From Alphaproteobacteria bacterium (lineage in GTDB: Bacteria > Pseudomonadota > Alphaproteobacteria > Ferrovibrionales > Ferrovibrionaceae): a DNA stretch of 64,000 nucleotides. Where the stretch lies: positions 1 through 64,000 of the forward strand of contig JAFKFH010000019.1 in assembly GCA_017307375.1 (NCBI GenBank), written 5' to 3'. Below, piece by piece: positions 1 to 64,000 of this stretch. The notes below the pieces were generated by a model, which saw only the letters and a program-made list of their open reading frames with translations, did not search any database and was not told where the DNA came from. Positions within the stretch are counted from its first letter, which is position 1. Every line of letters starts with the position of its first letter. The position numbers and the translations under genes were made by a program.

Positions 1-621
1 GTCACCAAGGGTTCGGTCGAGTTCCAGGGCGGGCGGGTCGACGACCTCGACCCGTCGACCCTGGTCCGGCGCGGGCTGATCCAGGTGATGGAGGGGCGGC
101 ACTGCTTCGGCCATCTCACCGTCGAGGAGAACCTGCTGACCGGCGCCTATACCCGACGGGACGGCCGGGCCGCGATCCAGGCCGATCTCGACCGGGTCTA
201 CGACTACTTCCCGCGGCTGAAGGTGCGGCGCAAGTCGGTCGCCGGCTATACCTCGGGCGGCGAGCAGCAGATGACGGCGATCGGCCGGGCGCTGATGAGC
301 CGGCCGCGGATGATCCTGCTCGACGAACCCTCGATGGGCCTGGCGCCGCAGCTGGTCGAGGAAATCTTCGAGATCGTCGACCGGCTCAACCGCGATGCCG
401 GGGTCTCGTTCCTGATCGCCGAGCAGAACACCAACCTCGCTTTGCGCTATGCCCGCTACGGCTACATCCTCGAGAACGGCCGCATCGTCCTCGACGGCGA
501 GGCCTCGACCCTCAGGGAAAACGCCGACGTCCGTGAGTTCTATCTCGGCCTCGGCACCGAGGGACGCAGGAGCTTCAAGGACGTCAAGCACTACAGGCGG
601 CGCAAACGCTGGCTGGCGTAG
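1..621 (+). CDS. livF: Branched-chain amino acid-type ABC transporter ATPase (LivF-like), 5' end outside window
   Basis: The open frame enters from the left edge; the first visible codons read VTKGSVEFQGGRVDDL, so the Walker A region lies upstream and is not seen. The ABC signature (TSGGEQQMTAIGRALMS, about codons 79-95) and Walker B with its glutamate (MILLDEPSMGLAP) are intact, followed by the H-loop region, where IAEQN stands in the usual LivF manner. The short C-terminus and the SMGLAP sequence after Walker B are typical of LivF proteins, which energise uptake of branched-chain amino acids, amides or urea. The substrate cannot be assigned because the other transporter genes lie outside the window. 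Confidence 0.85.
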   Translation, partial: VTKGSVEFQGGRVDDLDPSTLVRRGLIQVMEGRHCFGHLTVEENLLTGAYTRRDGRAAIQADLDRVYDYFPRLKVRRKSVAGYTSGGEQQMTAIGRALMSRPRMILLDEPSMGLAPQLVEEIFEIVDRLNRDAGVSFLIAEQNTNLALRYARYGYILENGRIVLDGEASTLRENADVREFYLGLGTEGRRSFKDVKHYRRRKRWLA

Positions 622-656
622 GGTAAGATCATATTCTCATCAATGTCGGAGAAGTC

Positions 657-1124
657 ATGCTGATCGTCCGCCCCGTCCGTCGCGACGACTTCGATTCCTG
701 GCTGCCGTTGTGGGATGGCTACAACGCGTTCTACGGCCGGTCGGGCGAGACCGCGCTGGCGCCCGAGATCACGCGCGCCACCTGGGCACGGTTCTTCGAT
801 GCCTATGAGCCGATGTGGGCGCTGGTGGCCGAGCAGGACGGCCAGATCCTCGGCCTTGTCCACTACCTGTTCCATCGGTCGACGATCGCCCTGCAGCCGT
901 CCTGCTATCTGCAGGACCTGTTCACCGTGGCCGCCGCCCGCGGCAAGGGCGTCGGCCGGGCGCTGATCGAAGCGGTCTATGGCGAGGCGGCCAAGGCCGG
1001 CATTCCCAGGGTCTACTGGCAGACCCACGAGACCAATGCGGCGGCGATGCGGCTCTACGACCAGGTTGCCGAGAAGTCTGGCTTCGTCGTCTACCGCCGG
1101 ATGATCGTCGCGCCGGTGCCATAA
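657..1124 (+). CDS. GNAT family N-acetyltransferase
   Basis: This 155-residue single-domain protein has the GNAT fold pattern: an N-terminal IVRPVRRDDF strand and helix, a central strand with LQDLFTVAAARGKGVGRALI (the acetyl-CoA pyrophosphate loop is RGKGVG, about residues 96-101), and a C-terminal NAAAMRLYDQVAEKSGFVVYRR motif. The length is normal for a free-standing GNAT. The acceptor substrate is unknown. It starts 35 bases after the LivF-like gene and precedes the serC promoter, so it may be the last gene of the upstream unit. It transfers an acetyl group from acetyl-CoA, probably to a small-molecule or protein amine. Confidence 0.85.
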   Translation: MLIVRPVRRDDFDSWLPLWDGYNAFYGRSGETALAPEITRATWARFFDAYEPMWALVAEQDGQILGLVHYLFHRSTIALQPSCYLQDLFTVAAARGKGVGRALIEAVYGEAAKAGIPRVYWQTHETNAAAMRLYDQVAEKSGFVVYRRMIVAPVP

Positions 1125-1133
1125 AAACGTCGG

Positions 1134-1162
1134 TTGACAACAAGCCGGTGGTTCTGTCTTAT
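1134..1162 (+). promoter_or_regulatory. Sigma-70-type promoter for serC-serA
   Basis: A perfect TTGACA lies at 1134-1139, followed by a 17-base spacer and TCTTAT at 1157-1162 (four of six matches to TATAAT). Transcription would begin near 1168-1170, just at or before the leader hairpins. Spacing and position directly upstream of serC make this one of the clearest promoters in the window. Confidence 0.65.
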
Positions 1163-1164
1163 CC

Positions 1165-1216
1165 GCGGCGGGACACGCCTCCCCAACGGGGCGCGCCTTA
1201 TCTGGAAGGGTAAGCT
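1165..1216 (+). ncRNA. Candidate serC leader RNA motif
   Basis: Two small hairpins stand back to back in the serC 5' leader: GGCG/CGCC at 1167-1179 with loop GGACA, and CCCC-AAC-GGGG at 1181-1191, followed by a purine-rich ribosome-binding stretch (GGAAGGG, 1204-1210) and the ATG at 1219. A short structured element in the leader of serC is an established regulatory candidate in Alphaproteobacteria (the serC motif). The match here is by recall of position and hairpin layout; a covariance search was not run. Confidence 0.55.
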
Positions 1217-1218
1217 AC

Positions 1219-2388
1219 ATGACAAAGCCTGCTACGCGACCCGCGGTCGCGCATTTCTCGTCCGGTCCCTGCGCCAAGCGCCCTGGCTGGACCCCCGCAC
1301 TCCTCGAAAACGCCATGGTCGGCCGTTCGCATCGCGCGAAGGAGCCGAAGGCACGCCTGGCCAAGGTGATCGAGGATCATCGCAAGATCCTCGGCATTCC
1401 CGCCGACTACCGCATCGGCATCGTGCCGGCCTCCGACACCGGTGCCGTCGAGATGGCGATGTGGTCGCTGCTGGGCGAGCGCGGCGTCGACGTGCTGGCC
1501 TGGGAAAGCTTCGGTTCCGGCTGGGCCGGCGACGCGACCAAGGAACTCAAGCTCGCCGACACCCGGGTGATCAAGGCCGGGTACGGCCAGATCCCCGACC
1601 TGTCGAAGGTCGATTTCTCGCGCGACGTCGTCTTCACCTGGAACGGCACGACCTCGGGCGTGCGCGTGCCCGACGGCGACTGGATCCCGGCCGACCATGA
1701 CGGCCTGGTGATCTGCGACGCCACTTCGGCCGTGTTCGCCTACGACATGCCCTGGTCGAAGCTCGACGTCGTCACCTGGTCCTGGCAGAAGGTCCTGGGC
1801 GGCGAGGGCGGCCATGGGATGATCGTCCTGAGCCCGCGTGCCGCCAGGCGGCTCGAGACTTACAACCCGGCCTGGCCGATCCCCAAGATCTTCCGCATGT
1901 CCAAGGACGGCAAGCTGATCGAGGGCATCTTCAAGGGCGAGACGATCAACACCCCGTCGATGCTGTGCGTCGAGGACGTGCTGGACGGCCTGGCCTGGGT
2001 CGAGGGCATCGGTGGCCTCAAGGCCACCATCGCGCGCTCGGCCGAGAGCTTCGCGGCGATCGACGCCTGGACCGCGGCGTCGTCCTGGATCAAGAACCTG
2101 GCCGACGAACCCGCGATCCGCTCGACCACCTCGGTCTGCCTGAAGGTCGTCGACCCCTGGTTCACCGCCCTGGGCGAGAAGGACCGGGACGCCGTCTGCA
2201 AGGCGGTGGTCGCGCTGCTCGACAAGGAAGCCGTGGCCTACGACATCGGCGCCTATCGCGACGCGCCGGCCGGTTTCCGCATCTGGGCCGGGGCGACCGT
2301 CGACCCCGCCAATATCAAGGCGCTGCTGCCCTGGCTCGACTGGGCCTACGCCGAGACCAAGGCCGGCTACAAGCCCGCCACGGCCTGA
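1219..2388 (+). CDS. serC: Phosphoserine aminotransferase
   Basis: SerC is a PLP enzyme that converts 3-phosphohydroxypyruvate plus glutamate to O-phosphoserine, the second step of serine synthesis. The 389-residue product begins with [13 protein letters not shown], the long alphaproteobacterial-type SerC start, and contains [14 protein letters not shown], where the lysine is the expected PLP Schiff-base residue (about residue 191). The GGAAGGG before the ATG fixes the start. It lies 16 bases before serA, so the two serine-pathway enzymes form an operon read from the promoter at 1134. The family length is normal and nothing appears missing. Confidence 0.95.
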
Positions 2389-2404
2389 ACGAAGGATTGA
2401 ATTC

Positions 2405-4006
2405 ATGCGCAAGACGCAAAAGACGTCGGCGGTCAAGGTCCTGATCGCCGACGAACTGTCCCCCGCTGCCGTCGACATCTTCAAGGAGCGCGGGATCGAG
2501 GTCGACCTGAAGCCCGGCATGAAGCCGGAAGAGCTGCTGACGGTCTGCGACCAGTATGACGGCATCGCCGTGCGTTCGGCCACCAAGATCACCGCCAAGG
2601 TGGTCGAGACCGCCAAGCGCCTGCGCGTCGTCGGCCGCGCCGGCATCGGCGTCGACAACATCGACATCCCCGCCGCCACCGCCCGTGGCGTCTGCGTGAT
2701 GAACACCCCGTTCGGCAATTCGATCACCACCGCCGAGCATGCGATCGCGATGATGATGGCGCTGGCCCGCGAGATCCCGCAGGCCGACCACTCGACCCAG
2801 GCGGGCAAGTGGGAAAAGAACCGCTTCATGGGCACCGAGCTCTATTCGAAGGTGCTGGGCATCATCGGCTGCGGCAACATCGGCTCGATCGTGGCCGACC
2901 GCGCGCAGGGCCTGAAGATGCGGGTCATCGCCTTCGATCCGTTCCTGTCGCCCGAGCGCGCCAAGTCGATCGGCGTCGAGAAGGTCGACCTGGACGAACT
3001 GCTCGCCCGTGCCGACTTCATCAGCCTGCACACCCCGCTGACCGAGCAGACCCGCAACGTGCTGGACAAGGCGGCCTTCGCCAAGTGCAAGCCCGGCGTG
3101 CGCATCGTCAACTGCGCCCGCGGCGGCCTGGTGGTCGAGGCCGACCTGAAGGATGCGCTCGATTCCGGCCATGTCGCGGGCGCCGCCCTCGACGTGTTCC
3201 TGGTCGAGCCGGCCAAGCAGAACATCCTGTTCGGCCATCCCCGCCTGATCGCGACCCCGCATCTCGGCGCCTCGACCGCCGAGGCGCAGGAGAACGTGGC
3301 GCTGCAGGTCGCCCAGCAGATGTCGGACTACCTGCTGCTCGGCGCGGTGACCAACGCGATCAACATGCCGTCGGTGACCGCCGAGGAAGCCCCGCGGCTG
3401 AAGCCCTACATGAAGCTGGCCGAGCATCTCGGCGCCTTCGTCGGCCAGGTCACCGAGACCGGCATCAAGAAGGTGACGATCGAGTACGAGGGCCACGCCG
3501 CCAGCCTCAACACCCGGCCGCTGACCGCCATCGTGCTGCAGGGCCTGCTGTCGCCGCTGATGGACTCGGTCAACATGGTCAACGCGCCCGTGGTGGCCAA
3601 GGAGCGCAATATCGACGTCTCCGAGGTCAAGCACGAGCGGCAGAGCGACTATCAGACGCTGATCAAGGTGACGATCGAGACCGAGCGCCGCACCCGCGAC
3701 GTCTCGGGCACGCTGTTCGCCGACGAGAAGCCGCGCCTGGTCGGGATCAAGGGCATCAAGGTCGAGGCCGAGATGGGCCCGCACATGCTCTATGTCACCA
3801 ACGAGGACAAGCCCGGCTTCATCGGCCGGCTGGGCACCGTGCTGGGCGATGCCGGCATCAACATCGCGACCTTCCACCTCGGCCGTTCCGGCCCGGGCCA
3901 GGACGCGATCGCCCTGGTCGAGGTCGACGGCGAGGTGCCGGAAGCGGTGCTGGCGCGCATCGGCCAGCTGCCGAGCGTCCAGCAGGTCAAGCATCTGCGC
4001 TTCTGA
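2405..4006 (+). CDS. serA: D-3-phosphoglycerate dehydrogenase
   Basis: SerA oxidises 3-phosphoglycerate with NAD, the committed step of serine synthesis. The 533-residue length indicates the long form with catalytic, intervening and C-terminal ACT domains. Visible motifs are the Rossmann glycine motif in LGIIGCGNIGSIVADRA (about residue 150), catalytic RAGIG and HTPLTEQTRN stretches, and the ending HLGASTAEAQENVA. The ACT domain (about 455-533, LYVTNEDKPGFIGRLGTVLG) is the usual site of serine feedback control. It is downstream of serC in the same operon and is closed by a strong terminator at 4033. Confidence 0.95.
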   Translation: MRKTQKTSAVKVLIADELSPAAVDIFKERGIEVDLKPGMKPEELLTVCDQYDGIAVRSATKITAKVVETAKRLRVVGRAGIGVDNIDIPAATARGVCVMNTPFGNSITTAEHAIAMMMALAREIPQADHSTQAGKWEKNRFMGTELYSKVLGIIGCGNIGSIVADRAQGLKMRVIAFDPFLSPERAKSIGVEKVDLDELLARADFISLHTPLTEQTRNVLDKAAFAKCKPGVRIVNCARGGLVVEADLKDALDSGHVAGAALDVFLVEPAKQNILFGHPRLIATPHLGASTAEAQENVALQVAQQMSDYLLLGAVTNAINMPSVTAEEAPRLKPYMKLAEHLGAFVGQVTETGIKKVTIEYEGHAASLNTRPLTAIVLQGLLSPLMDSVNMVNAPVVAKERNIDVSEVKHERQSDYQTLIKVTIETERRTRDVSGTLFADEKPRLVGIKGIKVEAEMGPHMLYVTNEDKPGFIGRLGTVLGDAGINIATFHLGRSGPGQDAIALVEVDGEVPEAVLARIGQLPSVQQVKHLRF

Positions 4007-4032
4007 TCGTCATTTCTTTGTGCCAGACTGAG

Positions 4033-4063
4033 ACGGGGCGGCCGGTGACGGCCGCCCCGTTTG
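4033..4063 (+). terminator. Rho-independent terminator after serA
   Basis: A perfect 12-bp stem (4033-4044 with 4049-4060) with a GTGA tetraloop is followed by a short TTT. It lies 27 bases after the serA stop and separates the serine operon from pyruvate kinase. Confidence 0.75.
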
Positions 4064-4126
4064 CTGTCGTGCCGCCGACCCCCGCCACCCTGCGGGACGG
4101 CGCCGCGCCCAGGGAGGATGGCCGAT

Positions 4127-4159
4127 ATGAGAAGCAACAACGACCGGGGCGCAGCATGA
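4127..4159 (+). CDS. Possible 10-residue leader peptide coupled to pyk
   Basis: The strongest Shine-Dalgarno before pyk (AGGGAGG, 4111-4117) is well spaced (9 bases) not from the pyk ATG but from an ATG at 4127 in another frame. That frame encodes MRSNNDRGAA and its TGA overlaps the pyk ATG (ATGA, 4156-4159). This is the geometry of translational coupling. No function for the peptide is known, and it could be accidental. Confidence 0.3.
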   Translation: MRSNNDRGAA

Positions 4160-5580
4160 GCGTCCGTGCCCGCCAGTCGGCAGCCAAGATCGTCGCGACC
4201 CTCGGCCCCGCCTCCTCGACGGTCGAGGTCATCCGCGCCCTGGCCGAGGCCGGGGCCGACCTGTTCCGCTTCAATTTCAGCCATGGCACGCCCGACGACC
4301 ATCGGGCCCGTGCGACGATGGTGCGCGCGGTCGAGGCCGAGATCGGCCGACCCCTCGGCATCCTGGCCGACCTGCAGGGGCCCAAGCTGCGGGTCGGCAC
4401 CTTCGCCGGCGGGCCGGCCCTGCTGGCCACCGGCGCGACCTTCCGCCTCGATCTCGACCAGAAGCCGGGCAGCGCGGCGCGCGTCAACCTGCCGCATCCG
4501 GAAATCTTCAAGGCGCTGAAGCCGGGCGCCGAACTGCTGCTCGACGACGGGCGCATCCGGCTGCAGGTCGAGACCTGCGCCAAGGACCATGCCGTCACCC
4601 GGGTCGTCGTCGGCGGCCTGTTGTCCGACCGCAAGGGCGTCAACGTCCCCGGCGTCGTGCTGCCGCTGTCGGCGCTGAGCGACAAGGACCGCCGCGATCT
4701 CGCCGTGGCGCTCGACCTCGGCGCCGACTGGATCGCGCTGTCCTTCGTCCAGCGCCCCGACGATCTGGCCGAGGCGCGCAAGCTGATGATCGGCAGCCGC
4801 GCCGCGCTGCTGGCCAAGCTGGAAAAGCCGTCGGCGATCACCGAGCTCGACGCGATCGTCGAGCAGGCCGACGCGGTCATGGTCGCGCGCGGCGATCTCG
4901 GGGTCGAGATGGCGCCGGAAGAAGTGCCGGTGCTGCAGAAGCGCATCGTGCGGGCCTGCCGCCAGGCGGGCAAGCCGGTCGTCGTCGCCACCCAGATGCT
5001 CGAATCGATGATTCATGCCCCGACGCCGACCCGTGCCGAGGCCTCGGACGTGGCCACCGCGGTCTATGACGGCGCCGACGCGGTGATGCTGTCGGCCGAG
5101 ACCGCCTCGGGCGCCTTCCCGGTCGAGGCGGTGACCATGATGCAGCGCATCATCGCCTCGGTCGAACGCGATCCGCTCTACCGCCAGCTTCTCGATGCGA
5201 CGCACCAGATGCCGGAGGCGACGGCATCGGACGCGATCTCGGCCGCCGCCGCCCAGGTCGCCCATACCGTGGCCGCCAAGGCGATCGTGACCTTCACCAC
5301 CTCGGGGTCGACGACGCTGCGGGTCGCGCGCGAGCGGCCGGCGGTGCCGATCATCTCGCTCTCCGAATCGCAGGCCGCCGCCCGGCGGCTGGCCGTGGTC
5401 TGGGGCGTGCACCCGGTGGTCGCCGAGGACATCAAGGATTTCGCCGAGATGATCGACAAGGCCCGCCGCGCCGCCAAGCGCTCCGGCTTTGCCGGCGACG
5501 GCGACAAGATCGTGATCACGGCCGGGGTGCCGTTCGGCACGCCGGGGGCGACCAACGTCTTGCGGATCGCGCTGGCCTGA
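4156..5580 (+). CDS. pyk: Pyruvate kinase
   Basis: Pyruvate kinase transfers the phosphate of phosphoenolpyruvate to ADP, the last step of glycolysis. The 474-residue product starts MSVRARQSAAKIVATLGPAS and contains FRFNFSHG, the metal and substrate loop VMVARGDLGVEMAPEEVP, and the QMLESM segment, followed by a C-terminal alpha/beta domain (ITAGVPFGTPGATNVLRI). The start is the only in-frame ATG that fits the family N-terminus, although the open frame continues upstream through serA. It overlaps the stop of a possible leader peptide. The gene is preceded by the serA terminator, so it probably has its own promoter in 4064-4110. Confidence 0.95.
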   Translation: MSVRARQSAAKIVATLGPASSTVEVIRALAEAGADLFRFNFSHGTPDDHRARATMVRAVEAEIGRPLGILADLQGPKLRVGTFAGGPALLATGATFRLDLDQKPGSAARVNLPHPEIFKALKPGAELLLDDGRIRLQVETCAKDHAVTRVVVGGLLSDRKGVNVPGVVLPLSALSDKDRRDLAVALDLGADWIALSFVQRPDDLAEARKLMIGSRAALLAKLEKPSAITELDAIVEQADAVMVARGDLGVEMAPEEVPVLQKRIVRACRQAGKPVVVATQMLESMIHAPTPTRAEASDVATAVYDGADAVMLSAETASGAFPVEAVTMMQRIIASVERDPLYRQLLDATHQMPEATASDAISAAAAQVAHTVAAKAIVTFTTSGSTTLRVARERPAVPIISLSESQAAARRLAVVWGVHPVVAEDIKDFAEMIDKARRAAKRSGFAGDGDKIVITAGVPFGTPGATNVLRIALA

Positions 5581-5691
5581 ACAACGGATCTTCTCCTTCC
5601 GGCGGTAGTTCTGCTAGGCTGACGATGCAAGCCAGATGCGTCATCGGGCCTGCATCGTTTCCCGCCCTTCCGCCGCTCCGAGACGGACCTC

Positions 5692-7536
5692 ATGATCAAG
5701 ACCTGGACAGCCGGCCTGATGGCCGGTGCGCTGCTATTCAGCCTTGCCGTGTCCTCGCGCGCGGAAGAAGCCGTCGAGATCTTCGGACCCTTCGGGGGCG
5801 CCGTGCCGATGCCGGAGGAGCATGTCGACGAGGCGCTGCAGGCGCAGGATCGCCGGGCGGCGGCCGATGCGGTCGTGCGCCTGCGGGCGGATGGCCGGCT
5901 GCCAGCGCGCGATTCGAAGGCCACGCCGGGCGGCTACACGTGGCCGCTGCGCCCGGCGCCGGGTGTTGCCGATTACGGCTATTACGCCCTCTATAATTTT
6001 GTCGACCACGACGCGCGCGGCCCCAACCTGCTGCAGGACTACAATTGCGGCACGCGCAGCTACGACAGCGCGACCTCGGGCCATGCCGGCACCGACATCT
6101 CGATCTGGCCGTTTCCCTGGGCGCGCTTCGAGCGCAGCGAGATTCAGGCGGTCGCGGCGCAGTCCGGCGTCATCGTCTTCAAGGCCGATGGCTACGACGA
6201 TCGCTCCTGCACGATGGGCGACAAGCCGGCCAACCGCGTCCTGGTGCGCCATGACGACGGCCTGACCGCGTCCTACTATCATTTCAAGGCGGACACGATC
6301 ACGGCGAAGGCAGTCGGCGAGCGGGTCGCCCAGGGCGAATATCTCGGCGTCGTCGGCTCGTCCGGCTCGTCGACGGCGCCGCATCTTCATTTCGAGCTGC
6401 GCGATGCCGCCGACCGGGTCGTCGACCCCTTCACCGGCGCGTGCAATCCCGGCACGTCGCTGTGGGCGGTGCAGCCGCCTTATCGCGACAGCCGGATCAA
6501 CAAGCTTTCCACCCATTCGGCGCCGGCGGTCTTCCCGAGCTGCGCGACGCCCGAACAGACCAATCTCTCCGACAATTTCGCGATCGGCGCCCGGGTCTAT
6601 TTCTATACCTATTTCCAGGACCAGCAGGCCGGCCAGCAGGCGGTCTACACGGTCTACCGGCCGGATGGACGGGTCTTCGCCTCGTGGCTCTATCAGGCCA
6701 CGGAGACCTACGATGCCGCCTATCGCTACTGGTACTACACCCTGCCGACCACGGCCTCGGTCGGCACCTGGCGAATCGACGTGGCCTATCAGGGGCGGCT
6801 CTACAGCCATGCCTTCACCGTCGGCGTGCCGACCGCCGCGGTGACACCCGCCTCGGGCTGGTGGTGGAATCCGAACGAAGGCGGCCGCGGCTTCAGCCTC
6901 GAGGTGCGCAACGGCCGCGCCTTCTTCGCCGGCTTCCTCTACGACGATGCCGGGGCGGCCGACTGGGTCGTGGCCGACGGCGGCGTGGCCAACGGCAGTT
7001 TCACCGGCACGTTGCAGCATTACCGGGCGGGCCAGACGCTGGGCGGCAGCTATCAGCCGGCGGCGACCGGCAGCCCGGCCGGCACCGTCAGCCTGACCTT
7101 CGACACCCCGACCTCGGGTGTTCTCAGCTGGGCCGGCGGCACGATGCCGATCGTCCGCTACGGATTTGCCAGCCCCGCCGTGACGGCACCGGCGACCGGC
7201 AGTCCCGAGGCCGGCTGGTGGTGGACCCCGAACCAGGGGGGCAGCGGCTATTTCATGGAGGTGCAGGGCAGCCAGATGTTCCTGGCCGCCTACATGTATC
7301 GCGATAATGGCAGCCCGGTCTGGTACACCAGCAACGGGGCGATGGCCTCGACCACGCTCTACGAGGGCGATCTGACCGAATTCGCCGGCGGCCAGCCGAT
7401 GTCGGGCACCTATCGCCCGCCGACCGCCTCGACGCCGATGGGCCGGATCGCGGTCCAGTTCACCTCGACGACCACCGGCACGCTGACCCTGCCCAACGGT
7501 CAGAAGCTGCCGATCGCCCGCTTCAGCCAGTTCTAG
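5692..7536 (+). CDS. Secreted M23-family metallopeptidase with tandem C-terminal WWW repeats
   Basis: Residues 1-24 form a signal peptide ending SSRA/EE, so the 614-residue protein is exported. The M23 (LytM-type) peptidase domain lies near residues 120-240: HAGTD supplies the first His and Asp zinc ligands and APHLHFEL the second His motif. M23 enzymes cleave peptidoglycan cross-bridges or other glycine-rich peptides. After an immunoglobulin-like stretch, two related modules begin at about residues 388 (SGWWWNPNEGGRGFSLEV) and 506 (AGWWWTPNQGGSGYFMEV), each roughly 110 residues and probably a binding or adhesion module. No operon partner is evident; hisZ follows on the same strand after 41 bases. 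Confidence 0.8.
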   Translation: MIKTWTAGLMAGALLFSLAVSSRAEEAVEIFGPFGGAVPMPEEHVDEALQAQDRRAAADAVVRLRADGRLPARDSKATPGGYTWPLRPAPGVADYGYYALYNFVDHDARGPNLLQDYNCGTRSYDSATSGHAGTDISIWPFPWARFERSEIQAVAAQSGVIVFKADGYDDRSCTMGDKPANRVLVRHDDGLTASYYHFKADTITAKAVGERVAQGEYLGVVGSSGSSTAPHLHFELRDAADRVVDPFTGACNPGTSLWAVQPPYRDSRINKLSTHSAPAVFPSCATPEQTNLSDNFAIGARVYFYTYFQDQQAGQQAVYTVYRPDGRVFASWLYQATETYDAAYRYWYYTLPTTASVGTWRIDVAYQGRLYSHAFTVGVPTAAVTPASGWWWNPNEGGRGFSLEVRNGRAFFAGFLYDDAGAADWVVADGGVANGSFTGTLQHYRAGQTLGGSYQPAATGSPAGTVSLTFDTPTSGVLSWAGGTMPIVRYGFASPAVTAPATGSPEAGWWWTPNQGGSGYFMEVQGSQMFLAAYMYRDNGSPVWYTSNGAMASTTLYEGDLTEFAGGQPMSGTYRPPTASTPMGRIAVQFTSTTTGTLTLPNGQKLPIARFSQF

Positions 7537-7577
7537 ATTGGCGGCGGTCCCGATTCATGATTTAAACGGTCACCGCC

Positions 7578-8744
7578 ATGATAGACACGACTTCTGCTGC
7601 CGTAGATCAAGCTGCCGGCCTGCTGCCGGCTGGCTTGCGCGACGTCCTGCCCCCGCGTGCCGGTTTCGAGGCGGCGGTGACCGAGCGGTTGCTGGCCGGG
7701 TTCGCCCGCCAGGGCTACCGCCGGGTCAAGCCGCCGCTGATCGAATTCGAGGACACGCTGCTGGCCGGGGCCGGCAAGGGCCTGACCAGCCAGATGTTCC
7801 GCCTGATGGACCCGGTGTCCCAGCGGATGATGGGGCTGCGCACCGATACGACGCCGCAGGTGGCCCGTATCGCCGCCACCCGGCTGCAGAACGAACCGCG
7901 CCCGCTGCGCCTTTCCTATGCCGGCCAGGTGCTGCGCGTGCGCGGCAGCCAGCTGCGCCCCGAACGCCAGTTCGCCCAGGTCGGCGTCGAGCTGATCGGC
8001 AGCGCGGCGCTGACCGCCGATGCCGAGGTCGTGCTGCTCGCGGCCGAGGAACTGGTGGGCCTCGGCGTCACCGACCTGTCGATCGACCTGACCCATCCGC
8101 GGCTGGTGCCGGCGGTCTGCGCCGGGCTGGGCATGGACCCGGTCCACGCCGAGGAATCGCGCAAGGCCCTCGACCGCAAGGATGCCGTCGGCCTGCGCGA
8201 AGTCGCCGGCCAGGACGCGGCGCTGCTGATCAAGCTGATGCAGTCGGCCGGGCCGGCCGAATATGCGATCCACGCCCTCGACCGTCTCGACCTGCCGGGC
8301 GAGGCGGCGTTCCTGGTGCGCGAGCTGAGCGAACTGGTCGTCGCGATCAAGGCGGTCGCCCCGGCGCTGCAGGTCACGGTCGATCCCAGCGAATTCCGCG
8401 GCTTCGAGTACCAGACCGGCATCTGCTTTGCCCTGTTCGCCAAGGGCGTGCGGGGCGAGCTGGGCCGCGGCGGCCGCTACACGGCCGAGGCGGCGACCGG
8501 TTCGGCCGAGCCGGCCACCGGCTTCACGCTCTATCTCGATTCGCTGATGCGCGCCCTGCCCACGGCCGAGCCGGGGCCAAGCGTCTATCTGCCTTATGGT
8601 ACCCGGCGCGACGAGGCGGTCGACCTGCGCGCCGACGGCTGGACCACCATCCAGGGCCTGGAGCCCGTGCCCGACACGCTCGCCGAGGCCCGCCGGCTCA
8701 ACTGCACCCATCTGTTCACCGGCGTCCGGGTCGAACCGGTCTGA
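7578..8744 (+). CDS. hisZ: ATP phosphoribosyltransferase regulatory subunit
   Basis: HisZ is a catalytically inactive histidyl-tRNA synthetase paralogue that binds the short form of HisG and makes the first enzyme of histidine synthesis active and histidine-sensitive. The 388-residue protein shows class II synthetase-like motifs: [14 protein letters not shown] at the start, FRLMDP with [17 protein letters not shown] (motif 2 region) and [28 protein letters not shown] at the end. The anticodon-binding domain of true HisRS is absent, as expected. hisZ directly before purA is a common alphaproteobacterial arrangement. No hisG is present in this window, so the partner must be elsewhere. Confidence 0.92.
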
Positions 8745-8781
8745 CCGCCCCAGTCTATCCAAGCTTTCAGGAATTGAAGAC

Positions 8782-10077
8782 ATGACCAATGTCGCGGTGG
8801 TCGGCGCCCAGTGGGGCGACGAAGGCAAGGGCAAGATCGTCGACTGGCTGAGCCAGCGCGCCGATGTCGTCGTGCGTTTCCAGGGCGGCCACAATGCCGG
8901 CCACACTCTCGTCATCGACGGCGTGACCTACAAGCTGTCGCTGCTGCCCTCCGGCGTCGTCCGGCCGGGCAAGCTGTCGATCATCGGCAACGGCGTGGTG
9001 TTCGACCCCTGGGCCTTCCTGGCCGAGGTCGAGAAGATCAAGGCGCAGGGCGTGTCGGTGACGCCCGAAACCCTGAAGATCGCCGACAACGTGCCGCTGA
9101 TCCTGCCGCTGCATCGCGAACTCGACGGCTTCCGCGAGGATGCCGAGGGCAAGGCGGTCAAGATCGGCACGACCCGCCGCGGCATCGGCCCGGCCTATGA
9201 GGACAAGATCGGCCGGCGCGCGGTGCGGCTGTGCGACCTGGCCGACCGGGCGACGCTCGAAGCCAAGCTCGACAGCCTGCTGGCCCATCACGATCCGCTG
9301 CGCCAGGGCCTGGGCCAGCCGGCGGTCGACCGCGAGGCGCTGATCAACGACCTGCTGGCGATCGCGCCAAAGATCCTGCCCTTCGCCGACATCGTCTGGC
9401 GCTGCCTCGACCAGGCCCGCCGCGACGGCCGCCGCATCCTGTTCGAGGGTGCGCAGGGCGCGATGCTCGACGTCGATCACGGCACCTATCCCTACGTCAC
9501 CTCGTCGAACACGATGGCCGGCAACGCCGCCGTCGGCGCGGGCATCGGGCCGCGCGGCGTCGGCTATGTGCTCGGCATCGTCAAGGCCTACACGACGCGA
9601 GTCGGCGGCGGGCCGTTCCCGACCGAGCTGACCGACGAGATCGGCCGCGGCCTCGGCGAGCGCGGCAAGGAATTCGGCGTGGTCACCGGCCGGGCCCGCC
9701 GCTGCGGCTGGTTCGACGCGGTGCTGGTGCGCCAGTCGGTGATCCTGAACGGCATCGACGGCATCGCGCTGACCAAGCTCGACGTGCTCGACGGCATGGA
9801 CGAACTCAAGGTCTGCGTCGGCTATCGCCTCGGCGACCAGGTCCTCGACTACTTCCCGGCCAACATGACCGACCAGGCCCGGGTCGAGCCGGTCTACGAG
9901 ACGCTGCCGGGCTGGAAGGATTCGACCCGGGGCGCGCGTTCCTGGGCCGACCTGCCGGCCGCCGCGATCAAGTACATCGTGCGGATCGAGGAACTGATCG
10001 GGGCGCGGGTCGCGCTGCTCTCGACCAGCCCCGAGCGCGACGACACCATCCTGGTGCGCGACCCGTTCTGGGACTGA
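8782..10077 (+). CDS. purA: Adenylosuccinate synthetase
   Basis: PurA couples IMP and aspartate with GTP to form adenylosuccinate, the first step from IMP to AMP. The 431-residue protein begins [23 protein letters not shown], carrying the GDEGKGK phosphate loop and catalytic Asp, followed by GGHNAGHT with the catalytic His. [13 protein letters not shown] and the [11 protein letters not shown] signature are present. The ATG at 8782 is chosen over the longer open frame because it starts the family N-terminus exactly. It lies 37 bases after hisZ and ends in a strong bidirectional terminator. Confidence 0.96.
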
Positions 10078-10100
10078 GGTTTCCCGGACGCAGGCCGAAC

Positions 10101-10136
10101 AAAAAAGCGCCGGCTTCTGCCGGCGCTGACTTTTTG
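10101..10136. terminator. Bidirectional terminator between purA and rpoH
   Basis: A perfect 9-bp stem (10106-10114 with 10119-10127, TTCT loop) has an A-run on its left and a T-run (10131-10135) on its right. It can end both purA (+) and rpoH (-), whose stops converge here. Confidence 0.85.
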
Positions 10137-10167
10137 TGCCCTTGGCGGGGCAGGGGGGCGGAGGGAG

Positions 10168-11049
10168 TTACGCCACCAGCCCCTGTGACTTCGCGGCCGC
10201 AGTCATCGCCTTCTGCAGCTTCTCGAAGGCACGGACCTCGATCTGCCGCACCCGCTCGCGGCTGATGCCGAAACGCTGGCTCAGGTCCTCCAGCGTCGAC
10301 GGCTCGTCCTTCAGGCGCCGCTCGTTCAGGATTTCGCGCTCGCGTTCGTTCAGGTCGGTCATCGCCCGGGTCAGCAGGGCCCGGCGCTGGGTCAGTTCCT
10401 GATCGTCGGCCAGCCGGGTTTCCTGGCTGGGCTGGTCGTCGACCAGCCAGTCCTGCCACTCGCCCTCGCCGTCGACGCGCAGCGGCGCGTTCAGCGAATG
10501 GTCGGGCGCGGCCAGCCGGCGGTTCATCGACACCACCTCGTCCTCGGCGACGCCGAGCTTGGTGGCGATCTGCCGGACGGTGTCGGGCGACAGGTCGCCG
10601 TCGTCGATCGCCTTCAGCTGGCCCTTGATCCGGCGCAGGTTGAAGAACAGCTTCTTCTGCGCCGCGGTGGTGCCGAGCTTCACCAGCGACCACGAACGCA
10701 GGATGTATTCTTGAATCGAGGCGCGGATCCACCACATGGCATAGGTGGCCAGGCGGAAGCCGCGATCGGGTTCGAAGCGCTTCACCGCCTGCATCATGCC
10801 GATATTGCCTTCTGCGATCAGTTCGGAGACCGGCAGGCCGTAGCCGCGATAGCCCATGGCGATCTTGGCGACGAGGCGCAGATGGCTGGTGACCAGCTGG
10901 TGGGCCGCGTCGACATCGCCATGCTCGCGCCAGCGCTTGGCCAGCATGAACTCCTGCTCGGCTTCCAGCATCGGGAAGCGGCGGATTTCCGCGAGGTAGC
11001 GGGCGAGGCCCGATTCCGAATTCAGGACGGGCAGGGTGGCTGCGCTCAT
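10168..11049 (-). CDS. rpoH: RNA polymerase heat-shock sigma factor (sigma-32)
   Basis: RpoH directs RNA polymerase to heat-shock promoters. The product is about 293 residues. Region 2 (SHLRLVAKIAMGYRGYGLPVSELIAEGNIGMMQAVKRF... and the YAMWWIRASIQEYILRSWSLVK box) is intact; the RpoH-box region follows with AAQKKLFFNLRRIKGQL, and region 4 ends with LEDLSQRFGISRERVRQIE. Start choice: the frame extends 17 codons further, but GGAAGGAG stands 8 bases before the ATG at 11049, and MSAATLPVLNSE fits the family start. The upstream promoter candidate is at 11129-11158. Confidence 0.93.
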   Translation of the reverse strand: MSAATLPVLNSESGLARYLAEIRRFPMLEAEQEFMLAKRWREHGDVDAAHQLVTSHLRLVAKIAMGYRGYGLPVSELIAEGNIGMMQAVKRFEPDRGFRLATYAMWWIRASIQEYILRSWSLVKLGTTAAQKKLFFNLRRIKGQLKAIDDGDLSPDTVRQIATKLGVAEDEVVSMNRRLAAPDHSLNAPLRVDGEGEWQDWLVDDQPSQETRLADDQELTQRRALLTRAMTDLNEREREILNERRLKDEPSTLEDLSQRFGISRERVRQIEVRAFEKLQKAMTAAAKSQGLVA

Positions 11050-11128
11050 TGCACGCACTCCTTCCAACTGTTCCGCAAAGGCCCGGTTTTCGACAACCAC
11101 ATGCGAAAACGCCCCCTTGCTGGACTTA

Positions 11129-11158
11129 AGCCTAGTGACAGCGACGTCACGCCGTCAA
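11129..11158 (-). promoter_or_regulatory. Candidate rpoH promoter
   Basis: On the minus strand CTTGACG (TTGACG at 11158-11153) is followed 18 bases later by TAGGCT (11134-11129). The -35 element is good and the -10 is weak. The spacing also resembles alphaproteobacterial heat-shock promoters, which have a CTTGA-type -35, so autoregulation is possible but unproven. Confidence 0.35.
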
Positions 11159-11231
11159 GAATACCCGACGAAACTTGTCGGAAATTGGGCAACCCCTGTG
11201 ATCGCCGTCACAAGCCGGTCACCGCAGGGAT

Positions 11232-12206
11232 CTATCGTTCTATACGGGCGAGAAGGTCCTGCAGATCGGCCGGCGGCGCGGTTTCGAAGCGGAGGGCTTC
11301 GCCGGTCGCCGGATGGGCAAAACCCAGGAGCCGGGCATGTAATGCCTGGCGCGGGAAATTCAAGGCCGCCTCCCGGCCTTCGGCGCCCAGCGCCTTCAGC
11401 CGCGCCGCGGTCGCCCGGCCATAGACGGGATCGCCGATCAGCGGGTGCCCGGCATGGGTGAGATGGACGCGGATCTGATGGGTGCGGCCGGTCAGCAAGC
11501 GGCATTCCAGGGCCGCGGCGGCCAGGCCGAAGGCGCGCTCGACCCGATAGCGGGTGATGGCCTCGCGCCCGCCGCGCGAGACCACGGCCATGCGCTTGCG
11601 GTTCTTCGGGTCGCGGCCGATGGCGCCGGATATTTCGCCGGACGTCGGCGCCGGCAACCCCCAGCACACCGCCAGATAGGCGCGGTCGATATCGCGCGCG
11701 GCGAAGGCCGAGGTCAGCGCCTGGTGGGCCTGGTCGGTCTTGGCCACCACCATCACGCCGGAGGTGTCCTTGTCCAGCCGGTGGACGATGCCGGGCCGGC
11801 GCACCCCGCCGATGCCGGCCAGGCTGTCGCCGCAATGGTTGAGCAGCGCGTTGACCAGCGTCTGGTCCGGGTTGCCGGGCGCGGGATGGACGACCAGGCC
11901 CGCCGGCTTGTCGATCACGATCAGATGCGCGTCCTCGAACAGCACGGTCAGCGGAATTTCCTGGGCCACCGGCTCGGCCGGGGCGGCCTCGGGCATCGAC
12001 AGACGATAGGCCGTTCCCGGTTTGACCCGATGCGAGGGCTCCGTTATCGTCCGGCCGTCGGCCTGTGCCAGCCCCTGTTCGATCAGGGACTTGACGCGCG
12101 AGCGCGACAGCCCGGCAATCTCGGGGCCGAGCCGGCGGCTGAAGAAGCTGTCGAGCCGCTCGCCCTGATCCTCGGGCTGGGCAATGACGGAATGGATCGG
12201 GGGCAT
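11232..12206 (-). CDS. rluD: 23S rRNA pseudouridine synthase, RluD family
   Basis: RluD-type enzymes isomerise uridines of helix 69 in 23S rRNA. The 324-residue protein has an N-terminal S4-like domain (RLDSFFSRRLGPEIAGLSRSRVKSLI) followed by the catalytic domain with the invariant GIVHRLDKDTSGVMVVAKT stretch, in which the aspartate after HRL is the nucleophile, and the LLTGRTHQIRVHL motif. The ATG at 12206 gives the family N-terminus. The longer open frame beyond it runs antisense through the neighbouring gene and is not credible. Its first codons overlap the divergent gene starting near 12205-12211. Confidence 0.93.
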   Translation of the reverse strand: MPPIHSVIAQPEDQGERLDSFFSRRLGPEIAGLSRSRVKSLIEQGLAQADGRTITEPSHRVKPGTAYRLSMPEAAPAEPVAQEIPLTVLFEDAHLIVIDKPAGLVVHPAPGNPDQTLVNALLNHCGDSLAGIGGVRRPGIVHRLDKDTSGVMVVAKTDQAHQALTSAFAARDIDRAYLAVCWGLPAPTSGEISGAIGRDPKNRKRMAVVSRGGREAITRYRVERAFGLAAAALECRLLTGRTHQIRVHLTHAGHPLIGDPVYGRATAARLKALGAEGREAALNFPRQALHARLLGFAHPATGEALRFETAPPADLQDLLARIER

Positions 12207-12210
12207 GGCG

Positions 12211-12573
12211 ATGGAAACGAACGAGGGAGCCGACGCGGCGGCCCCCAACATACGCGTGCTCAAGGCCGTCGTCATCGGCCTCGGCCTGCTCATCGTCGTC
12301 GGGGTCGTCGCCCTGATCGTCGGGCTGTTCTGGCGGGCCTCCAAAATGGGCGAGCCGGCCGGGGCCAAGGTGGCGCCGCCCACCGCCCTGACTGCGCCCG
12401 CCCTCCCGACCGGACCCGTCGCCCTGCCGCGCGGCGCCGTGCTGACCGACATGGCCGCGACCGGCGACCGTGTCGTGCTGCGCCTGCGCCTGGCCGACGG
12501 CACGACCCGGCTGATCTTCGTCGACCCGCGCGCCGCCGCGGTGGCCGGCCAGCTCGATCTCAAGGCCGAGTGA
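12211..12573 (+). CDS. Small membrane-anchored protein of the DUF6476 type
   Basis: The product is 120 residues with one transmembrane helix (VVIGLGLLIVVGVVALIVGLFW, about residues 20-41) and a short C-terminal soluble segment (MAATGDRVVLRLRLADGTTRLIFVD). This arrangement, between a divergent rluD and an MPN-domain gene, recurs in Alphaproteobacteria; the family assignment is from memory and the function is unknown. Three ATGs are possible (12184, 12205, 12211). The last has GGGGG at a suitable 7-base distance. It overlaps the first codon of rluD if started at 12205. Its stop overlaps the next gene (TGATG). Confidence 0.6.
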   Translation: METNEGADAAAPNIRVLKAVVIGLGLLIVVGVVALIVGLFWRASKMGEPAGAKVAPPTALTAPALPTGPVALPRGAVLTDMAATGDRVVLRLRLADGTTRLIFVDPRAAAVAGQLDLKAE

Positions 12574-12998
12574 TGAGCCTGCGCCTCGCCGCGGCCGACC
12601 TTCGCCAGCTCGTCGACCTGGCCGAGCGCACCGCGCCCGACCAGGCCTGCGCGCTGCTGGTCGGCCGGCGGGGTTTCGGCGATGCCGGGGTGGTCACCCG
12701 CATCGAGGTCTCGCCCAACCGCGCCGCCGACCGCAAGCGGCGCTACGAGATCGACGGCGGCCTGCGCATCGGGCTGGAGCGCGAATTGCGCGGCCAGAAC
12801 CAGAAGGTCCTGGGCCTGTGGCATGCCCGCCCGGAAGGCGGGCCGGTGCCGGGCGAGGCCGACGTGCAGCTCGCCTACGAACCCGACCTGTTCCTGGTCA
12901 TCACCGCGCTCGTCGCCCGCCAGGCCGTGCAGACCCTGGCCTGGCGCGCCTCGACCGCCGGCGCCTTCCGCCCCGTTCCGCTACTCATCGATTTCTAG
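12573..12998 (+). CDS. MPN/JAB-domain (M67-type) protein with degenerate JAMM site
   Basis: The 141-residue protein has the single-domain MPN fold pattern of bacterial M67 peptidases (Mec/CysO-type): an N-terminal helix ending in ACALLVG, a strand with EVSPN, and a central metal-binding segment. In active members this reads H-x-H-P...P-S-x-x-D; here it is LWHARPEGGPVPGEAD, so the second histidine is Arg and the serine is Gly. Zinc binding is therefore doubtful and the protein may be inactive or a binder. Its ATG overlaps the stop of the preceding gene, so they are translated together. Confidence 0.7.
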   Translation: MSLRLAAADLRQLVDLAERTAPDQACALLVGRRGFGDAGVVTRIEVSPNRAADRKRRYEIDGGLRIGLERELRGQNQKVLGLWHARPEGGPVPGEADVQLAYEPDLFLVITALVARQAVQTLAWRASTAGAFRPVPLLIDF

Positions 12999-13012
12999 AA
13001 AGGGATCGACCG

Positions 13013-14044
13013 ATGGATTTCCGCAGCGACAACGTCGCCGGCGCCCACCCTGCCATGATCGAGGCGCTGATCCGCGCCAACCAGGGCACCGATACCTCCT
13101 ATGGCGGCGACGCGATCACCGGGCGCGTCGAACGACGCCTGCGGGACATCTTCGAAACCGACTGCATCGTCTTCCCGGTGGCGACCGGCACGGCGGCCAA
13201 TGCCCTGGCGCTCTCGACCCTGGTCAGCCCGTGGGGCGCGGTCTATTGCCATCGCGACGCCCATGTCGAGGTCGACGAGGCCGGCGCGCCGGAATTCTAT
13301 ACCGCGGGCGCCAAGATGGTACTGGTCGACGGCGCCCATGCCAAGGTGACGGCCGCCGCGCTGTCCCAGGCGCTGGGCCAGGCCGGCTTCGGCGTCGAGC
13401 ATCATGTCCAGCCCCAGGCGGTCTCGATCAGCCAGGCGTCCGAGCGCGGCGCGGTCTACCGCCCCGGCGAGGTCGCGGCGCTGGCCGAGATCGCCCGCGG
13501 CCACGGCATGCGCCTGCACATGGACGGCGCGCGCTTCGGCAACGCGCTGGTCTCGGCCAATGCCACGGCGGCCGAGCTGACCTGGAAGGCCGGGGTCGAC
13601 GTGCTCTCCTTCGGGGCGACCAAGAACGGCGCGCTCGGCGCCGAGGCGGTGATCTTCTTCGACCGCGGCCTGGCCGAGAATTTCCAGTGGCGGCGCAAGC
13701 GGGCCGGCCACCTGTTCTCCAAGATGCGCTTCCTCTCGGCCCAGCTCGACGCCTATCTCGACAACGACCTGTGGCTCGCCAATGCCCGCCACGCCAACGA
13801 CGCCGCCCGGCGCCTGGCCGAAGGCCTGCGCGCGCTGCCCGGCGTGCGGCTGGTCGACCCGGTCGAGGCCAACGAGATCTTCGTCGAACTGCCGGAAGCG
13901 ATGATCCAGGGCCTGGAGGCCGCCGGGGGCCGGTTCCATCGCTGGGGCCCGCCGGGCACCCGGCTGGTGCGCCTGGTCTGCTCGTTCGCCACCTCGGCGG
14001 CCGAGGTGGAAAACTTCGTCGGTCACGCAAAAGCCCTTGCGTGA
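13013..14044 (+). CDS. ltaE: Low-specificity L-threonine aldolase
   Basis: This PLP enzyme splits L-threonine or L-allo-threonine into glycine and acetaldehyde. The 343-residue protein starts MDFRSDNVAGAHPAMIEAL, the typical aldolase opening, and has CIVFPVATGTAANALAL, LHMDGARFGNALV (cofactor Asp) and SFGATKNGALGAEA with the PLP lysine near residue 203. AAAGGGA lies 7-12 bases before the ATG. The preceding MPN gene ends 14 bases upstream, so the two may be co-transcribed. The longer open frame upstream overlaps that gene and is rejected. Confidence 0.92.
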   Translation: MDFRSDNVAGAHPAMIEALIRANQGTDTSYGGDAITGRVERRLRDIFETDCIVFPVATGTAANALALSTLVSPWGAVYCHRDAHVEVDEAGAPEFYTAGAKMVLVDGAHAKVTAAALSQALGQAGFGVEHHVQPQAVSISQASERGAVYRPGEVAALAEIARGHGMRLHMDGARFGNALVSANATAAELTWKAGVDVLSFGATKNGALGAEAVIFFDRGLAENFQWRRKRAGHLFSKMRFLSAQLDAYLDNDLWLANARHANDAARRLAEGLRALPGVRLVDPVEANEIFVELPEAMIQGLEAAGGRFHRWGPPGTRLVRLVCSFATSAAEVENFVGHAKALA

Positions 14045-14085
14045 CCCCCGGCGATCGACTAAAAGGCGGGCCTCACGGCCCTCTG

Positions 14086-14161
14086 GTCCCCATCGTCTAG
14101 AGGCCTAGGACGGCGCCCTCTCACGGCGCAAACAGGGGTTCGAATCCCCTTGGGGACGCCA
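14086..14161 (+). tRNA. tRNA-Glu (anticodon CTC)
   Basis: The acceptor stem pairs 14086-14092 with 14151-14157, followed by discriminator G and an encoded CCA (14159-14161). The anticodon stem GCGCC/GGCGC encloses CTCTCAC, giving anticodon CTC at 14120-14122. The T-loop GGTTCGAATCC is canonical. A composition change begins right after the CCA, as expected for an island that used this tRNA as its attachment site. Confidence 0.97.
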
Positions 14162-14687
14162 CAGGCCGCCTAAAATCCCGAAATCGCTGGTTCAATGTCG
14201 TGTCGCGCTGGGTTAAACGTGTCGCGCTGGGTTAAATCCGCTGCGTGACTATAAACGGGCGTGACTGCCGCAATGGCGCAGAGGGGCGACGGTAGACTGG
14301 AAAAGGTAAAACCGGCTTATATCCAAGTGTAGATGGCTATAAGAGCTATTATCACCAGTAACTCTTGATGCCGGAATCCGGCCGGAGCACGCTGCGAACA
14401 TTCTACACCTGCCTCTTCTTCGCGCCATTTCCTGCCGCGCACCGGCAAAGGCAGGGCAGGGTAGCCGCAGTTGTCGCCTCAAGAGTTGCCGGCCTGCAGG
14501 CCGGAAATGACGGTGCTCGACCGCGGCTCCAGGCGTCGCGACACCGGCCGAGGATTCGCGAGATTGCCGCCGCAACCGGGCCGGTGAATATCCCGGACCG
14601 GGTTGCCACTACCCTCAACATCGTGATTCCATCAACCCAAGACTCCAGCGCTGACCGGAGGTAACTTCGGGCTCAGGTCATCACCGC
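14162..14687. other. Gene-free junction between tRNA-Glu and island
   Basis: No convincing gene is seen in these 526 bases. Two frames of about 100 codons exist on opposite strands, but neither has a recognisable domain or ribosome-binding site. The stretch contains a tandem repeat at 14199-14236 and a perfect 16-bp palindrome (CCGGCCTGCAGGCCGG, 14489-14504). It may hold the remains of an attachment region. Confidence 0.5.
14199..14236. repeat. Perfect tandem 19-bp repeat next to tRNA-Glu
   Basis: Two abutting identical copies (14199-14217 and 14218-14236) of CGTGTCGCGCTGGGTTAAA lie 38 bases after the tRNA. No further copy is noticed in the window. It could be an integrase arm-type site, an insertion scar or a transposon end. 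Confidence 0.8.
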
Positions 14688-15896
14688 TTACGCTTCCTCC
14701 GGAGGATAGCGCTGCCTGAGCACATTCTCCATTTCGTACAGCACTGCCGCTATTCCAGAAAAATCATAGCCACTGCCATGTAATTTGGCTTTCATGAACT
14801 TACTCGTATACTGCTCTTTTTGAACTAACTCTCCCTGGTATCGTTCGCTGGACTTATCAAAGCTTGTCCATCTCACCTTGGGCTTCTCCCTCATCTTGTA
14901 GTTCAAATCGAGATAGCACTCGATAGCTGCGGCTCGACCATTGATATCTTCTATGGTTTCGCCTTGAGGACCAAGGGTCGGCATATAAGACAGGCGGCGC
15001 AAATCTGGCAACCGCATGACCATCATATTGTTTGGAAGCGGCAGCTTCTTTGTCTGAAGATACTTGTTGCACCCTTCCGTGTCGTTGTCATATATCACCA
15101 ACACCCAGACTGAGATGCCAATTTTTACTAAGCCCTGACAGAATTTATAAAGGTTTCCCGTTCCAGAAAAAGGATAACCTTCGTTCATATCTATAAAACG
15201 ATAAAAATCACTGGTATTTGGTCGCAACAACTTTAATGCCCTTTGAATGATGTGTGAGTCAGAACTCCCTTCGGTTACAACCAGAATCTGGTTCGATAGA
15301 GATAAGGGCGACGTAACTGATTCTTCAGTGTCAATTCCTTGCTCTACCACGTCCATGAAGCGCCACTCGACCATCAGATCGAGGTTCTTTGGATTGAGAG
15401 CAAGCAGGCTCAGGATCCATTCCGCAGAGAAATTCTCAGCTATCTCTCTCGTGTCTCGAACGTCCCGCGCGAAATCACCGACAAAAACTCTGGGTGCTAT
15501 TTCATATTGGAAAAACTCGCCAAAATTATAGTCAATTCTATATTTCGCTGTCCCGAAATTAACGTCAGCGTTTATGATCGCAGCACTGATTTTTTCGAAG
15601 TCCAAAGGGTCTTCGTAGTCGCTAGATGTCGGACGTTCGCTCAAAACTTCGTACACGTGCTTTGCACGGGCCGGGGTATACCCCAGCATTTCCAATCGAG
15701 GAACCATATCTCTCAGTTTTCGGGAATAACCTACTTTTTGTTCACTCCGAATATCTTCTTCACAACCATCCCAGTAGTGATAGGTGATCAGCTGACGATC
15801 TTGTGGCTGAAACAAGTCGGAATAGGTCGAGGTATTCCATAGCTTATTCCAGGCAAGCTCAAGGTTGCCGATCCCGAGATAAATAGTGCACTCCAT
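14688..15896 (-). CDS. HEPN/Toprim-associated protein, possible defence factor
   Basis: This 402-residue protein has an N-terminal part beginning MECTIYLGIGNLELAWNK that resembles the domain often found before HEPN or Toprim modules. A Toprim-like fold follows at about residues 204-275: ILVVTEGSSDSHII carries the conserved Glu (209) and Asp (213), and LVIYDNDTEG gives the second acidic pair (D270, D272). Toprim domains bind magnesium and catalyse phosphoryl transfer on nucleic acids (topoisomerases, OLD nucleases). The DNA is clearly lower in GC than the flanking core, which indicates transfer. It is a single gene. A phage-defence role is inferred from domain and context only. Confidence 0.65.
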   Translation of the reverse strand: MECTIYLGIGNLELAWNKLWNTSTYSDLFQPQDRQLITYHYWDGCEEDIRSEQKVGYSRKLRDMVPRLEMLGYTPARAKHVYEVLSERPTSSDYEDPLDFEKISAAIINADVNFGTAKYRIDYNFGEFFQYEIAPRVFVGDFARDVRDTREIAENFSAEWILSLLALNPKNLDLMVEWRFMDVVEQGIDTEESVTSPLSLSNQILVVTEGSSDSHIIQRALKLLRPNTSDFYRFIDMNEGYPFSGTGNLYKFCQGLVKIGISVWVLVIYDNDTEGCNKYLQTKKLPLPNNMMVMRLPDLRRLSYMPTLGPQGETIEDINGRAAAIECYLDLNYKMREKPKVRWTSFDKSSERYQGELVQKEQYTSKFMKAKLHGSGYDFSGIAAVLYEMENVLRQRYPPEEA

Positions 15897-15950
15897 ATCT
15901 TGCCTCTAAATCCTGTCTGCAGCCGAATATAGCAGCGCAGGCCAGCTATC

Positions 15951-16406
15951 TCAGGGCTTCGTCGAAAATCCTGCCAGCGCCCACAACAGCGCCCAGCCGG
16001 CCACCAGCACGGCCAAGGGAATGCCGATCGCTATCCCGACCTTCTCGGCCAGGAGAATCCACAAGCTTCTTCGCTCATTGACCGGTAGGCCGCGTTTTCG
16101 ATATAGGCTGTCGATCAGCTTCTGATTAGGCATGTTGCCGTATTCGGGATAGACGGCCCGGAACTTCGGAAGGCCGTACCAGCAGAAGCCATCGGCCTGC
16201 CGCTCGAAGTCGTGAGTTTCTTGTCCACGAGCCTCGGCGCAATCGGTCGGCACCATGGTCACGTCTCCGTTCGCATCGAGGAATGCGATGAGGCGTTCGA
16301 TCTCAAACGAGTTTCGAATCTCGCTATAGGACGTGAACGAGACGGCAGCGACGAACAGGACCGTGGCCAATATCCAGAACCTGAACAGTCCCCGCCTGGC
16401 GTTCAT
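15951..16406 (-). CDS. Small protein with two membrane helices
   Basis: The 151-residue product has an N-terminal helix (about 8-27, FRFWILATVLFVAAVSF), an extracytoplasmic middle with two cysteines, the segment FRAVYPEYGNMPNQKLIDSLYRKRG, and a C-terminal helix (about 122-145, VGIAIGIPLAVLVAGWALLWAL). The YPEY...D..L motif with two flanking helices recurs in proteobacterial hypothetical membrane proteins, whose function is not known to me. GC content here is close to the core level, unlike the preceding gene, so the island is mosaic. Confidence 0.6.
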   Translation of the reverse strand: MNARRGLFRFWILATVLFVAAVSFTSYSEIRNSFEIERLIAFLDANGDVTMVPTDCAEARGQETHDFERQADGFCWYGLPKFRAVYPEYGNMPNQKLIDSLYRKRGLPVNERRSLWILLAEKVGIAIGIPLAVLVAGWALLWALAGFSTKP

Positions 16407-16424
16407 GGCCGAGCCCTCCCGTGT

Positions 16425-16839
16425 TCAGCTCCCCGCGTTCTTCGGCCTACCCCGACCCCTCGTCCCCAGCCCAATCACCTTGGCCATCTCGGCGCGCATG
16501 GCAGCATAGTTCGGCGCCACCATCGGATAGTCGGCAGGCAGGCCCCACTTCCCGGTAGTCGTCCGGGGTCATGCCGTAGGTGGTGCGCAGGTAGAGCTTC
16601 AGCATCTTCAGCTTCCGCCTGTCTTCCAGGCAGGCGATGTATTCCGGGGTGACCGACTTCTTGACCGGGGCGGCGGGCTCGGCCTTTTCCTGCGGCGCCG
16701 GCAGGGCGGCTTGGCCCAGTCCCGAGAGGGCGGCGGCCGCCGATTTGAGCAGGGCAGGGATTTCGTTTGGGGCGATCTGGTGGCTGCCGACGTAGCTGGT
16801 GACGATCGTGGCGGTGAAGGTCGTTGTGTGTTTAATCAC
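16425..16839 (-). pseudogene. MucR/Ros-family transcriptional regulator, frameshifted
   Basis: The first 109 or so codons match MucR proteins: an N-terminal IVTSYVGSHQIAPNEIPALL helix, then VKKSVTPEYIACLEDRRKLKMLKLYLRTTYGMTPDDYRE. The continuous frame then degenerates (to a stop at 16447). Shifting one frame near 16548-16553 restores the family ending, WGLPADYPMVAPNYAAMRAEMAKVIGLG, down to a TGA at 16425. The zinc-finger region is also altered (LKLYLRT, where Tyr stands at the first usual His). A broken gene is the simplest reading; a sequencing error is the alternative. Confidence 0.7.
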
Positions 16840-16872
16840 AGCATCGCCCTCGAAGAATTTATCTGATCTGTT

Positions 16873-17388
16873 TTAGATACCGACAAGTACAATTTCGCTA
16901 TCTCCAGTTGATATGGATTCTATTTCGTGGACGATCTTCAATTTGATCGCTTCATCTGGCTGAACAAAGGTATCTGTTTTCTGCCCGAAATACCTATTAA
17001 TATGTTCATCATTCCAATCTAGCTCGATACGAAATGGAATTGAAATTACTTCAGTTGTTGGCGCGATTGAACCCTTAAGCGGACCATCTGAGAAGGAGGC
17101 AGCGTGCAGACTGAATACCCCTGCCTTAGACATAGTTCGTCGTTCACCAGCAAGGAACATTGTTGCCGCAATCGATCCAACTATACCGAAGCAGTGGGTG
17201 TTTATCCGTATAGGTAAGATCTTAAGGAAATTGTATGCTCCAAGACCTGCGTTTACATCACCACCTTCACTGCAAAGCAACAATGTGATCTCGCGCGCAC
17301 CATTGCTCATGCAGCTAACACACAAGACCTCAAGATTCCTGATGCCTTGTGGTGTGACTGCTCCGTGATAAACAATAAATTTGCGCAT
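16873..17388 (-). CDS. ClpP-like serine protease
   Basis: The 171-residue protein has the ClpP/crotonase-type core: EITLLLCSEGGDVNAGLGAYNFLK, then HCFGIVGSIAATMFLAGE with the expected nucleophilic Ser (about 72), and FSLHAASF with the catalytic His (95). It lacks the exact sequence of housekeeping ClpP and resembles stand-alone ClpP-like proteins of mobile DNA. MRKFIVYHG at 17388 gives the best family start. An in-frame ATG at 17436 and a frame reaching 17568 also exist but would run into the divergent gene. The DNA is AT-rich. No ATPase partner is adjacent; the substrate is unknown. Confidence 0.7.
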   Translation of the reverse strand: MRKFIVYHGAVTPQGIRNLEVLCVSCMSNGAREITLLLCSEGGDVNAGLGAYNFLKILPIRINTHCFGIVGSIAATMFLAGERRTMSKAGVFSLHAASFSDGPLKGSIAPTTEVISIPFRIELDWNDEHINRYFGQKTDTFVQPDEAIKLKIVHEIESISTGDSEIVLVGI

Positions 17389-17489
17389 TACCACTTTCTG
17401 AAAGTTGCGTATTTGCAGAATAGTGAATGTAAACATAACACTCAAGCCATTCTGATTGAATGAACAATTCTCTGTCGGAAGGAGGCAAA

Positions 17490-17834
17490 ATGCGGATCTA
17501 TCTCGACCTCGACGGTGCGTTGGCCGATTTTGAGGCTGGGGCCACAAATCTGCTGGGCGTGCCGCCACGCCAGTTTGAGCAGGAGAATGGGGCCGGCGTG
17601 TTCTGGCGCCGCTTGGCGGAGGCTGACGGCTTCTATCGCCAGCTGCCTTTGCTACCCGATGCTCACCCCCTGTTCGATGCTGTGCAGCACCTGCAGCCGA
17701 CTATTCTGACTGGCCTGCCCAAGGCCGCCGATCGATGGGTGGCGGCTGGTGGGCGGTTCGTCCGTCATCAGGATGCCGGCTCGACGATCAAGGCGCTGGC
17801 CGACATGGGCGTCCTGGGCAGCGCGGCAGCCTGA
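17490..17834 (+). pseudogene. HAD-superfamily phosphatase-like protein with internal deletion
   Basis: The protein starts MRIYLDLDGALADFEAG, the HAD motif I (DxD) as found in phage- and plasmid-borne 5'(3')-nucleotidase-like proteins, preceded by GGAGG at 17479-17483. It proceeds normally to PTILTGLPKA (motif II region) and then jumps straight to ADRWVAAGGRFVRH, which normally stands near the C-terminus after motif IV. About 45-50 residues containing the lysine and acidic motifs III/IV are therefore missing in frame. It is probably inactive. A start at 17460 is possible but adds residues outside the family. Confidence 0.55.
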
Positions 17835-18185
17835 TGTCTGGCCCTCCGGGCAGGGGCCGGCAGCTGGGCTGCCGGCCGGGCTGCCGACCGCTCAGCTGGA
17901 GGTGGGGCGGTCGACTAAGCACACAGACGCTGCACGTGGGTGGGTAACCGGCAAGCCGGGGCCGGCTTGGCTCAGCGTCGGCGCGCCGGCGTGGCCATCC
18001 CGCCGGGGTGCGGGCATTAGGATGCAGGAGAGCTGGCGATAGGTCGTTTCGGAAGTTGCCCACTCCACGTGCCGCGGGCGACGTTGCTAGATCGTGGGAC
18101 GATCTGCCAAACTACGCAACCGAAAGGCTGATTTAGAATAGCTGCACACGAATGGTCCAGCGCGACATGTTTTTGGGGAGGTGGC
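17835..18185. other. Non-coding stretch before the kinase gene
   Basis: No supported gene is seen. The left half is GC-rich with several short inverted repeats around GCCGGCAGC/GCTGCCGGC (17850-17876). The right half is AT-richer and ends with GGGGAGG five bases before the kinase ATG. The composition step inside this gap suggests a join between two imported segments. Confidence 0.45.
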
Positions 18186-19646
18186 ATGAACGTGACAACT
18201 CATTCCGGAAAAGTGTTGTCTCTCGGGCAGGAAATCGGTCGCGGTGGCTTCGGAGTGGTCTATTTAGCGACAGACGCGAATGGCGCAGTATTTGCGGTCA
18301 AGTTAATCGGCCCTGTTGCAACCGAGGATGACAGGAAAGCATTCCATCGTGAGCTCGAAAATTTTCGTGTTATAGATAACGAAAACGTATTGAAAATATT
18401 AGATTTTGGTCATTGTGATATGAATGGGAATATATATCTATTTACAGTTGCTGAATTCTGCGCCCAAGGTGATTTTAGGAAGAGAATTGCCTCTTACGAA
18501 GCGGGAAATCTCGATATTGCTCTTATTCTTAATGATTTTGATGAGATACTGGGGGGGCTGGCGGCGATGCACTCCGTAATGGTGCATCGAGATCTTAAGC
18601 CGGAGAATATCCTTATAAAAGATAATCGACTAAAGATTGCTGATCTTGGTCTCTCTAAGCTTGTAAATCAGGCAACCGCCAGCCTGACATTTAAGGGTAG
18701 TGGATCTCCCCGGTATATGGCTCCGGAAGTCTGGGATTATCAGCGGGCATCTCCCGCAACAGATCTCTATGCTATCGGAATTATGTTGTTTGAGGTCTTT
18801 ACTGGGGGACCCCCGTTTAAAGCCGCCGATATTCTAAAGTTAAGAGATGAACATCGCTTCATCCCAGCGCCGCGGGTGAGGAAGGTGAATCCTCTCGTTC
18901 CTGAGTGGATTGATGGAGTGGTAAAGCGTCTGCTCGATAAAGAGCCAACAAGACGGTACTCGTCAGCAGAAGAACTTAGGTCTGCCTTAAAAAAGGAAGC
19001 TGAAAAATTGCCGTCGAATATAAATGCTATATTGAATAATGTTAGAGAGCACGTGGATCTTGCTGAACAGAGGAACTTAGAAGCACAAAAAAAGAAAGAT
19101 GAAGTCAAGAATGATTTGGCGAGAATTTCGTACAAAGAGTTGGAGGTTGTCGATATGTTTTCTGATATTGTCTCCAGGTTAAATGATAATTTAGCAGAAT
19201 CCCGTGTGGATTTCAAGAGAGGGCCTAATGGATGTCGCTGCGTGTTCGGGCGACGGCAGTTACTGGTGTCTTTTTTCCGTCAGGGTGAGCTATTCAAAGA
19301 TTCTCGACATCAGGGGCTAGTGGAGCGCCTTCGACAGAGACACTTAGTTCACGGCGGCATAATTGAAATACAGGAGAATGGAGAGGACAGAGAGGGTTGG
19401 AATATCGCTCTCGTTCGTGGGCCAGAAGAGATTTATGGGAGGTGGCTTCTAATCGAAACTCGGGCATCGGGCCTCTCTAGTATTTCGACACGGTACGAGC
19501 CCGTTGCCACTGAAGCGGAGTTATTTGCGAAAAATTTAGCTCATCACTGGGGGCGTGCGATGCATGTCTGGAACTTGAAGGAGAAAGATTTGGACGAAGA
19601 TGATGCGGTAGCCATCTTCGAGAAATTTATAGGGAAGCCCGTTTAG
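18186..19646 (+). CDS. Hanks-type serine/threonine kinase with unrecognised C-terminal domain
   Basis: The 486-residue protein carries a complete kinase domain (about 10-275): GRGGFG glycine loop at 18-23, ATP lysine K39, HRDLKPEN loop (catalytic D136), DLG in place of DFG at 153-155, and MAPE at 178-181. A charged, probably coiled-coil linker covers about 276-330 (EAQKKKDEVKNDLARI). The rest (about 330-486) is an unfamiliar domain (RCVFGRRQLLVSFF, WGRAMHVWNL). There is no membrane helix, so it is cytosolic. The DNA is AT-rich relative to the core. A strong GGGGAGG precedes the ATG. Stand-alone kinases of this kind occur in defence islands, but its target is unknown. Confidence 0.85.
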   Translation: MNVTTHSGKVLSLGQEIGRGGFGVVYLATDANGAVFAVKLIGPVATEDDRKAFHRELENFRVIDNENVLKILDFGHCDMNGNIYLFTVAEFCAQGDFRKRIASYEAGNLDIALILNDFDEILGGLAAMHSVMVHRDLKPENILIKDNRLKIADLGLSKLVNQATASLTFKGSGSPRYMAPEVWDYQRASPATDLYAIGIMLFEVFTGGPPFKAADILKLRDEHRFIPAPRVRKVNPLVPEWIDGVVKRLLDKEPTRRYSSAEELRSALKKEAEKLPSNINAILNNVREHVDLAEQRNLEAQKKKDEVKNDLARISYKELEVVDMFSDIVSRLNDNLAESRVDFKRGPNGCRCVFGRRQLLVSFFRQGELFKDSRHQGLVERLRQRHLVHGGIIEIQENGEDREGWNIALVRGPEEIYGRWLLIETRASGLSSISTRYEPVATEAELFAKNLAHHWGRAMHVWNLKEKDLDEDDAVAIFEKFIGKPV

Positions 19647-19649
19647 GAG

Positions 19650-19746
19650 CTCGCAATTTCCGGCAGACCTCATCCACCGATTTCGTGGGCTCCACCTGGC
19701 GCAGTGCAAAGCCAATCTGCTACGCCGTGAACGTCGACTTCCTCAT
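19650..19746 (-). pseudogene. IS3-family transposase OrfA remnant
   Basis: Read on the minus strand from 19746, the sequence gives MRKSTFTA, a stop, then QIGFALRQVEPTKSVDEV and CRKL. This is the N-terminus of IS3-family OrfA (usual form MRKSRFTEAQIVFALRQVE), broken by an in-frame stop and cut off at the end of the kinase gene. Confidence 0.7.
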
Positions 19747-19938
19747 CGGCACGATCTCCTTTCTTGCCATCTATCGTGCCGGAAGCCACACTTTTGCCTG
19801 GAGGAGATCTGGGTCAGGATCATAAGTCCATGATGAAGACTGGCGGGCTCGACCCTACCGGCGCAGCGCCGCCACCTGGGATCAATTAGTGATAGCGGAT
19901 GTTATCGCCAGTTGACCTGAGCCAGAAGGCGCCCCCGG

Positions 19939-20124
19939 TCAGTGCTGGACTTCCCTGAGTTTGATGGGATCACGCTGTTGGCGGTATTGGCAACCGGGTC
20001 CGGGGCATGCCCCGGGACCCGGTTGCGGCGGTAATTCGGCGACGTACTCGGCCGGGGGCGCGCCGTCTAAGCTCGAATGCGGCCGGACGCGGTCGTGGTC
20101 GTGGTCGTCGCGCCCGGCGGCCAT
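19939..20124 (-). pseudogene. IS3-family transposase OrfB C-terminal remnant
   Basis: The 61-codon frame contains RVRPHSSLDGAPPAEYVAELPPQPG, matching the end of IS3-family OrfB (RPHSSLGGLTPAEYA). The rest is changed by an inserted hairpin at 19990-20026. With the OrfA scrap at 19650-19746 it shows that an IS3 element once stood at the right edge of the island. Confidence 0.65.
19990..20026. repeat. Long GC-rich hairpin inside the transposase remnant
   Basis: A nearly perfect inverted repeat of 17-18 bp per arm (CAACCGGGTCCGGGGCA against TGCCCCGGGACCCGGTTG, one extra C in the right arm) meets at a central GCATGC. It has no T-run, so it is not a simple terminator. It resembles a REP-like palindromic insertion. 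Confidence 0.7.
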
Positions 20125-20152
20125 CCGCCCTATTGCCCCCGCTCAACCTCGC

Positions 20153-20395
20153 TCAGGCCGCATTGCCTTCGGCCAGGCGGCTCCCCCGCACCGCCGGCAC
20201 CACCTGGTCGCCCCAGGCGCCGCCGCCGTTGTGGTGGCGGGTCACGCGCACCAGTTCGACCGAGATGCCTTCGCTGACGGCGCGCTGCACCGCCTCGTTC
20301 ATCCGGTGGACCGCGTCGGCGACGCGCTGGATCGCCCGGGTCTGGACGTCGGTTTCGGGTCGCTCGACCCGCTGGAATTCCGTGCTGGCGTTCAT
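20153..20395 (-). CDS. Small unrecognised protein downstream of isocitrate lyase
   Basis: An 80-residue frame starts at an ATG with GGGAG seven bases upstream. It encodes a helical, charged N-terminal part (RAIQRVADAVHRMNEAVQRAV) followed by EGISVELVRVTRHHNGGGAWGDQVVPAV. I do not recognise a family. It follows aceA by 62 bases, which include a hairpin, and uses codons like those of the core genes, so it is likely real and linked to aceA expression. Its stop lies about 28 bases beyond the transposase scrap, which marks the island edge. Confidence 0.55.
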   Translation of the reverse strand: MNASTEFQRVERPETDVQTRAIQRVADAVHRMNEAVQRAVSEGISVELVRVTRHHNGGGAWGDQVVPAVRGSRLAEGNAA

Positions 20396-20420
20396 CGCAG
20401 ATCTCCCTTCGCTGTGGTTG

Positions 20421-20444
20421 CCCCCGCCCCGCATGGGGCGGGGG
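20421..20444 (-). terminator. Strong hairpin between aceA and the downstream small gene
   Basis: A perfect 10-bp G/C stem (CCCCCGCCCC at 20421-20430 with GGGGCGGGGG at 20435-20444) has a four-base loop. There is no T-run on the minus strand. It may protect the aceA mRNA 3' end or partly terminate before the small gene. Confidence 0.45.
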
Positions 20445-20457
20445 TCGTGATCCGGCC

Positions 20458-22065
20458 TCAGGCGGCCGCGAACTGGTTCATCGTGTTGGCGTGGCCGCCC
20501 GCCTTCAGCGCGCGCTCGCCCGATACCATTTCCTTGAAGCTGTCGCCGAGGTCCGAGCCGACCTCGTGCTGGTGCTTGACCGCCGAGACGCCGCGGCGGA
20601 TCTCCTCGCGCTGCACCGTCTTGACATAGGCCAGCATCTTGTCGGCCCCGAAATAGCCGCGGCTGAGCTCGTCGACCGACTTGGCCGTGAGGTGGAAGGT
20701 CGGCAGGGTGATCAGGTTGTGGAACACGCCGGCGCGGGTCGAGATGTCGTGCTGGAAATTCTGCAGGCGGGTATCCGCCTCGCGCCCGAGCGGGGTGTCG
20801 TCGTAATCGGGCTTCATCAGCTCGTTGCCGTCCGGATAGTCGCCGGCCGCGATCCGGCCCTCGGCCAGCCACTGGGCGCGCACCTGCTTGCGCAGGTTCA
20901 GGGTCCAGTTGAAGCTGGGCGAATTGTTGTAGGCGAGCTTGGCCTTCGGCGCGGCCTTGCGGATCTCGGCCACCATGCCCGCGATCTCGTCGACGTTCGG
21001 GGTGTCGGTCTCGATCCACAGGAGGTCGGCGCCGCCCTGCGTCAGGTTGGCGATGCAATCCTCGATCACCCGGGCGCGCCCCGAGCCTTCCTTGAACGGG
21101 AACAGGCCGTTGGCCAGCCGCACCGGCTTGACGAACCGGCCGTCCTGGTAGATCGCCAGCTCGCCCTCGCGCATCGGGTTCGTGTCGGTGATGGCCTCGG
21201 TCTTCAGCCACTTGATGTAGTCGGCGGCGAGGTCGCCCGGCCCCTGCGAGACCGGCACCTTCTGGGTCAGGCCGGCGCCGAGCGAGTCGGTGCGGGCCAC
21301 GATCACGCCGTCGTCGACCCCCAGTTCCTCGAAGGCCAGGCGGCAGGCGCGCAGCTTCTCGATGAAGTCCTCGCGCGGCACGGTGACCTTGCCGTCCTGA
21401 TGGCCGCACTGCTTGGCGTCGGAAACCTGGTTCTCGATCTGCAGGCAGCAGGCGCCGGCCTTGATCAGTTCCTTGGCCAGCAGATAGGTCGCATGCTCGT
21501 TGCCGAAGCCCGCGTCGATGTCGGCGATGATCGGCACGACATGGGTTTCGAAATTGTCGATCCGGGCGATCACCTCGGCCCGCGCCTTCTCGCCCCGCGC
21601 TTCCTTCAGTTCGCGGAACAGGTCGTTCAGCGCGACCTCGTCGGCCTGGCGCAGCGAGGTGTAGATCTCCGCGATCAGGTCGGCCACGGCGGTCTTCTCG
21701 TGCATCGACTGGTCCGGCAGATGGCCCCAGCGGTTGCGCAGCCCGGCGACCATCCAGCCCGACAGATAGACATAGGTGCGCTTGCTGGTGCCGTGCATCC
21801 GCTTGACCGCCTTGATCATCTGCTGGGCATGAAAACCCGACCAGCAGCCAAGACTCTGCGTGAACTTGGTGGCGTCGAGATCATAGGCCGCCATGTCGGC
21901 GCGCATCACGCGCGCCATCTCGCGAGCAATGTCGAGATGCGTGTTCCAAGTATTCTGCAATTTCAACTGCACGATATCGTCGATCGAGACGCCGCCGGGC
22001 GTCTGGCCCGAGGGATAACGCGCGAGTACTTGGTTGCGCAGGTCGGCGAATGTTTTGCGGCTCAT
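20458..22065 (-). CDS. aceA: Isocitrate lyase
   Basis: Isocitrate lyase splits isocitrate to succinate and glyoxylate, the first glyoxylate-bypass step, which allows growth on acetate and fatty acids. The 535-residue protein contains the catalytic cysteine loop as KQCGHQDGK, the metal-binding PIIADIDAGFGNEHATYLL, and NNSPSFNWTLNL. It is longer than the E. coli form and belongs to the long ICL group. The start at 22065 (MSRKTFADLRNQVL) has GGAGA seven bases upstream; the longer frame adds no family sequence. It diverges from an ScfR-type regulator with paired operator-like sites between. Confidence 0.95.
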   Translation of the reverse strand: MSRKTFADLRNQVLARYPSGQTPGGVSIDDIVQLKLQNTWNTHLDIAREMARVMRADMAAYDLDATKFTQSLGCWSGFHAQQMIKAVKRMHGTSKRTYVYLSGWMVAGLRNRWGHLPDQSMHEKTAVADLIAEIYTSLRQADEVALNDLFRELKEARGEKARAEVIARIDNFETHVVPIIADIDAGFGNEHATYLLAKELIKAGACCLQIENQVSDAKQCGHQDGKVTVPREDFIEKLRACRLAFEELGVDDGVIVARTDSLGAGLTQKVPVSQGPGDLAADYIKWLKTEAITDTNPMREGELAIYQDGRFVKPVRLANGLFPFKEGSGRARVIEDCIANLTQGGADLLWIETDTPNVDEIAGMVAEIRKAAPKAKLAYNNSPSFNWTLNLRKQVRAQWLAEGRIAAGDYPDGNELMKPDYDDTPLGREADTRLQNFQHDISTRAGVFHNLITLPTFHLTAKSVDELSRGYFGADKMLAYVKTVQREEIRRGVSAVKHQHEVGSDLGDSFKEMVSGERALKAGGHANTMNQFAAA

Positions 22066-22096
22066 GGCGAAGTCTCCGTGTTGCGTTGCACCATTC

Positions 22097-22106
22097 TTTA
22101 CAAACG
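22097..22106. promoter_or_regulatory. Operator-like half of an inverted pair, aceA side
   Basis: TTTACAAACG lies 31 bases upstream of the aceA ATG. Its exact reverse complement occurs at 22178-22187 near the start of the divergent regulator. RamB/ScfR-type regulators are known to recognise TTTGCAAA-like sequences, and this matches that style. Confidence 0.5.
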
Positions 22107-22177
22107 CAAGCCGCCAGAGCAATCTTCGTTTCGAGAATTAAGGTTTTGATGTCAAAGTCTTAACAAGGCTTCGCCGC

Positions 22178-22187
22178 CGTTTGTAAA
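22178..22187. promoter_or_regulatory. Operator-like half of an inverted pair, regulator side
   Basis: CGTTTGTAAA lies 16 bases before the regulator ATG at 22204 and mirrors the site at 22097. A further TGTAAA follows at 22191-22196. A repressor bound here could block its own transcription and that of aceA. Confidence 0.5.
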
Positions 22188-22203
22188 ACCTGTAAAGGTG
22201 CCG

Positions 22204-23628
22204 ATGTTCCGGGAAAAGAAGGTCTTCGCCGGTAGCCGTATCCGGCAGCTGCGTCAGGCCATGGGGCTGAGCCAGGCCGCCATGGCCAAGGCGCTGGACG
22301 TGTCGGGCAGCTATCTCAACCTGGTCGAGAGCGACCAGCGGCCGCTGTCGACCCAGCTGCTGCTGCGGCTCGCCGAGGTCTACGACCTCGATCTGCGCGA
22401 CCTGCGCGGCGATGCCCAGGCGCGGCTGGCCGCCGAGCTGACCGAGATGCTGACCGATCCGGTCTTCGGCAAGAAGATGCCGGCGAAGGCCGCCATCGTC
22501 GAGCTGGCGGCCGGGCTGCCCGATCTCGCCACGGCGTTCCTCACCCTCTACGCCGCCTATCGCAAGTCGATCGTCTCGCGGCGCGACGACGTGCGGCCGG
22601 AAATGGACCGCGGCCTGCCGCCGCGCGACGAGCGGTTCCCGATCGAGGAGGTGCGCGACCATTTCCAGCGGAACGGCAACTACATCGAGGAACTCGACGA
22701 GGCGGCCGAGCGGCTCTACGCCACCTTGTCCGGCACCGACGAGATGTACACCTGCCTGCGCGCGCATCTGTGGGACCGGCACCGGGTCAAGGTGGTGGTG
22801 CTGCCGCTGCATGCCATGCCGGACGTGCAGCGCCGCTTCGACCGGCATTCCCAGCGCCTGTTCCTGTCGGAGATGCTGCCGATCCCCAGCCGGATCTTCC
22901 AGCTGGCGGTGCAGATCGCCGTGCTGGAGCAGGGCGAGTTGATGAACCGGCTGATCGACGGCGCCGAACTGAAGACCGAGGAGGCGCGGCGGCTCTATCG
23001 CATCGGCCTGGCGAATTACTTCGCCGGCGCACTGATGATGCCTTACGAGCCTTTCCTGCAGGCTGCAGAATCCGTGCGCTACGACGTCGATCCGCTGGCA
23101 CGCCGCTTCGGCGCCTCGATCGAGCAGGTGTCGCATCGCCTGACCACGCTGCAGAAGCGCACGCGGCGCGGTGTGCCTTTTTTCCTGCTGCGGCTCGACA
23201 ATGCCGGCAACATCTCCAAGCGGTTTTCCGCCGGCGGTTTCCATTTCGCCCGCTTCGGCGGCACCTGTTCGCGCTGGCGCGTCCATGACGCCTTCTCGAT
23301 GCCGGGGCAGATCATCGTGCAGCCGGTCGAAATGCCGGATGCGACCCGGTATCTGACGATCTCGCGCACGGTATCGACGGCGCAGGGCGCCTATCCCGAT
23401 CGCGGCCGCAAGCTGGTGGTCAGCCTGGGTTGCGAGGCCGCCTATGCCGATCGCATCGTCTATGGCGACGGCATCGACATGACCGGCGAGCATGCGGCGA
23501 CGCCGATCGGCGTCACCTGCCGGATGTGCGAACGGCCCAACTGCAGCGCCCGGGCGTTTCCGCCGATGACCCGCACCCTGACCATCGATGTCGAGCGCAA
23601 GGGGTTCTCGGCCTTCGAGTTCGGCTGA
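22204..23628 (+). CDS. XRE-family regulator of the short-chain fatty acid type (ScfR/RamB-like)
   Basis: The product is 474 residues. An N-terminal HTH_3 domain (RIRQLRQAMGLSQAAMAKALDVSGSYLNLVES, about 12-45) is followed by an IrrE/ImmA-like central domain (about 150-310, EQGELMNRLIDGAELK ... ANYFAGALMMPY) and a C-terminal domain with clustered cysteines (CRMCERPNCSARAFPP). This is the architecture of ScfR/RamB proteins, which control glyoxylate-bypass and propionate genes in response to acyl-CoA status. The zinc-protease HExxH of true ImmA is not present. The divergent aceA is the probable target. ATG 22204 is preferred to the GTG at 22198 because AAAGG is better spaced. Confidence 0.88.
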   Translation: MFREKKVFAGSRIRQLRQAMGLSQAAMAKALDVSGSYLNLVESDQRPLSTQLLLRLAEVYDLDLRDLRGDAQARLAAELTEMLTDPVFGKKMPAKAAIVELAAGLPDLATAFLTLYAAYRKSIVSRRDDVRPEMDRGLPPRDERFPIEEVRDHFQRNGNYIEELDEAAERLYATLSGTDEMYTCLRAHLWDRHRVKVVVLPLHAMPDVQRRFDRHSQRLFLSEMLPIPSRIFQLAVQIAVLEQGELMNRLIDGAELKTEEARRLYRIGLANYFAGALMMPYEPFLQAAESVRYDVDPLARRFGASIEQVSHRLTTLQKRTRRGVPFFLLRLDNAGNISKRFSAGGFHFARFGGTCSRWRVHDAFSMPGQIIVQPVEMPDATRYLTISRTVSTAQGAYPDRGRKLVVSLGCEAAYADRIVYGDGIDMTGEHAATPIGVTCRMCERPNCSARAFPPMTRTLTIDVERKGFSAFEFG

Positions 23629-23632
23629 ACCG

Positions 23633-25015
23633 TCAGGTCGTCCGGCCGGCGGCCTCGCCGGACAGGACGGCCTCGAAGGCTTCGGCGACGCGCAGCAGGC
23701 GGTGATCGGACAGGCGCGGCCCGGCGATCTGCAGGCCGACCGGCAGGCCGTCGCGGCCGTGACCGGCGGGCAGCGACAGCGCCGGGCAGAAGGCATGGTT
23801 GAAGAACGGGGTGAAGACGGCGTGGCCGCGCTCGCCCACCGCCTCGCCGCCGATGCGCGGCGGCGCGAACTGTGCGTGCGGCCAGGCGACGCACGGGGTG
23901 GTCGGGCCGATCAGCAGGTCGTAGCCCGAGGCGAAGAACCGCGCCGCGGCGCCGGCCAGGGCGCGGCTGAGATCGATCGCGCGGGCGACGGCCGTGCCGT
24001 CGAGCGCCAGGCCGCGTTCGATCTGCGCGGCCACGCCGGGCGAGAAGCGGTCGGGCGTTTCCCGCCACGCCTCGCCCCAGGCCGCGGCGAGGCCGGCTTC
24101 CTGGATCGGGGCGATGCCGCCTTCCCGCGCGCCCTCGGGCCAGGCGGGGTCGGCCCGGTCGATGACGAAGCCGGCGGCGCGCAACTGCTCGACGGCGCCG
24201 TCGATCGCCTCGGCCACGTCGGCGTCGACCGGCACGTCGAGCCCGAAGCGCGGGCTGTAGGCGATCCGCAATGCCGTCGGCGGGCGGCCGTCATCCTGCG
24301 CCAGCGCGACCGACCCCGGATCCTCCGGATGCGGCCCGGCCAGCGCCGCGAAGAACAGCGCGGCATCGGCGACCGACGTCGCCATCGGCGCCAGCACCTC
24401 GGTCGGCGACAGGATGCGCGGCGTCGGGATGGCGCCGGCCGACGGCTTGAAACCGACGACGCCGCAATGCGCGGCCGGCCGGCGCCCCGATCCGGCACCG
24501 TCGCTGCCGAGTGCCAGCGGCACGAAGCCCGCGCCCAGGGCGGCTGCCGCACCGCCCGAGGAACCGCCCGGCGTCAGCCGCGGGTCCAGCGGATGCCGCG
24601 TCACGCCGTAGACGAGGTTCGAGGTATGGCCGGTGCAGCCGAATTCCGACATGTTGGTCGCGCCGACCAAGATCGCGCCGGCGGCACGCAGCCGGGTGAT
24701 CGCGACGTCGTCCTGCGCCGGCACGAAATCGCGGAACATCAGCGAGCCCAGGGTGACGCGCTTGCCGGCTATGCGGATGTGATCCTTGATCGCGACGGGC
24801 ACGCCGGCCAGCGGCGGGCGCTCGCCGGCCTTGAGCCGCCGGGTCAGCGCGGCCAGCTGCGGCTCGACCTCGCCGGGCGCGAAATCGACGATGGCGTTGA
24901 GCGCATCGTTGCCCGCGGCGATCGCCGCGAGCGCGCGGTCGACGGCGGCACGCGGGTCCTGTCGCCCGTCATGGATCGCGCGGGCGATCGCGCCCGCCGG
25001 CATCGGCGCCGTCAT
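23633..25015 (-). CDS. Amidase (amidase-signature family)
   Basis: Amidase-signature enzymes hydrolyse amide bonds to acid and ammonia or amine. The 460-residue protein has all three members of the Ser-cisSer-Lys triad: VAIKDHI (Lys near 76), GGSSGGAAAALGAG (cis-Ser) and GSDGAGSGRRPA (nucleophilic Ser). It is the last gene of the minus-strand block that begins with the peptide transporter; its ATG overlaps the RidA stop (TGATG). Together with the GGT-like protein and RidA this suggests stepwise breakdown of an imported amide. Its stop is four bases from that of the convergent regulator. The specific substrate is unknown; a GatA role is unlikely without gatB and gatC. Confidence 0.85.
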   Translation of the reverse strand: MTAPMPAGAIARAIHDGRQDPRAAVDRALAAIAAGNDALNAIVDFAPGEVEPQLAALTRRLKAGERPPLAGVPVAIKDHIRIAGKRVTLGSLMFRDFVPAQDDVAITRLRAAGAILVGATNMSEFGCTGHTSNLVYGVTRHPLDPRLTPGGSSGGAAAALGAGFVPLALGSDGAGSGRRPAAHCGVVGFKPSAGAIPTPRILSPTEVLAPMATSVADAALFFAALAGPHPEDPGSVALAQDDGRPPTALRIAYSPRFGLDVPVDADVAEAIDGAVEQLRAAGFVIDRADPAWPEGAREGGIAPIQEAGLAAAWGEAWRETPDRFSPGVAAQIERGLALDGTAVARAIDLSRALAGAAARFFASGYDLLIGPTTPCVAWPHAQFAPPRIGGEAVGERGHAVFTPFFNHAFCPALSLPAGHGRDGLPVGLQIAGPRLSDHRLLRVAEAFEAVLSGEAAGRTT

Positions 25016-25512
25016 CAGGGGGCCGGACCGTCGATTTCGACGATCAGCGAGGTCTCGAAGCAGTAATTGTCGGACAGCGACGGCGCGCCATAGGTGGCGC
25101 GCGCACCCAGCCCGATATCCGGCCCGAACACCTCGTCGAACAGGTCGGTCATGCCGTTGGTGACCTTGTAGTGCTCGAAGAAATCCGGCGTGCAGGCGAC
25201 GAAGTTGATCGAGCTGACGATGGCCGTGACGCGGTCGAGGTCGCCGATCGCCCGCTTGATGGTCGAGATGCAGTTGATGCCGGTATGGCGGGCGGCGAGG
25301 TAGCCCTCCTCGATGCTGACATCGGCGCCGAGGCGTCCGGGATAGCGCACCAGGCCGTTCTCCATGCCCGGGGAATGGCCGCTCAGATGCAGCACGCGGC
25401 CGCTGAGGACGAACGGCTTCATCTTGCCGTAGCGCTTGCCATACTGCCCGGGACCGGCCATCGGCACGGTCAGGGCGATGCCGAGCGCCTCCAGGCGCTG
25501 TTCGATCTTCAT
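25015..25512 (-). CDS. RidA/YjgF-family protein
   Basis: The 165-residue protein starts MKIEQRLEALGIALTVP and shows the RidA core LSGHSPG ... ARHTGINCISTIKRAIGDLDRVTAIVSSINFVACTPDF and a C-terminal segment SLIVEIDG. RidA proteins hydrolyse reactive imines and enamines released by PLP enzymes and flavin amine oxidases. That fits the nearby sarcosine-oxidase-like complex and PLP enzymes. The usual catalytic Arg of RidA near the C-terminal CFETSLIVEIDG region is not obvious, so this may be a Rid subfamily without proven deaminase activity. It sits 23 bases after the GGT-like gene. Confidence 0.82.
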   Translation of the reverse strand: MKIEQRLEALGIALTVPMAGPGQYGKRYGKMKPFVLSGRVLHLSGHSPGMENGLVRYPGRLGADVSIEEGYLAARHTGINCISTIKRAIGDLDRVTAIVSSINFVACTPDFFEHYKVTNGMTDLFDEVFGPDIGLGARATYGAPSLSDNYCFETSLIVEIDGPAP

Positions 25513-25535
25513 GCTGTCTTCTCCATCACGAGGGG

Positions 25536-27146
25536 CTAGAGGCCGAGGGCGCATCCGTCCTTGCGCGGGTCGGAGGCGGCGGCGAGCACGCCGGTTTCCG
25601 GATCGCGCCAGATCATCTGGCCGCCGCCGATCATCGCCGGCGACCATTGCGCGTCATGGCCGCGCGCCCTGAGGTCGTCGAGGATCCCTGGGTCGTCGCG
25701 GCGTTCGATATTGAGCACGCCGCGATAGGCGAAGCTGCGCGGGGCGTCGAGCGCCTGCTGCGGGTTCATGCCGCGGTCCAGGATGTTGGACAGCAGCTCG
25801 GCATGTCCGGCTGCCTGATAGGGGCCGCCCATGACGCCGAACGGCCCGACGCAGGCGCCGTCCTTCATCACCATGCCGGGAATCAGGGTGTGCAGCGGCC
25901 GCTTGCCGCCGGCAATGACGTTGGGATGGCCGGGCTCCAGGCTGAACTGGGCGCCCCGGTTGTGCAGCAGCACGCCGGAGCGCGGCGCCATGATCCGGCT
26001 GCCGAACGAGTGGAACAGCGAATTGATGAACGAGATCGCGTTGCCCTCGGCGTCGACGACACAGGCATAGACCGTGTCGCGCTGGGTCACCGCGGGCCAG
26101 ACGACCGGCGCGGCCGCCCGCCGCATGTCGATGCGGTCGCGGGCGAACGCCGCCCAGCCGGGCGACAGCAGTTCCCGCACCGGCGTCGCGGCGAAATCCG
26201 GGTCGGCAAAGAGATGATCGCGATGGTGATAGGCCAGCTTGGCCAGCTCGGCGAGGATGTGGATGCGGTCGGCCTCGCCGTAGCCGGGATCGGCGAGGTC
26301 GAGGCCGTCGAGCACGTTCAGCATCATCAGCGCCGCCAGCCCCTGGCCGCTCGGCGGCAGCTCCAGCACGTCGTAACCTTTGTAGCGGGTCGAGATCGCG
26401 TCGACCGTGTCGGCGCGCGCCGCCGCGAAATCGTCGAGCGTGTGCAGCCCGCCGAGCGCGCGCAGGCAGTCGACCATGTCGGCGGCGACCGGGCCGGTAT
26501 AGAAGCCGTCGCGGCCCTCGCGGGCGATGATCTCCAGCGTGGCGGCAAGCCGTGGCTGGCGGTGGACCTGGCCTTCCGGGATCGGGCGGCCGCCCGGCAG
26601 GAACACCGCCGCCGCCGTCGGATGATCGGCCAGCAGCGGCGCCTCGCCGGCCCAGTCGAGCCCGACGACCGGCTGCACCACATAGCCGTCGCGGGCATGG
26701 CGGATCGCCGGCTCCAGCACGGTGCCGAGCGACAGCCGCCCGTGCTCGGCCAGCAATTTGCACCAGGCGGCGATCGCGCCCGGCACGGTGACGGTGTGGG
26801 CCGAGTCGAGCGCCAGCGTCGTGATGCCGGCCTGCGCGTACCAGCCGGCGTCGGCCGCGGCCGGGGCCCTGCCGGCACCGCTGAGGCCGATCGGCGTGCC
26901 GGTGGCGGCGGGCACGTAGAGGGCGAAGCAGTCGCCGCCGATGCTGGTCTGGTGCGGCTCGACCACGCATTGCACGGCGATGGCGGCGACGGCGGCATCG
27001 ACGGCGTTGCCCCCGCCGCGCAGCATGTCGAGCGCGGCGACGCTGGCCAGCGGATGCGATGTCGCCACCGCCGCGGTCGCGGCGTAGACCAGTGAGCGCG
27101 TCGCCACGTGGCCGGCGCGGGCCTTCCACCTCGGATCAAATGCCAT
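25536..27146 (-). CDS. Gamma-glutamyltransferase-family protein (YwrD-like)
   Basis: The 536-residue protein follows the Ntn-hydrolase GGT pattern. A large-subunit part (HPLASVAALDMLRGGGNAVDAAVA ... ELPPSGQGLAALMMLNVL) leads to the self-cleavage Thr in RDTVYACVVDAEGNAISF (about residue 356), which becomes the N-terminal nucleophile of the small subunit. The GGKRPLHTLIPGMV and VMGGPYQAAGH motifs are typical. There is no signal peptide, so it probably acts in the cytoplasm, unlike periplasmic GGT. It is 51 bases after the ABC ATPase gene, so it likely processes what the transporter brings in, by removing a gamma-glutamyl or related acyl group. Confidence 0.88.
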   Translation of the reverse strand: MAFDPRWKARAGHVATRSLVYAATAAVATSHPLASVAALDMLRGGGNAVDAAVAAIAVQCVVEPHQTSIGGDCFALYVPAATGTPIGLSGAGRAPAAADAGWYAQAGITTLALDSAHTVTVPGAIAAWCKLLAEHGRLSLGTVLEPAIRHARDGYVVQPVVGLDWAGEAPLLADHPTAAAVFLPGGRPIPEGQVHRQPRLAATLEIIAREGRDGFYTGPVAADMVDCLRALGGLHTLDDFAAARADTVDAISTRYKGYDVLELPPSGQGLAALMMLNVLDGLDLADPGYGEADRIHILAELAKLAYHHRDHLFADPDFAATPVRELLSPGWAAFARDRIDMRRAAAPVVWPAVTQRDTVYACVVDAEGNAISFINSLFHSFGSRIMAPRSGVLLHNRGAQFSLEPGHPNVIAGGKRPLHTLIPGMVMKDGACVGPFGVMGGPYQAAGHAELLSNILDRGMNPQQALDAPRSFAYRGVLNIERRDDPGILDDLRARGHDAQWSPAMIGGGQMIWRDPETGVLAAASDPRKDGCALGL

Positions 27147-27197
27147 GTCCGGCCCTTTCCTCGCACGCGGCCCGTCGCCGGGCGGCGGCCTTGCGGT

Positions 27198-27938
<741 letters not shown>

Positions 27939-27945
27939 CCCCGCC

Positions 27946-28773
27946 TCAGGCCAGCCACGCCGGATCCCGGGTCATCACCGGCAGGCGCGGCCGCGGATGC
28001 GCCAGGCTCGGCAGGCAGTCCAGCAGGGCGCGGGTATAGGGGTGACTGGCCTGGGCCAGCCTGTCCGCCGCCAGGTGCTCGACGATCCGGCCGGCATACA
28101 TGACCGCGACGCGGTCGCAGAAATGGCCGACCAGCGGCAGATCGTGGCTGATCAGCATCAGGCCCATGTTCCGCCGCGACACCAGGTCTTCCATCAGGTT
28201 CAGGATCTCCATCTGGACCGGCGCGTCGAGCGCGGAGGTCGGCTCGTCGGCGATGAGCAGCGCCGGATCCGGGGCGAGCATCATGGCGATCATCACCCGT
28301 TGGCCCATGCCGCCGGACAGTTCGTGCGGATAGCAATCGGCAACCCGCGCGGGATCGCGGATCTGCACCTGGGCCAGCAGGTCGATCGCGGCTTCGCGCG
28401 CCTCGCGCCGCGTGCCCTTCCTGCGGTTGCGCCAGGCCTCGGCGATCTGCGCGCCCGCGGTCATCACCGGGTTCAGCGCGTATTTCGGGTCCTGCAGCAC
28501 CAGCCCGGCGCGGTGGCCGCGGATCGTCTGCATCCGGCGCTCGCTCGCCTGCAGCACGTCGGTGCCGTCGACGCGCAGCACCTCGGCCGTCGCCGTCGCC
28601 GCCGGCGGCAGCAGGCGGAGCAGGGCGCGGGCGGTCAGCGACTTGCCGCTGCCGCTCTCGCCGACGATGCCGAGCTTTTCGGTGCCGAGGGTCAGCGAGA
28701 CGTTGCGCACCGCGGTGTGCGGGCCGTTGCGGCCGGCGAAGACGATGTTGAGACCGGCGATCTCGACCAGCAT
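27946..28773 (-). CDS. dppD: Peptide/opine-type ABC transporter ATPase (DppD-like)
   Basis: The product is 275 residues with Walker A GESGSGKSLTARALL, Q-loop VLQDPKYALNPVM, signature LSGGMGQRVMIAMML and Walker [13 protein letters not shown], then the AQASHPYTRALLDCLPSL tail typical of DppD, though without the usual CxxxxxCx7C iron-sulfur-like end. The signature has M rather than Q at its fourth position (SGGMGQR), common in DppD. It lies 8 bases after dppC. The large open frame extending to 29445 is antisense noise. Confidence 0.9.
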   Translation of the reverse strand: MLVEIAGLNIVFAGRNGPHTAVRNVSLTLGTEKLGIVGESGSGKSLTARALLRLLPPAATATAEVLRVDGTDVLQASERRMQTIRGHRAGLVLQDPKYALNPVMTAGAQIAEAWRNRRKGTRREAREAAIDLLAQVQIRDPARVADCYPHELSGGMGQRVMIAMMLAPDPALLIADEPTSALDAPVQMEILNLMEDLVSRRNMGLMLISHDLPLVGHFCDRVAVMYAGRIVEHLAADRLAQASHPYTRALLDCLPSLAHPRPRLPVMTRDPAWLA

Positions 28774-28781
28774 CGCGCCCC

Positions 28782-29687
28782 TCAGTCCTGCTTGGGGTCG
28801 AGCACGTCGCGCAAGCCGTCGCCCAGCAGGTTGAAGGCCAGCGAGGCGACGAGGATCGCGATACCCGGGATCAGCGGCACCCACCATTGTTCGAGCAGGA
28901 AGCGGCGCGCCGTGGCGATCATCGCGCCCCATTCCGGCGAGGGCGGCTGCGCGCCCATGCCGAGAAAGCCGAGACTGGCGGTGAAGATGATGATCGAACT
29001 CATGTCGAGCGTGACCCGCACGACCAGCGAGCCGAGGCAGAGCGGCATGATATGGCGCAGGATGATCCGGCGATGGGACGCGCCGGCCATGCGGACGGCG
29101 GCGATGTAGTCGGCGTCGCGCAGCACCAGCGTCTCGGCGCGCGCCAGCCGGGCATAGGGCGGCCAGGTGGTCAGGGCGATGGCGATGACGGCGCTGCCGA
29201 TGCCGGGCTTGATCGCGGCGACGAAGGCCAGCGCCAGGATCAGGCGGGGAAAGGCCAGGAAGATGTCGGTCACCCGCATCAGGATCGCATCGGTGGCGCC
29301 GCGGTAGTAGCCGGCGATGCAGCCGATCGCCAACCCGATCGGCGCGACCAGCACGACGACGGCGAAGACGATGCCGAGGGTGACGCGGGCGCCGAAGAGC
29401 AGGCGCGAATAGACGTCGCGGCCCAGTTCGTCGGTGCCCAGCCAATGATCGGCCGAAGGCGGCTGCAGCCGCTGGCCGAGGTTCTGGATCAGCGGATCAT
29501 GCGTGGCCAGCAGCGGCGCGAACGCGGCCGCCAGCAACAGGATGACGACGACCACGAGGCCGAGGAACGCCGGGCCGTTGGCCCGGAAATCGCACCACAA
29601 CCGATAGGCGCTGCCCAGCGCCGCCTGGGCGCGCGATTGCGGGCTGTCGCTCAGGAGCCAGGCACGGTCGACGAGGTGCGCGATCAT
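28782..29687 (-). CDS. dppC: Peptide/opine-type ABC transporter permease (DppC-like)
   Basis: This 301-residue inner-membrane permease has the OppC N-terminal region with one helix (about 39-60), the conserved HWLGTDELGRDVYSRLLFGARVTL motif, further helices, and the EAA loop with GASHRRIILRHIMP. Six membrane segments are expected. It overlaps dppB by four bases (ATGA), so the two permeases are translationally coupled. Confidence 0.92.
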   Translation of the reverse strand: MIAHLVDRAWLLSDSPQSRAQAALGSAYRLWCDFRANGPAFLGLVVVVILLLAAAFAPLLATHDPLIQNLGQRLQPPSADHWLGTDELGRDVYSRLLFGARVTLGIVFAVVVLVAPIGLAIGCIAGYYRGATDAILMRVTDIFLAFPRLILALAFVAAIKPGIGSAVIAIALTTWPPYARLARAETLVLRDADYIAAVRMAGASHRRIILRHIMPLCLGSLVVRVTLDMSSIIIFTASLGFLGMGAQPPSPEWGAMIATARRFLLEQWWVPLIPGIAILVASLAFNLLGDGLRDVLDPKQD

Positions 29688-30718
29688 ACGCGGGGATCCA
29701 GGACGCGGTAGACGATATCGGCCAGCATGTTCATGACCATGTAGACAGACCCCACGACGAGCGTCGCGCCGATCACCGCGTTCATATCCGCGTTCATCAG
29801 CGAGACCGTCAGATATTGCCCGATGCCCGGCCAGCTGAAGATCATCTCGGTGACGACGGCGCCTTCGAGCAGGCCGGCATAGGTGAGCGCGAGCACGGTG
29901 ACGAGGCGGACGGCGATGTTGCCGAAAGCGTGCCGCCAGATGACGCGTGCGGCCGACAGGCCCTTGGCGCGCGCGGTGATCACGTATTCGCCGCTCAGCG
30001 CCTCGATCATGAAGGCCCGCGTCATGCGCGAGATGTAGGCCATCGAGAAATAGGCCAGGACGGCGGCGGGCAGGATCAGATGTGCCAGGGCATCCCAGAA
30101 CACCTCGAGGTCGCCGGCGATCAGGGCATCGACCGTCAGAAAGCCGGTCACGGCCGGGATGAGCCCGACATAGGCGACACCGAGCCGGCCGGTACCCGGC
30201 GACCAGCCGAGCCAGGCGTAGAACAGCAGCAGCGACACCAGCCCGAGCACCGGGATCGGCAGCGAATGCCCGAACAGCGACACGACGCGCGCCACCTGGT
30301 CGATGCGGCTGTTGCGCCTGACCGCCGAGATCACGCCGAGCGGCACGCCGATCAGGGTCGAGAGGATCATCGCCGTGGTGCCCAGCTCGACCGTCGCGGG
30401 AAAATAGAGCCTGATGTCGTCGAGCACGGGATTGGAGGTCATCACCGAACGGCCGAGATCGCCCTGCACCAGCTTGCCCAGATAGAGCCAGAACTGCGTC
30501 GTCAGCGGCTGGTCGAGCGCCAGTTCGGCGCGCAGGCGGTCGACCAGCTCGGGGCGGGCGTGATCGCCGAGAATGGCGATCACCGGATCGATCGGAATGA
30601 CGCGGCCGATGAAGAACGTCACCACCACCAGGCCGAACAGCGTGATGGCCAGGCTGGAGGCGGTCGCCCCCAGCTTGATCATCGCGCGCATGGTCCGACC
30701 GGGCCGCTGTCGGGACAT
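29684..30718 (-). CDS. dppB: Peptide/opine-type ABC transporter permease (DppB-like)
   Basis: The 344-residue permease shows helix 1 (ATASSLAITLFGLVVVTFFIGRVIP), the periplasmic LGDHARPELVDRLRAELALDQPL segment of DppB, and the EAA motif with ARAKGLSAARVIWRHAFGN. It starts two bases after the substrate-binding protein stop; an alternative ATG is at 30691. It pairs with DppC to form the channel. Confidence 0.92.
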   Translation of the reverse strand: MSRQRPGRTMRAMIKLGATASSLAITLFGLVVVTFFIGRVIPIDPVIAILGDHARPELVDRLRAELALDQPLTTQFWLYLGKLVQGDLGRSVMTSNPVLDDIRLYFPATVELGTTAMILSTLIGVPLGVISAVRRNSRIDQVARVVSLFGHSLPIPVLGLVSLLLFYAWLGWSPGTGRLGVAYVGLIPAVTGFLTVDALIAGDLEVFWDALAHLILPAAVLAYFSMAYISRMTRAFMIEALSGEYVITARAKGLSAARVIWRHAFGNIAVRLVTVLALTYAGLLEGAVVTEMIFSWPGIGQYLTVSLMNADMNAVIGATLVVGSVYMVMNMLADIVYRVLDPRV

Positions 30719-30720
30719 CG

Positions 30721-32328
30721 TCACGCTTTGCGGATATCGGCGTACTGGGTAAAGCCGGTCTGCGGCCCGATGGTGAAGCCCGAAACCCCCTTCGCCATGA
30801 CGGCGGAGGCGATCTTCTGCAGCATCATCACGAACGGCGCGCGGTCGGCGAACTTCAGCTGCATGTCGCGATACATCGCCATGCGCTTGTCGGTGTCGAG
30901 CTCCTTGCTCGCCGCCACCGACATGTCGTTCAGCTCCTTGTCGACATAGTGGCTGCGCCACGCCATCGTCTTCAGCTTGGTATCATCGCCGTCATTGGGG
31001 TTTTCGCAGAACGTCTGGCTGTTCGAATAGGGGTCGAAGTAATCGGTGCCCCAGGGCATCAGCGCGAGTTCATGGCTGCGCTGGCGGGTCTTCGTCATCA
31101 CCTGGCGCATTTCCCCGGTGACCAGCTTCACCCTGATGCCGACGGCGGCGAGGTCGGCCTGCACCGCCTGGCCGATATCCGCATAAGGCGCCGAGGAGGG
31201 GACTTCCAGGGTGACGTCGAAGCCGTCCGGATAGCCGGCCGCGGCCAGCAACTGCTTGGCCTTGGCGACGTCCTTCTTGAACAGCCGGTCGGTCAGCCCG
31301 CCCGGCAGCCCCGGCGGCAGGAACCCTTGCGCGACGGAGAACATGTTCGGGGTGATGTTGGTGGCGATGCCGTCATAGTCGATCGCCCATTTCAACGCCT
31401 GGCGCACCTCGACCTTCTGCAGCGCCGGCACCGCCTGGTTCATCGCGATATAGACCGAGACCGCCTGGCCGGCCGACACGATGGTCATCGACTTGTCTTC
31501 GCGCACCTTCTTCAGCAGATCCGGCGTCAGGTTGCGGGCGATGTCGGCGTCGCCCTTCTGCAGCATCAGCAGCTGCGCCGACGGATCGGGCACATGGCGC
31601 ATGAAGATGCGGCGCGGCTGGTTGGGCGTGCCGTGATGCGGATTGGCGTCGAGCGTCAGATGATCGCTCGCGACCCATTCCACCATCTGATAGCCGCCGG
31701 CGCCGGCCGAGTGCAGCTTGAGCCAGCCATTGCCCATGTCGCCGTCGACCTCGTGGGCGAGGGCTGTGGCCTTCTCGACGACACCGCCGACCGGCGCGGT
31801 CAGGCAGAACAGCAGGAAGGTCGGCGCCACCGGCGCCGGCAGCTTCATCACCAGCGTTTCGTTGTCCGGCGCGGTGATCAGCGTCTCGACATTGTCCTTG
31901 GCGAAGCCGAACTGCGTCAGGATGAACGCCGGCAGCTTGTTCAGCTTGACGGCGCGCCGGAACGAGAACGCGGCGTCCTCGGCCGTCACCGCCTTGCCGG
32001 AGGCGAACTTGATGTCGGTCTTCAGCTTGAAGGTGAACGTGGTCCCGTCCGGGCTCACCGTCCAGGACTTCGCGAGGTCGCCGACCACCTTGGTGTTGTC
32101 CGCGGCATCCGGCATGACCAGGCCGCGATAGAGATTGGGCACCACCTCGAGATTGGTGATGTCGTAGGCCTCGGCCGGATCGAAGCCGCTGACGAGATCG
32201 TCGATCTGCTTGGCCATGACGATCACGCCCTTCGGCGTGGCCGCGCGGGCCGGCGATGACAGGAATGCCGCGCTGCCGAGAATGGGGCTGGCGGCGGTCA
32301 GTGTGAGCAAAGTCCTGCGCGTCAACAT
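30721..32328 (-). CDS. dppA: Periplasmic substrate-binding protein of a peptide-type ABC importer
   Basis: This family-5 extracellular binding protein has 535 residues. The N-terminus MLTRRTLLTLTAASPILGSAAFL ends in ARAA and has a twin arginine, so it may use Tat or Sec export. The mature part has the SBP_bac_5 pattern (LAKSWTVSPDGTTFTFKL, VEVRQALKWAIDYDGIA, AAGYPDGFDVTLEV). AGGGAGA stands six bases before the ATG at 32328. It is the first gene of the transporter operon, and a CGAAC-N4-GTTTG site lies 85 bases upstream at 32413. The substrate is unknown; the downstream GGT-like enzyme, RidA and amidase suggest a small peptide or amide. Confidence 0.92.
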   Translation of the reverse strand: MLTRRTLLTLTAASPILGSAAFLSSPARAATPKGVIVMAKQIDDLVSGFDPAEAYDITNLEVVPNLYRGLVMPDAADNTKVVGDLAKSWTVSPDGTTFTFKLKTDIKFASGKAVTAEDAAFSFRRAVKLNKLPAFILTQFGFAKDNVETLITAPDNETLVMKLPAPVAPTFLLFCLTAPVGGVVEKATALAHEVDGDMGNGWLKLHSAGAGGYQMVEWVASDHLTLDANPHHGTPNQPRRIFMRHVPDPSAQLLMLQKGDADIARNLTPDLLKKVREDKSMTIVSAGQAVSVYIAMNQAVPALQKVEVRQALKWAIDYDGIATNITPNMFSVAQGFLPPGLPGGLTDRLFKKDVAKAKQLLAAAGYPDGFDVTLEVPSSAPYADIGQAVQADLAAVGIRVKLVTGEMRQVMTKTRQRSHELALMPWGTDYFDPYSNSQTFCENPNDGDDTKLKTMAWRSHYVDKELNDMSVAASKELDTDKRMAMYRDMQLKFADRAPFVMMLQKIASAVMAKGVSGFTIGPQTGFTQYADIRKA

Positions 32329-32412
32329 GGTTTTGTCTCCCTGTGTTGCTTTCAAGACAAACACGCTGTGCCTTCCCTGTGAAGGCCCTAAGTGGCCAGA
32401 AATTAGGAAATG

Positions 32413-32426
32413 CGAACTTTTGTTTG
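32413..32426. promoter_or_regulatory. Putative IclR-type operator before the transporter operon
   Basis: CGAAC-TTTT-GTTTG differs by one base from the perfect CGAAC-N4-GTTCG palindromes at 41341 and 41510. Its position, 85 bases upstream of the binding-protein ATG, is suitable for transcriptional control and would connect the transporter to the divergent IclR gene. Confidence 0.5.
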
Positions 32427-32556
32427 CGGAACTGAAGTGTAAGGCTGTGGACTTGGCGGATGGCACAATTCGCCGTTTCGCGCCGCTGTGCCGGCGGCGC
32501 GACGGAAGCTGAAAGGCTGCGGCCGGCCGACGCCGAACGGCGCCGGCGCCCCCGAT

Positions 32557-33918
32557 TCAGGCGAGGCCGACGTCGGCGGCGAAGCGCAGGATGGCGCGTT
32601 CCAGCGCGGTGATGATCATCTCGACCTCGGCGCGGCCGGCGGTCAGCGGCGGACCGAATTCGACCACCTGGTAGGTCCGGACCAGCACGCCTTCGTCGCG
32701 CATGTACGCGGTCATGCGCGGCGCCATCTGGTCCTGCGGCCCGAACGGCGCCCGCGTCTCCTTGTCGCGCACCAGTTCGACGGCGGCGAGCAGGCCGCGC
32801 CCGCGCACGTCGCCGACCAGCGGCAGGCGGCGCAGCGAGTCGAGACCGTCGAGCAGGTACTTGCCCATCTCGCGCGAGTTCTCGACCAGCTTCTCGCGCT
32901 GCACGATCTCGATGTTCTTCAATGCGGCGGCGGCGGCGACCGCGTGGCCGCCGAAGCTCAGCACGTGGTTCAGCCCTGCCTCGCGGCCGCTGGCCTCGTC
33001 GAAGCGCCTGGCGACCCGGGCGCTGGCGATGGCCGCGCCCATCGGCACGTAGCCGCTGGTCAGTCCCTTGGCGACGGTCATGATGTCCGGCACCACGCCC
33101 CACTGTTCGCAGGCGAACATGCTGCCGGTCCGGCCGAAGCCGTTGATCACTTCGTCGATGATCAGCAGCACGCCGTACTTGTCGGCGATCTGGCGCAGCA
33201 TCGGCAGGTATTCGTCCGGTGCCGGGTAGATGCTGGCGGCGGCGGGGACCGGTTCGGCGATGATGGCGGCGACGGTTTCCGGCCCCTCGTGCAGGATCTG
33301 CTTCTCGATCATCGTCGCGCACAGCGTGGCGCAGCTCGGGCGCGTCAGGCCGTATTCGCAGCGATAGCAATTGTTGTGCGGTACGTGGACGCAGCCGGGC
33401 ACCAGCGGCCCGAAGATCTTGTTGTTGAAGTCGTGGCTGGCGCCGCTGATGCTCATCGCATATTGCGTCGAGCCGTGATACGAGCCGCGCCGGCTGATCA
33501 CCTTGGTGCGCTTCTGGTCGCCGCCGAGCCAGTGGTACTGCTTGGCGATCTTCATCGCGGTCTCCACGGCCTCGGAGCCGCCCGAGGTGAAGAACACGCG
33601 GTCGAGGTCGCCGGGGGCGAGGTCGGCGACGACGCCGGCCAGCTGGACCGTCGTCGGTGCCACGAAGTTGTAGGGCGAGACATAGGCCAGCTCGCGCGCC
33701 TGCGCCGCCATGGCCTCGGCGATCTCGGCGCGGCCATGACCGACATTGGTGACGAAGGCACCGCCCGACAGGCCGTCCAGGTAGCGGCGGCCGTCCTCGT
33801 CGATCAGATAGCAGCCCTCGCCCTTGTTGAAGACGGTGAGGCCGCCGGCAGAGCGCAGGGCCTGCGGGCTGGTGGCGTGAAACCAGACATGCTTGAGGGC
33901 TTCAGCGGCTACGGTCAT
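32557..33918 (-). CDS. Class III (omega-type) aminotransferase
   Basis: The 453-residue PLP enzyme shows FFTSGGSEAVETAMKIAKQYH (cofactor phosphate loop), SRRGSYHGST, the metal-like acidic pair IIDEVINGFGRTG (PLP Asp) and TVAKGLTSGYVPMGA with the Schiff-base lysine. Class III enzymes transfer terminal or alpha amino groups to pyruvate or 2-oxoglutarate. It contains a CYRCEYG cysteine cluster seen in some family members. It overlaps soxG by four bases (ATGA) and closes the oxidase operon. The actual amino donor is not predictable from sequence. Confidence 0.9.
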   Translation of the reverse strand: MTVAAEALKHVWFHATSPQALRSAGGLTVFNKGEGCYLIDEDGRRYLDGLSGGAFVTNVGHGRAEIAEAMAAQARELAYVSPYNFVAPTTVQLAGVVADLAPGDLDRVFFTSGGSEAVETAMKIAKQYHWLGGDQKRTKVISRRGSYHGSTQYAMSISGASHDFNNKIFGPLVPGCVHVPHNNCYRCEYGLTRPSCATLCATMIEKQILHEGPETVAAIIAEPVPAAASIYPAPDEYLPMLRQIADKYGVLLIIDEVINGFGRTGSMFACEQWGVVPDIMTVAKGLTSGYVPMGAAIASARVARRFDEASGREAGLNHVLSFGGHAVAAAAALKNIEIVQREKLVENSREMGKYLLDGLDSLRRLPLVGDVRGRGLLAAVELVRDKETRAPFGPQDQMAPRMTAYMRDEGVLVRTYQVVEFGPPLTAGRAEVEMIITALERAILRFAADVGLA

Positions 33919-34409
33919 CGTTGGCTCCCAGAGATCCCTGTGTTCGAGAGTGACGGTCGTGTCATGGCGGCGCGGGCCGCCTGCAGCCAGCGCATCAGCC
34001 AGTCGGCATAGCTGGTCGCGACAAGAAGCGTGTAGCCGCCCGCGGCCTCGGCCCGGAGCAGGACGGGCACGCGGGCGCACAATGTCGCGGCCCCGTGTCC
34101 GGGCGCAAACTGGTCCGGCGCCAGGTCGAGGTCGATGCCGCGCTCCAGCAGCGACCGCGCCGCCGGCCCGTCGATCGCGATCGGCTGCCAGCCATGGCTG
34201 ACATCGACCCCGCGGCCGCCCCGTGCCGCGATGGCATCGAGACTGCCGGCCAGGTCGGCGGCGTCGCCGGCCAGCAGAATGCGCCGCTCGGGCGACAACG
34301 CCACGACGGTTTCCAGCGCCGTCAGGCCGCCTGACCAGACATCCGGCCGCGCGGTCACGTCCAGGAGCGCCAGCGGCGGCCGGCGGGTGACAAGACAGGT
34401 TTCAGCCAC
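33915..34409 (-). CDS. soxG: Sarcosine oxidase-like gamma subunit
   Basis: The 164-residue product is a weakly conserved SoxG-family protein (VDVSHGWQPIAIDGPAARSLLERGIDLDL, followed by CARVPVLL). In heterotetrameric sarcosine oxidase the gamma chain pairs with the folate-binding part of alpha. It starts at a GTG at 34409 that overlaps the end of soxA by eight bases. Position after soxA is the standard B-D-A-G order. Confidence 0.85.
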   Translation of the reverse strand: MAETCLVTRRPPLALLDVTARPDVWSGGLTALETVVALSPERRILLAGDAADLAGSLDAIAARGGRGVDVSHGWQPIAIDGPAARSLLERGIDLDLAPDQFAPGHGAATLCARVPVLLRAEAAGGYTLLVATSYADWLMRWLQAARAAMTRPSLSNTGISGSQR

Positions 34410-37329
34410 GCAGCCTCTCCCCCTCCGGATCGACGAACACGGGCGGGCACAGCGTCACCGGCACGGTCTCGCCGGTCAGCGGCGACGCGGCGACGCGGGT
34501 CTCGCCCAGCGCGGCACGGCCGCCGGCGACCAGGGCCAGGGCGATCCACCGGCCGAGTTCCGGACTATAGGTGACGGAGGTGACATGGCCTTCCATGGCC
34601 ACCGGCGGCGCGCCGCCGAGGTCGCGCACGATCTGTGCCCCGCGCGGGATCGCCTGCGTCCGGTCGACCGCCATCAGGCCGACCAGCTGCTTGCGGTCAG
34701 GCGCGACGAAGGCCGGGCGCCGCAGCGAGCGGCGGCCGACGAATTCCTTCTTCGTGCTGACCATGCGGGCAAGGCCGAGATCATCGGGCAGCGTGCGTCC
34801 GTCGGCCTCGAAACCGGGCACGAACAAGCCCTTCTCGATGCGCAGCGTCATCATCGCTTCGGTGCCGTAGGGCATCAAGCCGAAGGATGTGCCGGCCGCG
34901 AGGATCGTGTTCCACATCGCGAGGGCATCACCCGCGGCCGTATAGATCTCGTAGGCGCGCTCGCCGGAGAAGCTGACCCGCAGCACGCGGGCGGCGATGT
35001 CGCCGATCCGCCCCTCGGCCAGCGCCATGAAGGGCAGGGCTTCGTTGTCGACGGCGAAATCCGGCCGCAGCGCGGCCAGGAGATCACGGGCGCGCGGCCC
35101 GGCGACGGCCATCGCCCCCCACTGTTCGGTGACCGGCGTGATGGTGACGTCGAGCCCCCGCAGATCGATCTGCCGGATACGTTCCAGATGGGCATGGATG
35201 CGCTCGGCATTGCCGGTAGTCGTGGTCATGAACCAGCGCTCGGCCGTGAGCCGGGTGACGGTGCCGTCATCGAGGACCATGCCGTCCTCGCGCAGCATGA
35301 CGCCGTAGCGGCAGCGCCCGGGCGCCAGGCTCGCGAAGCCGTTGATGTAGGCATGGTCGAGCAGGCGGGCGACGTCGGGTCCCTGCAGGTCGATCTTGCC
35401 CAGGGTCGAGACGTCGGTCAGGCCGACGGCGCGGCGCACGTTGCCGGCCTCGCGGATGACGGCCTCGAGGTCGCCCTCGGCCTCGCGCCGATAGAGCTGC
35501 GGTCGCCGCCAGCTGCCGACATTGGCCATCAGTGCGCCGTGCGCCTCGTGCCAGCCGTGCATCGGCGTGGTGCGGGCCGGGCTCGACAGCGGTCCGACGA
35601 AGGGTCCGGCCAGCGCCCCGAAGGTGACCGGCGACAGCGGCGGCCGCGGCCGGCTGTTGCCGAGATCCGCCGGCGCCAGTCCCTGCGCCGCGGCGGCGAC
35701 GGCGACGCCGGTCAGGCCGGCGAGCTTGCCCTGGTCGGTGCCCATACCGAGCGTGGTGTAGCGCTTGACGTGCTCGATCGACCGATAGCCTTCGCGGACC
35801 GCGAGCGCGATGTCGGCGACGGTGACGTCGTTCTGCAGGTCGACGAAACATTTGCCGGTGCCGCCCAGGACGATCGGCGACCGCGCCTCGCTTCCGCCGA
35901 TGCCGAGGGGCGGCTCGCCCCGTCCGGCGGCCTGCCCGCTGGCCAGGCAGCCGGCAACGTCATAGACGCCGGCCGCCGCGCCGACCGCGATCATGCCGGT
36001 CGATGCGCGCCCCGCCCACGAGGTCGCATCGGGTACGAGCGCGGCCAATGCCGGGTCGTGGCGCAGCCGGCCGCCGGCATGGGTGAAGAGCTGGGCCGCC
36101 GGCGTCCAGCCGCCGGCCGTGAGGATCAGGTCGCAGGTGAAGCGCCGCGGCTGGCCGCCGGCGATCGGGCGGACCGTGCAGCCGGATACCCGCCGCCGGC
36201 CGTGGCTCGACTCGATCCGATGGGCGGCCAGCAGCGTGATGCCGGCGGCGGCGCAGCGCCCTTTCAGCGCCTCGCCCACCTCTGCCCGCGGATCCACGAT
36301 CGCGGCGATGGCGACACCCGCCTGACGCAGATCGAAGGCGGCCTCATAGCCGCTGTCGTCGGAGGTGAAGACGACGGCGCGTCGTCCGGCCATGGCGGCG
36401 TGGCGGGTGGCGTAGAGCCGCGCCGCGCTCGCCAGCATGACGCCGGGCCGGTCGTTGCCGCCGAACAGCAGCGGCCGCTCGGTCGCGCCGGTCGCCAGCA
36501 CGATACGATCGGCGTGGACAAGCCAGCGCCGTTGCCGCACCGGGCCGTCGCACTCCTCGACGAGGCCGACGAGATTGCCGTCGTAATGGCCGTAGGCGGT
36601 CGTCCGCGGCAGCAGCGTGACGTTCGGCACGGCCGACAGGGCGGCAACGGCATCGGCGACCCAGTCCCGGTAGTCGCGCCCGTCGACGACGGCCGTGTCG
36701 GCGGTGCCGAGCCCGCCGAACTCCGCCAACTCGTCGACCACCAGGATCCGCGTGCCGGCATCGGCCTGGGCGGCGGCGCGTGCGGCCGCGAGCCCGGCGA
36801 GGCCGCCCCCGATCACCAGCAGGTCGACCGACCGGTGCACGCTGTCATAGGCGTCGGGGTCGGCCGCCGCGGGCGCCCGCCCCATTCCGGCGGCATTCCG
36901 GATCAGGCGTTCATAGAACGGCCATGCCGACACCGGCCACTTGAACGTCTTGTAATAGAAGCCGGACGGCATGAACGGCGCCAGCAGGCCGGTGATCGCC
37001 ATAATATCGAAGTTGACGGATGGCCAGCAGTTCTGGCTGCGTGCCACCAGCCCCGGTACCAGCCGCACCTGCGTCGCCTTCAGGTTCGGCGTCCGCCTGC
37101 TGCCCTCGCCGACCTCGACCAGCGCGTTCGGTTCGTCGGCGCCGAAGGCGACGATGCCGCGCGGCCGGTGGTACTTGAAGCTGCGCGCGACGATATCGAC
37201 CCCGTTGGCGAGCAGGGCGGAGGCGAGCGTATCGCCGTCATGGCCGGTATAGGCGCGGCCATTGAACCGGAAGTCGATCGTCCGCGACCGATCGATGCGC
37301 CCCCCCGTCGGTGCGCGCCAGCCGGTCAT
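34402..37329 (-). CDS. soxA: Sarcosine oxidase-like alpha subunit
   Basis: The 975-residue chain has the three expected parts: an N-terminal ferredoxin-like segment (IDFRFNGRAYTGHDGDTLASALLANG) followed by the FAD/NAD-binding domain (LLVIGGGLAGLAAARAAAQ, about 168), and a C-terminal aminomethyltransferase-type domain (about 600-975, GWHEAHGALMANVG to the end) that binds tetrahydrofolate and captures the formaldehyde-level one-carbon unit. SoxA with SoxB, D and G oxidises N-methyl amino acids to the primary amine. The actual substrate here may be sarcosine or another secondary amino acid. Start at 37329 overlaps soxD by four bases. Confidence 0.92.
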   Translation of the reverse strand: MTGWRAPTGGRIDRSRTIDFRFNGRAYTGHDGDTLASALLANGVDIVARSFKYHRPRGIVAFGADEPNALVEVGEGSRRTPNLKATQVRLVPGLVARSQNCWPSVNFDIMAITGLLAPFMPSGFYYKTFKWPVSAWPFYERLIRNAAGMGRAPAAADPDAYDSVHRSVDLLVIGGGLAGLAAARAAAQADAGTRILVVDELAEFGGLGTADTAVVDGRDYRDWVADAVAALSAVPNVTLLPRTTAYGHYDGNLVGLVEECDGPVRQRRWLVHADRIVLATGATERPLLFGGNDRPGVMLASAARLYATRHAAMAGRRAVVFTSDDSGYEAAFDLRQAGVAIAAIVDPRAEVGEALKGRCAAAGITLLAAHRIESSHGRRRVSGCTVRPIAGGQPRRFTCDLILTAGGWTPAAQLFTHAGGRLRHDPALAALVPDATSWAGRASTGMIAVGAAAGVYDVAGCLASGQAAGRGEPPLGIGGSEARSPIVLGGTGKCFVDLQNDVTVADIALAVREGYRSIEHVKRYTTLGMGTDQGKLAGLTGVAVAAAAQGLAPADLGNSRPRPPLSPVTFGALAGPFVGPLSSPARTTPMHGWHEAHGALMANVGSWRRPQLYRREAEGDLEAVIREAGNVRRAVGLTDVSTLGKIDLQGPDVARLLDHAYINGFASLAPGRCRYGVMLREDGMVLDDGTVTRLTAERWFMTTTTGNAERIHAHLERIRQIDLRGLDVTITPVTEQWGAMAVAGPRARDLLAALRPDFAVDNEALPFMALAEGRIGDIAARVLRVSFSGERAYEIYTAAGDALAMWNTILAAGTSFGLMPYGTEAMMTLRIEKGLFVPGFEADGRTLPDDLGLARMVSTKKEFVGRRSLRRPAFVAPDRKQLVGLMAVDRTQAIPRGAQIVRDLGGAPPVAMEGHVTSVTYSPELGRWIALALVAGGRAALGETRVAASPLTGETVPVTLCPPVFVDPEGERLRG

Positions 37330-37583
37330 GGCGTCACCTCGGCGATAAACTCCAGCGACCGCGTGTCCCGCGTCGCGACGAACCAGGCTCGACATCCGGC
37401 GGCATGAAACCAGAGTTCGCGCAGCGGGCCGGCCGGATTGTCGCGGCGATAGACGAAGTCGTCCCATGCCGGTGCTGTCTCGGGCGACGGTCCGATATCG
37501 CCGGGCGGGCGGTCGAGCGCCGCGCCGCCATAGCTGAACTCGGCAAGCGACCGCGATCCGCAGTTCGGGCAGGGGATCCGCAT
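37326..37583 (-). CDS. soxD: Sarcosine oxidase-like delta subunit
   Basis: The 85-residue protein begins MRIPCPNCGSRSLAEFSYGG with the CPxC zinc-knuckle pair; the second ligand set includes the C-terminal FHAAGCRAWF segment. SoxD stabilises the oxidase tetramer. It lies two bases after soxB and overlaps soxA by ATGA. The much longer open frame above it is antisense to other genes. Confidence 0.9.
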   Translation of the reverse strand: MRIPCPNCGSRSLAEFSYGGAALDRPPGDIGPSPETAPAWDDFVYRRDNPAGPLRELWFHAAGCRAWFVATRDTRSLEFIAEVTP

Positions 37584-37585
37584 GG

Positions 37586-38842
37586 TCAATGCATCCAGGG
37601 GCTGGAGCCGGCACCACGTTCGTCGAGCAGATCGCCCGTATCGAAGCGGGTCAGCGTAAATCGGTCGGCGATCGGATGCGGCGTGTCGGTGGCGATCAGG
37701 TGGGCCAGCGCGGTTCCGCCGGCCGGGGTCCCCTTGAAGCCGCCATAGCACCAGCCGCCGTTCAGGTAGAGGCTGTCGACCGGCAGCCGGGTGATGATCG
37801 GGCTGCCGTCCATCGACATGTCGACCGTGCCGCCCCAGGCGCGCATCAGGCGCATCCGTCGAATGGCCGGGAACAGCGCGATGGCGGATTCGACCACATG
37901 GTCGATGATCTCGGGATCGCCGCGCTGGGCGTAGGAGTTGTGGCCGTCGATATCGCCGCCCATCACCAGTTCGCCCTTGTCGGACTGGTTGATGTAGAAG
38001 TGCAGCGCGCCGGAGACGGCGACGACGTCGAGCATCGGCTTTACCGGTTCCGACACCAGGGCCTGCAGCACATGGCTCTCGATCGGCAGGCGCAGGCCGG
38101 CCATGGCGGCAAGACGCCCGGAGTCGCCGGCGACGCAGAGCGCCACCTTGTCCGCCCCGATGAAGCCACGCGATGTCTCGACGCCGGCGACCCGGTCGCC
38201 GTCGCGGCGGATCGCCGTCACCTCGCAGTTCTGGATGATGTCGACGCCGCGCGCATCGGCGGCCCGCGCGTAGCCCCAGGCGACGGCATCGTGGCGCGCC
38301 GTGCCGCCGCGCTTCTGGATCAGGCCGCCCATCACCGGAAAGCGCGCCTCGGGCGACAGGTCGAGCGCCGGCATCAGGCGGCCGAGGTCGTCGCGCGACA
38401 GCAGTTCGGCATCGACGCCGTTGAGCCGCATTGCGTTGCCCCGCCGATGCAGCGCCGACAGTTCGGCGTTGCTGTGCGCGATGTTGACCATGCCGCGCTG
38501 GCTGAACATCACATTGAAGTTCAGTTCCTGCGTCAGTCCCTCCCACAGCTTCAGCGAGTGCTCATAGAAGCGGGAATTGGCGGCGAGAAGGTAATTGGAG
38601 CGGACGATGGCGGTATTGCGACCGGTATTGCCGCCGCCCAGCCAGCCTTTCTCCAGCACGGCGACATCGGTGATGCCATGTGTCCGGGCGAGATAGTAGG
38701 CGGTCGCCAGCCCATGTCCGCCGCCGCCGATGATCACCACCCGGTAATGCCGACGCGGCGCGGGATCACGCCAGGCCGGTGCCCATGACCGGTGGCCGTC
38801 GAGTGCGTGGCGAAGCAGGGACCAGGCGGAATAATGGCTCAT
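37586..38842 (-). CDS. soxB: Sarcosine oxidase-like beta subunit
   Basis: This 418-residue flavoprotein of the DAO family has the dinucleotide motif VVIIGGGGHGLATAYYLA and LGGGNTGRNTAIVRSNYLL, where the conserved basic segment follows; in SoxB a histidine next to this region carries covalent FMN. It ends with NGGWCYGGFKGTPAGG. It is the main oxidase chain that dehydrogenates the N-alkyl amino acid. It overlaps the PLP enzyme gene upstream by four bases. Confidence 0.93.
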   Translation of the reverse strand: MSHYSAWSLLRHALDGHRSWAPAWRDPAPRRHYRVVIIGGGGHGLATAYYLARTHGITDVAVLEKGWLGGGNTGRNTAIVRSNYLLAANSRFYEHSLKLWEGLTQELNFNVMFSQRGMVNIAHSNAELSALHRRGNAMRLNGVDAELLSRDDLGRLMPALDLSPEARFPVMGGLIQKRGGTARHDAVAWGYARAADARGVDIIQNCEVTAIRRDGDRVAGVETSRGFIGADKVALCVAGDSGRLAAMAGLRLPIESHVLQALVSEPVKPMLDVVAVSGALHFYINQSDKGELVMGGDIDGHNSYAQRGDPEIIDHVVESAIALFPAIRRMRLMRAWGGTVDMSMDGSPIITRLPVDSLYLNGGWCYGGFKGTPAGGTALAHLIATDTPHPIADRFTLTRFDTGDLLDERGAGSSPWMH

Positions 38843-39873
38843 GCCGCGACGCCCGGCAGCAGGATCTTCGGATCGTAGGCAAACAGGGCGGGCGAGCCGC
38901 CGGTGTGCAGGAACACCACCGCTTCGTCCTTGCCGACGCGGCCGGTCCTGATGGCGTCGATCAGCCCCGCCAGGGCCTTGGCCGAATAGACCGGGTCGAC
39001 GAAGACACCCTCGGTCCGCGCCAGCAGATGGATCGCCTCGCGCGCCGCCTCGGTCGGTGCGCCGTAATGGGCGCCGATCTGGTCGTCGACGATGGTGAGC
39101 ATCTGGGCCGTCGGCGCGTGCGGCAGGCCGAGCAACCGGCCGGCCTCTGTCGCCTCCGCCGTCACCTTCTCGACGAGATAGTCGGCCTTGCGGCTGACGC
39201 TGACGCCGGTGACGCGGTAACCCGGATCGAGATTGCTTGCGCCCAGCATGAGGCCGGAATAGGTGCCGCCGGAGCCGATCGCGACGAAAAGATGCTGCGG
39301 GGCAAGGCCGATCTCGGCGAACTGCGCCTTCATCTCGGCGGTGGCGAGGACGTAGCCGGCCATGCCGTCGGGGCTGGCCCCGCCGAGCGGCATGATCAGC
39401 GCCCGCCGCCCCTCGGCGGCGAGCCGCGCGGCGAGATCCTCGAGCACCGTGCCGAACTCCCAGCGTGGCTCGGTCTCGACGAGATGGACGTTGGCGCCGA
39501 GCAGATGCGACAGCAGCAGGTTGCCGCAGATCGGGCGCGGTTCGCCGGGGACGCCGCCAAGCACCAGTTCGATGCGCAGGCCGGCGCGCGCGCCCATGGC
39601 GGCGGCGATGCGGGCCAGGTTCGACTGATAACCGCCACAGACGATGACCGTGTCGTAGCCCTCGGCGATCGCCCGGCCGAGGATAAATTCGAGCTTGCGC
39701 ACCTTGTTGCCGCCGAGGCCCGCCGCGGTGAGGTCGTCGCGCTTCAGGAAGATGCGCGGTCCGCCGAGCTGGCGTGACAGGGCGCGGGCTTCCTCGAGCG
39801 GCGTCGGTCCGGCCAGGACGCGCAGGCGCGGCAGGGCCTGGATCCGGTCGAGGACGGCTGCTGCTATCGACAT
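38839..39873 (-). CDS. D-cysteine desulfhydrase/ACC deaminase-like PLP enzyme
   Basis: The 344-residue fold-type II PLP protein has KRDDLTAAGLGGNKVRKLEF with the Schiff-base Lys in GGNKVRK (about residue 57), CGGYQSNLARI and the phosphate loop GSGGTYSGLMLG, plus LHTGGSPALFAY. These are shared by D-cysteine desulfhydrase and 1-aminocyclopropane-1-carboxylate deaminase. Both release an imine or enamine that gives 2-oxo acid and ammonia, which matches a RidA gene further downstream. Which one applies cannot be decided. It is between ALDH and soxB with 2-base and overlapping spacing. Confidence 0.85.
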   Translation of the reverse strand: MSIAAAVLDRIQALPRLRVLAGPTPLEEARALSRQLGGPRIFLKRDDLTAAGLGGNKVRKLEFILGRAIAEGYDTVIVCGGYQSNLARIAAAMGARAGLRIELVLGGVPGEPRPICGNLLLSHLLGANVHLVETEPRWEFGTVLEDLAARLAAEGRRALIMPLGGASPDGMAGYVLATAEMKAQFAEIGLAPQHLFVAIGSGGTYSGLMLGASNLDPGYRVTGVSVSRKADYLVEKVTAEATEAGRLLGLPHAPTAQMLTIVDDQIGAHYGAPTEAAREAIHLLARTEGVFVDPVYSAKALAGLIDAIRTGRVGKDEAVVFLHTGGSPALFAYDPKILLPGVAA

Positions 39874-39875
39874 GG

Positions 39876-41279
39876 TCAAGCCCTCGCGACGGAGATCGTC
39901 TGCAGGTCGGTGTAGGCGAGGAGGCCCCACAGGCCGTTCTCGACGCCGATGCCGGACCACTTGTGGCCACCGACCGGGGCGATCGGCAGCAGGCTGAGAT
40001 GCTGGTTGATCCAGACGGTGCCGCTTTCCATGGCGGCTGCGAGGTCGGTCGCGCGATCGGCGGATCCGCTCCACACCGAACCCGACAGGCCGAATTTCGT
40101 CGCGTTCACGCGGGCGAGCACCTCGGCCTCGTCGCGGAACGGCAGGATCGGCAGCAAGGGGCCGAACTGCTCCTCCGCCACCAGCGATGCCGTATCGTCG
40201 AGACCGGTGACGAGGCGTGGCGGCAGGAAATAGCCGCTGCCCTCGGGCACGGCAGCTTCGCCGAGCAGCCTGGCACCGGCGTCGCGCGCATCTTCGGTCA
40301 GCGCGCGCACCCGGTCGAACTGGGGCTTCGTCGACAAGGGACCCAGATCGATGCCGTCGGCGAAGCCGTTCCCGACGCTGGCTGTGTTGACCCGCGCGAG
40401 CAGCGCGTCCGTCACCCGGTCATGCACCGCCTCGTGCACGTAGAGCCGCTTGATGGCGCAGCACACCTGGCCGCTGTTCTGGAACGCGCCCCAGAACAGC
40501 TTCTCGGCTATCGCATCGGGATCCACGTCGTCGAGCACGATGGCGGCATCGTTGCCGCCGAGCTCCAGCGTCACGCGCTTCAGATCCGCTGCAGCGGCGG
40601 CCGCCACGCTCTTGCCGGCCTCGATCGAGCCGGTCAGCGAAATCTTGCGGATGGCGGCGTGCCCGGCAAGGGCGCGGCCGAGCCCATCGCCGCCGGAGAC
40701 GATGGCGAGGACGCCGGCGGGAATGATGTCCTTCAGGATCGCGCCGAGGCGGAGCGTCGCCAGCGGCGTGAACGGCGAGGGCTTCAGCACCATGCAATTG
40801 CCGGCAAGCAGCGCGGGGGCGATCTTCCACACGGCCGAGATCACCGGATAGTTCCACGGCGCGATGCCGGCCACGACACCGAGCGGGCGGTGATGGACCG
40901 AGATGTGCATCGCCTCGTCGTCGCGGATCACCTCGACGGGAAGCTCGATGCCGGCCGTATGCTCGAACCAGCGCGCCGCGCCCATCACCTCGCCGATCGC
41001 CTTCGGCAGCGGCCGGCCCTGCTCGCGGCAGATCAGCCGGCCCAGTTCGTCGGCATGGGTCCGAACGGCGTCGGCGCAGGCGCGCAGAACCTGGCGCCGC
41101 ACCGTGATGTCGCGCGCCCATGCCGGGAACGCGCGCTCGGCGGCGGCGATCACCTCGTCCAGCTGCGCCGCGCTGCAGTCGGGTGCGGTGGCGAAGGCCA
41201 GTCCGGTCGCGGGGTCGACGACGTCGAAGGCCTCGTCGGCGCCGACGATGTGTCCAGCGATAAGCATGCCCTCACCCAT
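39876..41279 (-). CDS. NAD-dependent aldehyde dehydrogenase
   Basis: The product is about 467 residues with PWNYPVISAVWKIAPALLAGN, the LTGSIEAGKSV cofactor loop, catalytic Glu in LELGGNDAAIV and Cys in FQNSGQVCCAIKRLYV. It resembles aminoaldehyde dehydrogenases. It is the first gene of the sox-like operon and lies downstream of two palindromic sites at 41341 and 41510. The ATG at 41279 has AGGG nearby; ATG 41267 is also possible. It may oxidise the aldehyde set free by the oxidase or by the aminotransferase. Confidence 0.9.
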   Translation of the reverse strand: MGEGMLIAGHIVGADEAFDVVDPATGLAFATAPDCSAAQLDEVIAAAERAFPAWARDITVRRQVLRACADAVRTHADELGRLICREQGRPLPKAIGEVMGAARWFEHTAGIELPVEVIRDDEAMHISVHHRPLGVVAGIAPWNYPVISAVWKIAPALLAGNCMVLKPSPFTPLATLRLGAILKDIIPAGVLAIVSGGDGLGRALAGHAAIRKISLTGSIEAGKSVAAAAAADLKRVTLELGGNDAAIVLDDVDPDAIAEKLFWGAFQNSGQVCCAIKRLYVHEAVHDRVTDALLARVNTASVGNGFADGIDLGPLSTKPQFDRVRALTEDARDAGARLLGEAAVPEGSGYFLPPRLVTGLDDTASLVAEEQFGPLLPILPFRDEAEVLARVNATKFGLSGSVWSGSADRATDLAAAMESGTVWINQHLSLLPIAPVGGHKWSGIGVENGLWGLLAYTDLQTISVARA

Positions 41280-41340
41280 CCTGCCCTCACGCCTTGCCCG
41301 CATCCGCGGTGCTCTAAGATGGACACAACGCTACATAATA

Positions 41341-41354
41341 CGAACTAATGTTCG
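41341..41354. promoter_or_regulatory. Palindromic operator-like site CGAAC-TAAT-GTTCG
   Basis: A perfect 5-bp inverted repeat with a four-base spacer lies 62 bases upstream of the ALDH ATG at 41279. The same half-sites and spacing recur at 41510 and, with one mismatch, at 32413. Confidence 0.6.
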
Positions 41355-41509
41355 CAATACTTAATTTTGGCGATGCGCGCCGCCTGTCGGCGGAAGGCCG
41401 ATTTGCCGATATCGGTAATCGCCCTGCGACCAGGTCCGAGGCCGGCGAGAGGCCGGGCGGACTGTTGTCGCCGAAGCCGTCTTGCGTTCTGCCGAAATGC
41501 GCATAAGTT

Positions 41510-41523
41510 CGAACATAAGTTCG
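41510..41523. promoter_or_regulatory. Palindromic operator-like site CGAAC-ATAA-GTTCG
   Basis: A perfect CGAAC-N4-GTTCG site is preceded directly by another GTTC half-site, so that ATAAGTTCG occurs twice. Its place in the middle of the divergent region fits binding by the IclR protein as a dimer or tetramer. Confidence 0.6.
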
Positions 41524-41847
41524 CCATGTGCCCATTTCATGGTGATGGTCTCGACCGGTCAATGAGGGGGCAGTGCCATGACGAGGCGATGCAGAACAAC
41601 CGGAAAGCACCCTCTGTGCGTTGCCGGTCGCTGCCGGGATCGCCACGCGATGCCGCTCAATGCAGAAATGGCGGATCGGGAACGCGATGACTAGCTGGCA
41701 GCATTCCTATGGCGCCGGCATATCGATTCGGTGCCGGATGGATTGCGCCATGCCACCATCGGACCGTTGACAATCCACGGAAAAGTCGGGAATCGACATA
41801 AGCCGCACGCGTCGCCAGGATCGGCGACCGAAGGGAGGGAAATACGC

Positions 41848-42654
41848 ATGCAGGACGACAGTGCCACCGCCGACGGGAAGCCGCGCGACTTCGTCACGTC
41901 TCTGGAGCATGGCCTGAGCGTCCTGTCCAGTTTCGACGCCGCCAATGCCAGCATGAGCTTGTCGCAGGTTGCCGACCGCGTCGGCATGACCCGGGCCGGC
42001 GCGCGTCGCTACCTGCTCACGCTCGCCCATCTCGGCTTCATCCGTCGCGATGGCCGTTCGTTCCGCCTGACCTCGAAGGTACTCAGTCTCGGCTACTCCT
42101 ATCTGTCGGCATTGCCCTTCTCGGATTTTGCGATGCCGCTGCTCGAGCAGGCCAGCGCCGCGTCGGAGCAGACCATTGCGCTGGCCGTCCGCGACGGTGC
42201 CGAATCGGTCTATACGGCGCGGGCCATCGCACAGCGTTCGCTGGCCGTCACGGTGCCCGTCGGCCGCCGCCTGCCGCTCGTCTCGACGTCGACGGGGCGG
42301 GCGATGCTCGCCTTCGACACGCCGGAGGCCATCGATCAGCTGATCGAGAGCAGCCAGCCCGTGCAACTGACGGACAAGACGACCGTCGACCCGCAAGTGC
42401 TGCGTCGCCAGCTCGATCTGGTTCGCAGTCGCGGCTATGCCCTGGTCGAACAGGAGGTCGAGGTCGGCGTCCGCTCGCTGGCCGTGCCGATCTTCGACAA
42501 CAAGCACAAGGTCGTCGGTGCGGTGACGGCGCTGACCAGCATGAGCGCAATCACATCGCGGCAATTGCTGTCGGATGTTTTCCCGATCGTGCGCCAGACC
42601 GCGAATGAACTGGAAAGCGCCCTTAAGGCCGGCCGCGGCGACGTGCGAACCTGA
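41848..42654 (+). CDS. IclR-family transcriptional regulator
   Basis: The 268-residue protein has an N-terminal winged helix (TSLEHGLSVLSSFDAANASMSLSQVADRVGMTRAGARRYLLTL) and a C-terminal effector domain with EQTIALAVRDGAESVYTARA and LPLVSTSTGRAMLAF, closest to the PcaR/PobR group. Start at 41848 has GGGAGGG eight bases upstream. It is divergent from the ALDH-sox operon and probably controls it and the transporter. The effector is presumably the pathway substrate or an intermediate. Confidence 0.9.
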   Translation: MQDDSATADGKPRDFVTSLEHGLSVLSSFDAANASMSLSQVADRVGMTRAGARRYLLTLAHLGFIRRDGRSFRLTSKVLSLGYSYLSALPFSDFAMPLLEQASAASEQTIALAVRDGAESVYTARAIAQRSLAVTVPVGRRLPLVSTSTGRAMLAFDTPEAIDQLIESSQPVQLTDKTTVDPQVLRRQLDLVRSRGYALVEQEVEVGVRSLAVPIFDNKHKVVGAVTALTSMSAITSRQLLSDVFPIVRQTANELESALKAGRGDVRT

Positions 42655-42678
42655 CGGGCTTCTGTCACAGAAGCCCGT
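42654..42678 (+). terminator. Terminator-like hairpin after the IclR gene
   Basis: A perfect 11-bp stem (ACGGGCTTCTG / CAGAAGCCCGT) with a three-base loop begins at the stop codon. A T-run is lacking, so termination may be partial. Confidence 0.5.
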
Positions 42679-42750
42679 TCAGCAGCACCTGCCTTGGATC
42701 GTACCCTCTCGATCCGGTCATTGCCGGGGTTCCATGGCTGCCGACCAAGA

Positions 42751-43467
42751 TCAGATCAGGCTGAAGCCGCCATCCACAGTCACCACTTGGCCGGTCAGAT
42801 AGGGGTTGGTCATCAGGAACAGGGCGGCGTGCGCGATATCTTCGGCCTGGCCGAAACGTGCGACAGGCAGTGCCCGTTCTGCCCAGTTCCTGACCTCTTC
42901 GCGGTGGTGCACGTGGATCGCTGTATCGATGACCCCGGCCATCAGCGTATTGACCCTTATCGGCGCGAGTTCCAGGGCCAGCGCGCGGGCAAATCCGCCA
43001 ACCGATGCATTCTCGGCCGCAAGCAGGGCAAAGCCGCGGCGCGGAGGCCTGATAGCGGATGCACCGCACCAGAGGGTTATCGAACCGTCGCTGGGCATCT
43101 TGGGCAGAACGGCCTGAACGGTGCGGACATAGCCGCGAAGGCGGTCGAAACTGCGCTCCAGCTGATCCTCGGTGGCCGACCCTATGTCGACTTTGCGTTC
43201 GAGTTCTCCGCTCACGGCGGAGATCAGCATGTGGTCGACCTGGTCCATGACCGCCGTCGCTTGCACCATTGCGCCGGGCCGGGCCATATCGGCTACAGCC
43301 CACGTCGCCGACCCGCCAATCCGACCGGCCGCTTCCTCCAGCGCTGCCGGTGAACGCGAAACCAGATGGACGCGGGCGCCTGCTTGCGCCGCAAGCCCTG
43401 CGGTTGCTTTTCCCATTCCCGAACCCGCGCCGACCACGATAACCCGTCGACCTTGCAAGCTTTCCAT
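42751..43467 (-). CDS. SDR-family oxidoreductase lacking the usual Tyr-Lys pair
   Basis: The 238-residue protein has the Rossmann glycine motif VIVVGAGSGMGKATAGL and the C-terminal PYLTGQVVTVDGGFSLI, so it is clearly a short-chain dehydrogenase/reductase. At the catalytic YxxxK position, aligned by the following helix leading into ALALELAPIRVN, the sequence is LAAEN, so both Tyr and Lys are absent; the serine stretch reads TLWCGASAIRP. It may bind NAD(P) without standard catalysis. ATG 43467 matches the family start. It is divergent from an AraC-type regulator. Confidence 0.82.
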   Translation of the reverse strand: MESLQGRRVIVVGAGSGMGKATAGLAAQAGARVHLVSRSPAALEEAAGRIGGSATWAVADMARPGAMVQATAVMDQVDHMLISAVSGELERKVDIGSATEDQLERSFDRLRGYVRTVQAVLPKMPSDGSITLWCGASAIRPPRRGFALLAAENASVGGFARALALELAPIRVNTLMAGVIDTAIHVHHREEVRNWAERALPVARFGQAEDIAHAALFLMTNPYLTGQVVTVDGGFSLI

Positions 43468-43682
43468 TGCGATCACCGTCCTTGTCGCCCGGCCGACGTC
43501 ACTGTCGCTCGGAAGCGCTATGATGGGTGCCTGCCCAGCGGGAGTGAATGCCGGCATGGTCGATCTGATTACCAATTCGTCCGATCCAGTCCTCGGACCC
43601 AGGCTGAGCAGGGCAGCTTGCTTGACGGGGTCGAGTAAAGGCGGCCGGCTATGGCTTCTGCGACTTTGCCGGCGCCTGGGGG

Positions 43683-44585
43683 GTGTCGATACCTGCGCAC
43701 CCCACCGCCCGCCTGCATGCGGTTCTGAACGGCAGATGCCTGGTCAGGATCGACCAGGGTCCCTGGCAGGAACTGGCCCAGGGGGACGTCGTCCTCATCC
43801 CGCAAGGGAACGGGCACGATCTGGCCAGTAGACCAGGCACCCGGCTTCGACCGCTGGCCGAGTATCCGCGACGCGCAATCGATGACCAGACATATGCGAT
43901 GAGGATCACCGGGGCCGGCGATGCACACTCGACGCTCTCGTGCAGCGAGTTCGAGCTCGCGGACGACGCTTCGATGCTGCTGCGCCTGTTCCTGCCCCCT
44001 CTCGTTATTGTGCGGGGGCACATGGGCAGGGACCCGATGTTTCCGCTGCTGCTGAAGGCGATGGCGGAGGAGATCGGGCAAGCGCGGCTGGCTCGCGGAA
44101 CCGTGCTGAGGCGATTGGCCGATCTGCTTCTCGCCAAGCTGCTCGAGGTCTGCGTCGATGATCCTGGGGTAGCCGATCAGGCTGGCCTGGTGTTGCAGGA
44201 TCGGCGGGTTGCGCGCGCTTTGGATGAATTGATGCGGCAACCGCCCGTGCAATGGTCCGTCGCAAATCTTGCGCTACATGCCGGTCTGGCACGCGCGACG
44301 CTGACCGGACGTATGCTGCGCACGGTCGGTATGTCCCCCTCCGGGTTTCTGCGGAAATTCAAGTTGGCGCGGGCCAGCCACGCCGTTCGCTTCAGCGGCG
44401 AAGCGCTGGAAAACGTTGCCGAAGCAGCGGGGTATGGCAGTGCTGCGTCTTTCAGCCGCGCGTACCGGGCTCATTCGGAAGGCCTCCCGGGGCCGATCGC
44501 CGCGCAGCCAGCCGGTGGGCCGGCGGACGCCGTGCGCGGGTGGCGAAACCATGACCCGCTCTTCCTCGCGTGGCTGCCGGCGTGA
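43683..44585 (+). CDS. AraC-family regulator with cupin domain; N-terminus probably frameshifted
   Basis: The C-terminal part has two AraC helix-turn-helix motifs (WSVANLALHAGLARATLTGRML and ALENVAEAAGYGSAASFSRAYR). The N-terminal cupin begins with VSIPAHPTARLHAVLNGRC. Translation upstream of the GTG at 43683 continues the family (AAGYGFCDFAGAWG) but has no start codon before a TGA at 43623. A plausible beginning, MVDLITNSSDPVL at 43557, is in a different frame, and the two join with a one-base shift around 43636-43648. So the gene is either frameshifted or begins at the GTG without its first strands. The divergent SDR is the likely target. Confidence 0.65.
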   Translation: MSIPAHPTARLHAVLNGRCLVRIDQGPWQELAQGDVVLIPQGNGHDLASRPGTRLRPLAEYPRRAIDDQTYAMRITGAGDAHSTLSCSEFELADDASMLLRLFLPPLVIVRGHMGRDPMFPLLLKAMAEEIGQARLARGTVLRRLADLLLAKLLEVCVDDPGVADQAGLVLQDRRVARALDELMRQPPVQWSVANLALHAGLARATLTGRMLRTVGMSPSGFLRKFKLARASHAVRFSGEALENVAEAAGYGSAASFSRAYRAHSEGLPGPIAAQPAGGPADAVRGWRNHDPLFLAWLPA

Positions 44586-44599
44586 TGCCCGGTCCGCGC

Positions 44600-46828
44600 T
44601 CAGCTGCTAAATTTCGCCTTGGACAGAGGCAGGCTGCGGATGCGGCGCCCGGTCAGGGCCGCGACCGCGTTGACGACCGCCGGCGGAACCCCGGGCAATC
44701 CGGGCTCGCCGACGCCGCCCATGGGGGCGCCGCTCTCGACAATTTCGACATGGACCTGTGGCATCGATGCCCGGGACAGGATCGGATAATCATCGAAGTT
44801 GTGCGACTGGCGCAGGCCGCCGTCATAGACGAGTTCCTCGAACAGCGTGGCCGAAAGACCGAGCGCCGCCGCCGACTCGACCTGCGACTTCACAATCGCG
44901 GGGTTGACGATGCTTCCGGGATCGAAGGCGATCCACAGGTCATGGACCTTGATTTCCGCCCCGTCGAGCGAGACTTCGGCAATCGTTGCGGTTTCGGAAC
45001 CGAATGGCGAGGCCATGGCGACGCCGCGCGCCCGCTTGCCGCCCTCGGCGTCATAGGGTCCACGCTTCCAGCCCCCCGACATCGCAGCGACGGTTTCGAG
45101 CAGCTGCCGATGGCGCGGCTTGTCCTTAAGCAGCTCCATGCGGAGGCGGAACGGGTCCTGTTTCCCCGCATCTGCCATCTCGTCGAAGAAGGCTTCGTAG
45201 AAATAGTCGTTCATCGAGTGGCCGACAGAACGCCAGAAGGCAATCGTCACCGGGTGGGGAAAGCGGACATACTCCATCGCCCTGTTCGGGATGGCGTATG
45301 GCTTCTCGACGATGCCCTCGACCGCGGAGCTGTCGACGCCGCCGTTCGCACCGACGCCGAAATAGCGGCCCAGCGGCCCTTCGCCCACGGTGCGGACCTG
45401 GATGGCCGTCGGCTTGCCGTCAGCCCCGATGGCGCCGCGAAACCGGCTGAAGCTCAGCGGCCGCAGCGCGTCCCGCTTGAACTCTTCCTCGCGCGACCAC
45501 AGCACCTTCACCGGCTTGCCGGTTTCCTTGGCCAGCAGGATCGCCTGCTGGAAGGGATTGCCTGGACCATAGACGAAATGACGCCCGAAGAAGCCGCCGA
45601 GCATCGGTGAATGCAGGATCACTTTCTCCTGCGGCAGGCCGGCCGTTTCGGCCGCGACCGACTGAAACAGCTCCGGCATCTGGTTGGGCAGCCAGAGTTC
45701 CAGCGAGCCGTCGGCATTGAAGCGCGCGATCGACGACGGCGGTTCGAGCTGGCCATGTGCCAGGTACGGCGCGTCGTAGTCGGCCTCGACCACCTTTGCG
45801 GCCTTGGCGAAGGCAGCCTCGGCGTCGCCCTCCTTCTCCGCCGTGATCGCCTGGGCGGTGCTGGCCTTAAGCGCCGCGAGCATCCGCGGGGACGAGTAGT
45901 CTGCTGCAATGGCGCCGAAGCCGTTCGCCGGCGGCGCGGACCACGCGACCTCGGCCGCCTCCGCCGCCTTTCGGGCGCGATACCAACTGTTCGCGGTGAT
46001 GGCGATTGCGCCGGGCAGGCGGTGCACGCCATGGATACCGGGCATTGCCTTGAGCGCGGCCTCATTGGCGATAGCCGTGGCTTCGGTGCCGAGATGCGGT
46101 GCGTGCTGGACGGCGGCGTAGAGCATGCCCTCGACCTTCTGGTCGATCGCATAGATCGCCTTGCCGGTCGACTTGGCCCGGACGTCGAGCCGCGGCACCG
46201 GCTTGCCCAGCCAGCGGAAGGTTGCCGGATCGCGAAGCATGACGTCTTCGGTGGGCGCAAGCTTCATCGCGTCGTCGGCGAGGTCACCATAGGCGAGGCG
46301 ACGGCCCGAGGCGGCGTGCACCACTTGACCGTCATCGGTCGCCAGGCTGTCGGGCCGGACGTTCAGGCGGGTGGCGGCTGCCCGCATCAGCAGGTCGCGC
46401 GCGGTGGCCCCGAGCCGGCGCATCAGCATGTAGCTGGAGCGTGTCGAGAAGCTGCCGCCGGTCATGCGCAGTCCGTTGATCACGGCATAGTCAGGCCCGG
46501 GAGGTGCGCACTCGACTGCGAAACGGGCCGGATCGACATCGAGTTCCTCGCCGATCATCTGCGCCATGCCCGTGTTGATGCCCTGGCCGCCTTCGACGAA
46601 CGGGCTGAGGATCTTGAAGCTGCCGTCCTTGCCGATGACGAGGAAGGCTGGGACACGCGTGCCCGGCTTGACTGGCCCGACGGGCTGCGCGCGCGTCGGC
46701 GGGGCAGGTAACAGGGCCCCGAGCACCAGGGAAGCCGCCCCCGCGAGAACGCCTCGGCGCGAGAGATTGGCGATACCTTCGATCGGTTTGATCGTCAGTG
46801 CGGTGGATTGCCCAATTTTTGCGAGCAT
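44600..46828 (-). CDS. iorB: Molybdopterin-binding large subunit, isoquinoline 1-oxidoreductase type
   Basis: The 742-residue protein belongs to the IorB/xanthine-dehydrogenase family that hydroxylates N-heterocycles or oxidises aldehydes with a molybdenum-cytosine-dinucleotide cofactor. It has a twin-arginine-like leader (NLSRRGVLAGAASLVLGALL ... TRA), QMPELFQSVAAETAG, and MGGVGEPGLPGVPPAVVNA, where the Glu is the expected catalytic base near the end. Export to the periplasm as a complex with IorA is likely. Its partner gene is 18 bases upstream on the same strand. The natural substrate cannot be told. Confidence 0.88.
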   Translation of the reverse strand: MLAKIGQSTALTIKPIEGIANLSRRGVLAGAASLVLGALLPAPPTRAQPVGPVKPGTRVPAFLVIGKDGSFKILSPFVEGGQGINTGMAQMIGEELDVDPARFAVECAPPGPDYAVINGLRMTGGSFSTRSSYMLMRRLGATARDLLMRAAATRLNVRPDSLATDDGQVVHAASGRRLAYGDLADDAMKLAPTEDVMLRDPATFRWLGKPVPRLDVRAKSTGKAIYAIDQKVEGMLYAAVQHAPHLGTEATAIANEAALKAMPGIHGVHRLPGAIAITANSWYRARKAAEAAEVAWSAPPANGFGAIAADYSSPRMLAALKASTAQAITAEKEGDAEAAFAKAAKVVEADYDAPYLAHGQLEPPSSIARFNADGSLELWLPNQMPELFQSVAAETAGLPQEKVILHSPMLGGFFGRHFVYGPGNPFQQAILLAKETGKPVKVLWSREEEFKRDALRPLSFSRFRGAIGADGKPTAIQVRTVGEGPLGRYFGVGANGGVDSSAVEGIVEKPYAIPNRAMEYVRFPHPVTIAFWRSVGHSMNDYFYEAFFDEMADAGKQDPFRLRMELLKDKPRHRQLLETVAAMSGGWKRGPYDAEGGKRARGVAMASPFGSETATIAEVSLDGAEIKVHDLWIAFDPGSIVNPAIVKSQVESAAALGLSATLFEELVYDGGLRQSHNFDDYPILSRASMPQVHVEIVESGAPMGGVGEPGLPGVPPAVVNAVAALTGRRIRSLPLSKAKFSS

Positions 46829-46846
46829 GTGCGTGACGACCTCTTC

Positions 46847-47293
46847 TCAGCCTGCTGCCTGATGGATCGCCGCAGCGACCCGGTTATAGGTGCCGCAGCG
46901 GCAGAGATTGGTCATGGCGTCCCGGATGTCCGCATCGCTCGGCTTTGGTGTCTGCCTGAGAAGGGCGGTCGCCGCCATAACCTGTCCCGACTGGCAGTAG
47001 CCGCATTGCGGCACTTCCTGTGCCACCCAGGCCTCGACCACCTTATGGCCGATCGGGTCCTGCTCGATCGCCTCGATCGTGCGAATCTCCGACGTGCCGA
47101 CGCCGTCGAGCGGCATCTGGCAGGACCGTACGGCTTGGCCGTCGATCAAGACGGTGCAGGCGCCGCATTGCGCGATGCCGCAGCCGTATTTGGTCCCGGT
47201 CAACCCCAACGTGTCGCGCAGAACCCAGAGCAGGGGCGTCTCCGCCTCCGCATCGACTTCGTACCGGGTCCCGTTGACCTGGATGCTTGCCAT
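46847..47293 (-). CDS. iorA: Two [2Fe-2S] cluster small subunit, isoquinoline 1-oxidoreductase type
   Basis: The 148-residue protein has the plant-type cluster motif CGIAQCGACTVLIDGQAVRSC (first cluster) and QCGYCQSGQ ... NLCRCGTY (second cluster), as in all small subunits of molybdenum hydroxylases. It passes electrons from the IorB molybdenum centre. Start at 47293 (MASIQVNGTRYEVD) is the family start. It is transcribed with iorB and divergent from a GlxA-type regulator. Confidence 0.93.
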   Translation of the reverse strand: MASIQVNGTRYEVDAEAETPLLWVLRDTLGLTGTKYGCGIAQCGACTVLIDGQAVRSCQMPLDGVGTSEIRTIEAIEQDPIGHKVVEAWVAQEVPQCGYCQSGQVMAATALLRQTPKPSDADIRDAMTNLCRCGTYNRVAAAIHQAAG

Positions 47294-47491
47294 GACCGCA
47301 TCTCCGCTTCGCGATTGAGGCGCCAGTTTAGAAGCGGGTGCGCCCACCGGGCAGGACGAAGACGAGGCGATTTCGGACAAAGCGGCATCGTGACAGGGAG
47401 CCCGCCCGACGCGTGCCGGCCGCAGCCGCGGCCGCGCACCATGCTGCTGGACATGCGTGTCCCGAAACACCAATATCGGGCGAAAACAGTC

Positions 47492-48457
47492 ATGTTGGGA
47501 TCGCTGATGCGGCATGTCGGCTTCATCATGGAGGATGGCTTCCAGGTCATGGGCTTGGCAGCTCTTTCCGCTTTCGAATTCGCGAACCTGCAGCTTGGCC
47601 GGAAGGCATATTCAATGTCCGTTATGTCGGAGAAGGGCGGTGGGATTCTCTCGACATTGGGTGTGCGTGTCGAAACTTCCCCGCTCGGGGATTTCCCGGA
47701 CACGCTCATGGTCCTGGGCGAGCTGGCACCGCGCCCGCTCTCGTCCGGCCTGCGCAACTACATTGCTGCGGCGGGGCAGCATTCGCGGCGCGTCGCGGGC
47801 GTCTGCACCGGCGCCTTCGCGCTGGCGGAAGCCGGCCTGCTCGATGGGAAATCGGCCACGACACACTGGGCGCACGCCAAGACCTTGCAGGAACGCTTTC
47901 CTGCCGTTCGCGTCGACGACGACCGCATTTTCGTCAAGGAGGGCAATGTCTGGACATCCGCCGGCATGAGTTCGGCCCTCGACCTGGCACTTGCGCTGAT
48001 CGAGGAAGACCACGATGCGAATCTGGCCCGATCCATCGCGCAGAGGCTTGTCATCTATCACCGCCGGCCGGGAGGCCAATCGCAGTTCTCGGCGCTGCTG
48101 GAACTCGAGCCGCGATCGGATCGGGTCAAGCGCGCCCTGGTCTACGCCAAGGAGCATCTCAGAAACCCCCTGACAGTGGAGGAACTCGCCGATGCGGCCA
48201 GTTTGAGCCCGAGGCAATTCACGCGCGTGTTTCGCGAGGAGACCGGCCAGTCCCCGGCCAAGGCCATAGAACGGCTGCGCCTGGAAGCCGCCAGGGCGAT
48301 GCTGGAGGACGGGCGGCATTCGATGGACATTGTCGCCCGGGACACGGGTTTTGCCGATCGCGATCGCATGCGCCGCGCCTTTCTGCGTTTTTTTGGTCAG
48401 CCGCCGCAGGCGCTGCGCCGCAGCCTGCGTCTGATGGACGCCGAGATCGAAGGGTGA
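47492..48457 (+). CDS. GlxA-family AraC-type regulator (DJ-1/PfpI domain)
   Basis: The product is 321 residues: an N-terminal DJ-1/PfpI domain (MRHVGFIMEDGFQVMGLAAL ... VAGVCTGAFALAEAGLLDGKSATTHW) followed by AraC helix-turn-helix pairs (LTVEELADAASLSPRQFTRVFREETG and MDIVARDTGFADRDRMRRAF). The nucleophile-elbow Cys of DJ-1 is present in GVCTG. Starts at 47492 and 47507 are both possible. It is divergent from iorAB and likely regulates it; the hydrolase at 48577 follows. Confidence 0.87.
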   Translation: MLGSLMRHVGFIMEDGFQVMGLAALSAFEFANLQLGRKAYSMSVMSEKGGGILSTLGVRVETSPLGDFPDTLMVLGELAPRPLSSGLRNYIAAAGQHSRRVAGVCTGAFALAEAGLLDGKSATTHWAHAKTLQERFPAVRVDDDRIFVKEGNVWTSAGMSSALDLALALIEEDHDANLARSIAQRLVIYHRRPGGQSQFSALLELEPRSDRVKRALVYAKEHLRNPLTVEELADAASLSPRQFTRVFREETGQSPAKAIERLRLEAARAMLEDGRHSMDIVARDTGFADRDRMRRAFLRFFGQPPQALRRSLRLMDAEIEG

Positions 48458-48476
48458 CGCTTCTCGAACCTCGACA

Positions 48477-48511
48477 TCAGCCCTATGGCTGAAATCGTCG
48501 CTTTGTTGACA
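48477..48511 (+). promoter_or_regulatory. Inverted repeat and -35-like box before the hydrolase
   Basis: TCAGCC-CTAT-GGCTGA (48477-48492) is a perfect 6-bp palindrome with a four-base spacer. A TTGACA follows at 48506-48511, but no good -10 is found at the right distance. Confidence 0.35.
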
Positions 48512-48576
48512 TAGGCGACTCGCAACGCGGCGCCTAGCCTGGATCGACCGACAATGGTTGGGTCCAGGAGACAGGA

Positions 48577-49395
48577 ATGACCGCGAACTCCGAAATCAAG
48601 ACGCTCGAAACGTCGTTCGGCCGCCTCGCTTGGCGGGACGACGGTCCGACCGGCGGCCTGCCGCTCATCCTCTTCCAGCGGTTTCGTGGAACGATGGACG
48701 ACTGGGACCCCGCCTTCATCGACGCCATTGCCAGGGACCGGAAGGTCGTCCGCTTCGACAGCGCGGGCATCGGCCGCTCCGCGGGAACCGTGCCGGATAC
48801 GATCGCGGGCATGGCTGCCGTCGCTGCCGAAGTCATCCAGAGGCTGGGCTATGACCAGGTCGATATCCTCGGATGGTCGCTGGGTGGCGTCGTCGGCCAA
48901 CAATTCGCGATCGACTTTCCCCATCTCGTCCGGCGCCTGATCGTGGCGGGATCGAGCCCGGGCATGGTGGCGGACGGTCCACAACAGCATCCGCGCGTCC
49001 CACAGATCATGACGAAGCCCGACAACGGCGAGGACGACTTCCTGTTTCTGTTCTATCCGGAAACCGAAAGTGCCGTCGCAGCGGGTCGAGGTTCACTCGC
49101 GCGTCTCGCGGCATCGCCGGATCGCGGGCCCAAGGTCAGCGCCGTCGCATTCATGGGGCAGGTGAAGGCCATATCGAGCTGGCCCGGTGTCTTGCACCGC
49201 GTCAAGGAACTGAGATTGCCGATGCTGGTGGCGAACGGCGCCCATGACGTGATGCTGCCGGCCTACCGCTCCTACGTACTCTCGCAGCAGGCACCGGATG
49301 CCAAACTGGTTCTCTATCCGGATGCCGGGCACGCCTTCCTGTTCCAGCATATCGCCGACTTCGCCACCGAGATCGACCGGTTCCTCGAAGGCTGA
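48577..49395 (+). CDS. Alpha/beta hydrolase
   Basis: The 272-residue protein has the alpha/beta hydrolase fold pattern: FQRFRGTMDDWDPAFID after the first strands, the nucleophile elbow GWSLGGVVGQ (Ser about 108), the acid strand ANGAHDVMLPAYRSY and the final GHAFLFQH with the catalytic His. It lacks a signal peptide. GGAG lies about 12 bases before the ATG. Substrate unknown; it may be an esterase or C-C hydrolase. Confidence 0.88.
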   Translation: MTANSEIKTLETSFGRLAWRDDGPTGGLPLILFQRFRGTMDDWDPAFIDAIARDRKVVRFDSAGIGRSAGTVPDTIAGMAAVAAEVIQRLGYDQVDILGWSLGGVVGQQFAIDFPHLVRRLIVAGSSPGMVADGPQQHPRVPQIMTKPDNGEDDFLFLFYPETESAVAAGRGSLARLAASPDRGPKVSAVAFMGQVKAISSWPGVLHRVKELRLPMLVANGAHDVMLPAYRSYVLSQQAPDAKLVLYPDAGHAFLFQHIADFATEIDRFLEG

Positions 49396-49608
49396 GCCAG
49401 GCTTCCGGCGATGCGGGACTTCGGCGGGCCGAGAGACTGCACGTTGTTTCCGCCCTTCGGCACCGCGCGTCAGCACGGCGGCCTCCGGCGCTATGGCTTA
49501 AATGGACGTTTATATGACATTTGAGACATGGGGTTGCCGGTGGATGATCGTGCCATTGGCGGGGGGCGGAGCCCGTTCCGCTTCAACAAGGTAAGTCAGG
49601 TGACGACA

Positions 49609-50367
49609 ATGCAGATGAACGGCAACACGATCCTCATCACCGGCGGGACATCCGGTATCGGCAGAGGGCTGGCGGAAGCCTTTCACAAGCTGGGCAACAA
49701 GGTCATCGTCGCGGGCCGCCGCCGGGCGCTGCTCGACGAGATCTCGACCTCCAATCCAGGCATCGACGCGATCGAACTCGACATCGCCGACGCCGATGAC
49801 ATCGTTCGCGTGGCAACCCGCCTGACACGGGCCTATCCTGCGCTGAACGTGCTGATCAACAATGCCGGCATCATGCCATTCGACGATGCGGGCGGCGCGA
49901 TCGACGATGCCGTGTCCCGGGCCATTGTCGATACCAATCTGCTGGGGCCGATCCGGCTGACGTCCGCGCTCATCGAGCATCTGAAGAAGCAGCCGCGCGC
50001 CACCATCGTTCACAACACCTCGGTTCTGGCCTATCTGCCTCTGGCCACAACGGCAGTCTATTCGGCCACCAAGGCCGCCCTCCACTCCTATGCGATGTCG
50101 CAGCGATTCATGCTGCGCGATACCAGCGTATCGGTTCAGGAGATCGCTCCGCCCTGGGTCGATACGGACCTGATCAGGAAGAGCGGCGATCCCCGCGCCA
50201 TGCCGCTCGACATCTTCGTCGAAAAGACCATGGCGGGCCTCGCTACGGACGCCGTCGAAGTGATCGTCGACGAGATCAGGCCGATCCGGGACAACCCCGG
50301 CAGCGGCGAGCACGCGCTATTCAACGCGTTCAATCTCGATCTGGTCGCCAATCCCATTCCAGTCTGA
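49609..50367 (+). CDS. Short-chain dehydrogenase (DltE-like)
   Basis: The 252-residue oxidoreductase has TGGTSGIGRGLAEAFH, NNAGIM, the serine in HNTSVLAYLPL and the catalytic YSATK pair. Its middle (DTNLLGPIRLTSALIEHL) and end suit the DltE subgroup. An ATG at 49528 also opens this frame but adds 27 residues outside the family. A hairpin (50372-50410) separates it from the MFS gene. Confidence 0.87.
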   Translation: MQMNGNTILITGGTSGIGRGLAEAFHKLGNKVIVAGRRRALLDEISTSNPGIDAIELDIADADDIVRVATRLTRAYPALNVLINNAGIMPFDDAGGAIDDAVSRAIVDTNLLGPIRLTSALIEHLKKQPRATIVHNTSVLAYLPLATTAVYSATKAALHSYAMSQRFMLRDTSVSVQEIAPPWVDTDLIRKSGDPRAMPLDIFVEKTMAGLATDAVEVIVDEIRPIRDNPGSGEHALFNAFNLDLVANPIPV

Positions 50368-50371
50368 TCCA

Positions 50372-50410
50372 GGGCATGCAGCCACGCCGGTCTTGCGTGG
50401 TTGCATGCCC
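50372..50410. terminator. Long hairpin between SDR and MFS genes
   Basis: The 16-base arms GGGCATGCAGCCACGC (50372-50387) and GCGTGGTTGCATGCCC (50395-50410) pair with one G-U wobble around a seven-base loop. There is no T-run. It ends only about four bases before the ribosome-binding site of the MFS gene, so it may limit read-through or control its translation. Confidence 0.45.
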
Positions 50411-50427
50411 GGTCTGGAGGAGCATCG

Positions 50428-51708
50428 ATGATCAATACCGCACAGGCATCGGTACCACGTCCTAGGCGCGAAACTGATGTGCCGGCCTCGGTGCAGGGAC
50501 AAGCGGCAGGCGCCAACGGTCCGCACCATGCCGCATCCGGCTCGTTGCTGCCTGCTGTCTTCCTCGCGCTTGGCACGTTCGCCATCGGCACCGAGGGGTT
50601 CATGATCGCGCCGCTGTTGCCCACCATCGCGGCCGATCTGGGGATGAGCCTGTCGGCGACCGCGACGCTCGTCGTCGTCTTCACGCTCGTCCTGGCGGCG
50701 AGCTCGCCGGTTTCGACGGTTCTGACGGCGACGATGCGGCGTCGCGATACATTGCTGCTGGCCATGCTGATCTTCACGGCAGGCAACCTCATCGCCGGGT
50801 TCTCGTCTTCGTTCGGGATGCTGATGGTTGCCCGCATCATGATGGCGGTTGCATCCGGACTCTACATTCCCGGCGCGAACTCGCTGGCCGGGGTGATCGT
50901 CCCTGCGAGCAAGCGCGGGCGTGCGCTGGCCATCGTCAGTGGCGGCATGACGATCGCGATCGCGCTCGGCCTGCCGCTGGGTGCGATCGTCGGGCATGCT
51001 TTCGGCTGGCGGACGACCTTCATGGCTGTCGCGATCATGGGGCTCGTCGCGATCGTCGGAATTCTTTCCGGGATCAGGTTCGACGCGGGATCCGATATCG
51101 CGGTGGCGAGTTTTTCGCAGCGGATCGGCGTGGCGCGGCGCCCGGCGATCCTTCGCCTGCTCGGCGTCAGCCTGTTCTGGGCGATCGGTGCCTTCACGGC
51201 CTATCCTTATATTGCCCCCTACCTGAAGGCCGTACTCGGCTTCGGTGCCGGTCCGATCAGCGCGACGGTCTCGATGTGGGGCATCGCCGCAGCCATCGGT
51301 GTGACTGTTGGCGGGGCGCTTAACGATCGGTTCGGCTCGAACCGAGTGGTGTTCGGGTCGCTTGTCGCACTTTCGCTCGCGTTCGCAGCAATGGCTGGAA
51401 CCACGCTCCTGCCGGCGGGGCATGCCACCGTGATCGTGCTGGCCGCCATTGCCGTCTGGGGCTTCAGTGTCTGGTCGCTTTTTCCTGCGCAGATGGCGCG
51501 GCTGATCGCGGCCGGCCCGGCTTCCGAAGCCTCGGTCGCACTCGCGCTCAACACGTCGACGATGTACTTCGGCTTTTCCATCGGTTCGGCGATCGGCGCC
51601 GTCATCATCGCCATGGGCGCGGTCTGGCCGATCGGGGCGATGGCGGCGTTGGCGGAGATCGCGGCGCTGGCACTCGATCGGCTCCGGGCGGCCGGGGTCG
51701 GCAAATGA
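50428..51708 (+). CDS. MFS transporter, DHA1/AraJ-like exporter
   Basis: The 426-residue protein has 12 expected membrane segments after a 45-residue soluble N-terminus. Near the first helix is ALGTFAIGTEGFMIAPLLPTIAADLG, the AraJ/YdhP-type signature, followed by the loop with TATMRRRDTLLLA and motif C-like IALGLPLGAIVGHAFGWR. Family members expel sugars, drugs or arabinose-type compounds. GGAGGAG lies six bases before the ATG. It may be co-transcribed with the SDR. Confidence 0.9.
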   Translation: MINTAQASVPRPRRETDVPASVQGQAAGANGPHHAASGSLLPAVFLALGTFAIGTEGFMIAPLLPTIAADLGMSLSATATLVVVFTLVLAASSPVSTVLTATMRRRDTLLLAMLIFTAGNLIAGFSSSFGMLMVARIMMAVASGLYIPGANSLAGVIVPASKRGRALAIVSGGMTIAIALGLPLGAIVGHAFGWRTTFMAVAIMGLVAIVGILSGIRFDAGSDIAVASFSQRIGVARRPAILRLLGVSLFWAIGAFTAYPYIAPYLKAVLGFGAGPISATVSMWGIAAAIGVTVGGALNDRFGSNRVVFGSLVALSLAFAAMAGTTLLPAGHATVIVLAAIAVWGFSVWSLFPAQMARLIAAGPASEASVALALNTSTMYFGFSIGSAIGAVIIAMGAVWPIGAMAALAEIAALALDRLRAAGVGK

Positions 51709-51783
51709 CCCGCGAGGCGGGTGTCGGCCGGGCCACCGCTGGTCTCTCGACCGGCTTTTTGGGACAGTCCGGGTTGGCGCCAA

Positions 51784-52416
51784 TCATGGCGCCGGCGCTG
51801 GGTCATCGGGGGTGACCATGCCGCGCCCTTCGGCATGCAGCGCGGCACTGACCGATGCTCTTGCCCCGACTCGCCGTAGGAAAGCAGCTAGTTTCGGATG
51901 GGTATCCAGTGCGATCCCGTAGAAGCGCGTCCAGCTGGCGATGACGAAAAGATAGGCGTCGGCGGCGGTGAACGTATCGCCGGTCAGGAACAGACCTGCC
52001 ATCCCCTGTTCGACAAAGGCGAGGCGGCTGCGGATACGGGCGGTGACGAGCTCGCGCATCGGCCCATCGATTGCCCAGTTGAGCGGGATGAAGCTCTTGT
52101 GCAGCTCGGCGGCGACGAAACTCTGCCATTCCATGACCCGGTAGCGCGCCATGCTGCCGGGGGCTGGCATGAGGTCGCGGCGATCCGCCCGGTCACAGAC
52201 GAACTGCGCGATCACCATGTTCTCGGTCAGCCGCTCGCCGCCGGAATGTTCGAGCACCGGCACCATCCCCCTGGGCGCGACGTCGCGATAGTCCGAGCCG
52301 TCGGCGCGCTGCTTTGCCGTCACGTTGACGACCTCCAGGTCGAAGGGCTCGCCGATTTCGCGCAGCAGAATGTGTACTGACAGCGAACTCGCACCAGGGT
52401 GAACATAGAGTTTCAT
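51784..52416 (-). CDS. Glutathione S-transferase
   Basis: The 210-residue GST has the N-terminal thioredoxin-like domain MKLYVHPGASSLSVHILLREIGEPFDLE with Ser at the beta-class-type active position, GMVPVLEHSGG (cis-Pro) and LTENMVIAQFV, then the helical domain with GDTFTAADAYLFVIASW. Beta-class GSTs conjugate or carry glutathione in detoxification. A remnant of an alpha/beta hydrolase lies just upstream on the same strand. Confidence 0.9.
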   Translation of the reverse strand: MKLYVHPGASSLSVHILLREIGEPFDLEVVNVTAKQRADGSDYRDVAPRGMVPVLEHSGGERLTENMVIAQFVCDRADRRDLMPAPGSMARYRVMEWQSFVAAELHKSFIPLNWAIDGPMRELVTARIRSRLAFVEQGMAGLFLTGDTFTAADAYLFVIASWTRFYGIALDTHPKLAAFLRRVGARASVSAALHAEGRGMVTPDDPAPAP

Positions 52417-52480
52417 GACGATTGTCCCAGGATGGCAGGCGTCCCGGCTGGTTGGTCCAGGCGCTGCGTCGGACCGTTGT

Positions 52481-52624
52481 GGCGGCGAGAAGATCCGGGT
52501 TGATCGCGGCGGCATGGGACGTGGGCATGCCTTGCGGATAGCCTTTGTCGAGTTTCGATGTGCCGTTCTTGAGCGGCTTGGCTGCCTTGAGAATTACTTC
52601 CTGGAACACAATCGACCGCGCATT
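52481..52624 (-). pseudogene. C-terminal remnant of an alpha/beta hydrolase (chloroperoxidase-like)
   Basis: The minus-strand frame contains AAKPLKNGTSKLDKGYPQGM followed by PTSHAAAINPDLLAA. This matches the last 35 or so residues of non-heme chloroperoxidase-type hydrolases (usually KVYKGYPHGMPTTHADVINPDLLAF), with His to Gln at the catalytic position. No upstream body of the enzyme is present, and the frame continues into unrelated sequence. Confidence 0.5.
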
Positions 52625-53083
52625 CGGAAGGACCACGTCTTCTAGAAATATCGCCTCCGTCGCTAGTGGTGATGCAGGCAGGGCCCACGGCATGCATTCC
52701 TTTCGATGTTTCGGTCCGCGTGGCGGGTGCGCCGAAGGGTGGAAACATGGCCCGCATTTAAGGCTGTTCTTTCTCCGATTATCAATACAGGGGGTGCGAC
52801 ATAACGGTCGGACATAGACGCTGAAGATCGGGACATTCCGAAGCGTGGTGGCCGCGTACGTTTGACGGTACGGCGGTCGCGTCGATCCCGGATAGGATGG
52901 GGCCGGTAATACGGTGGCGCCGGGGCAGGCGCTCCATGACGGGCGCCAGGATCCGGCGCTGCTGGAGATGGCGCGGGCGAATTCGCGGATCGGCGACATA
53001 TTGCTCCTCGACAATCAAATCGCGGCGGATGTGGACGACGCGATGGTCCAGGGCTTGTCCCCGGTGGCCGACAAGTCGGGGCG

Positions 53084-53385
53084 GTGGTCAATCTGACTGC
53101 CGGCATCGCCGGACAGACCAATCTGCTGGCACTGAACGAGACAATCCAAGCCGCATGGGTCGGCGAGGTCGGCAAGGACTTCGCGGTCGTGGTCTCCGAG
53201 ATCAAGTCGCTGGCCAATCAGACGACCAAGGCGGCCGAGGAGATCAGCCAGCAGATCACCGGCGTCCAGGAAGCAACGCGCAAGGCAGTCGAGGCGATCC
53301 GCTCGATCGGTGGCACGATAGGCCAGATCAGCGAGATCAACGGCTCGATCGCCTCGGCGGTCGACGAGCAGGCCCGGGCTGAGGC
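53084..53385 (+). pseudogene. Methyl-accepting chemotaxis protein fragment
   Basis: About 100 codons match the MCP signalling hairpin ([20 protein letters not shown], then [27 protein letters not shown]), where the invariant EAARAGE is changed to QAAWVGE. There is no sensor, membrane or HAMP part in front, and beyond residue 95 the sequence becomes unrelated. A broken frame upstream (52914-53096) may be a further scrap. The hairpin tip change makes CheA coupling unlikely. Confidence 0.6.
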
Positions 53386-53422
53386 AACAACAGCAAGGCC
53401 GGCAGGACATGCCGGACCGATC

Positions 53423-53454
53423 GGCCGGCGCTGGGCTGCCCCGCGCCGGCCTTT
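53423..53454. terminator. Hairpin at the end of the yghU gene
   Basis: A perfect 9-bp stem (GGCCGGCGC / GCGCCGGCC) with an 11-base loop is followed by TTT on the plus strand. It lies just beyond the stop of the convergent yghU gene and may serve as a boundary. Confidence 0.4.
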
Positions 53455-53464
53455 CGGGCAGCTT

Positions 53465-54331
53465 TCAGCTCAGCTTGTCTTGTGTCCTGGTGTCGAAATC
53501 GCTGGCGTCATGGCGTTCGTGCAGCTGGCTCGATGGCTCGCCGCTGGTCCGGTTGACCTTGCGGCCGCGCGCCACTGCCGGCCGGGCGAAGATCTGGTCG
53601 GCCCAGCGCTGGACGTTCTTGTATTCATGCACCGACAGGAATTCGCCGGCGCCATATTGCCAGCCCTTGACCAGCCCGCCGTACCAGGGCCAGATCGCCA
53701 TGTCGGCGATGGTGTATTCCGTGCCGACGACGAACTCGTTGTCCGCCAGCCGGCGATCGAGCACGTCGAGCTGGCGCTTGACCTCCATCGCATAGCGATT
53801 GATCGGGTATTCCTGCTTGGTCGGGGCATAGGCGAAGAAGTGGCCGAAGCCGCCGCCGAGGAACGGGGCCGATCCCATCTGCCAGAACAGCCAGGACAGC
53901 GTTTCCGCGCGGGCCGGCTGATCGACCGGCAGGAAGGCGCCGAACTTCTCGGCGAGGTACATCAGGATTGCGCCCGATTCGAAGACGCGGACCGGCGCCG
54001 GGCCGCTGCGGTCGACCAGCGCCGGGATCTTGGAGTTCGGGTTGATCGCGACGAAGCCGGAGCCGAACTGCTCGCCCTCGCCGATCTTGATCAGCCAGGC
54101 GTCGTATTCGGCGCCGGCATGGCCGAGGGCCAGCAGTTCCTCGAGCAGTATGGTGACTTTCTGGCCGTTCGGCGTCCCGAGCGAGTAGAGCTGCAGCGGG
54201 TGTTTGCCGACCGGCAGTTCCTTCTCGTGGGTGGCACCGGCGATCGGCCGATTGATGCTGGCGAACGCGCCGCCGCTGGCCTTGTCCCAGGTCCAGACTT
54301 TGGGCGGTACGTAGTCGGTATTGTCGGTCAT
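53465..54331 (-). CDS. yghU: Glutathione-dependent disulfide-bond oxidoreductase
   Basis: The 288-residue protein is a YghU/YfcG-type GST-family enzyme that reduces small disulfides with glutathione. Its start [16 protein letters not shown] is the family hallmark, followed by [20 protein letters not shown] and [12 protein letters not shown], and [12 protein letters not shown] in the GSH site. GGAG lies six bases before the ATG at 54331. Confidence 0.93.
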
Positions 54332-54470
54332 CTCTGACTCCGCGGATTGAAGCAGGCTGCAGACGGGTGGTCGCAACGATATAGCGCGCCCTGTTCCGTT
54401 GTCGTCTACCCGTTTGCGAAAAAGTTCCAGGCCTTCCGCCTGCCGATCACGTGCTGGACATGGCGTCGGG

Positions 54471-55937
54471 TCATTTCATGCCCAGCCTGTCCCGCACCCG
54501 CATCTTGATATGCTTCTTCTCCCTGAAGGCTTTGATGCCTTCGGGGCCGAGCTCGCGCCCGATGCCGCTGAGCTTCCAGCCGCCGAACGGGGCCTGCAGT
54601 TCCGACGTATCGTTGACGTTGACCCCGACCGCCCCGGCCTCGATGCGCTCGGCAACGTTCCAAGCGCGCTCGAGGTCGCCGGAATAGACGTAGGCGGCAA
54701 GCCCGAAGGGCAGTGCATTGGCGACGGCCACGGCCTCGCGGTCGTCGGCGACACGGCGGATGGCGGCGAGCGGTCCGAAGGTTTCCTCGGTCGTCGCCAG
54801 CGCGCCGTCCGGCACATCGTCGACCAGGGCCGGTTCGTAGAAATAGCCGCGGTCGTAGTCGTCGCCCGTCGGGATCCGTCCGCCGATCAGCAGGCGCCCG
54901 CCGCGCCGGACCGCGTCGTCGACATGGCGTTGAACCCGGCTGCGCACGGCATCGTCGAGTACCGGGCCGTATTGCACGCCCGGCAGGATGCCGTGGCCCA
55001 GCCGGATCTTGCGTACCTCCGCCATCAGCGCCTCGACGAAACGGTCGTGGATGCCGGCCGAGACCAGGATGCGGTTCACCGCGATGCAGATCTGGCCCAT
55101 GTTCGAGAAAGATCGGCGTGCCGCTGCCGCGGCGGCCTCGGCCGGATCGGCATCGTCGAGCACGACGAACGGGCATTGCCCGCCAAGCTCCAGCGACAGG
55201 CGCTTCAGGTTGCCGGCCGCCGCCCGCATGATGCTCTGCCCGGCCGGTACCGATGCGGTGGCCGTGATCATGCGCACGCCGTCATGCGCGGCCAGCGCCG
55301 CCCCGACCGCCGGGCCGGTGCCCGGAATATCGTTGAGCACGCCCGGCGGCAGGCCGGCTTCGGCGAAGCAGGCGACGACGAGGCCGATAGCCAGCGGCGT
55401 CTCGTGCGGCGGCTTGGCGACCAGCACCGACCCGGCCGCCAGCACGGGGGCGACCTTCCAGCAATACAAGTCGACCGGATAGTTCCACGGCACGATGCCG
55501 GCGACGACGCCGACCGGCGCCGTCGTGACGATGTTGCGGATGTCGGCGCGCGAGGCCGGGCGCAGCGTGCCGCCGAGGCGCCGGCCTTCCTCGGCGTAGT
55601 AGCGGATGACCTCGACGCCGAAGGCGATCTCCTTGCGGGAATCGGGGATCGGCTTGCCCTGTTCGCGGGTCAGCAGCTCGGCGATCGCCTCGATGCGCTG
55701 TTCGATCAGCCCGGCGGCACGATGCAGGATCCCGGCGCGGGCGTCGGCATGCAGCGCGGCCCAGCCGGGCGCCGCGCGCGTCGCCGCCGCGACCGCCAGG
55801 TCGACGTCGGCCGGGCCGGCCAGCGCGCTGCTGCCGACGACATCGCCGGTCGCGGGGTCCCTGATGATCAGCGTTTCGCCTGCAGCGGCGTCGCGCCAGG
55901 CGCCATCGATGTAGAGCTTGCGGTCCATCGCGGTCAT
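54471..55937 (-). CDS. NAD(P)-dependent aldehyde dehydrogenase, last gene of nucleoside operon
   Basis: The 488-residue enzyme has PWNYPVDLYCWKVAPVLAAG, ITATASVPAGQSI (cofactor loop), catalytic Glu in LELGGQCPFVV and the usual nucleophile loop as FSNMGQICIAVNR with the Cys. It resembles succinate-semialdehyde and glycolaldehyde-type dehydrogenases. The ATG at 55937 overlaps the stop of the SIS-domain gene (ATGA), making it the terminal gene of the operon. It may oxidise the aldehyde that forms when the sugar part is broken down. Confidence 0.9.
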   Translation of the reverse strand: MTAMDRKLYIDGAWRDAAAGETLIIRDPATGDVVGSSALAGPADVDLAVAAATRAAPGWAALHADARAGILHRAAGLIEQRIEAIAELLTREQGKPIPDSRKEIAFGVEVIRYYAEEGRRLGGTLRPASRADIRNIVTTAPVGVVAGIVPWNYPVDLYCWKVAPVLAAGSVLVAKPPHETPLAIGLVVACFAEAGLPPGVLNDIPGTGPAVGAALAAHDGVRMITATASVPAGQSIMRAAAGNLKRLSLELGGQCPFVVLDDADPAEAAAAAARRSFSNMGQICIAVNRILVSAGIHDRFVEALMAEVRKIRLGHGILPGVQYGPVLDDAVRSRVQRHVDDAVRRGGRLLIGGRIPTGDDYDRGYFYEPALVDDVPDGALATTEETFGPLAAIRRVADDREAVAVANALPFGLAAYVYSGDLERAWNVAERIEAGAVGVNVNDTSELQAPFGGWKLSGIGRELGPEGIKAFREKKHIKMRVRDRLGMK

Positions 55938-56701
55938 CGTGCCTTCAGCCGGGCCCACAATGCCTCGTAATTGGCATCGTTCTGGCGATTGGCGGCCTCC
56001 TTGCCGGTCGTGTTCGGGCTGACCATCACGCCGGGCGTGATGCCCCGGGCGACCAGGGCCTCGGCTGTTGCCGAGACGATGGCATGGGCCACCGCGATGG
56101 TGACGCTGGTCGACGAGGCACCGACCGGATGTTCGAGCCCGTCGATACGCAGCGCGGCATCGGCCAGCGGGATGCCGGTGTCGATGACGACGTCGGCAAT
56201 CTCGTAGAGCCGCTTGCCCGAGGAGTGGCGCGACGGCGTGCTGCTCGAATGGGGCAGCGAGGTCACGGCAACCAGGCCGATGCCCCGTTCCTTGCATTCC
56301 AGCGCGATGTCGAGGATCACCGCGTTGATGCCCGAATGCGAGAACAGGATCATCGTGTCGGCGGGATCGAGCTGATGCGAGCGCAGGATGGCGCGGCCAT
56401 AACCTTCCTGTGCATGAATGAACCGGTATTGCCGCGCCCCCATGTCGCCCCAGACGTGGTGGAACGAGATCATCGTGCTTTCGACGATCGGGCGGAAGCC
56501 GACGATGGTCCCGGTGCGGGGAAACGTTTCCAGGGCCGGCAGCGCGCCGTGGCCGGTACCGAAGGTGAAGGCAAGTTTGCCCGCCGCGATCGAGGTGGCG
56601 CACAGCGTTGCCGCTTGCCGTATCGCATCGGCCTGGGTGTCGCGTACCCGGGCCAGCCGCTCGATCAGCGTGTCGAAATAGCGGTCGGTCAGGCCGGTCA
56701 T
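55934..56701 (-). CDS. SIS-domain sugar isomerase-like protein
   Basis: The 255-residue protein shows the SIS fold pattern: KLAFTFGTGHGALPALETFPRTG (phosphosugar loop), FHHVWGDMGARQY, MILFSHSGINAVILDIALECKERG (SxSG-like second loop) and LVAVTSLPHSSS. SIS proteins isomerise or bind phosphosugars. The nearest relatives in memory are the SIS_2/UPF0309 group. It sits between the nucleoside phosphorylase and ALDH with four-base overlaps on both sides, pointing to a pentose phosphate isomerase role in the same route. Confidence 0.8.
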   Translation of the reverse strand: MTGLTDRYFDTLIERLARVRDTQADAIRQAATLCATSIAAGKLAFTFGTGHGALPALETFPRTGTIVGFRPIVESTMISFHHVWGDMGARQYRFIHAQEGYGRAILRSHQLDPADTMILFSHSGINAVILDIALECKERGIGLVAVTSLPHSSSTPSRHSSGKRLYEIADVVIDTGIPLADAALRIDGLEHPVGASSTSVTIAVAHAIVSATAEALVARGITPGVMVSPNTTGKEAANRQNDANYEALWARLKAR

Positions 56702-57507
56702 GGCGTGGTCTCCCCGATTGCCGCGACCAGCGCGGTCAGCCCGTCCAGGGCCACTTCGAACAGGTCGCGTTCCACCCGCGCCATCGTCGCCTCGTCGATC
56801 TTCTTCTGCGTGTTGGCGTCGACCGTGGCGACGCACAGGGTCGAGGCACGGACGCGCAGCACGCGCGCGGCGGTCAGCAGGGCGGCGGTTTCCATGTCGG
56901 TACCGATCAGGCCCAGGCGCCGGATGTCGTCCTTCAGGGCCTGGATCATCGCCCGCCGGTCGCCCGACAGGGCGAACATCTCGGTGTAGAAGCCGTCATA
57001 GGTGCCGAAGATGCCGGCATGCCAGGCGCGGCCGGATCCGGCCAGCCGCTGGCGCAGCCGCAGGTTCAGGTCGAAATCGGCGATGGCGGGAAAGCCCGGC
57101 GGGGCATAGCTCGCCGAGGTGCCGTCGCCGCGCAGCGCGCCGTCGGCCAGCACGAAGTCGCCGATCTTCGCCGGCGGCACCGCCATTGCCGTCCCGATCC
57201 TGAGGAAGGTGCCGATGCCCAGCGACTGCAGTTCGTGCAGCACGATGGTGGCGATCGGCGCGCCCATGCCGAAGGCCGAGACGGTGACGCGCTGGCCGGC
57301 GCGGCTGCCGGTGATCGTGCGCAGCCCGCGCTGCTCGGGCAGGAAGCACACGTCGCTCAGATGTTCGGCGATCCGATCGATCCGCTGGGGATCGCCGACC
57401 AGGATGGCCGATTGCCCGACATCCTCGCGTCGCGCGCCGATATACCAGGCCTTGGCCGCTTGTCCGTCGTCACTCATGACCCAAAACTCCGGGTTGTCGT
57501 CATTCAT
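56698..57507 (-). CDS. Nucleoside phosphorylase (PNP/uridine phosphorylase family)
   Basis: The 269-residue protein has the PNP_UDP_1 pattern: VGDPQRIDRIAEHL, VTVSAFGMGAPIATIVLHEL, FLRIGTAMAVPPAKIGDFVLADGALRGDG (phosphate-binding and base region) and the DMETAALLTAARVLRVRASTLC end with the ribose-binding Met-Glu pair. These enzymes split nucleosides with phosphate to a base and (deoxy)ribose 1-phosphate. It follows the kinase gene with overlap ATGA. An ATG at 57477 is a possible shorter start. Confidence 0.88.
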   Translation of the reverse strand: MNDDNPEFWVMSDDGQAAKAWYIGARREDVGQSAILVGDPQRIDRIAEHLSDVCFLPEQRGLRTITGSRAGQRVTVSAFGMGAPIATIVLHELQSLGIGTFLRIGTAMAVPPAKIGDFVLADGALRGDGTSASYAPPGFPAIADFDLNLRLRQRLAGSGRAWHAGIFGTYDGFYTEMFALSGDRRAMIQALKDDIRRLGLIGTDMETAALLTAARVLRVRASTLCVATVDANTQKKIDEATMARVERDLFEVALDGLTALVAAIGETTP

Positions 57508-58355
57508 CGGGCGAGCAGCATGCGCCGCGCCGCCAGGTTGCCGGCCGCGGCGATCGCGGCCGGTTCGGTCTCGCCGCCGATCAGCGCCGCGACGGCGCCC
57601 CCGGCAAAGGTGTCGCCCGCGCCGGTCGGGTCGGCGACGCTCACCGCCTCGGCAGGAACAAAGGTCATCCGGCCGCGACAGGTGACGGCGGCACCCCGCC
57701 GGCCTTGGGTCTCGACCAGGATCTGGCCGTCGCGCCGCCCTGGCGCCGCGGCAAAGGCCGCGGCGAGGAATTCGGCCTCGGCGGCGCTGGCGAAGATCGC
57801 GTCGGCGCGGCCGGCCAGCCTGGCTGCCTGTTCCGGCGTCAGGGCCCGCGGATCGTTCTTCACCACCCAGGCAAGCCGAGTCCGATCGCCGATCAGGGCC
57901 AGCACGGCGTCGGTGATCGCCCGGGGGCCGATGGTCAGGCAGACCCAGTCGGCCGCGGCGACTGCGTCGCGCTGGGCCGGCGTCAGGCTCAAGTCCTTGG
58001 GCAGTCCCGGATGGTAGAGGCAGGCGCAGCCGCCGTCGGGATCGTAGGCCAGGATGGCGACGGGGGTGCGCGCACCGGGAACGATCGCGATGCCGTCGCC
58101 GGACATGCCGGCGGCTGCGAGCCGCCGCAGGTAGTCCTGGCCCGCCTCGTCATCGCCGACCCAGCTGACCGGGGTCACCGTTCCGATCCCGGCCTGCACC
58201 AGTGCGGCGGCGACGAAGGCCGGGCTGCCGCCCAGCCGCGGCCAGGCGTCGCGGGGGCGGTCGAGGATCGTGGTGGTCATGCCCGGTCGCACCGCCCCGT
58301 CGAGCAGCACGACATGGTCGAGGCTGGCATAGCCGGTAACGGCAACCCGGGTCAT
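57504..58355 (-). CDS. PfkB-family carbohydrate kinase
   Basis: The 283-residue protein shows the ribokinase-fold features: RLGGSPAFVAAALVQAGIGTVTPVSWVGDDEAG near the N-terminus and VADPTGAGDTFAGGAVAALIGG with the catalytic Asp at the end. PfkB members phosphorylate nucleosides, ribose, fructose 1-phosphate or, in haloarchaea, ribose 1-phosphate. In this operon its acceptor could be the (deoxy)ribose 1-phosphate made by the phosphorylase or a nucleoside. It overlaps its neighbours by four bases. Confidence 0.88.
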   Translation of the reverse strand: MTRVAVTGYASLDHVVLLDGAVRPGMTTTILDRPRDAWPRLGGSPAFVAAALVQAGIGTVTPVSWVGDDEAGQDYLRRLAAAGMSGDGIAIVPGARTPVAILAYDPDGGCACLYHPGLPKDLSLTPAQRDAVAAADWVCLTIGPRAITDAVLALIGDRTRLAWVVKNDPRALTPEQAARLAGRADAIFASAAEAEFLAAAFAAAPGRRDGQILVETQGRRGAAVTCRGRMTFVPAEAVSVADPTGAGDTFAGGAVAALIGGETEPAAIAAAGNLAARRMLLAR

Positions 58356-58915
58356 GCCAGCATCGCCAGCGCATCGTCCAGGGCGACCACCCGGCCCATG
58401 TAGCGGTCGATGTCCTCCAGCGAAGCCTCGGCGAGATGCGGGCGGTTCGAATTGGTCGCCTCGCGCGGGATCACCGGCTCGAAGCCGTTGGCGAAGGCGT
58501 CCTGCGCCGTCGCCCGGATGCAGACATTGGTCTTGACCCCGGCGATGATCACGCGCTGCACCGCCTGTTCGGTGAGGAACAGGGCGAGGTCGGTGGCAAA
58601 GAAGGCGCTGAACCGGCGCTTGTAGACGACGGTCTCGCGCGGGCCGTTCGGGACGAATTCGGCGAAGAAGGCGGCATCGTTGGCTTCGGCCAGGTGGTGG
58701 ATCGGCAGCTTGCGCCATTCGAAGTCGTCGAAGCCCGGCCGGTGGCGTTCGACGGCATGAACGACGATATGGCCGCCGGCATTCGCCGCCGCGCGCAGCC
58801 GGCGCAGCGGTCCCAGCACCTCCTCGACCGCCGGGTAGTAGTTCGGCTGGCCGGGCTCGAAGAACGAATTGATCACGTCGACCAGGATCAGCGCGGTGGC
58901 CGGGCGTTCAGTCAT
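58352..58915 (-). CDS. Cysteine hydrolase (isochorismatase family)
   Basis: The 187-residue enzyme has the Asp-Lys-Cys triad expected of this family: LILVDVINSFFEPG (Asp), VVYKRRFSAFFATDLALFL (Lys) and GVKTNVCIRATAQDAF (Cys). Members include nicotinamidase, N-carbamoyl hydrolases and ureidoacrylate hydrolase of pyrimidine breakdown. In a nucleoside operon a role with a base-derived carbamoyl or amide is plausible. ATG 58915 overlaps the stop of the permease by eight bases. Confidence 0.88.
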   Translation of the reverse strand: MTERPATALILVDVINSFFEPGQPNYYPAVEEVLGPLRRLRAAANAGGHIVVHAVERHRPGFDDFEWRKLPIHHLAEANDAAFFAEFVPNGPRETVVYKRRFSAFFATDLALFLTEQAVQRVIIAGVKTNVCIRATAQDAFANGFEPVIPREATNSNRPHLAEASLEDIDRYMGRVVALDDALAMLA

Positions 58916-59813
58916 GGACATCCACCTTCTGGGCACGGCGCCGCGCCGCCACGGCAACCAGGGTCAGGAACACGATGACCATCGCATAGGGCAGCATCTG
59001 CACCAGTTCGGCCGGCACGCCGCGGCCCTGCAGGCGGATCTGGATGGCGTCGAAGAAGCCGAACAGCAGGGCACCCATCGCGGTGGCCACCGGCCGGTTG
59101 CGGCCGAAATAGAAGGCGGCGAGCGCGATGAAGCCGCGGCCGGCGACGATTCCTTCGTTGAAGATGCCGACGACGCCGATGGCGAGATAGGCGCCGGCCA
59201 GCCCGGACAGGAAGCCGGCATAGACGCTCGAGATATCGCGGATCGCAAGCGGCGCGAGGCCGAGAGCGCGGGCCGGGCCCGGCGCCGCCCCGGCGGCGCG
59301 CAGGCGCAGCCCGGCCCGGGTCCGCGCCAGGAACCAGACGGTCGCGGGCACCAGGACCCAGGACATCCAGGTGAGGATGTCGTGGCCGGAGAAGATCGCG
59401 CCCAGCACCGGCAGGTCGGCGATGCCCGGCAGGTCGTAGCGCGGCAGCATGGTGACGGCGGGCAGGCCCAGCGTGCCCGAGGTGTGGAAATGCGATTTCA
59501 GGAAGAAGCGCACGAGGCCCGCGACGACGATGTTCAGCCCGAGTCCGACGATGATCTCGTCGGCGCCGAGCCGCGTGACGATCAGCGACATCGCCAGCGC
59601 GGTGACCGCGCCGGCCAGTCCGGCAGCGGCCAGCGCCAGCGGCCACGAACCGTCGTCGGCGGCGACCAGGAACCCGACCAGCGCGCCCGACAGCATCATC
59701 GCACCGAGACCGATATTGACCAGTCCGCCGACGCGGTTGATCAGCCCGCCGAGTGCTGCCAGCAGGACCGGTGTGGTCATGATCAGCGCCGAATGGATGA
59801 TGTTGTCGATCAT
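58908..59813 (-). CDS. Nucleoside-type ABC transporter permease 2 (BmpC/NupQ-like)
   Basis: The 301-residue permease begins MIDNIIHSALIMTTPVLLAALGGLINRVGGLVNIGLGAMM, typical of the second permease of BMP-type nucleoside importers (BPD_transp_2). It has around eight to nine hydrophobic segments and the conserved GLGLNIVVAGLV and GRGFIALAAFYFGRNRPVATAMGALLFG. It overlaps the other permease by four bases. Confidence 0.92.
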   Translation of the reverse strand: MIDNIIHSALIMTTPVLLAALGGLINRVGGLVNIGLGAMMLSGALVGFLVAADDGSWPLALAAAGLAGAVTALAMSLIVTRLGADEIIVGLGLNIVVAGLVRFFLKSHFHTSGTLGLPAVTMLPRYDLPGIADLPVLGAIFSGHDILTWMSWVLVPATVWFLARTRAGLRLRAAGAAPGPARALGLAPLAIRDISSVYAGFLSGLAGAYLAIGVVGIFNEGIVAGRGFIALAAFYFGRNRPVATAMGALLFGFFDAIQIRLQGRGVPAELVQMLPYAMVIVFLTLVAVAARRRAQKVDVHD

Positions 59814-60876
59814 GACGCCTTCCGCCGGGCGAACAGCAGGCCGAAGCGGGCGACGGCGAAGATCATGACCATGCCCTGGAGGATGTTGACGATCTCGACC
59901 GGCACGTCGGTGAACAGCTGGATGGTGGCCCCGGACGTCGCCAGCGCCCCGAACAGGATCGCGGCGAGCAGGATGCCCAGCGCATTGCCACGCCCGAGCA
60001 GGGCTACCGCGATGCCGGTGAAACCATAGCCCGGCGAGAAACCGGCGACGAAGCGGTGGACGTTGCCCAATGCATGCACGGCCCCGGCCAGCCCGCCGAT
60101 GGCGCCGGACATCAGCATCATGCGGATGATCAGCATCGGCACGTCCAGGCCGGTCGCGCGGGCGAAGCGGGCGTTGAGCCCGGCCAGCCTGGTCTCGAAA
60201 CCGATCGCGGTCCATCGCCCCCACAGCCAGTACAGCACGACCAGGGCCAGCGCGATGGCGAACCCGGCGTTGAGATTGATGCCGGAAAACAGGCGGGGCA
60301 GCCGCGCGGCATCGGCGATCATCGGGGTGGCCGAATTGGCCGCGCCTGGTGCCAGCAGCGGCCCGTTGACGAGGTAGGAGGTGAGGCTGATGGCGATGAA
60401 GTTGAGCATCAGCGTCGTCACCACCTCGTCGACGCCGAGCCGCGCCCGCAGCAGGCCGGGCAGCAGCATCCACAAGGCGCCGGTCGCGATGCCGGTGACC
60501 AGCGCGACGGGCAGCAGTGCAGGTCCAAGGCCGGTGAAGGTGAAGCCGGCGAAGGCGGCGGCCAGGCCGCCGACATAGATGCAACCCTCGACCCCCACGT
60601 TGAAAGCACCGGCGCGGAAGGCCACGGCGATCGCCAGGCCGCTCAGGATCAGTGGCGTCGACGCCGCCAGTGTCGATGCGATTCGCTGGCGGCTGCCGAA
60701 GGCTTCGGTCAGCAATTGCCCGTAGACGTCGACCGGGTCGTGGCCGGCCAATGCCAGCACGATGGCGGCCAGCGCGAACGCCAGCACGACCGGCAGCGCC
60801 GGCAGGGCGAGCGTGCCGGCCCGCCGCGACCATCCCGAGGCCGCCGATGCGGCGAGGGCGGTTTCAGGCATCGCCG

Positions 60877-60880
<4 letters not shown>
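59810..60880 (-). CDS. Nucleoside-type ABC transporter permease 1 (BmpB/NupP-like)
   Basis: The 356-residue permease has the family hallmarks ASTPLILSGLAIAVAFRAGAFNVGVEGCIYVGGLAAAF and DEVVTTLMLNFIAISLTSYLVNGPLL, followed by GYGFTGIAVALLGRGNALGILLAAILFGAL. The ATG at 60880 overlaps the ATPase stop (four bases). It forms the channel with the second permease. Confidence 0.92.
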
Positions 60881-62409
<1,529 letters not shown>

Positions 62410-62410
62410 C

Positions 62411-63445
62411 TTACTTCAGATAGTCCGGATAACCCTGCTCGACGACGTTCCATACCTTGATCCGCCCTTCGATGATGTCGGCCTTCGCCGCCTCGACCTT
62501 GGCCAGGATCGCGGCCGGAATCAGAGTCTTCGTGTATTTCATCTCCGACAGGCCGACGCCGTTCTCCTTCAGGCCGAAGGCCATCGTCGTGCCGCCGATC
62601 TTCTCGCCGCGGCCATAGGCCTTGACGACGTTCTCGACGGCGACGTCGGTGCGCTTGATCATCGAGGTCAGGACGCTGCCCGGCGCGATGCCGTCCTGGT
62701 CGGCGTCGACGCCGATCGCGTAGCGCCCGGCTGCCTTGGCGGCCTGGATGACCCCCATGCCGGTGCCGCCGGCCACGTGGTAGACGATGTCGGCGCCCGA
62801 TTCGAACATCGCCTTGGCCATCTGCTGGCCCAGGGCGGGATCGGCGAAGTTGTTCGAATAGGCGACCAGGACCTGGGTGTTGGGGTTGGCGGCCTTGGCC
62901 CCGGCGATGTAGCCGGCGATGAACTTGTCGATCCCGGCCGACTTGGTGCCGCCGATGACGCCGATGATCGGCTCGGGGTTGATGCCCTTGATCGAGGTGT
63001 CGGTGGTGACCGACGCCGCCAGCAGGCCGGCGAGATACGAACCTTCCTGCTCCTGGAACAGGACCGAGACAATGTTGGGCGCCTTCCGCACCTGGTTCAG
63101 GATGCCGTAGAGGGTATTGGGATAATCCTTGGCGACTTCCAGCATCGGCGTGCCGTGGGAGTATTCGAGGTCGACGATCAGCCCGAACTCGGCATCCGAG
63201 GCCCGCCGCAGGATGTCGTTGGCCTGGGCCACGACATCCTTGGATTCCACCGTCCGGCCTTTCAGCCCGGCGGCTTCGAGGCCGCGCTTGAACCCGGCAT
63301 TGGCGAGGTCGTTGTAGGATTGATCGCCCAGCCCGCCCTGGGCGATGATCAGGGCTGCCGGCTTCTCAGCGGCCTGCGCCCCGGTCACCCCAAGGGCCGA
63401 GGCGAGGGCCATCATGGCGATCCATTTCATTGGCTGCGTCATCAT
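62411..63445 (-). CDS. BMP-family nucleoside-binding protein
   Basis: The 344-residue protein has a Sec signal peptide ending GAQA/AEKP with no lipobox cysteine, so it is a free periplasmic binding protein, unlike lipoprotein BMPs. The mature part shows IIAQGGLGDQSYNDLANAGFKRG (BMP start), EYSHGTPMLEVAKDYPNTLYGILN, QEQEGSYLAGLLAA and GADIVYHVAGGTGMGVIQAA, all typical of Bmp/Med/PnrA proteins that bind purine nucleosides. GGGGAGA stands six bases before ATG 63445. It is preceded by a regulator whose end overlaps it by 80 bases. Confidence 0.93.
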   Translation of the reverse strand: MMTQPMKWIAMMALASALGVTGAQAAEKPAALIIAQGGLGDQSYNDLANAGFKRGLEAAGLKGRTVESKDVVAQANDILRRASDAEFGLIVDLEYSHGTPMLEVAKDYPNTLYGILNQVRKAPNIVSVLFQEQEGSYLAGLLAASVTTDTSIKGINPEPIIGVIGGTKSAGIDKFIAGYIAGAKAANPNTQVLVAYSNNFADPALGQQMAKAMFESGADIVYHVAGGTGMGVIQAAKAAGRYAIGVDADQDGIAPGSVLTSMIKRTDVAVENVVKAYGRGEKIGGTTMAFGLKENGVGLSEMKYTKTLIPAAILAKVEAAKADIIEGRIKVWNVVEQGYPDYLK

Positions 63446-64000
63446 TCGCGGTCTCCCCTGTTGTCTTGTGTGATTTCGGTTCGTGCTGGCGTTCCAGCCG
63501 CGCCGAATAGGAATAGCGGCGGGCGTCGTAGACGGCGTCGACCGCATCGAGCGGCGTGCCGTCGGCGGCGAAGGTATGGCGGCGGACGGCGACCACCACC
63601 GCGTTGCGGGGCAGTTCCAGAAGCCGGCGATCCTCGGTGCCGGCCAGGCAGGCGACCAGCTGTTCCTGAGCGTTCGCCACCTTCAGGCCGTGATCGTCGA
63701 AATGCCGGTAGAGGGAGAAGCCGGGGTCGTCGATGACCGCCCGGGTCAGGCCGAGCCGCGCGACCAGCGCCGCCGACAAGATCGAGGTGTGGCGGGCGAC
63801 CGCCGCCCCGTCGACATAGCGCAGGCGGTCCAGCCGCATCAGCGCCGTGCCCGCCTCATAAGGCAGGCCCGGCACCCATCCTGCGGGTTCGAAGGCCAGC
63901 ACACGGTGGGTCGCCGCATGACCCGCGGCCGCGACCGCCTCGGTGAACGACAGCAGATAGCCGGGTTGGCGGCGCAGCGGTGCCTCGGCCACGAAGGTGC
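63366..64000 (-). CDS. GntR-family regulator (UTRA domain), N-terminus outside window
   Basis: The visible 211 or so codons form a UTRA effector domain (RRQPGYLLSFTEAVAAAGHAATHRVLAFEPAG, then ALMRLDRLRYVDGAAVARHTSIL and the end VVAVRRHTFAADGTPLDAVDAVYDARRYSYSARLE). The DNA-binding GntR head must lie beyond 64000. The frame runs about 25 codons beyond the usual UTRA end, so its tail overlaps the start of the binding-protein gene. It probably represses the operon and releases on binding a nucleoside or sugar phosphate. Confidence 0.85.
   Translation of the reverse strand, partial: TFVAEAPLRRQPGYLLSFTEAVAAAGHAATHRVLAFEPAGWVPGLPYEAGTALMRLDRLRYVDGAAVARHTSILSAALVARLGLTRAVIDDPGFSLYRHFDDHGLKVANAQEQLVACLAGTEDRRLLELPRNAVVVAVRRHTFAADGTPLDAVDAVYDARRYSYSARLERQHEPKSHKTTGETANDDAANEMDRHDGPRLGPWGDRGAGR

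Follow-up and report, generated by a model that had tools for sequence, protein, structure and literature searches.

The window, as we call the whole 64,000-nucleotide stretch of DNA analysed here, carries on its minus strand (14688..15896) an intact open reading frame of 402 amino acids with an ATG start, which was identified as a HEPN/Toprim-associated domain protein from the ORF, the Pfam family PF18871 and its full-length relatives. Since such relatives are found across many phyla, this ORF is more than a chance reading frame. A ribosome-binding-like stretch, AGAGG, could be read from the sequence 7-11 nt upstream of the start (15903..15907, minus strand). The N-terminal domain, HEPN/Toprim-NTD1 (NTD1 below), takes up about residues 1-198 (15303..15896, minus strand) according to PF18871 and the predicted model, and is proposed to be sensory or regulatory. 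The Toprim domain with a C-terminal extension follows at about residues 199-402 (14691..15302, minus strand), as indicated by the model, VIA-align and hhalign. Promoter-like sites near the gene numbered 4 against 1.7 expected, and terminator-like sites 2 against 2.4 expected. The upstream ORF on the same strand, 54 bp away (15951-16406), matched no family in Pfam, PADLOC or PHROGs.

Outside 14001-20000 the GC content of the window was 63-76% per kb, and at 15001-16000 it was 46%, so the description of the gene as AT-rich in the first-pass annotation is true relative to its surroundings. The third-position GC was 0.51 in the Toprim gene versus 0.90 in aceA and 0.84 in an aldolase gene, both names being our interpretation of the ORFs and not the result of a database search. 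With both values low against the flanks the gene looks foreign, and it is of foreign origin, acquired by horizontal transfer.

The gene belongs to an island between tRNA-Glu (CTC), at 14086..14161 on the plus strand beside the insertion, and aceA. The island is bracketed by two IS-remnant arms, the left at 14531..14680 (plus strand) being a 77% identical inverted copy of the right at 19913..20068 (minus strand), and the genome has a third copy with 85% identity on its contig C35. The right arm overlaps a small ORF (19939-20124), which we take to be IS3-transposase-like from a motif. No duplicated 3' end of tRNA-Glu was found in 13900-20400, and an attachment site at this tRNA is therefore not demonstrated. 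Just past the tRNA-Glu gene, two perfect 19-nt tandem copies of CGTGTCGCGCTGGGTTAAA occupy 14199-14236, and a 16-nt near-inverse is seen at 18157-18172. In 6.5-9.5 kb stretches of three relatives, the aldolase gene was kept, with tRNA-Glu beside it in one of the three, and neither the island genes nor aceA were matched.

Other genes of the island were also inspected. An AT-rich Ser/Thr kinase gene at 18186-19646 (plus strand) encodes about 200 residues in addition to the kinase domain and was matched by 34 PADLOC models, with mad6 (5.4e-59) and PD-T4-6 (5.4e-52) as the best ones; it is possibly a second defence gene of the island. The ORF at 16873-17568 (minus strand) encodes a ClpP-like serine protease (Pfam CLP_protease, 1.5e-9) which matched the head maturation protease of PHROGs at 1.3e-11, and no Clp ATPase gene was found among its scanned neighbours. 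A Ros/MucR regulator lies at 16447-16839 (minus strand); its C-terminal part runs on in another frame, and with the frame thus broken this gene is probably a pseudogene.

For the comparison of residues, 111 loci of the family were reduced to the 108 with at least 360 aa and then, by removal of 8 duplicates, to 100, which were aligned with the window protein (101 rows). Residues 1-193 matched Pfam HEPN_Toprim_N (PF18871) with an E-value of 4.2e-25 and 89.4 bits, the curated cut-off being 25. The first-pass annotation had described a single-gene Toprim protein whose N-terminal domain is HEPN-associated, and this protein thus has a real ORF and a recognised domain. This domain, of about 240 aa, was named HEPN/Toprim-NTD1 by Anantharaman et al. 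in 2013, and fusions to two HEPN families, a TOPRIM domain and an Mrr-like nuclease have been described (PMC3710099). Since NTD1 is also fused to the two HEPN families and the Mrr-like nuclease, it may be an interchangeable control domain. Conserved positions in NTD1, as counted in the 101 rows, included G2 (85), D33 (98), R67 (100), G72 (100), F100 (97) and W178 (101).

The N-terminal half was rejected as a HEPN nuclease, because the RX4-6H motif is not conserved. The sole instance in the window protein, R34-H40, was common to 2 of the 101 rows, and some RX4-6H string was present in the N-terminal half of 67 rows at no common place. The HEPN label therefore holds for a HEPN-associated domain and fails for a HEPN nuclease itself. 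When NTD1 was modelled alone, the mean pLDDT was 85.2 and the pTM 0.84, and the predicted structure showed four strands followed by helices. A Foldseek search of this model against solved structures gave zero matches at E <= 0.001, and among 285 chains re-aligned with VIA-align four reached Z 2.3-2.5 and none was higher. This unmatched predicted fold does not show that the fold is new. In a genome of the window's phylum (G322, loci L008 and L010), two tandem PF18871 genes without a visible Toprim were observed, followed by a third small ORF.

The Toprim half is reported by no Pfam model, and it was the predicted structure and the motifs that revealed it. The structure predicted from a 76-row alignment had a mean pLDDT of 88.8, a pTM of 0.89 and a Toprim-like fold. 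A comparison set of RT-Toprim proteins was obtained with the retron I-C model PDLC02968; 3 of the 8 proteins inspected had an RT and a Toprim C-terminus, and these were cut 12 residues before EGxTD. As judged by hhalign, the Toprim half matched the three RT-Toprim proteins with a probability of 95.9% and an E-value of 2.8e-9 for this single comparison, over 180 columns with 21% identity. The motifs were paired as EGSSD with EGKTD, DND with DSD or DND, AIE with xIE, and K360 with the lysine of all three proteins. The controls gave 0.1% with the reversed profile, at most 0.1% with 20 column-shuffled profiles and 0.0% with the N-terminal half.

Structure comparison with VIA-align placed three retron Eco2 entries at the top (Z 9.6-9.8, rmsd 3.4-3.6, 166-170 residues, 17-18% identity), followed by small Toprim proteins at Z 7.7 and 7.9 and OLD C-terminal domains at 7.0 and 7.2. 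Small Toprim proteins together with RNase M5 spanned Z 6.6-7.9. Unrelated chains also scored high, with an Argonaute chain at Z 7.8 and receiver domains at 7.4. Foldseek with the whole model gave zero matches at E <= 0.001. Among PDB sequences, the single-sequence search found nothing credible and the 76-row profile search found no match. Taking hhalign, the motifs and the structure comparison together, it is well supported by sequence profiles and the predicted model that the Toprim half is a distant homologue of the retron type I-C/Eco2 Toprim.

The active-site residues were highly conserved. The four acidic residues named in the first-pass annotation are at the positions given there and do not vary in any of the 101 rows: E209 (15270..15272), the Toprim glutamate, and D270 (15087..15089) and D272 (15081..15083) of the DND motif are proposed ligands of metal A, and D213 (15258..15260) of EGSSD of metal B (all on the minus strand, as are the two codons below). 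E326 in the AIECYLD motif (14919..14921) was likewise identical in all 101 rows; it aligns with the glutamate of the RT-Toprim xIE and is proposed as a metal B ligand. K360 (14817..14819), the proposed catalytic lysine, aligns with the lysine of the three RT-Toprim proteins and was found in 100 of 101 rows, the remaining row being gapped. W178, T208, G210, G275, L296, P297 and W343 were also invariant, and the Bacteroidota search gave three divergent members (L206, L208, L209) that retain the active-site pattern.

In Eco2, E374/D460/D462 and D378/S513/E515 were assigned to two metals and a lysine was called catalytic (PMC12405507), and the class 2 OLD residues are E400/D455/D457, E404/T506/E508 and K562 (PMC6755086). 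By analogy, E209/D270/D272 and D213/E326 would hold two metals in the window protein. At residue 324, the counterpart of S513/T506, 80 of the 101 rows have A and 21 have S. K360 may be the lysine numbered K562 in both Eco2 and Bp OLD, but the spacing between the distal glutamate and the lysine differs: it is 34 residues in the window protein and 31 in each of the three RT-Toprim proteins, and the published spacings are 47 in Eco2 (PMC12405507) and 54 in Bp OLD (PMC6755086).

The distribution of the family was then examined in several collections. Matches were found in 49 of 72,556 plasmid records, 35 of which covered at least 80% of the query, and among the 40 plasmid relatives listed, 32 of the 36 annotated ones carried the product name 'HEPN/Toprim-associated domain-containing protein'. 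In the phage collection (50,697 records) there was one match, which was partial. Species genomes searched with the single sequence gave zero relatives; when alignment A1 was used, 182 of 329 pattern-bearing stretches were relatives, and the best 80 of these 182 were used as genome loci. In viral contigs, 7 of 69 stretches were relatives. When 20 genomes were queried again, exactly one match was found in each. The window protein shared 32-43% identity with the 75 other rows of alignment A2.

A tree was built from 73 proteins, namely the window protein and 72 of the 80 genome loci. It covered Pseudomonadota, Bacillota, Bacteroidota, Planctomycetota and Acidobacteriota, with single members elsewhere, including one contig labelled Lokiarchaeota. 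The window protein sits on a long branch of 1.16 in a group (98/82) with rows from Luteimonas, Sphingomonas, Erythrobacter and SAR324, and it is a divergent member of the NTD1-TOPRIM family. It has V at residue 263, where 98 of 101 rows have N, and E at residue 2, where 85 of 101 have G, and together with the long branch these departures from the family suggest that the window copy may be drifting. That it is a decaying, non-functional copy we regard as rather improbable: the long branch, the departures at residues 2, 19 and 263, the frame-broken MucR gene next to it and the surrounding IS remnants would fit decay, but the ORF is full-length, the candidate catalytic residues as well as W178, W343 and R67 are kept, and the ribosome-binding-like stretch is in place. 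Elsewhere in the family, dN was 0.20 with dS saturated between the plasmid and e14-like E. coli copies, and dN was 0.010 with dS 0.045 between the e14-like and Klebsiella copies, values which are only suggestive of constraint.

The family is rare and patchy. In the window's phylum, PF18871 was detected in 9 of 398 genomes including its own, with 8 over the cut-off; in the phylum of the Pedobacter locus in 6 of 395, seed included, with 4 over the cut-off; and in the phylum of the Mobilisporobacter locus in 2 of 398, seed included. None of 14 control genomes had PF18871, and the gene was found in none of 17 genomes (72-100% complete) of the window's taxonomic family. A DNA search from one E. coli copy found at least 13 of 5,426 E. 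coli genomes, 5 of them over at least 80%. Such a distribution largely excludes a housekeeping role, and the counter-case given in the first-pass annotation, membership of a known housekeeping family, does not hold. A housekeeping or regulatory Toprim protein of the RNase M5-like, topoisomerase-like or primase-like kind could draw on the VIA-align scores of RNase M5 and the small Toprim proteins, but with these counts in three phyla, in E. coli, in the same family and in the controls we consider it highly improbable.

The relatives sit as cargo on plasmids, prophages and integrative elements and in defence islands. On Aeromonas plasmids, the gene lies reversed within the structural genes of a Mu-like prophage. 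In an e14-like prophage it is located between the integrase and icd, and a second such prophage holds only a remnant. Other mobile contexts were an element with two integrases, a position 6 kb from a TnsD gene and one beside an integrase. On the Xanthomonas plasmid at locus L011, the family gene and a second gene annotated 'toprim domain-containing protein' (14947-16122) are separated by about 6 kb. We hand-picked 15 distinct contexts among annotated records and sorted their genes by hand: 7 of them had named defence or toxin-antitoxin genes at a distance of up to 8-9 kb, and the other eight had none by our count, a Fic gene in one of these eight being left out. They comprised CBASS with AbiV; TIR with HEPN; SIR2 plus ATPase and AAA plus HNH; and, in the other contexts, AbiE; a restriction endonuclease with RelBE; AbiEii; and Qat.

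We also compared the neighbour proteins with PADLOC. With near-duplicate loci passed over there were 172 immediate neighbours of 100-900 aa, and 122 of these were scanned (28 mostly short ones and 22 others were left out). A total of 148 PADLOC models matched at 1e-10, none of them matching more than 2 proteins, compared with 3 models for 113 control ORFs, which were taken from the relatives' loci and from the part of the window that lies outside the island. Given the redundancy of the models and the small number of genomes behind the controls, this enrichment gives a direction and not a rate, and mobile cargo of other kinds would fit it as well. Among the 122 neighbours, 5 matched the Pfam phage integrase family.

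For the partner search, 656 proteins of at least 80 aa, up to four ORFs per side, were collected from the 111 loci with a simple longest-ORF script and clustered. No widely conserved partner gene was found among these 656 neighbours, and in this respect the gene is the orphan that the first-pass annotation had called it. Twelve clusters reached at least 3 loci (one of 8, three of 4 and eight of 3). The largest, in 8 of 111 loci, was integrase-like, and its L018 member is annotated as a site-specific integrase; several clusters were near-copies of one locus, and one was ATPase-like (L070, L081, L100). The preceding gene was on the same strand as the Toprim gene in 75 of 105 loci and the following gene in 55 of 106. 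A same-strand ORF of at least 80 aa ended within 30 bp upstream in 16 of 105 loci and started within 30 bp downstream in 16 of 106, suggesting that some copies may be in operons. In E. coli (L023/L024, 7690-8619), a divergent hypothetical gene was observed 381 bp upstream of the Toprim gene. Its two copies cluster together, the elements being the e14-like prophage and the two-integrase element, which suggests that the gene pair moved together.

These surroundings bear on whether the protein could be a selfish addiction or plasmid-exclusion toxin instead of a phage defence. The family is frequent on plasmids and integrative elements, and some records have Fic, AbiE or RelBE neighbours, as would be expected of a toxin. 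An antitoxin-like neighbour does not recur among the 656 proteins of the 111 loci, and chromosomal and prophage-cargo copies exist, and we consider a toxin of this kind quite improbable.

The protein was also compared with known systems. PADLOC-DB 2.0.0 gave HEC-01B as the best model with an E-value of only 0.0017 (16.1 bits), in the Toprim region only, and RT-Toprim_I-C at 0.026; NCBIfam and PHROGs gave zero matches. The suggestion that the protein falls outside named systems is thus borne out in that PADLOC has no good model for it, but not for the family as such, which was named in 2013 and has a Pfam model and an NCBI product name. It shares its N-terminal domain and architecture with the NTD1-TOPRIM proteins of Anantharaman et al. 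(PMC3710099; PF18871), from which the window copy stands apart by its long branch and its chromosome-like surroundings, with a tRNA gene and IS remnants alongside. No experiment on the HEPN/Toprim-NTD1-TOPRIM family was found in the open-licence PubMed Central papers searched, and word searches of the main text of DefensePredictor (PMC13092281) gave no mention of the family. IbfA (PMC12111858) was set aside as a tested relative, as it is described as an ATPase-Toprim protein.

Retron Eco2 (Ec67), the RT-Toprim protein of type I-C, has a homologous Toprim with matching motifs and is the best structural match. In Eco2, control is exerted by a reverse transcriptase with msDNA (PMC12405507), whereas the window protein has NTD1 instead, and no RT family was found in it by a Pfam scan up to E 1. 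OLD proteins and GajA of Gabija have in common with the window protein the Toprim pattern of E, D, DxD, a distal E and Lys. Unlike them, it has no ABC ATPase domain and no helicase partner, and a Pfam scan up to E 1 found no ATPase family in it. PARIS AriB, likened here by its published description, is a Toprim polypeptide without its own ATPase, as is the window protein. AriB is a two-metal tRNase (PMC12409363) that depends on a separate AriA ATPase, whereas the NTD1-TOPRIM loci have no widely conserved ATPase partner, and no AriA-type ATPase was found among the island ORFs scanned (five by Pfam and four by PADLOC).

All these results suggested that the protein is a one-protein, horizontally acquired anti-phage effector, in which NTD1 would restrain a two-metal Toprim nuclease that probably cuts RNA, and we consider this explanation fairly likely. 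The C-terminal Toprim would work as a two-metal-ion nuclease, as in OLD and retron Eco2, with one metal held by E209, D270 and D272, the other by D213 and E326, and K360 helping catalysis. NTD1 may silence the nuclease in healthy cells and sense an infection cue; the cue would release the nuclease, RNA, perhaps tRNA, would be cut, translation would halt and phage growth would be aborted. We infer two-metal catalysis, an RNA substrate, a sensor or brake role of the N-terminal domain, abortive infection and defence. The most likely substrate would be RNA (mRNA or tRNA), a guess made because the nearest relative, Eco2, is an RNase. The Eco2 Toprim is reported to be an RNase that is toxic when freed, and active-site mutants lose defence (PMC12405507).

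The same one-protein design might instead have a Toprim that cuts DNA, of the phage or the chromosome, as in OLD and Gabija. DNA-cutting Toprim defence nucleases include class 2 OLD (PMC6755086), which has the same active-site pattern, and Gabija (PMC12405507), and the Toprim nuclease of retron Eco8 also cuts DNA; the two OLD C-terminal structures at Z 7.0-7.2 are in line with this. The nearest structures and the sole supported profile match, however, are those of the retron I-C/Eco2 Toprim, an RNase, and the ATPase-Toprim profile match was weak at 17% with the one sequence tried (L164, OLD-like by reading). We therefore consider a DNA-cutting Toprim possible but rather unlikely.

An RNA-cutting effector under the control of NTD1 would be of interest as a Toprim defence candidate without an ATPase, helicase or RT partner and with a sensor-like domain that has no recognised fold. 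The other Toprim defence nucleases considered here are described as being governed by a further domain or component, which is an ABC ATPase in OLD, Gabija and PARIS, an SMC complex in Wadjet and an RT with its DNA in Eco2. We put forward tentatively, at somewhat less than an even chance, that this is the first Toprim defence system without an ATPase, helicase, RT or other partner, and that NTD1 is a general infection-sensing module. If so, in a protein of about 400 residues NTD1 would sense infection directly and unleash an RNA-cutting Toprim, and the same module would be found on HEPN and Mrr nucleases. The idea of such a leashed nuclease can be tested directly, given the six conserved residues and the homology to Eco2. 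A stand-alone Toprim with a small N-terminal domain would show the simplest leash and offer a compact study system, and NTD1, common to other nucleases, would become a defined sensor.
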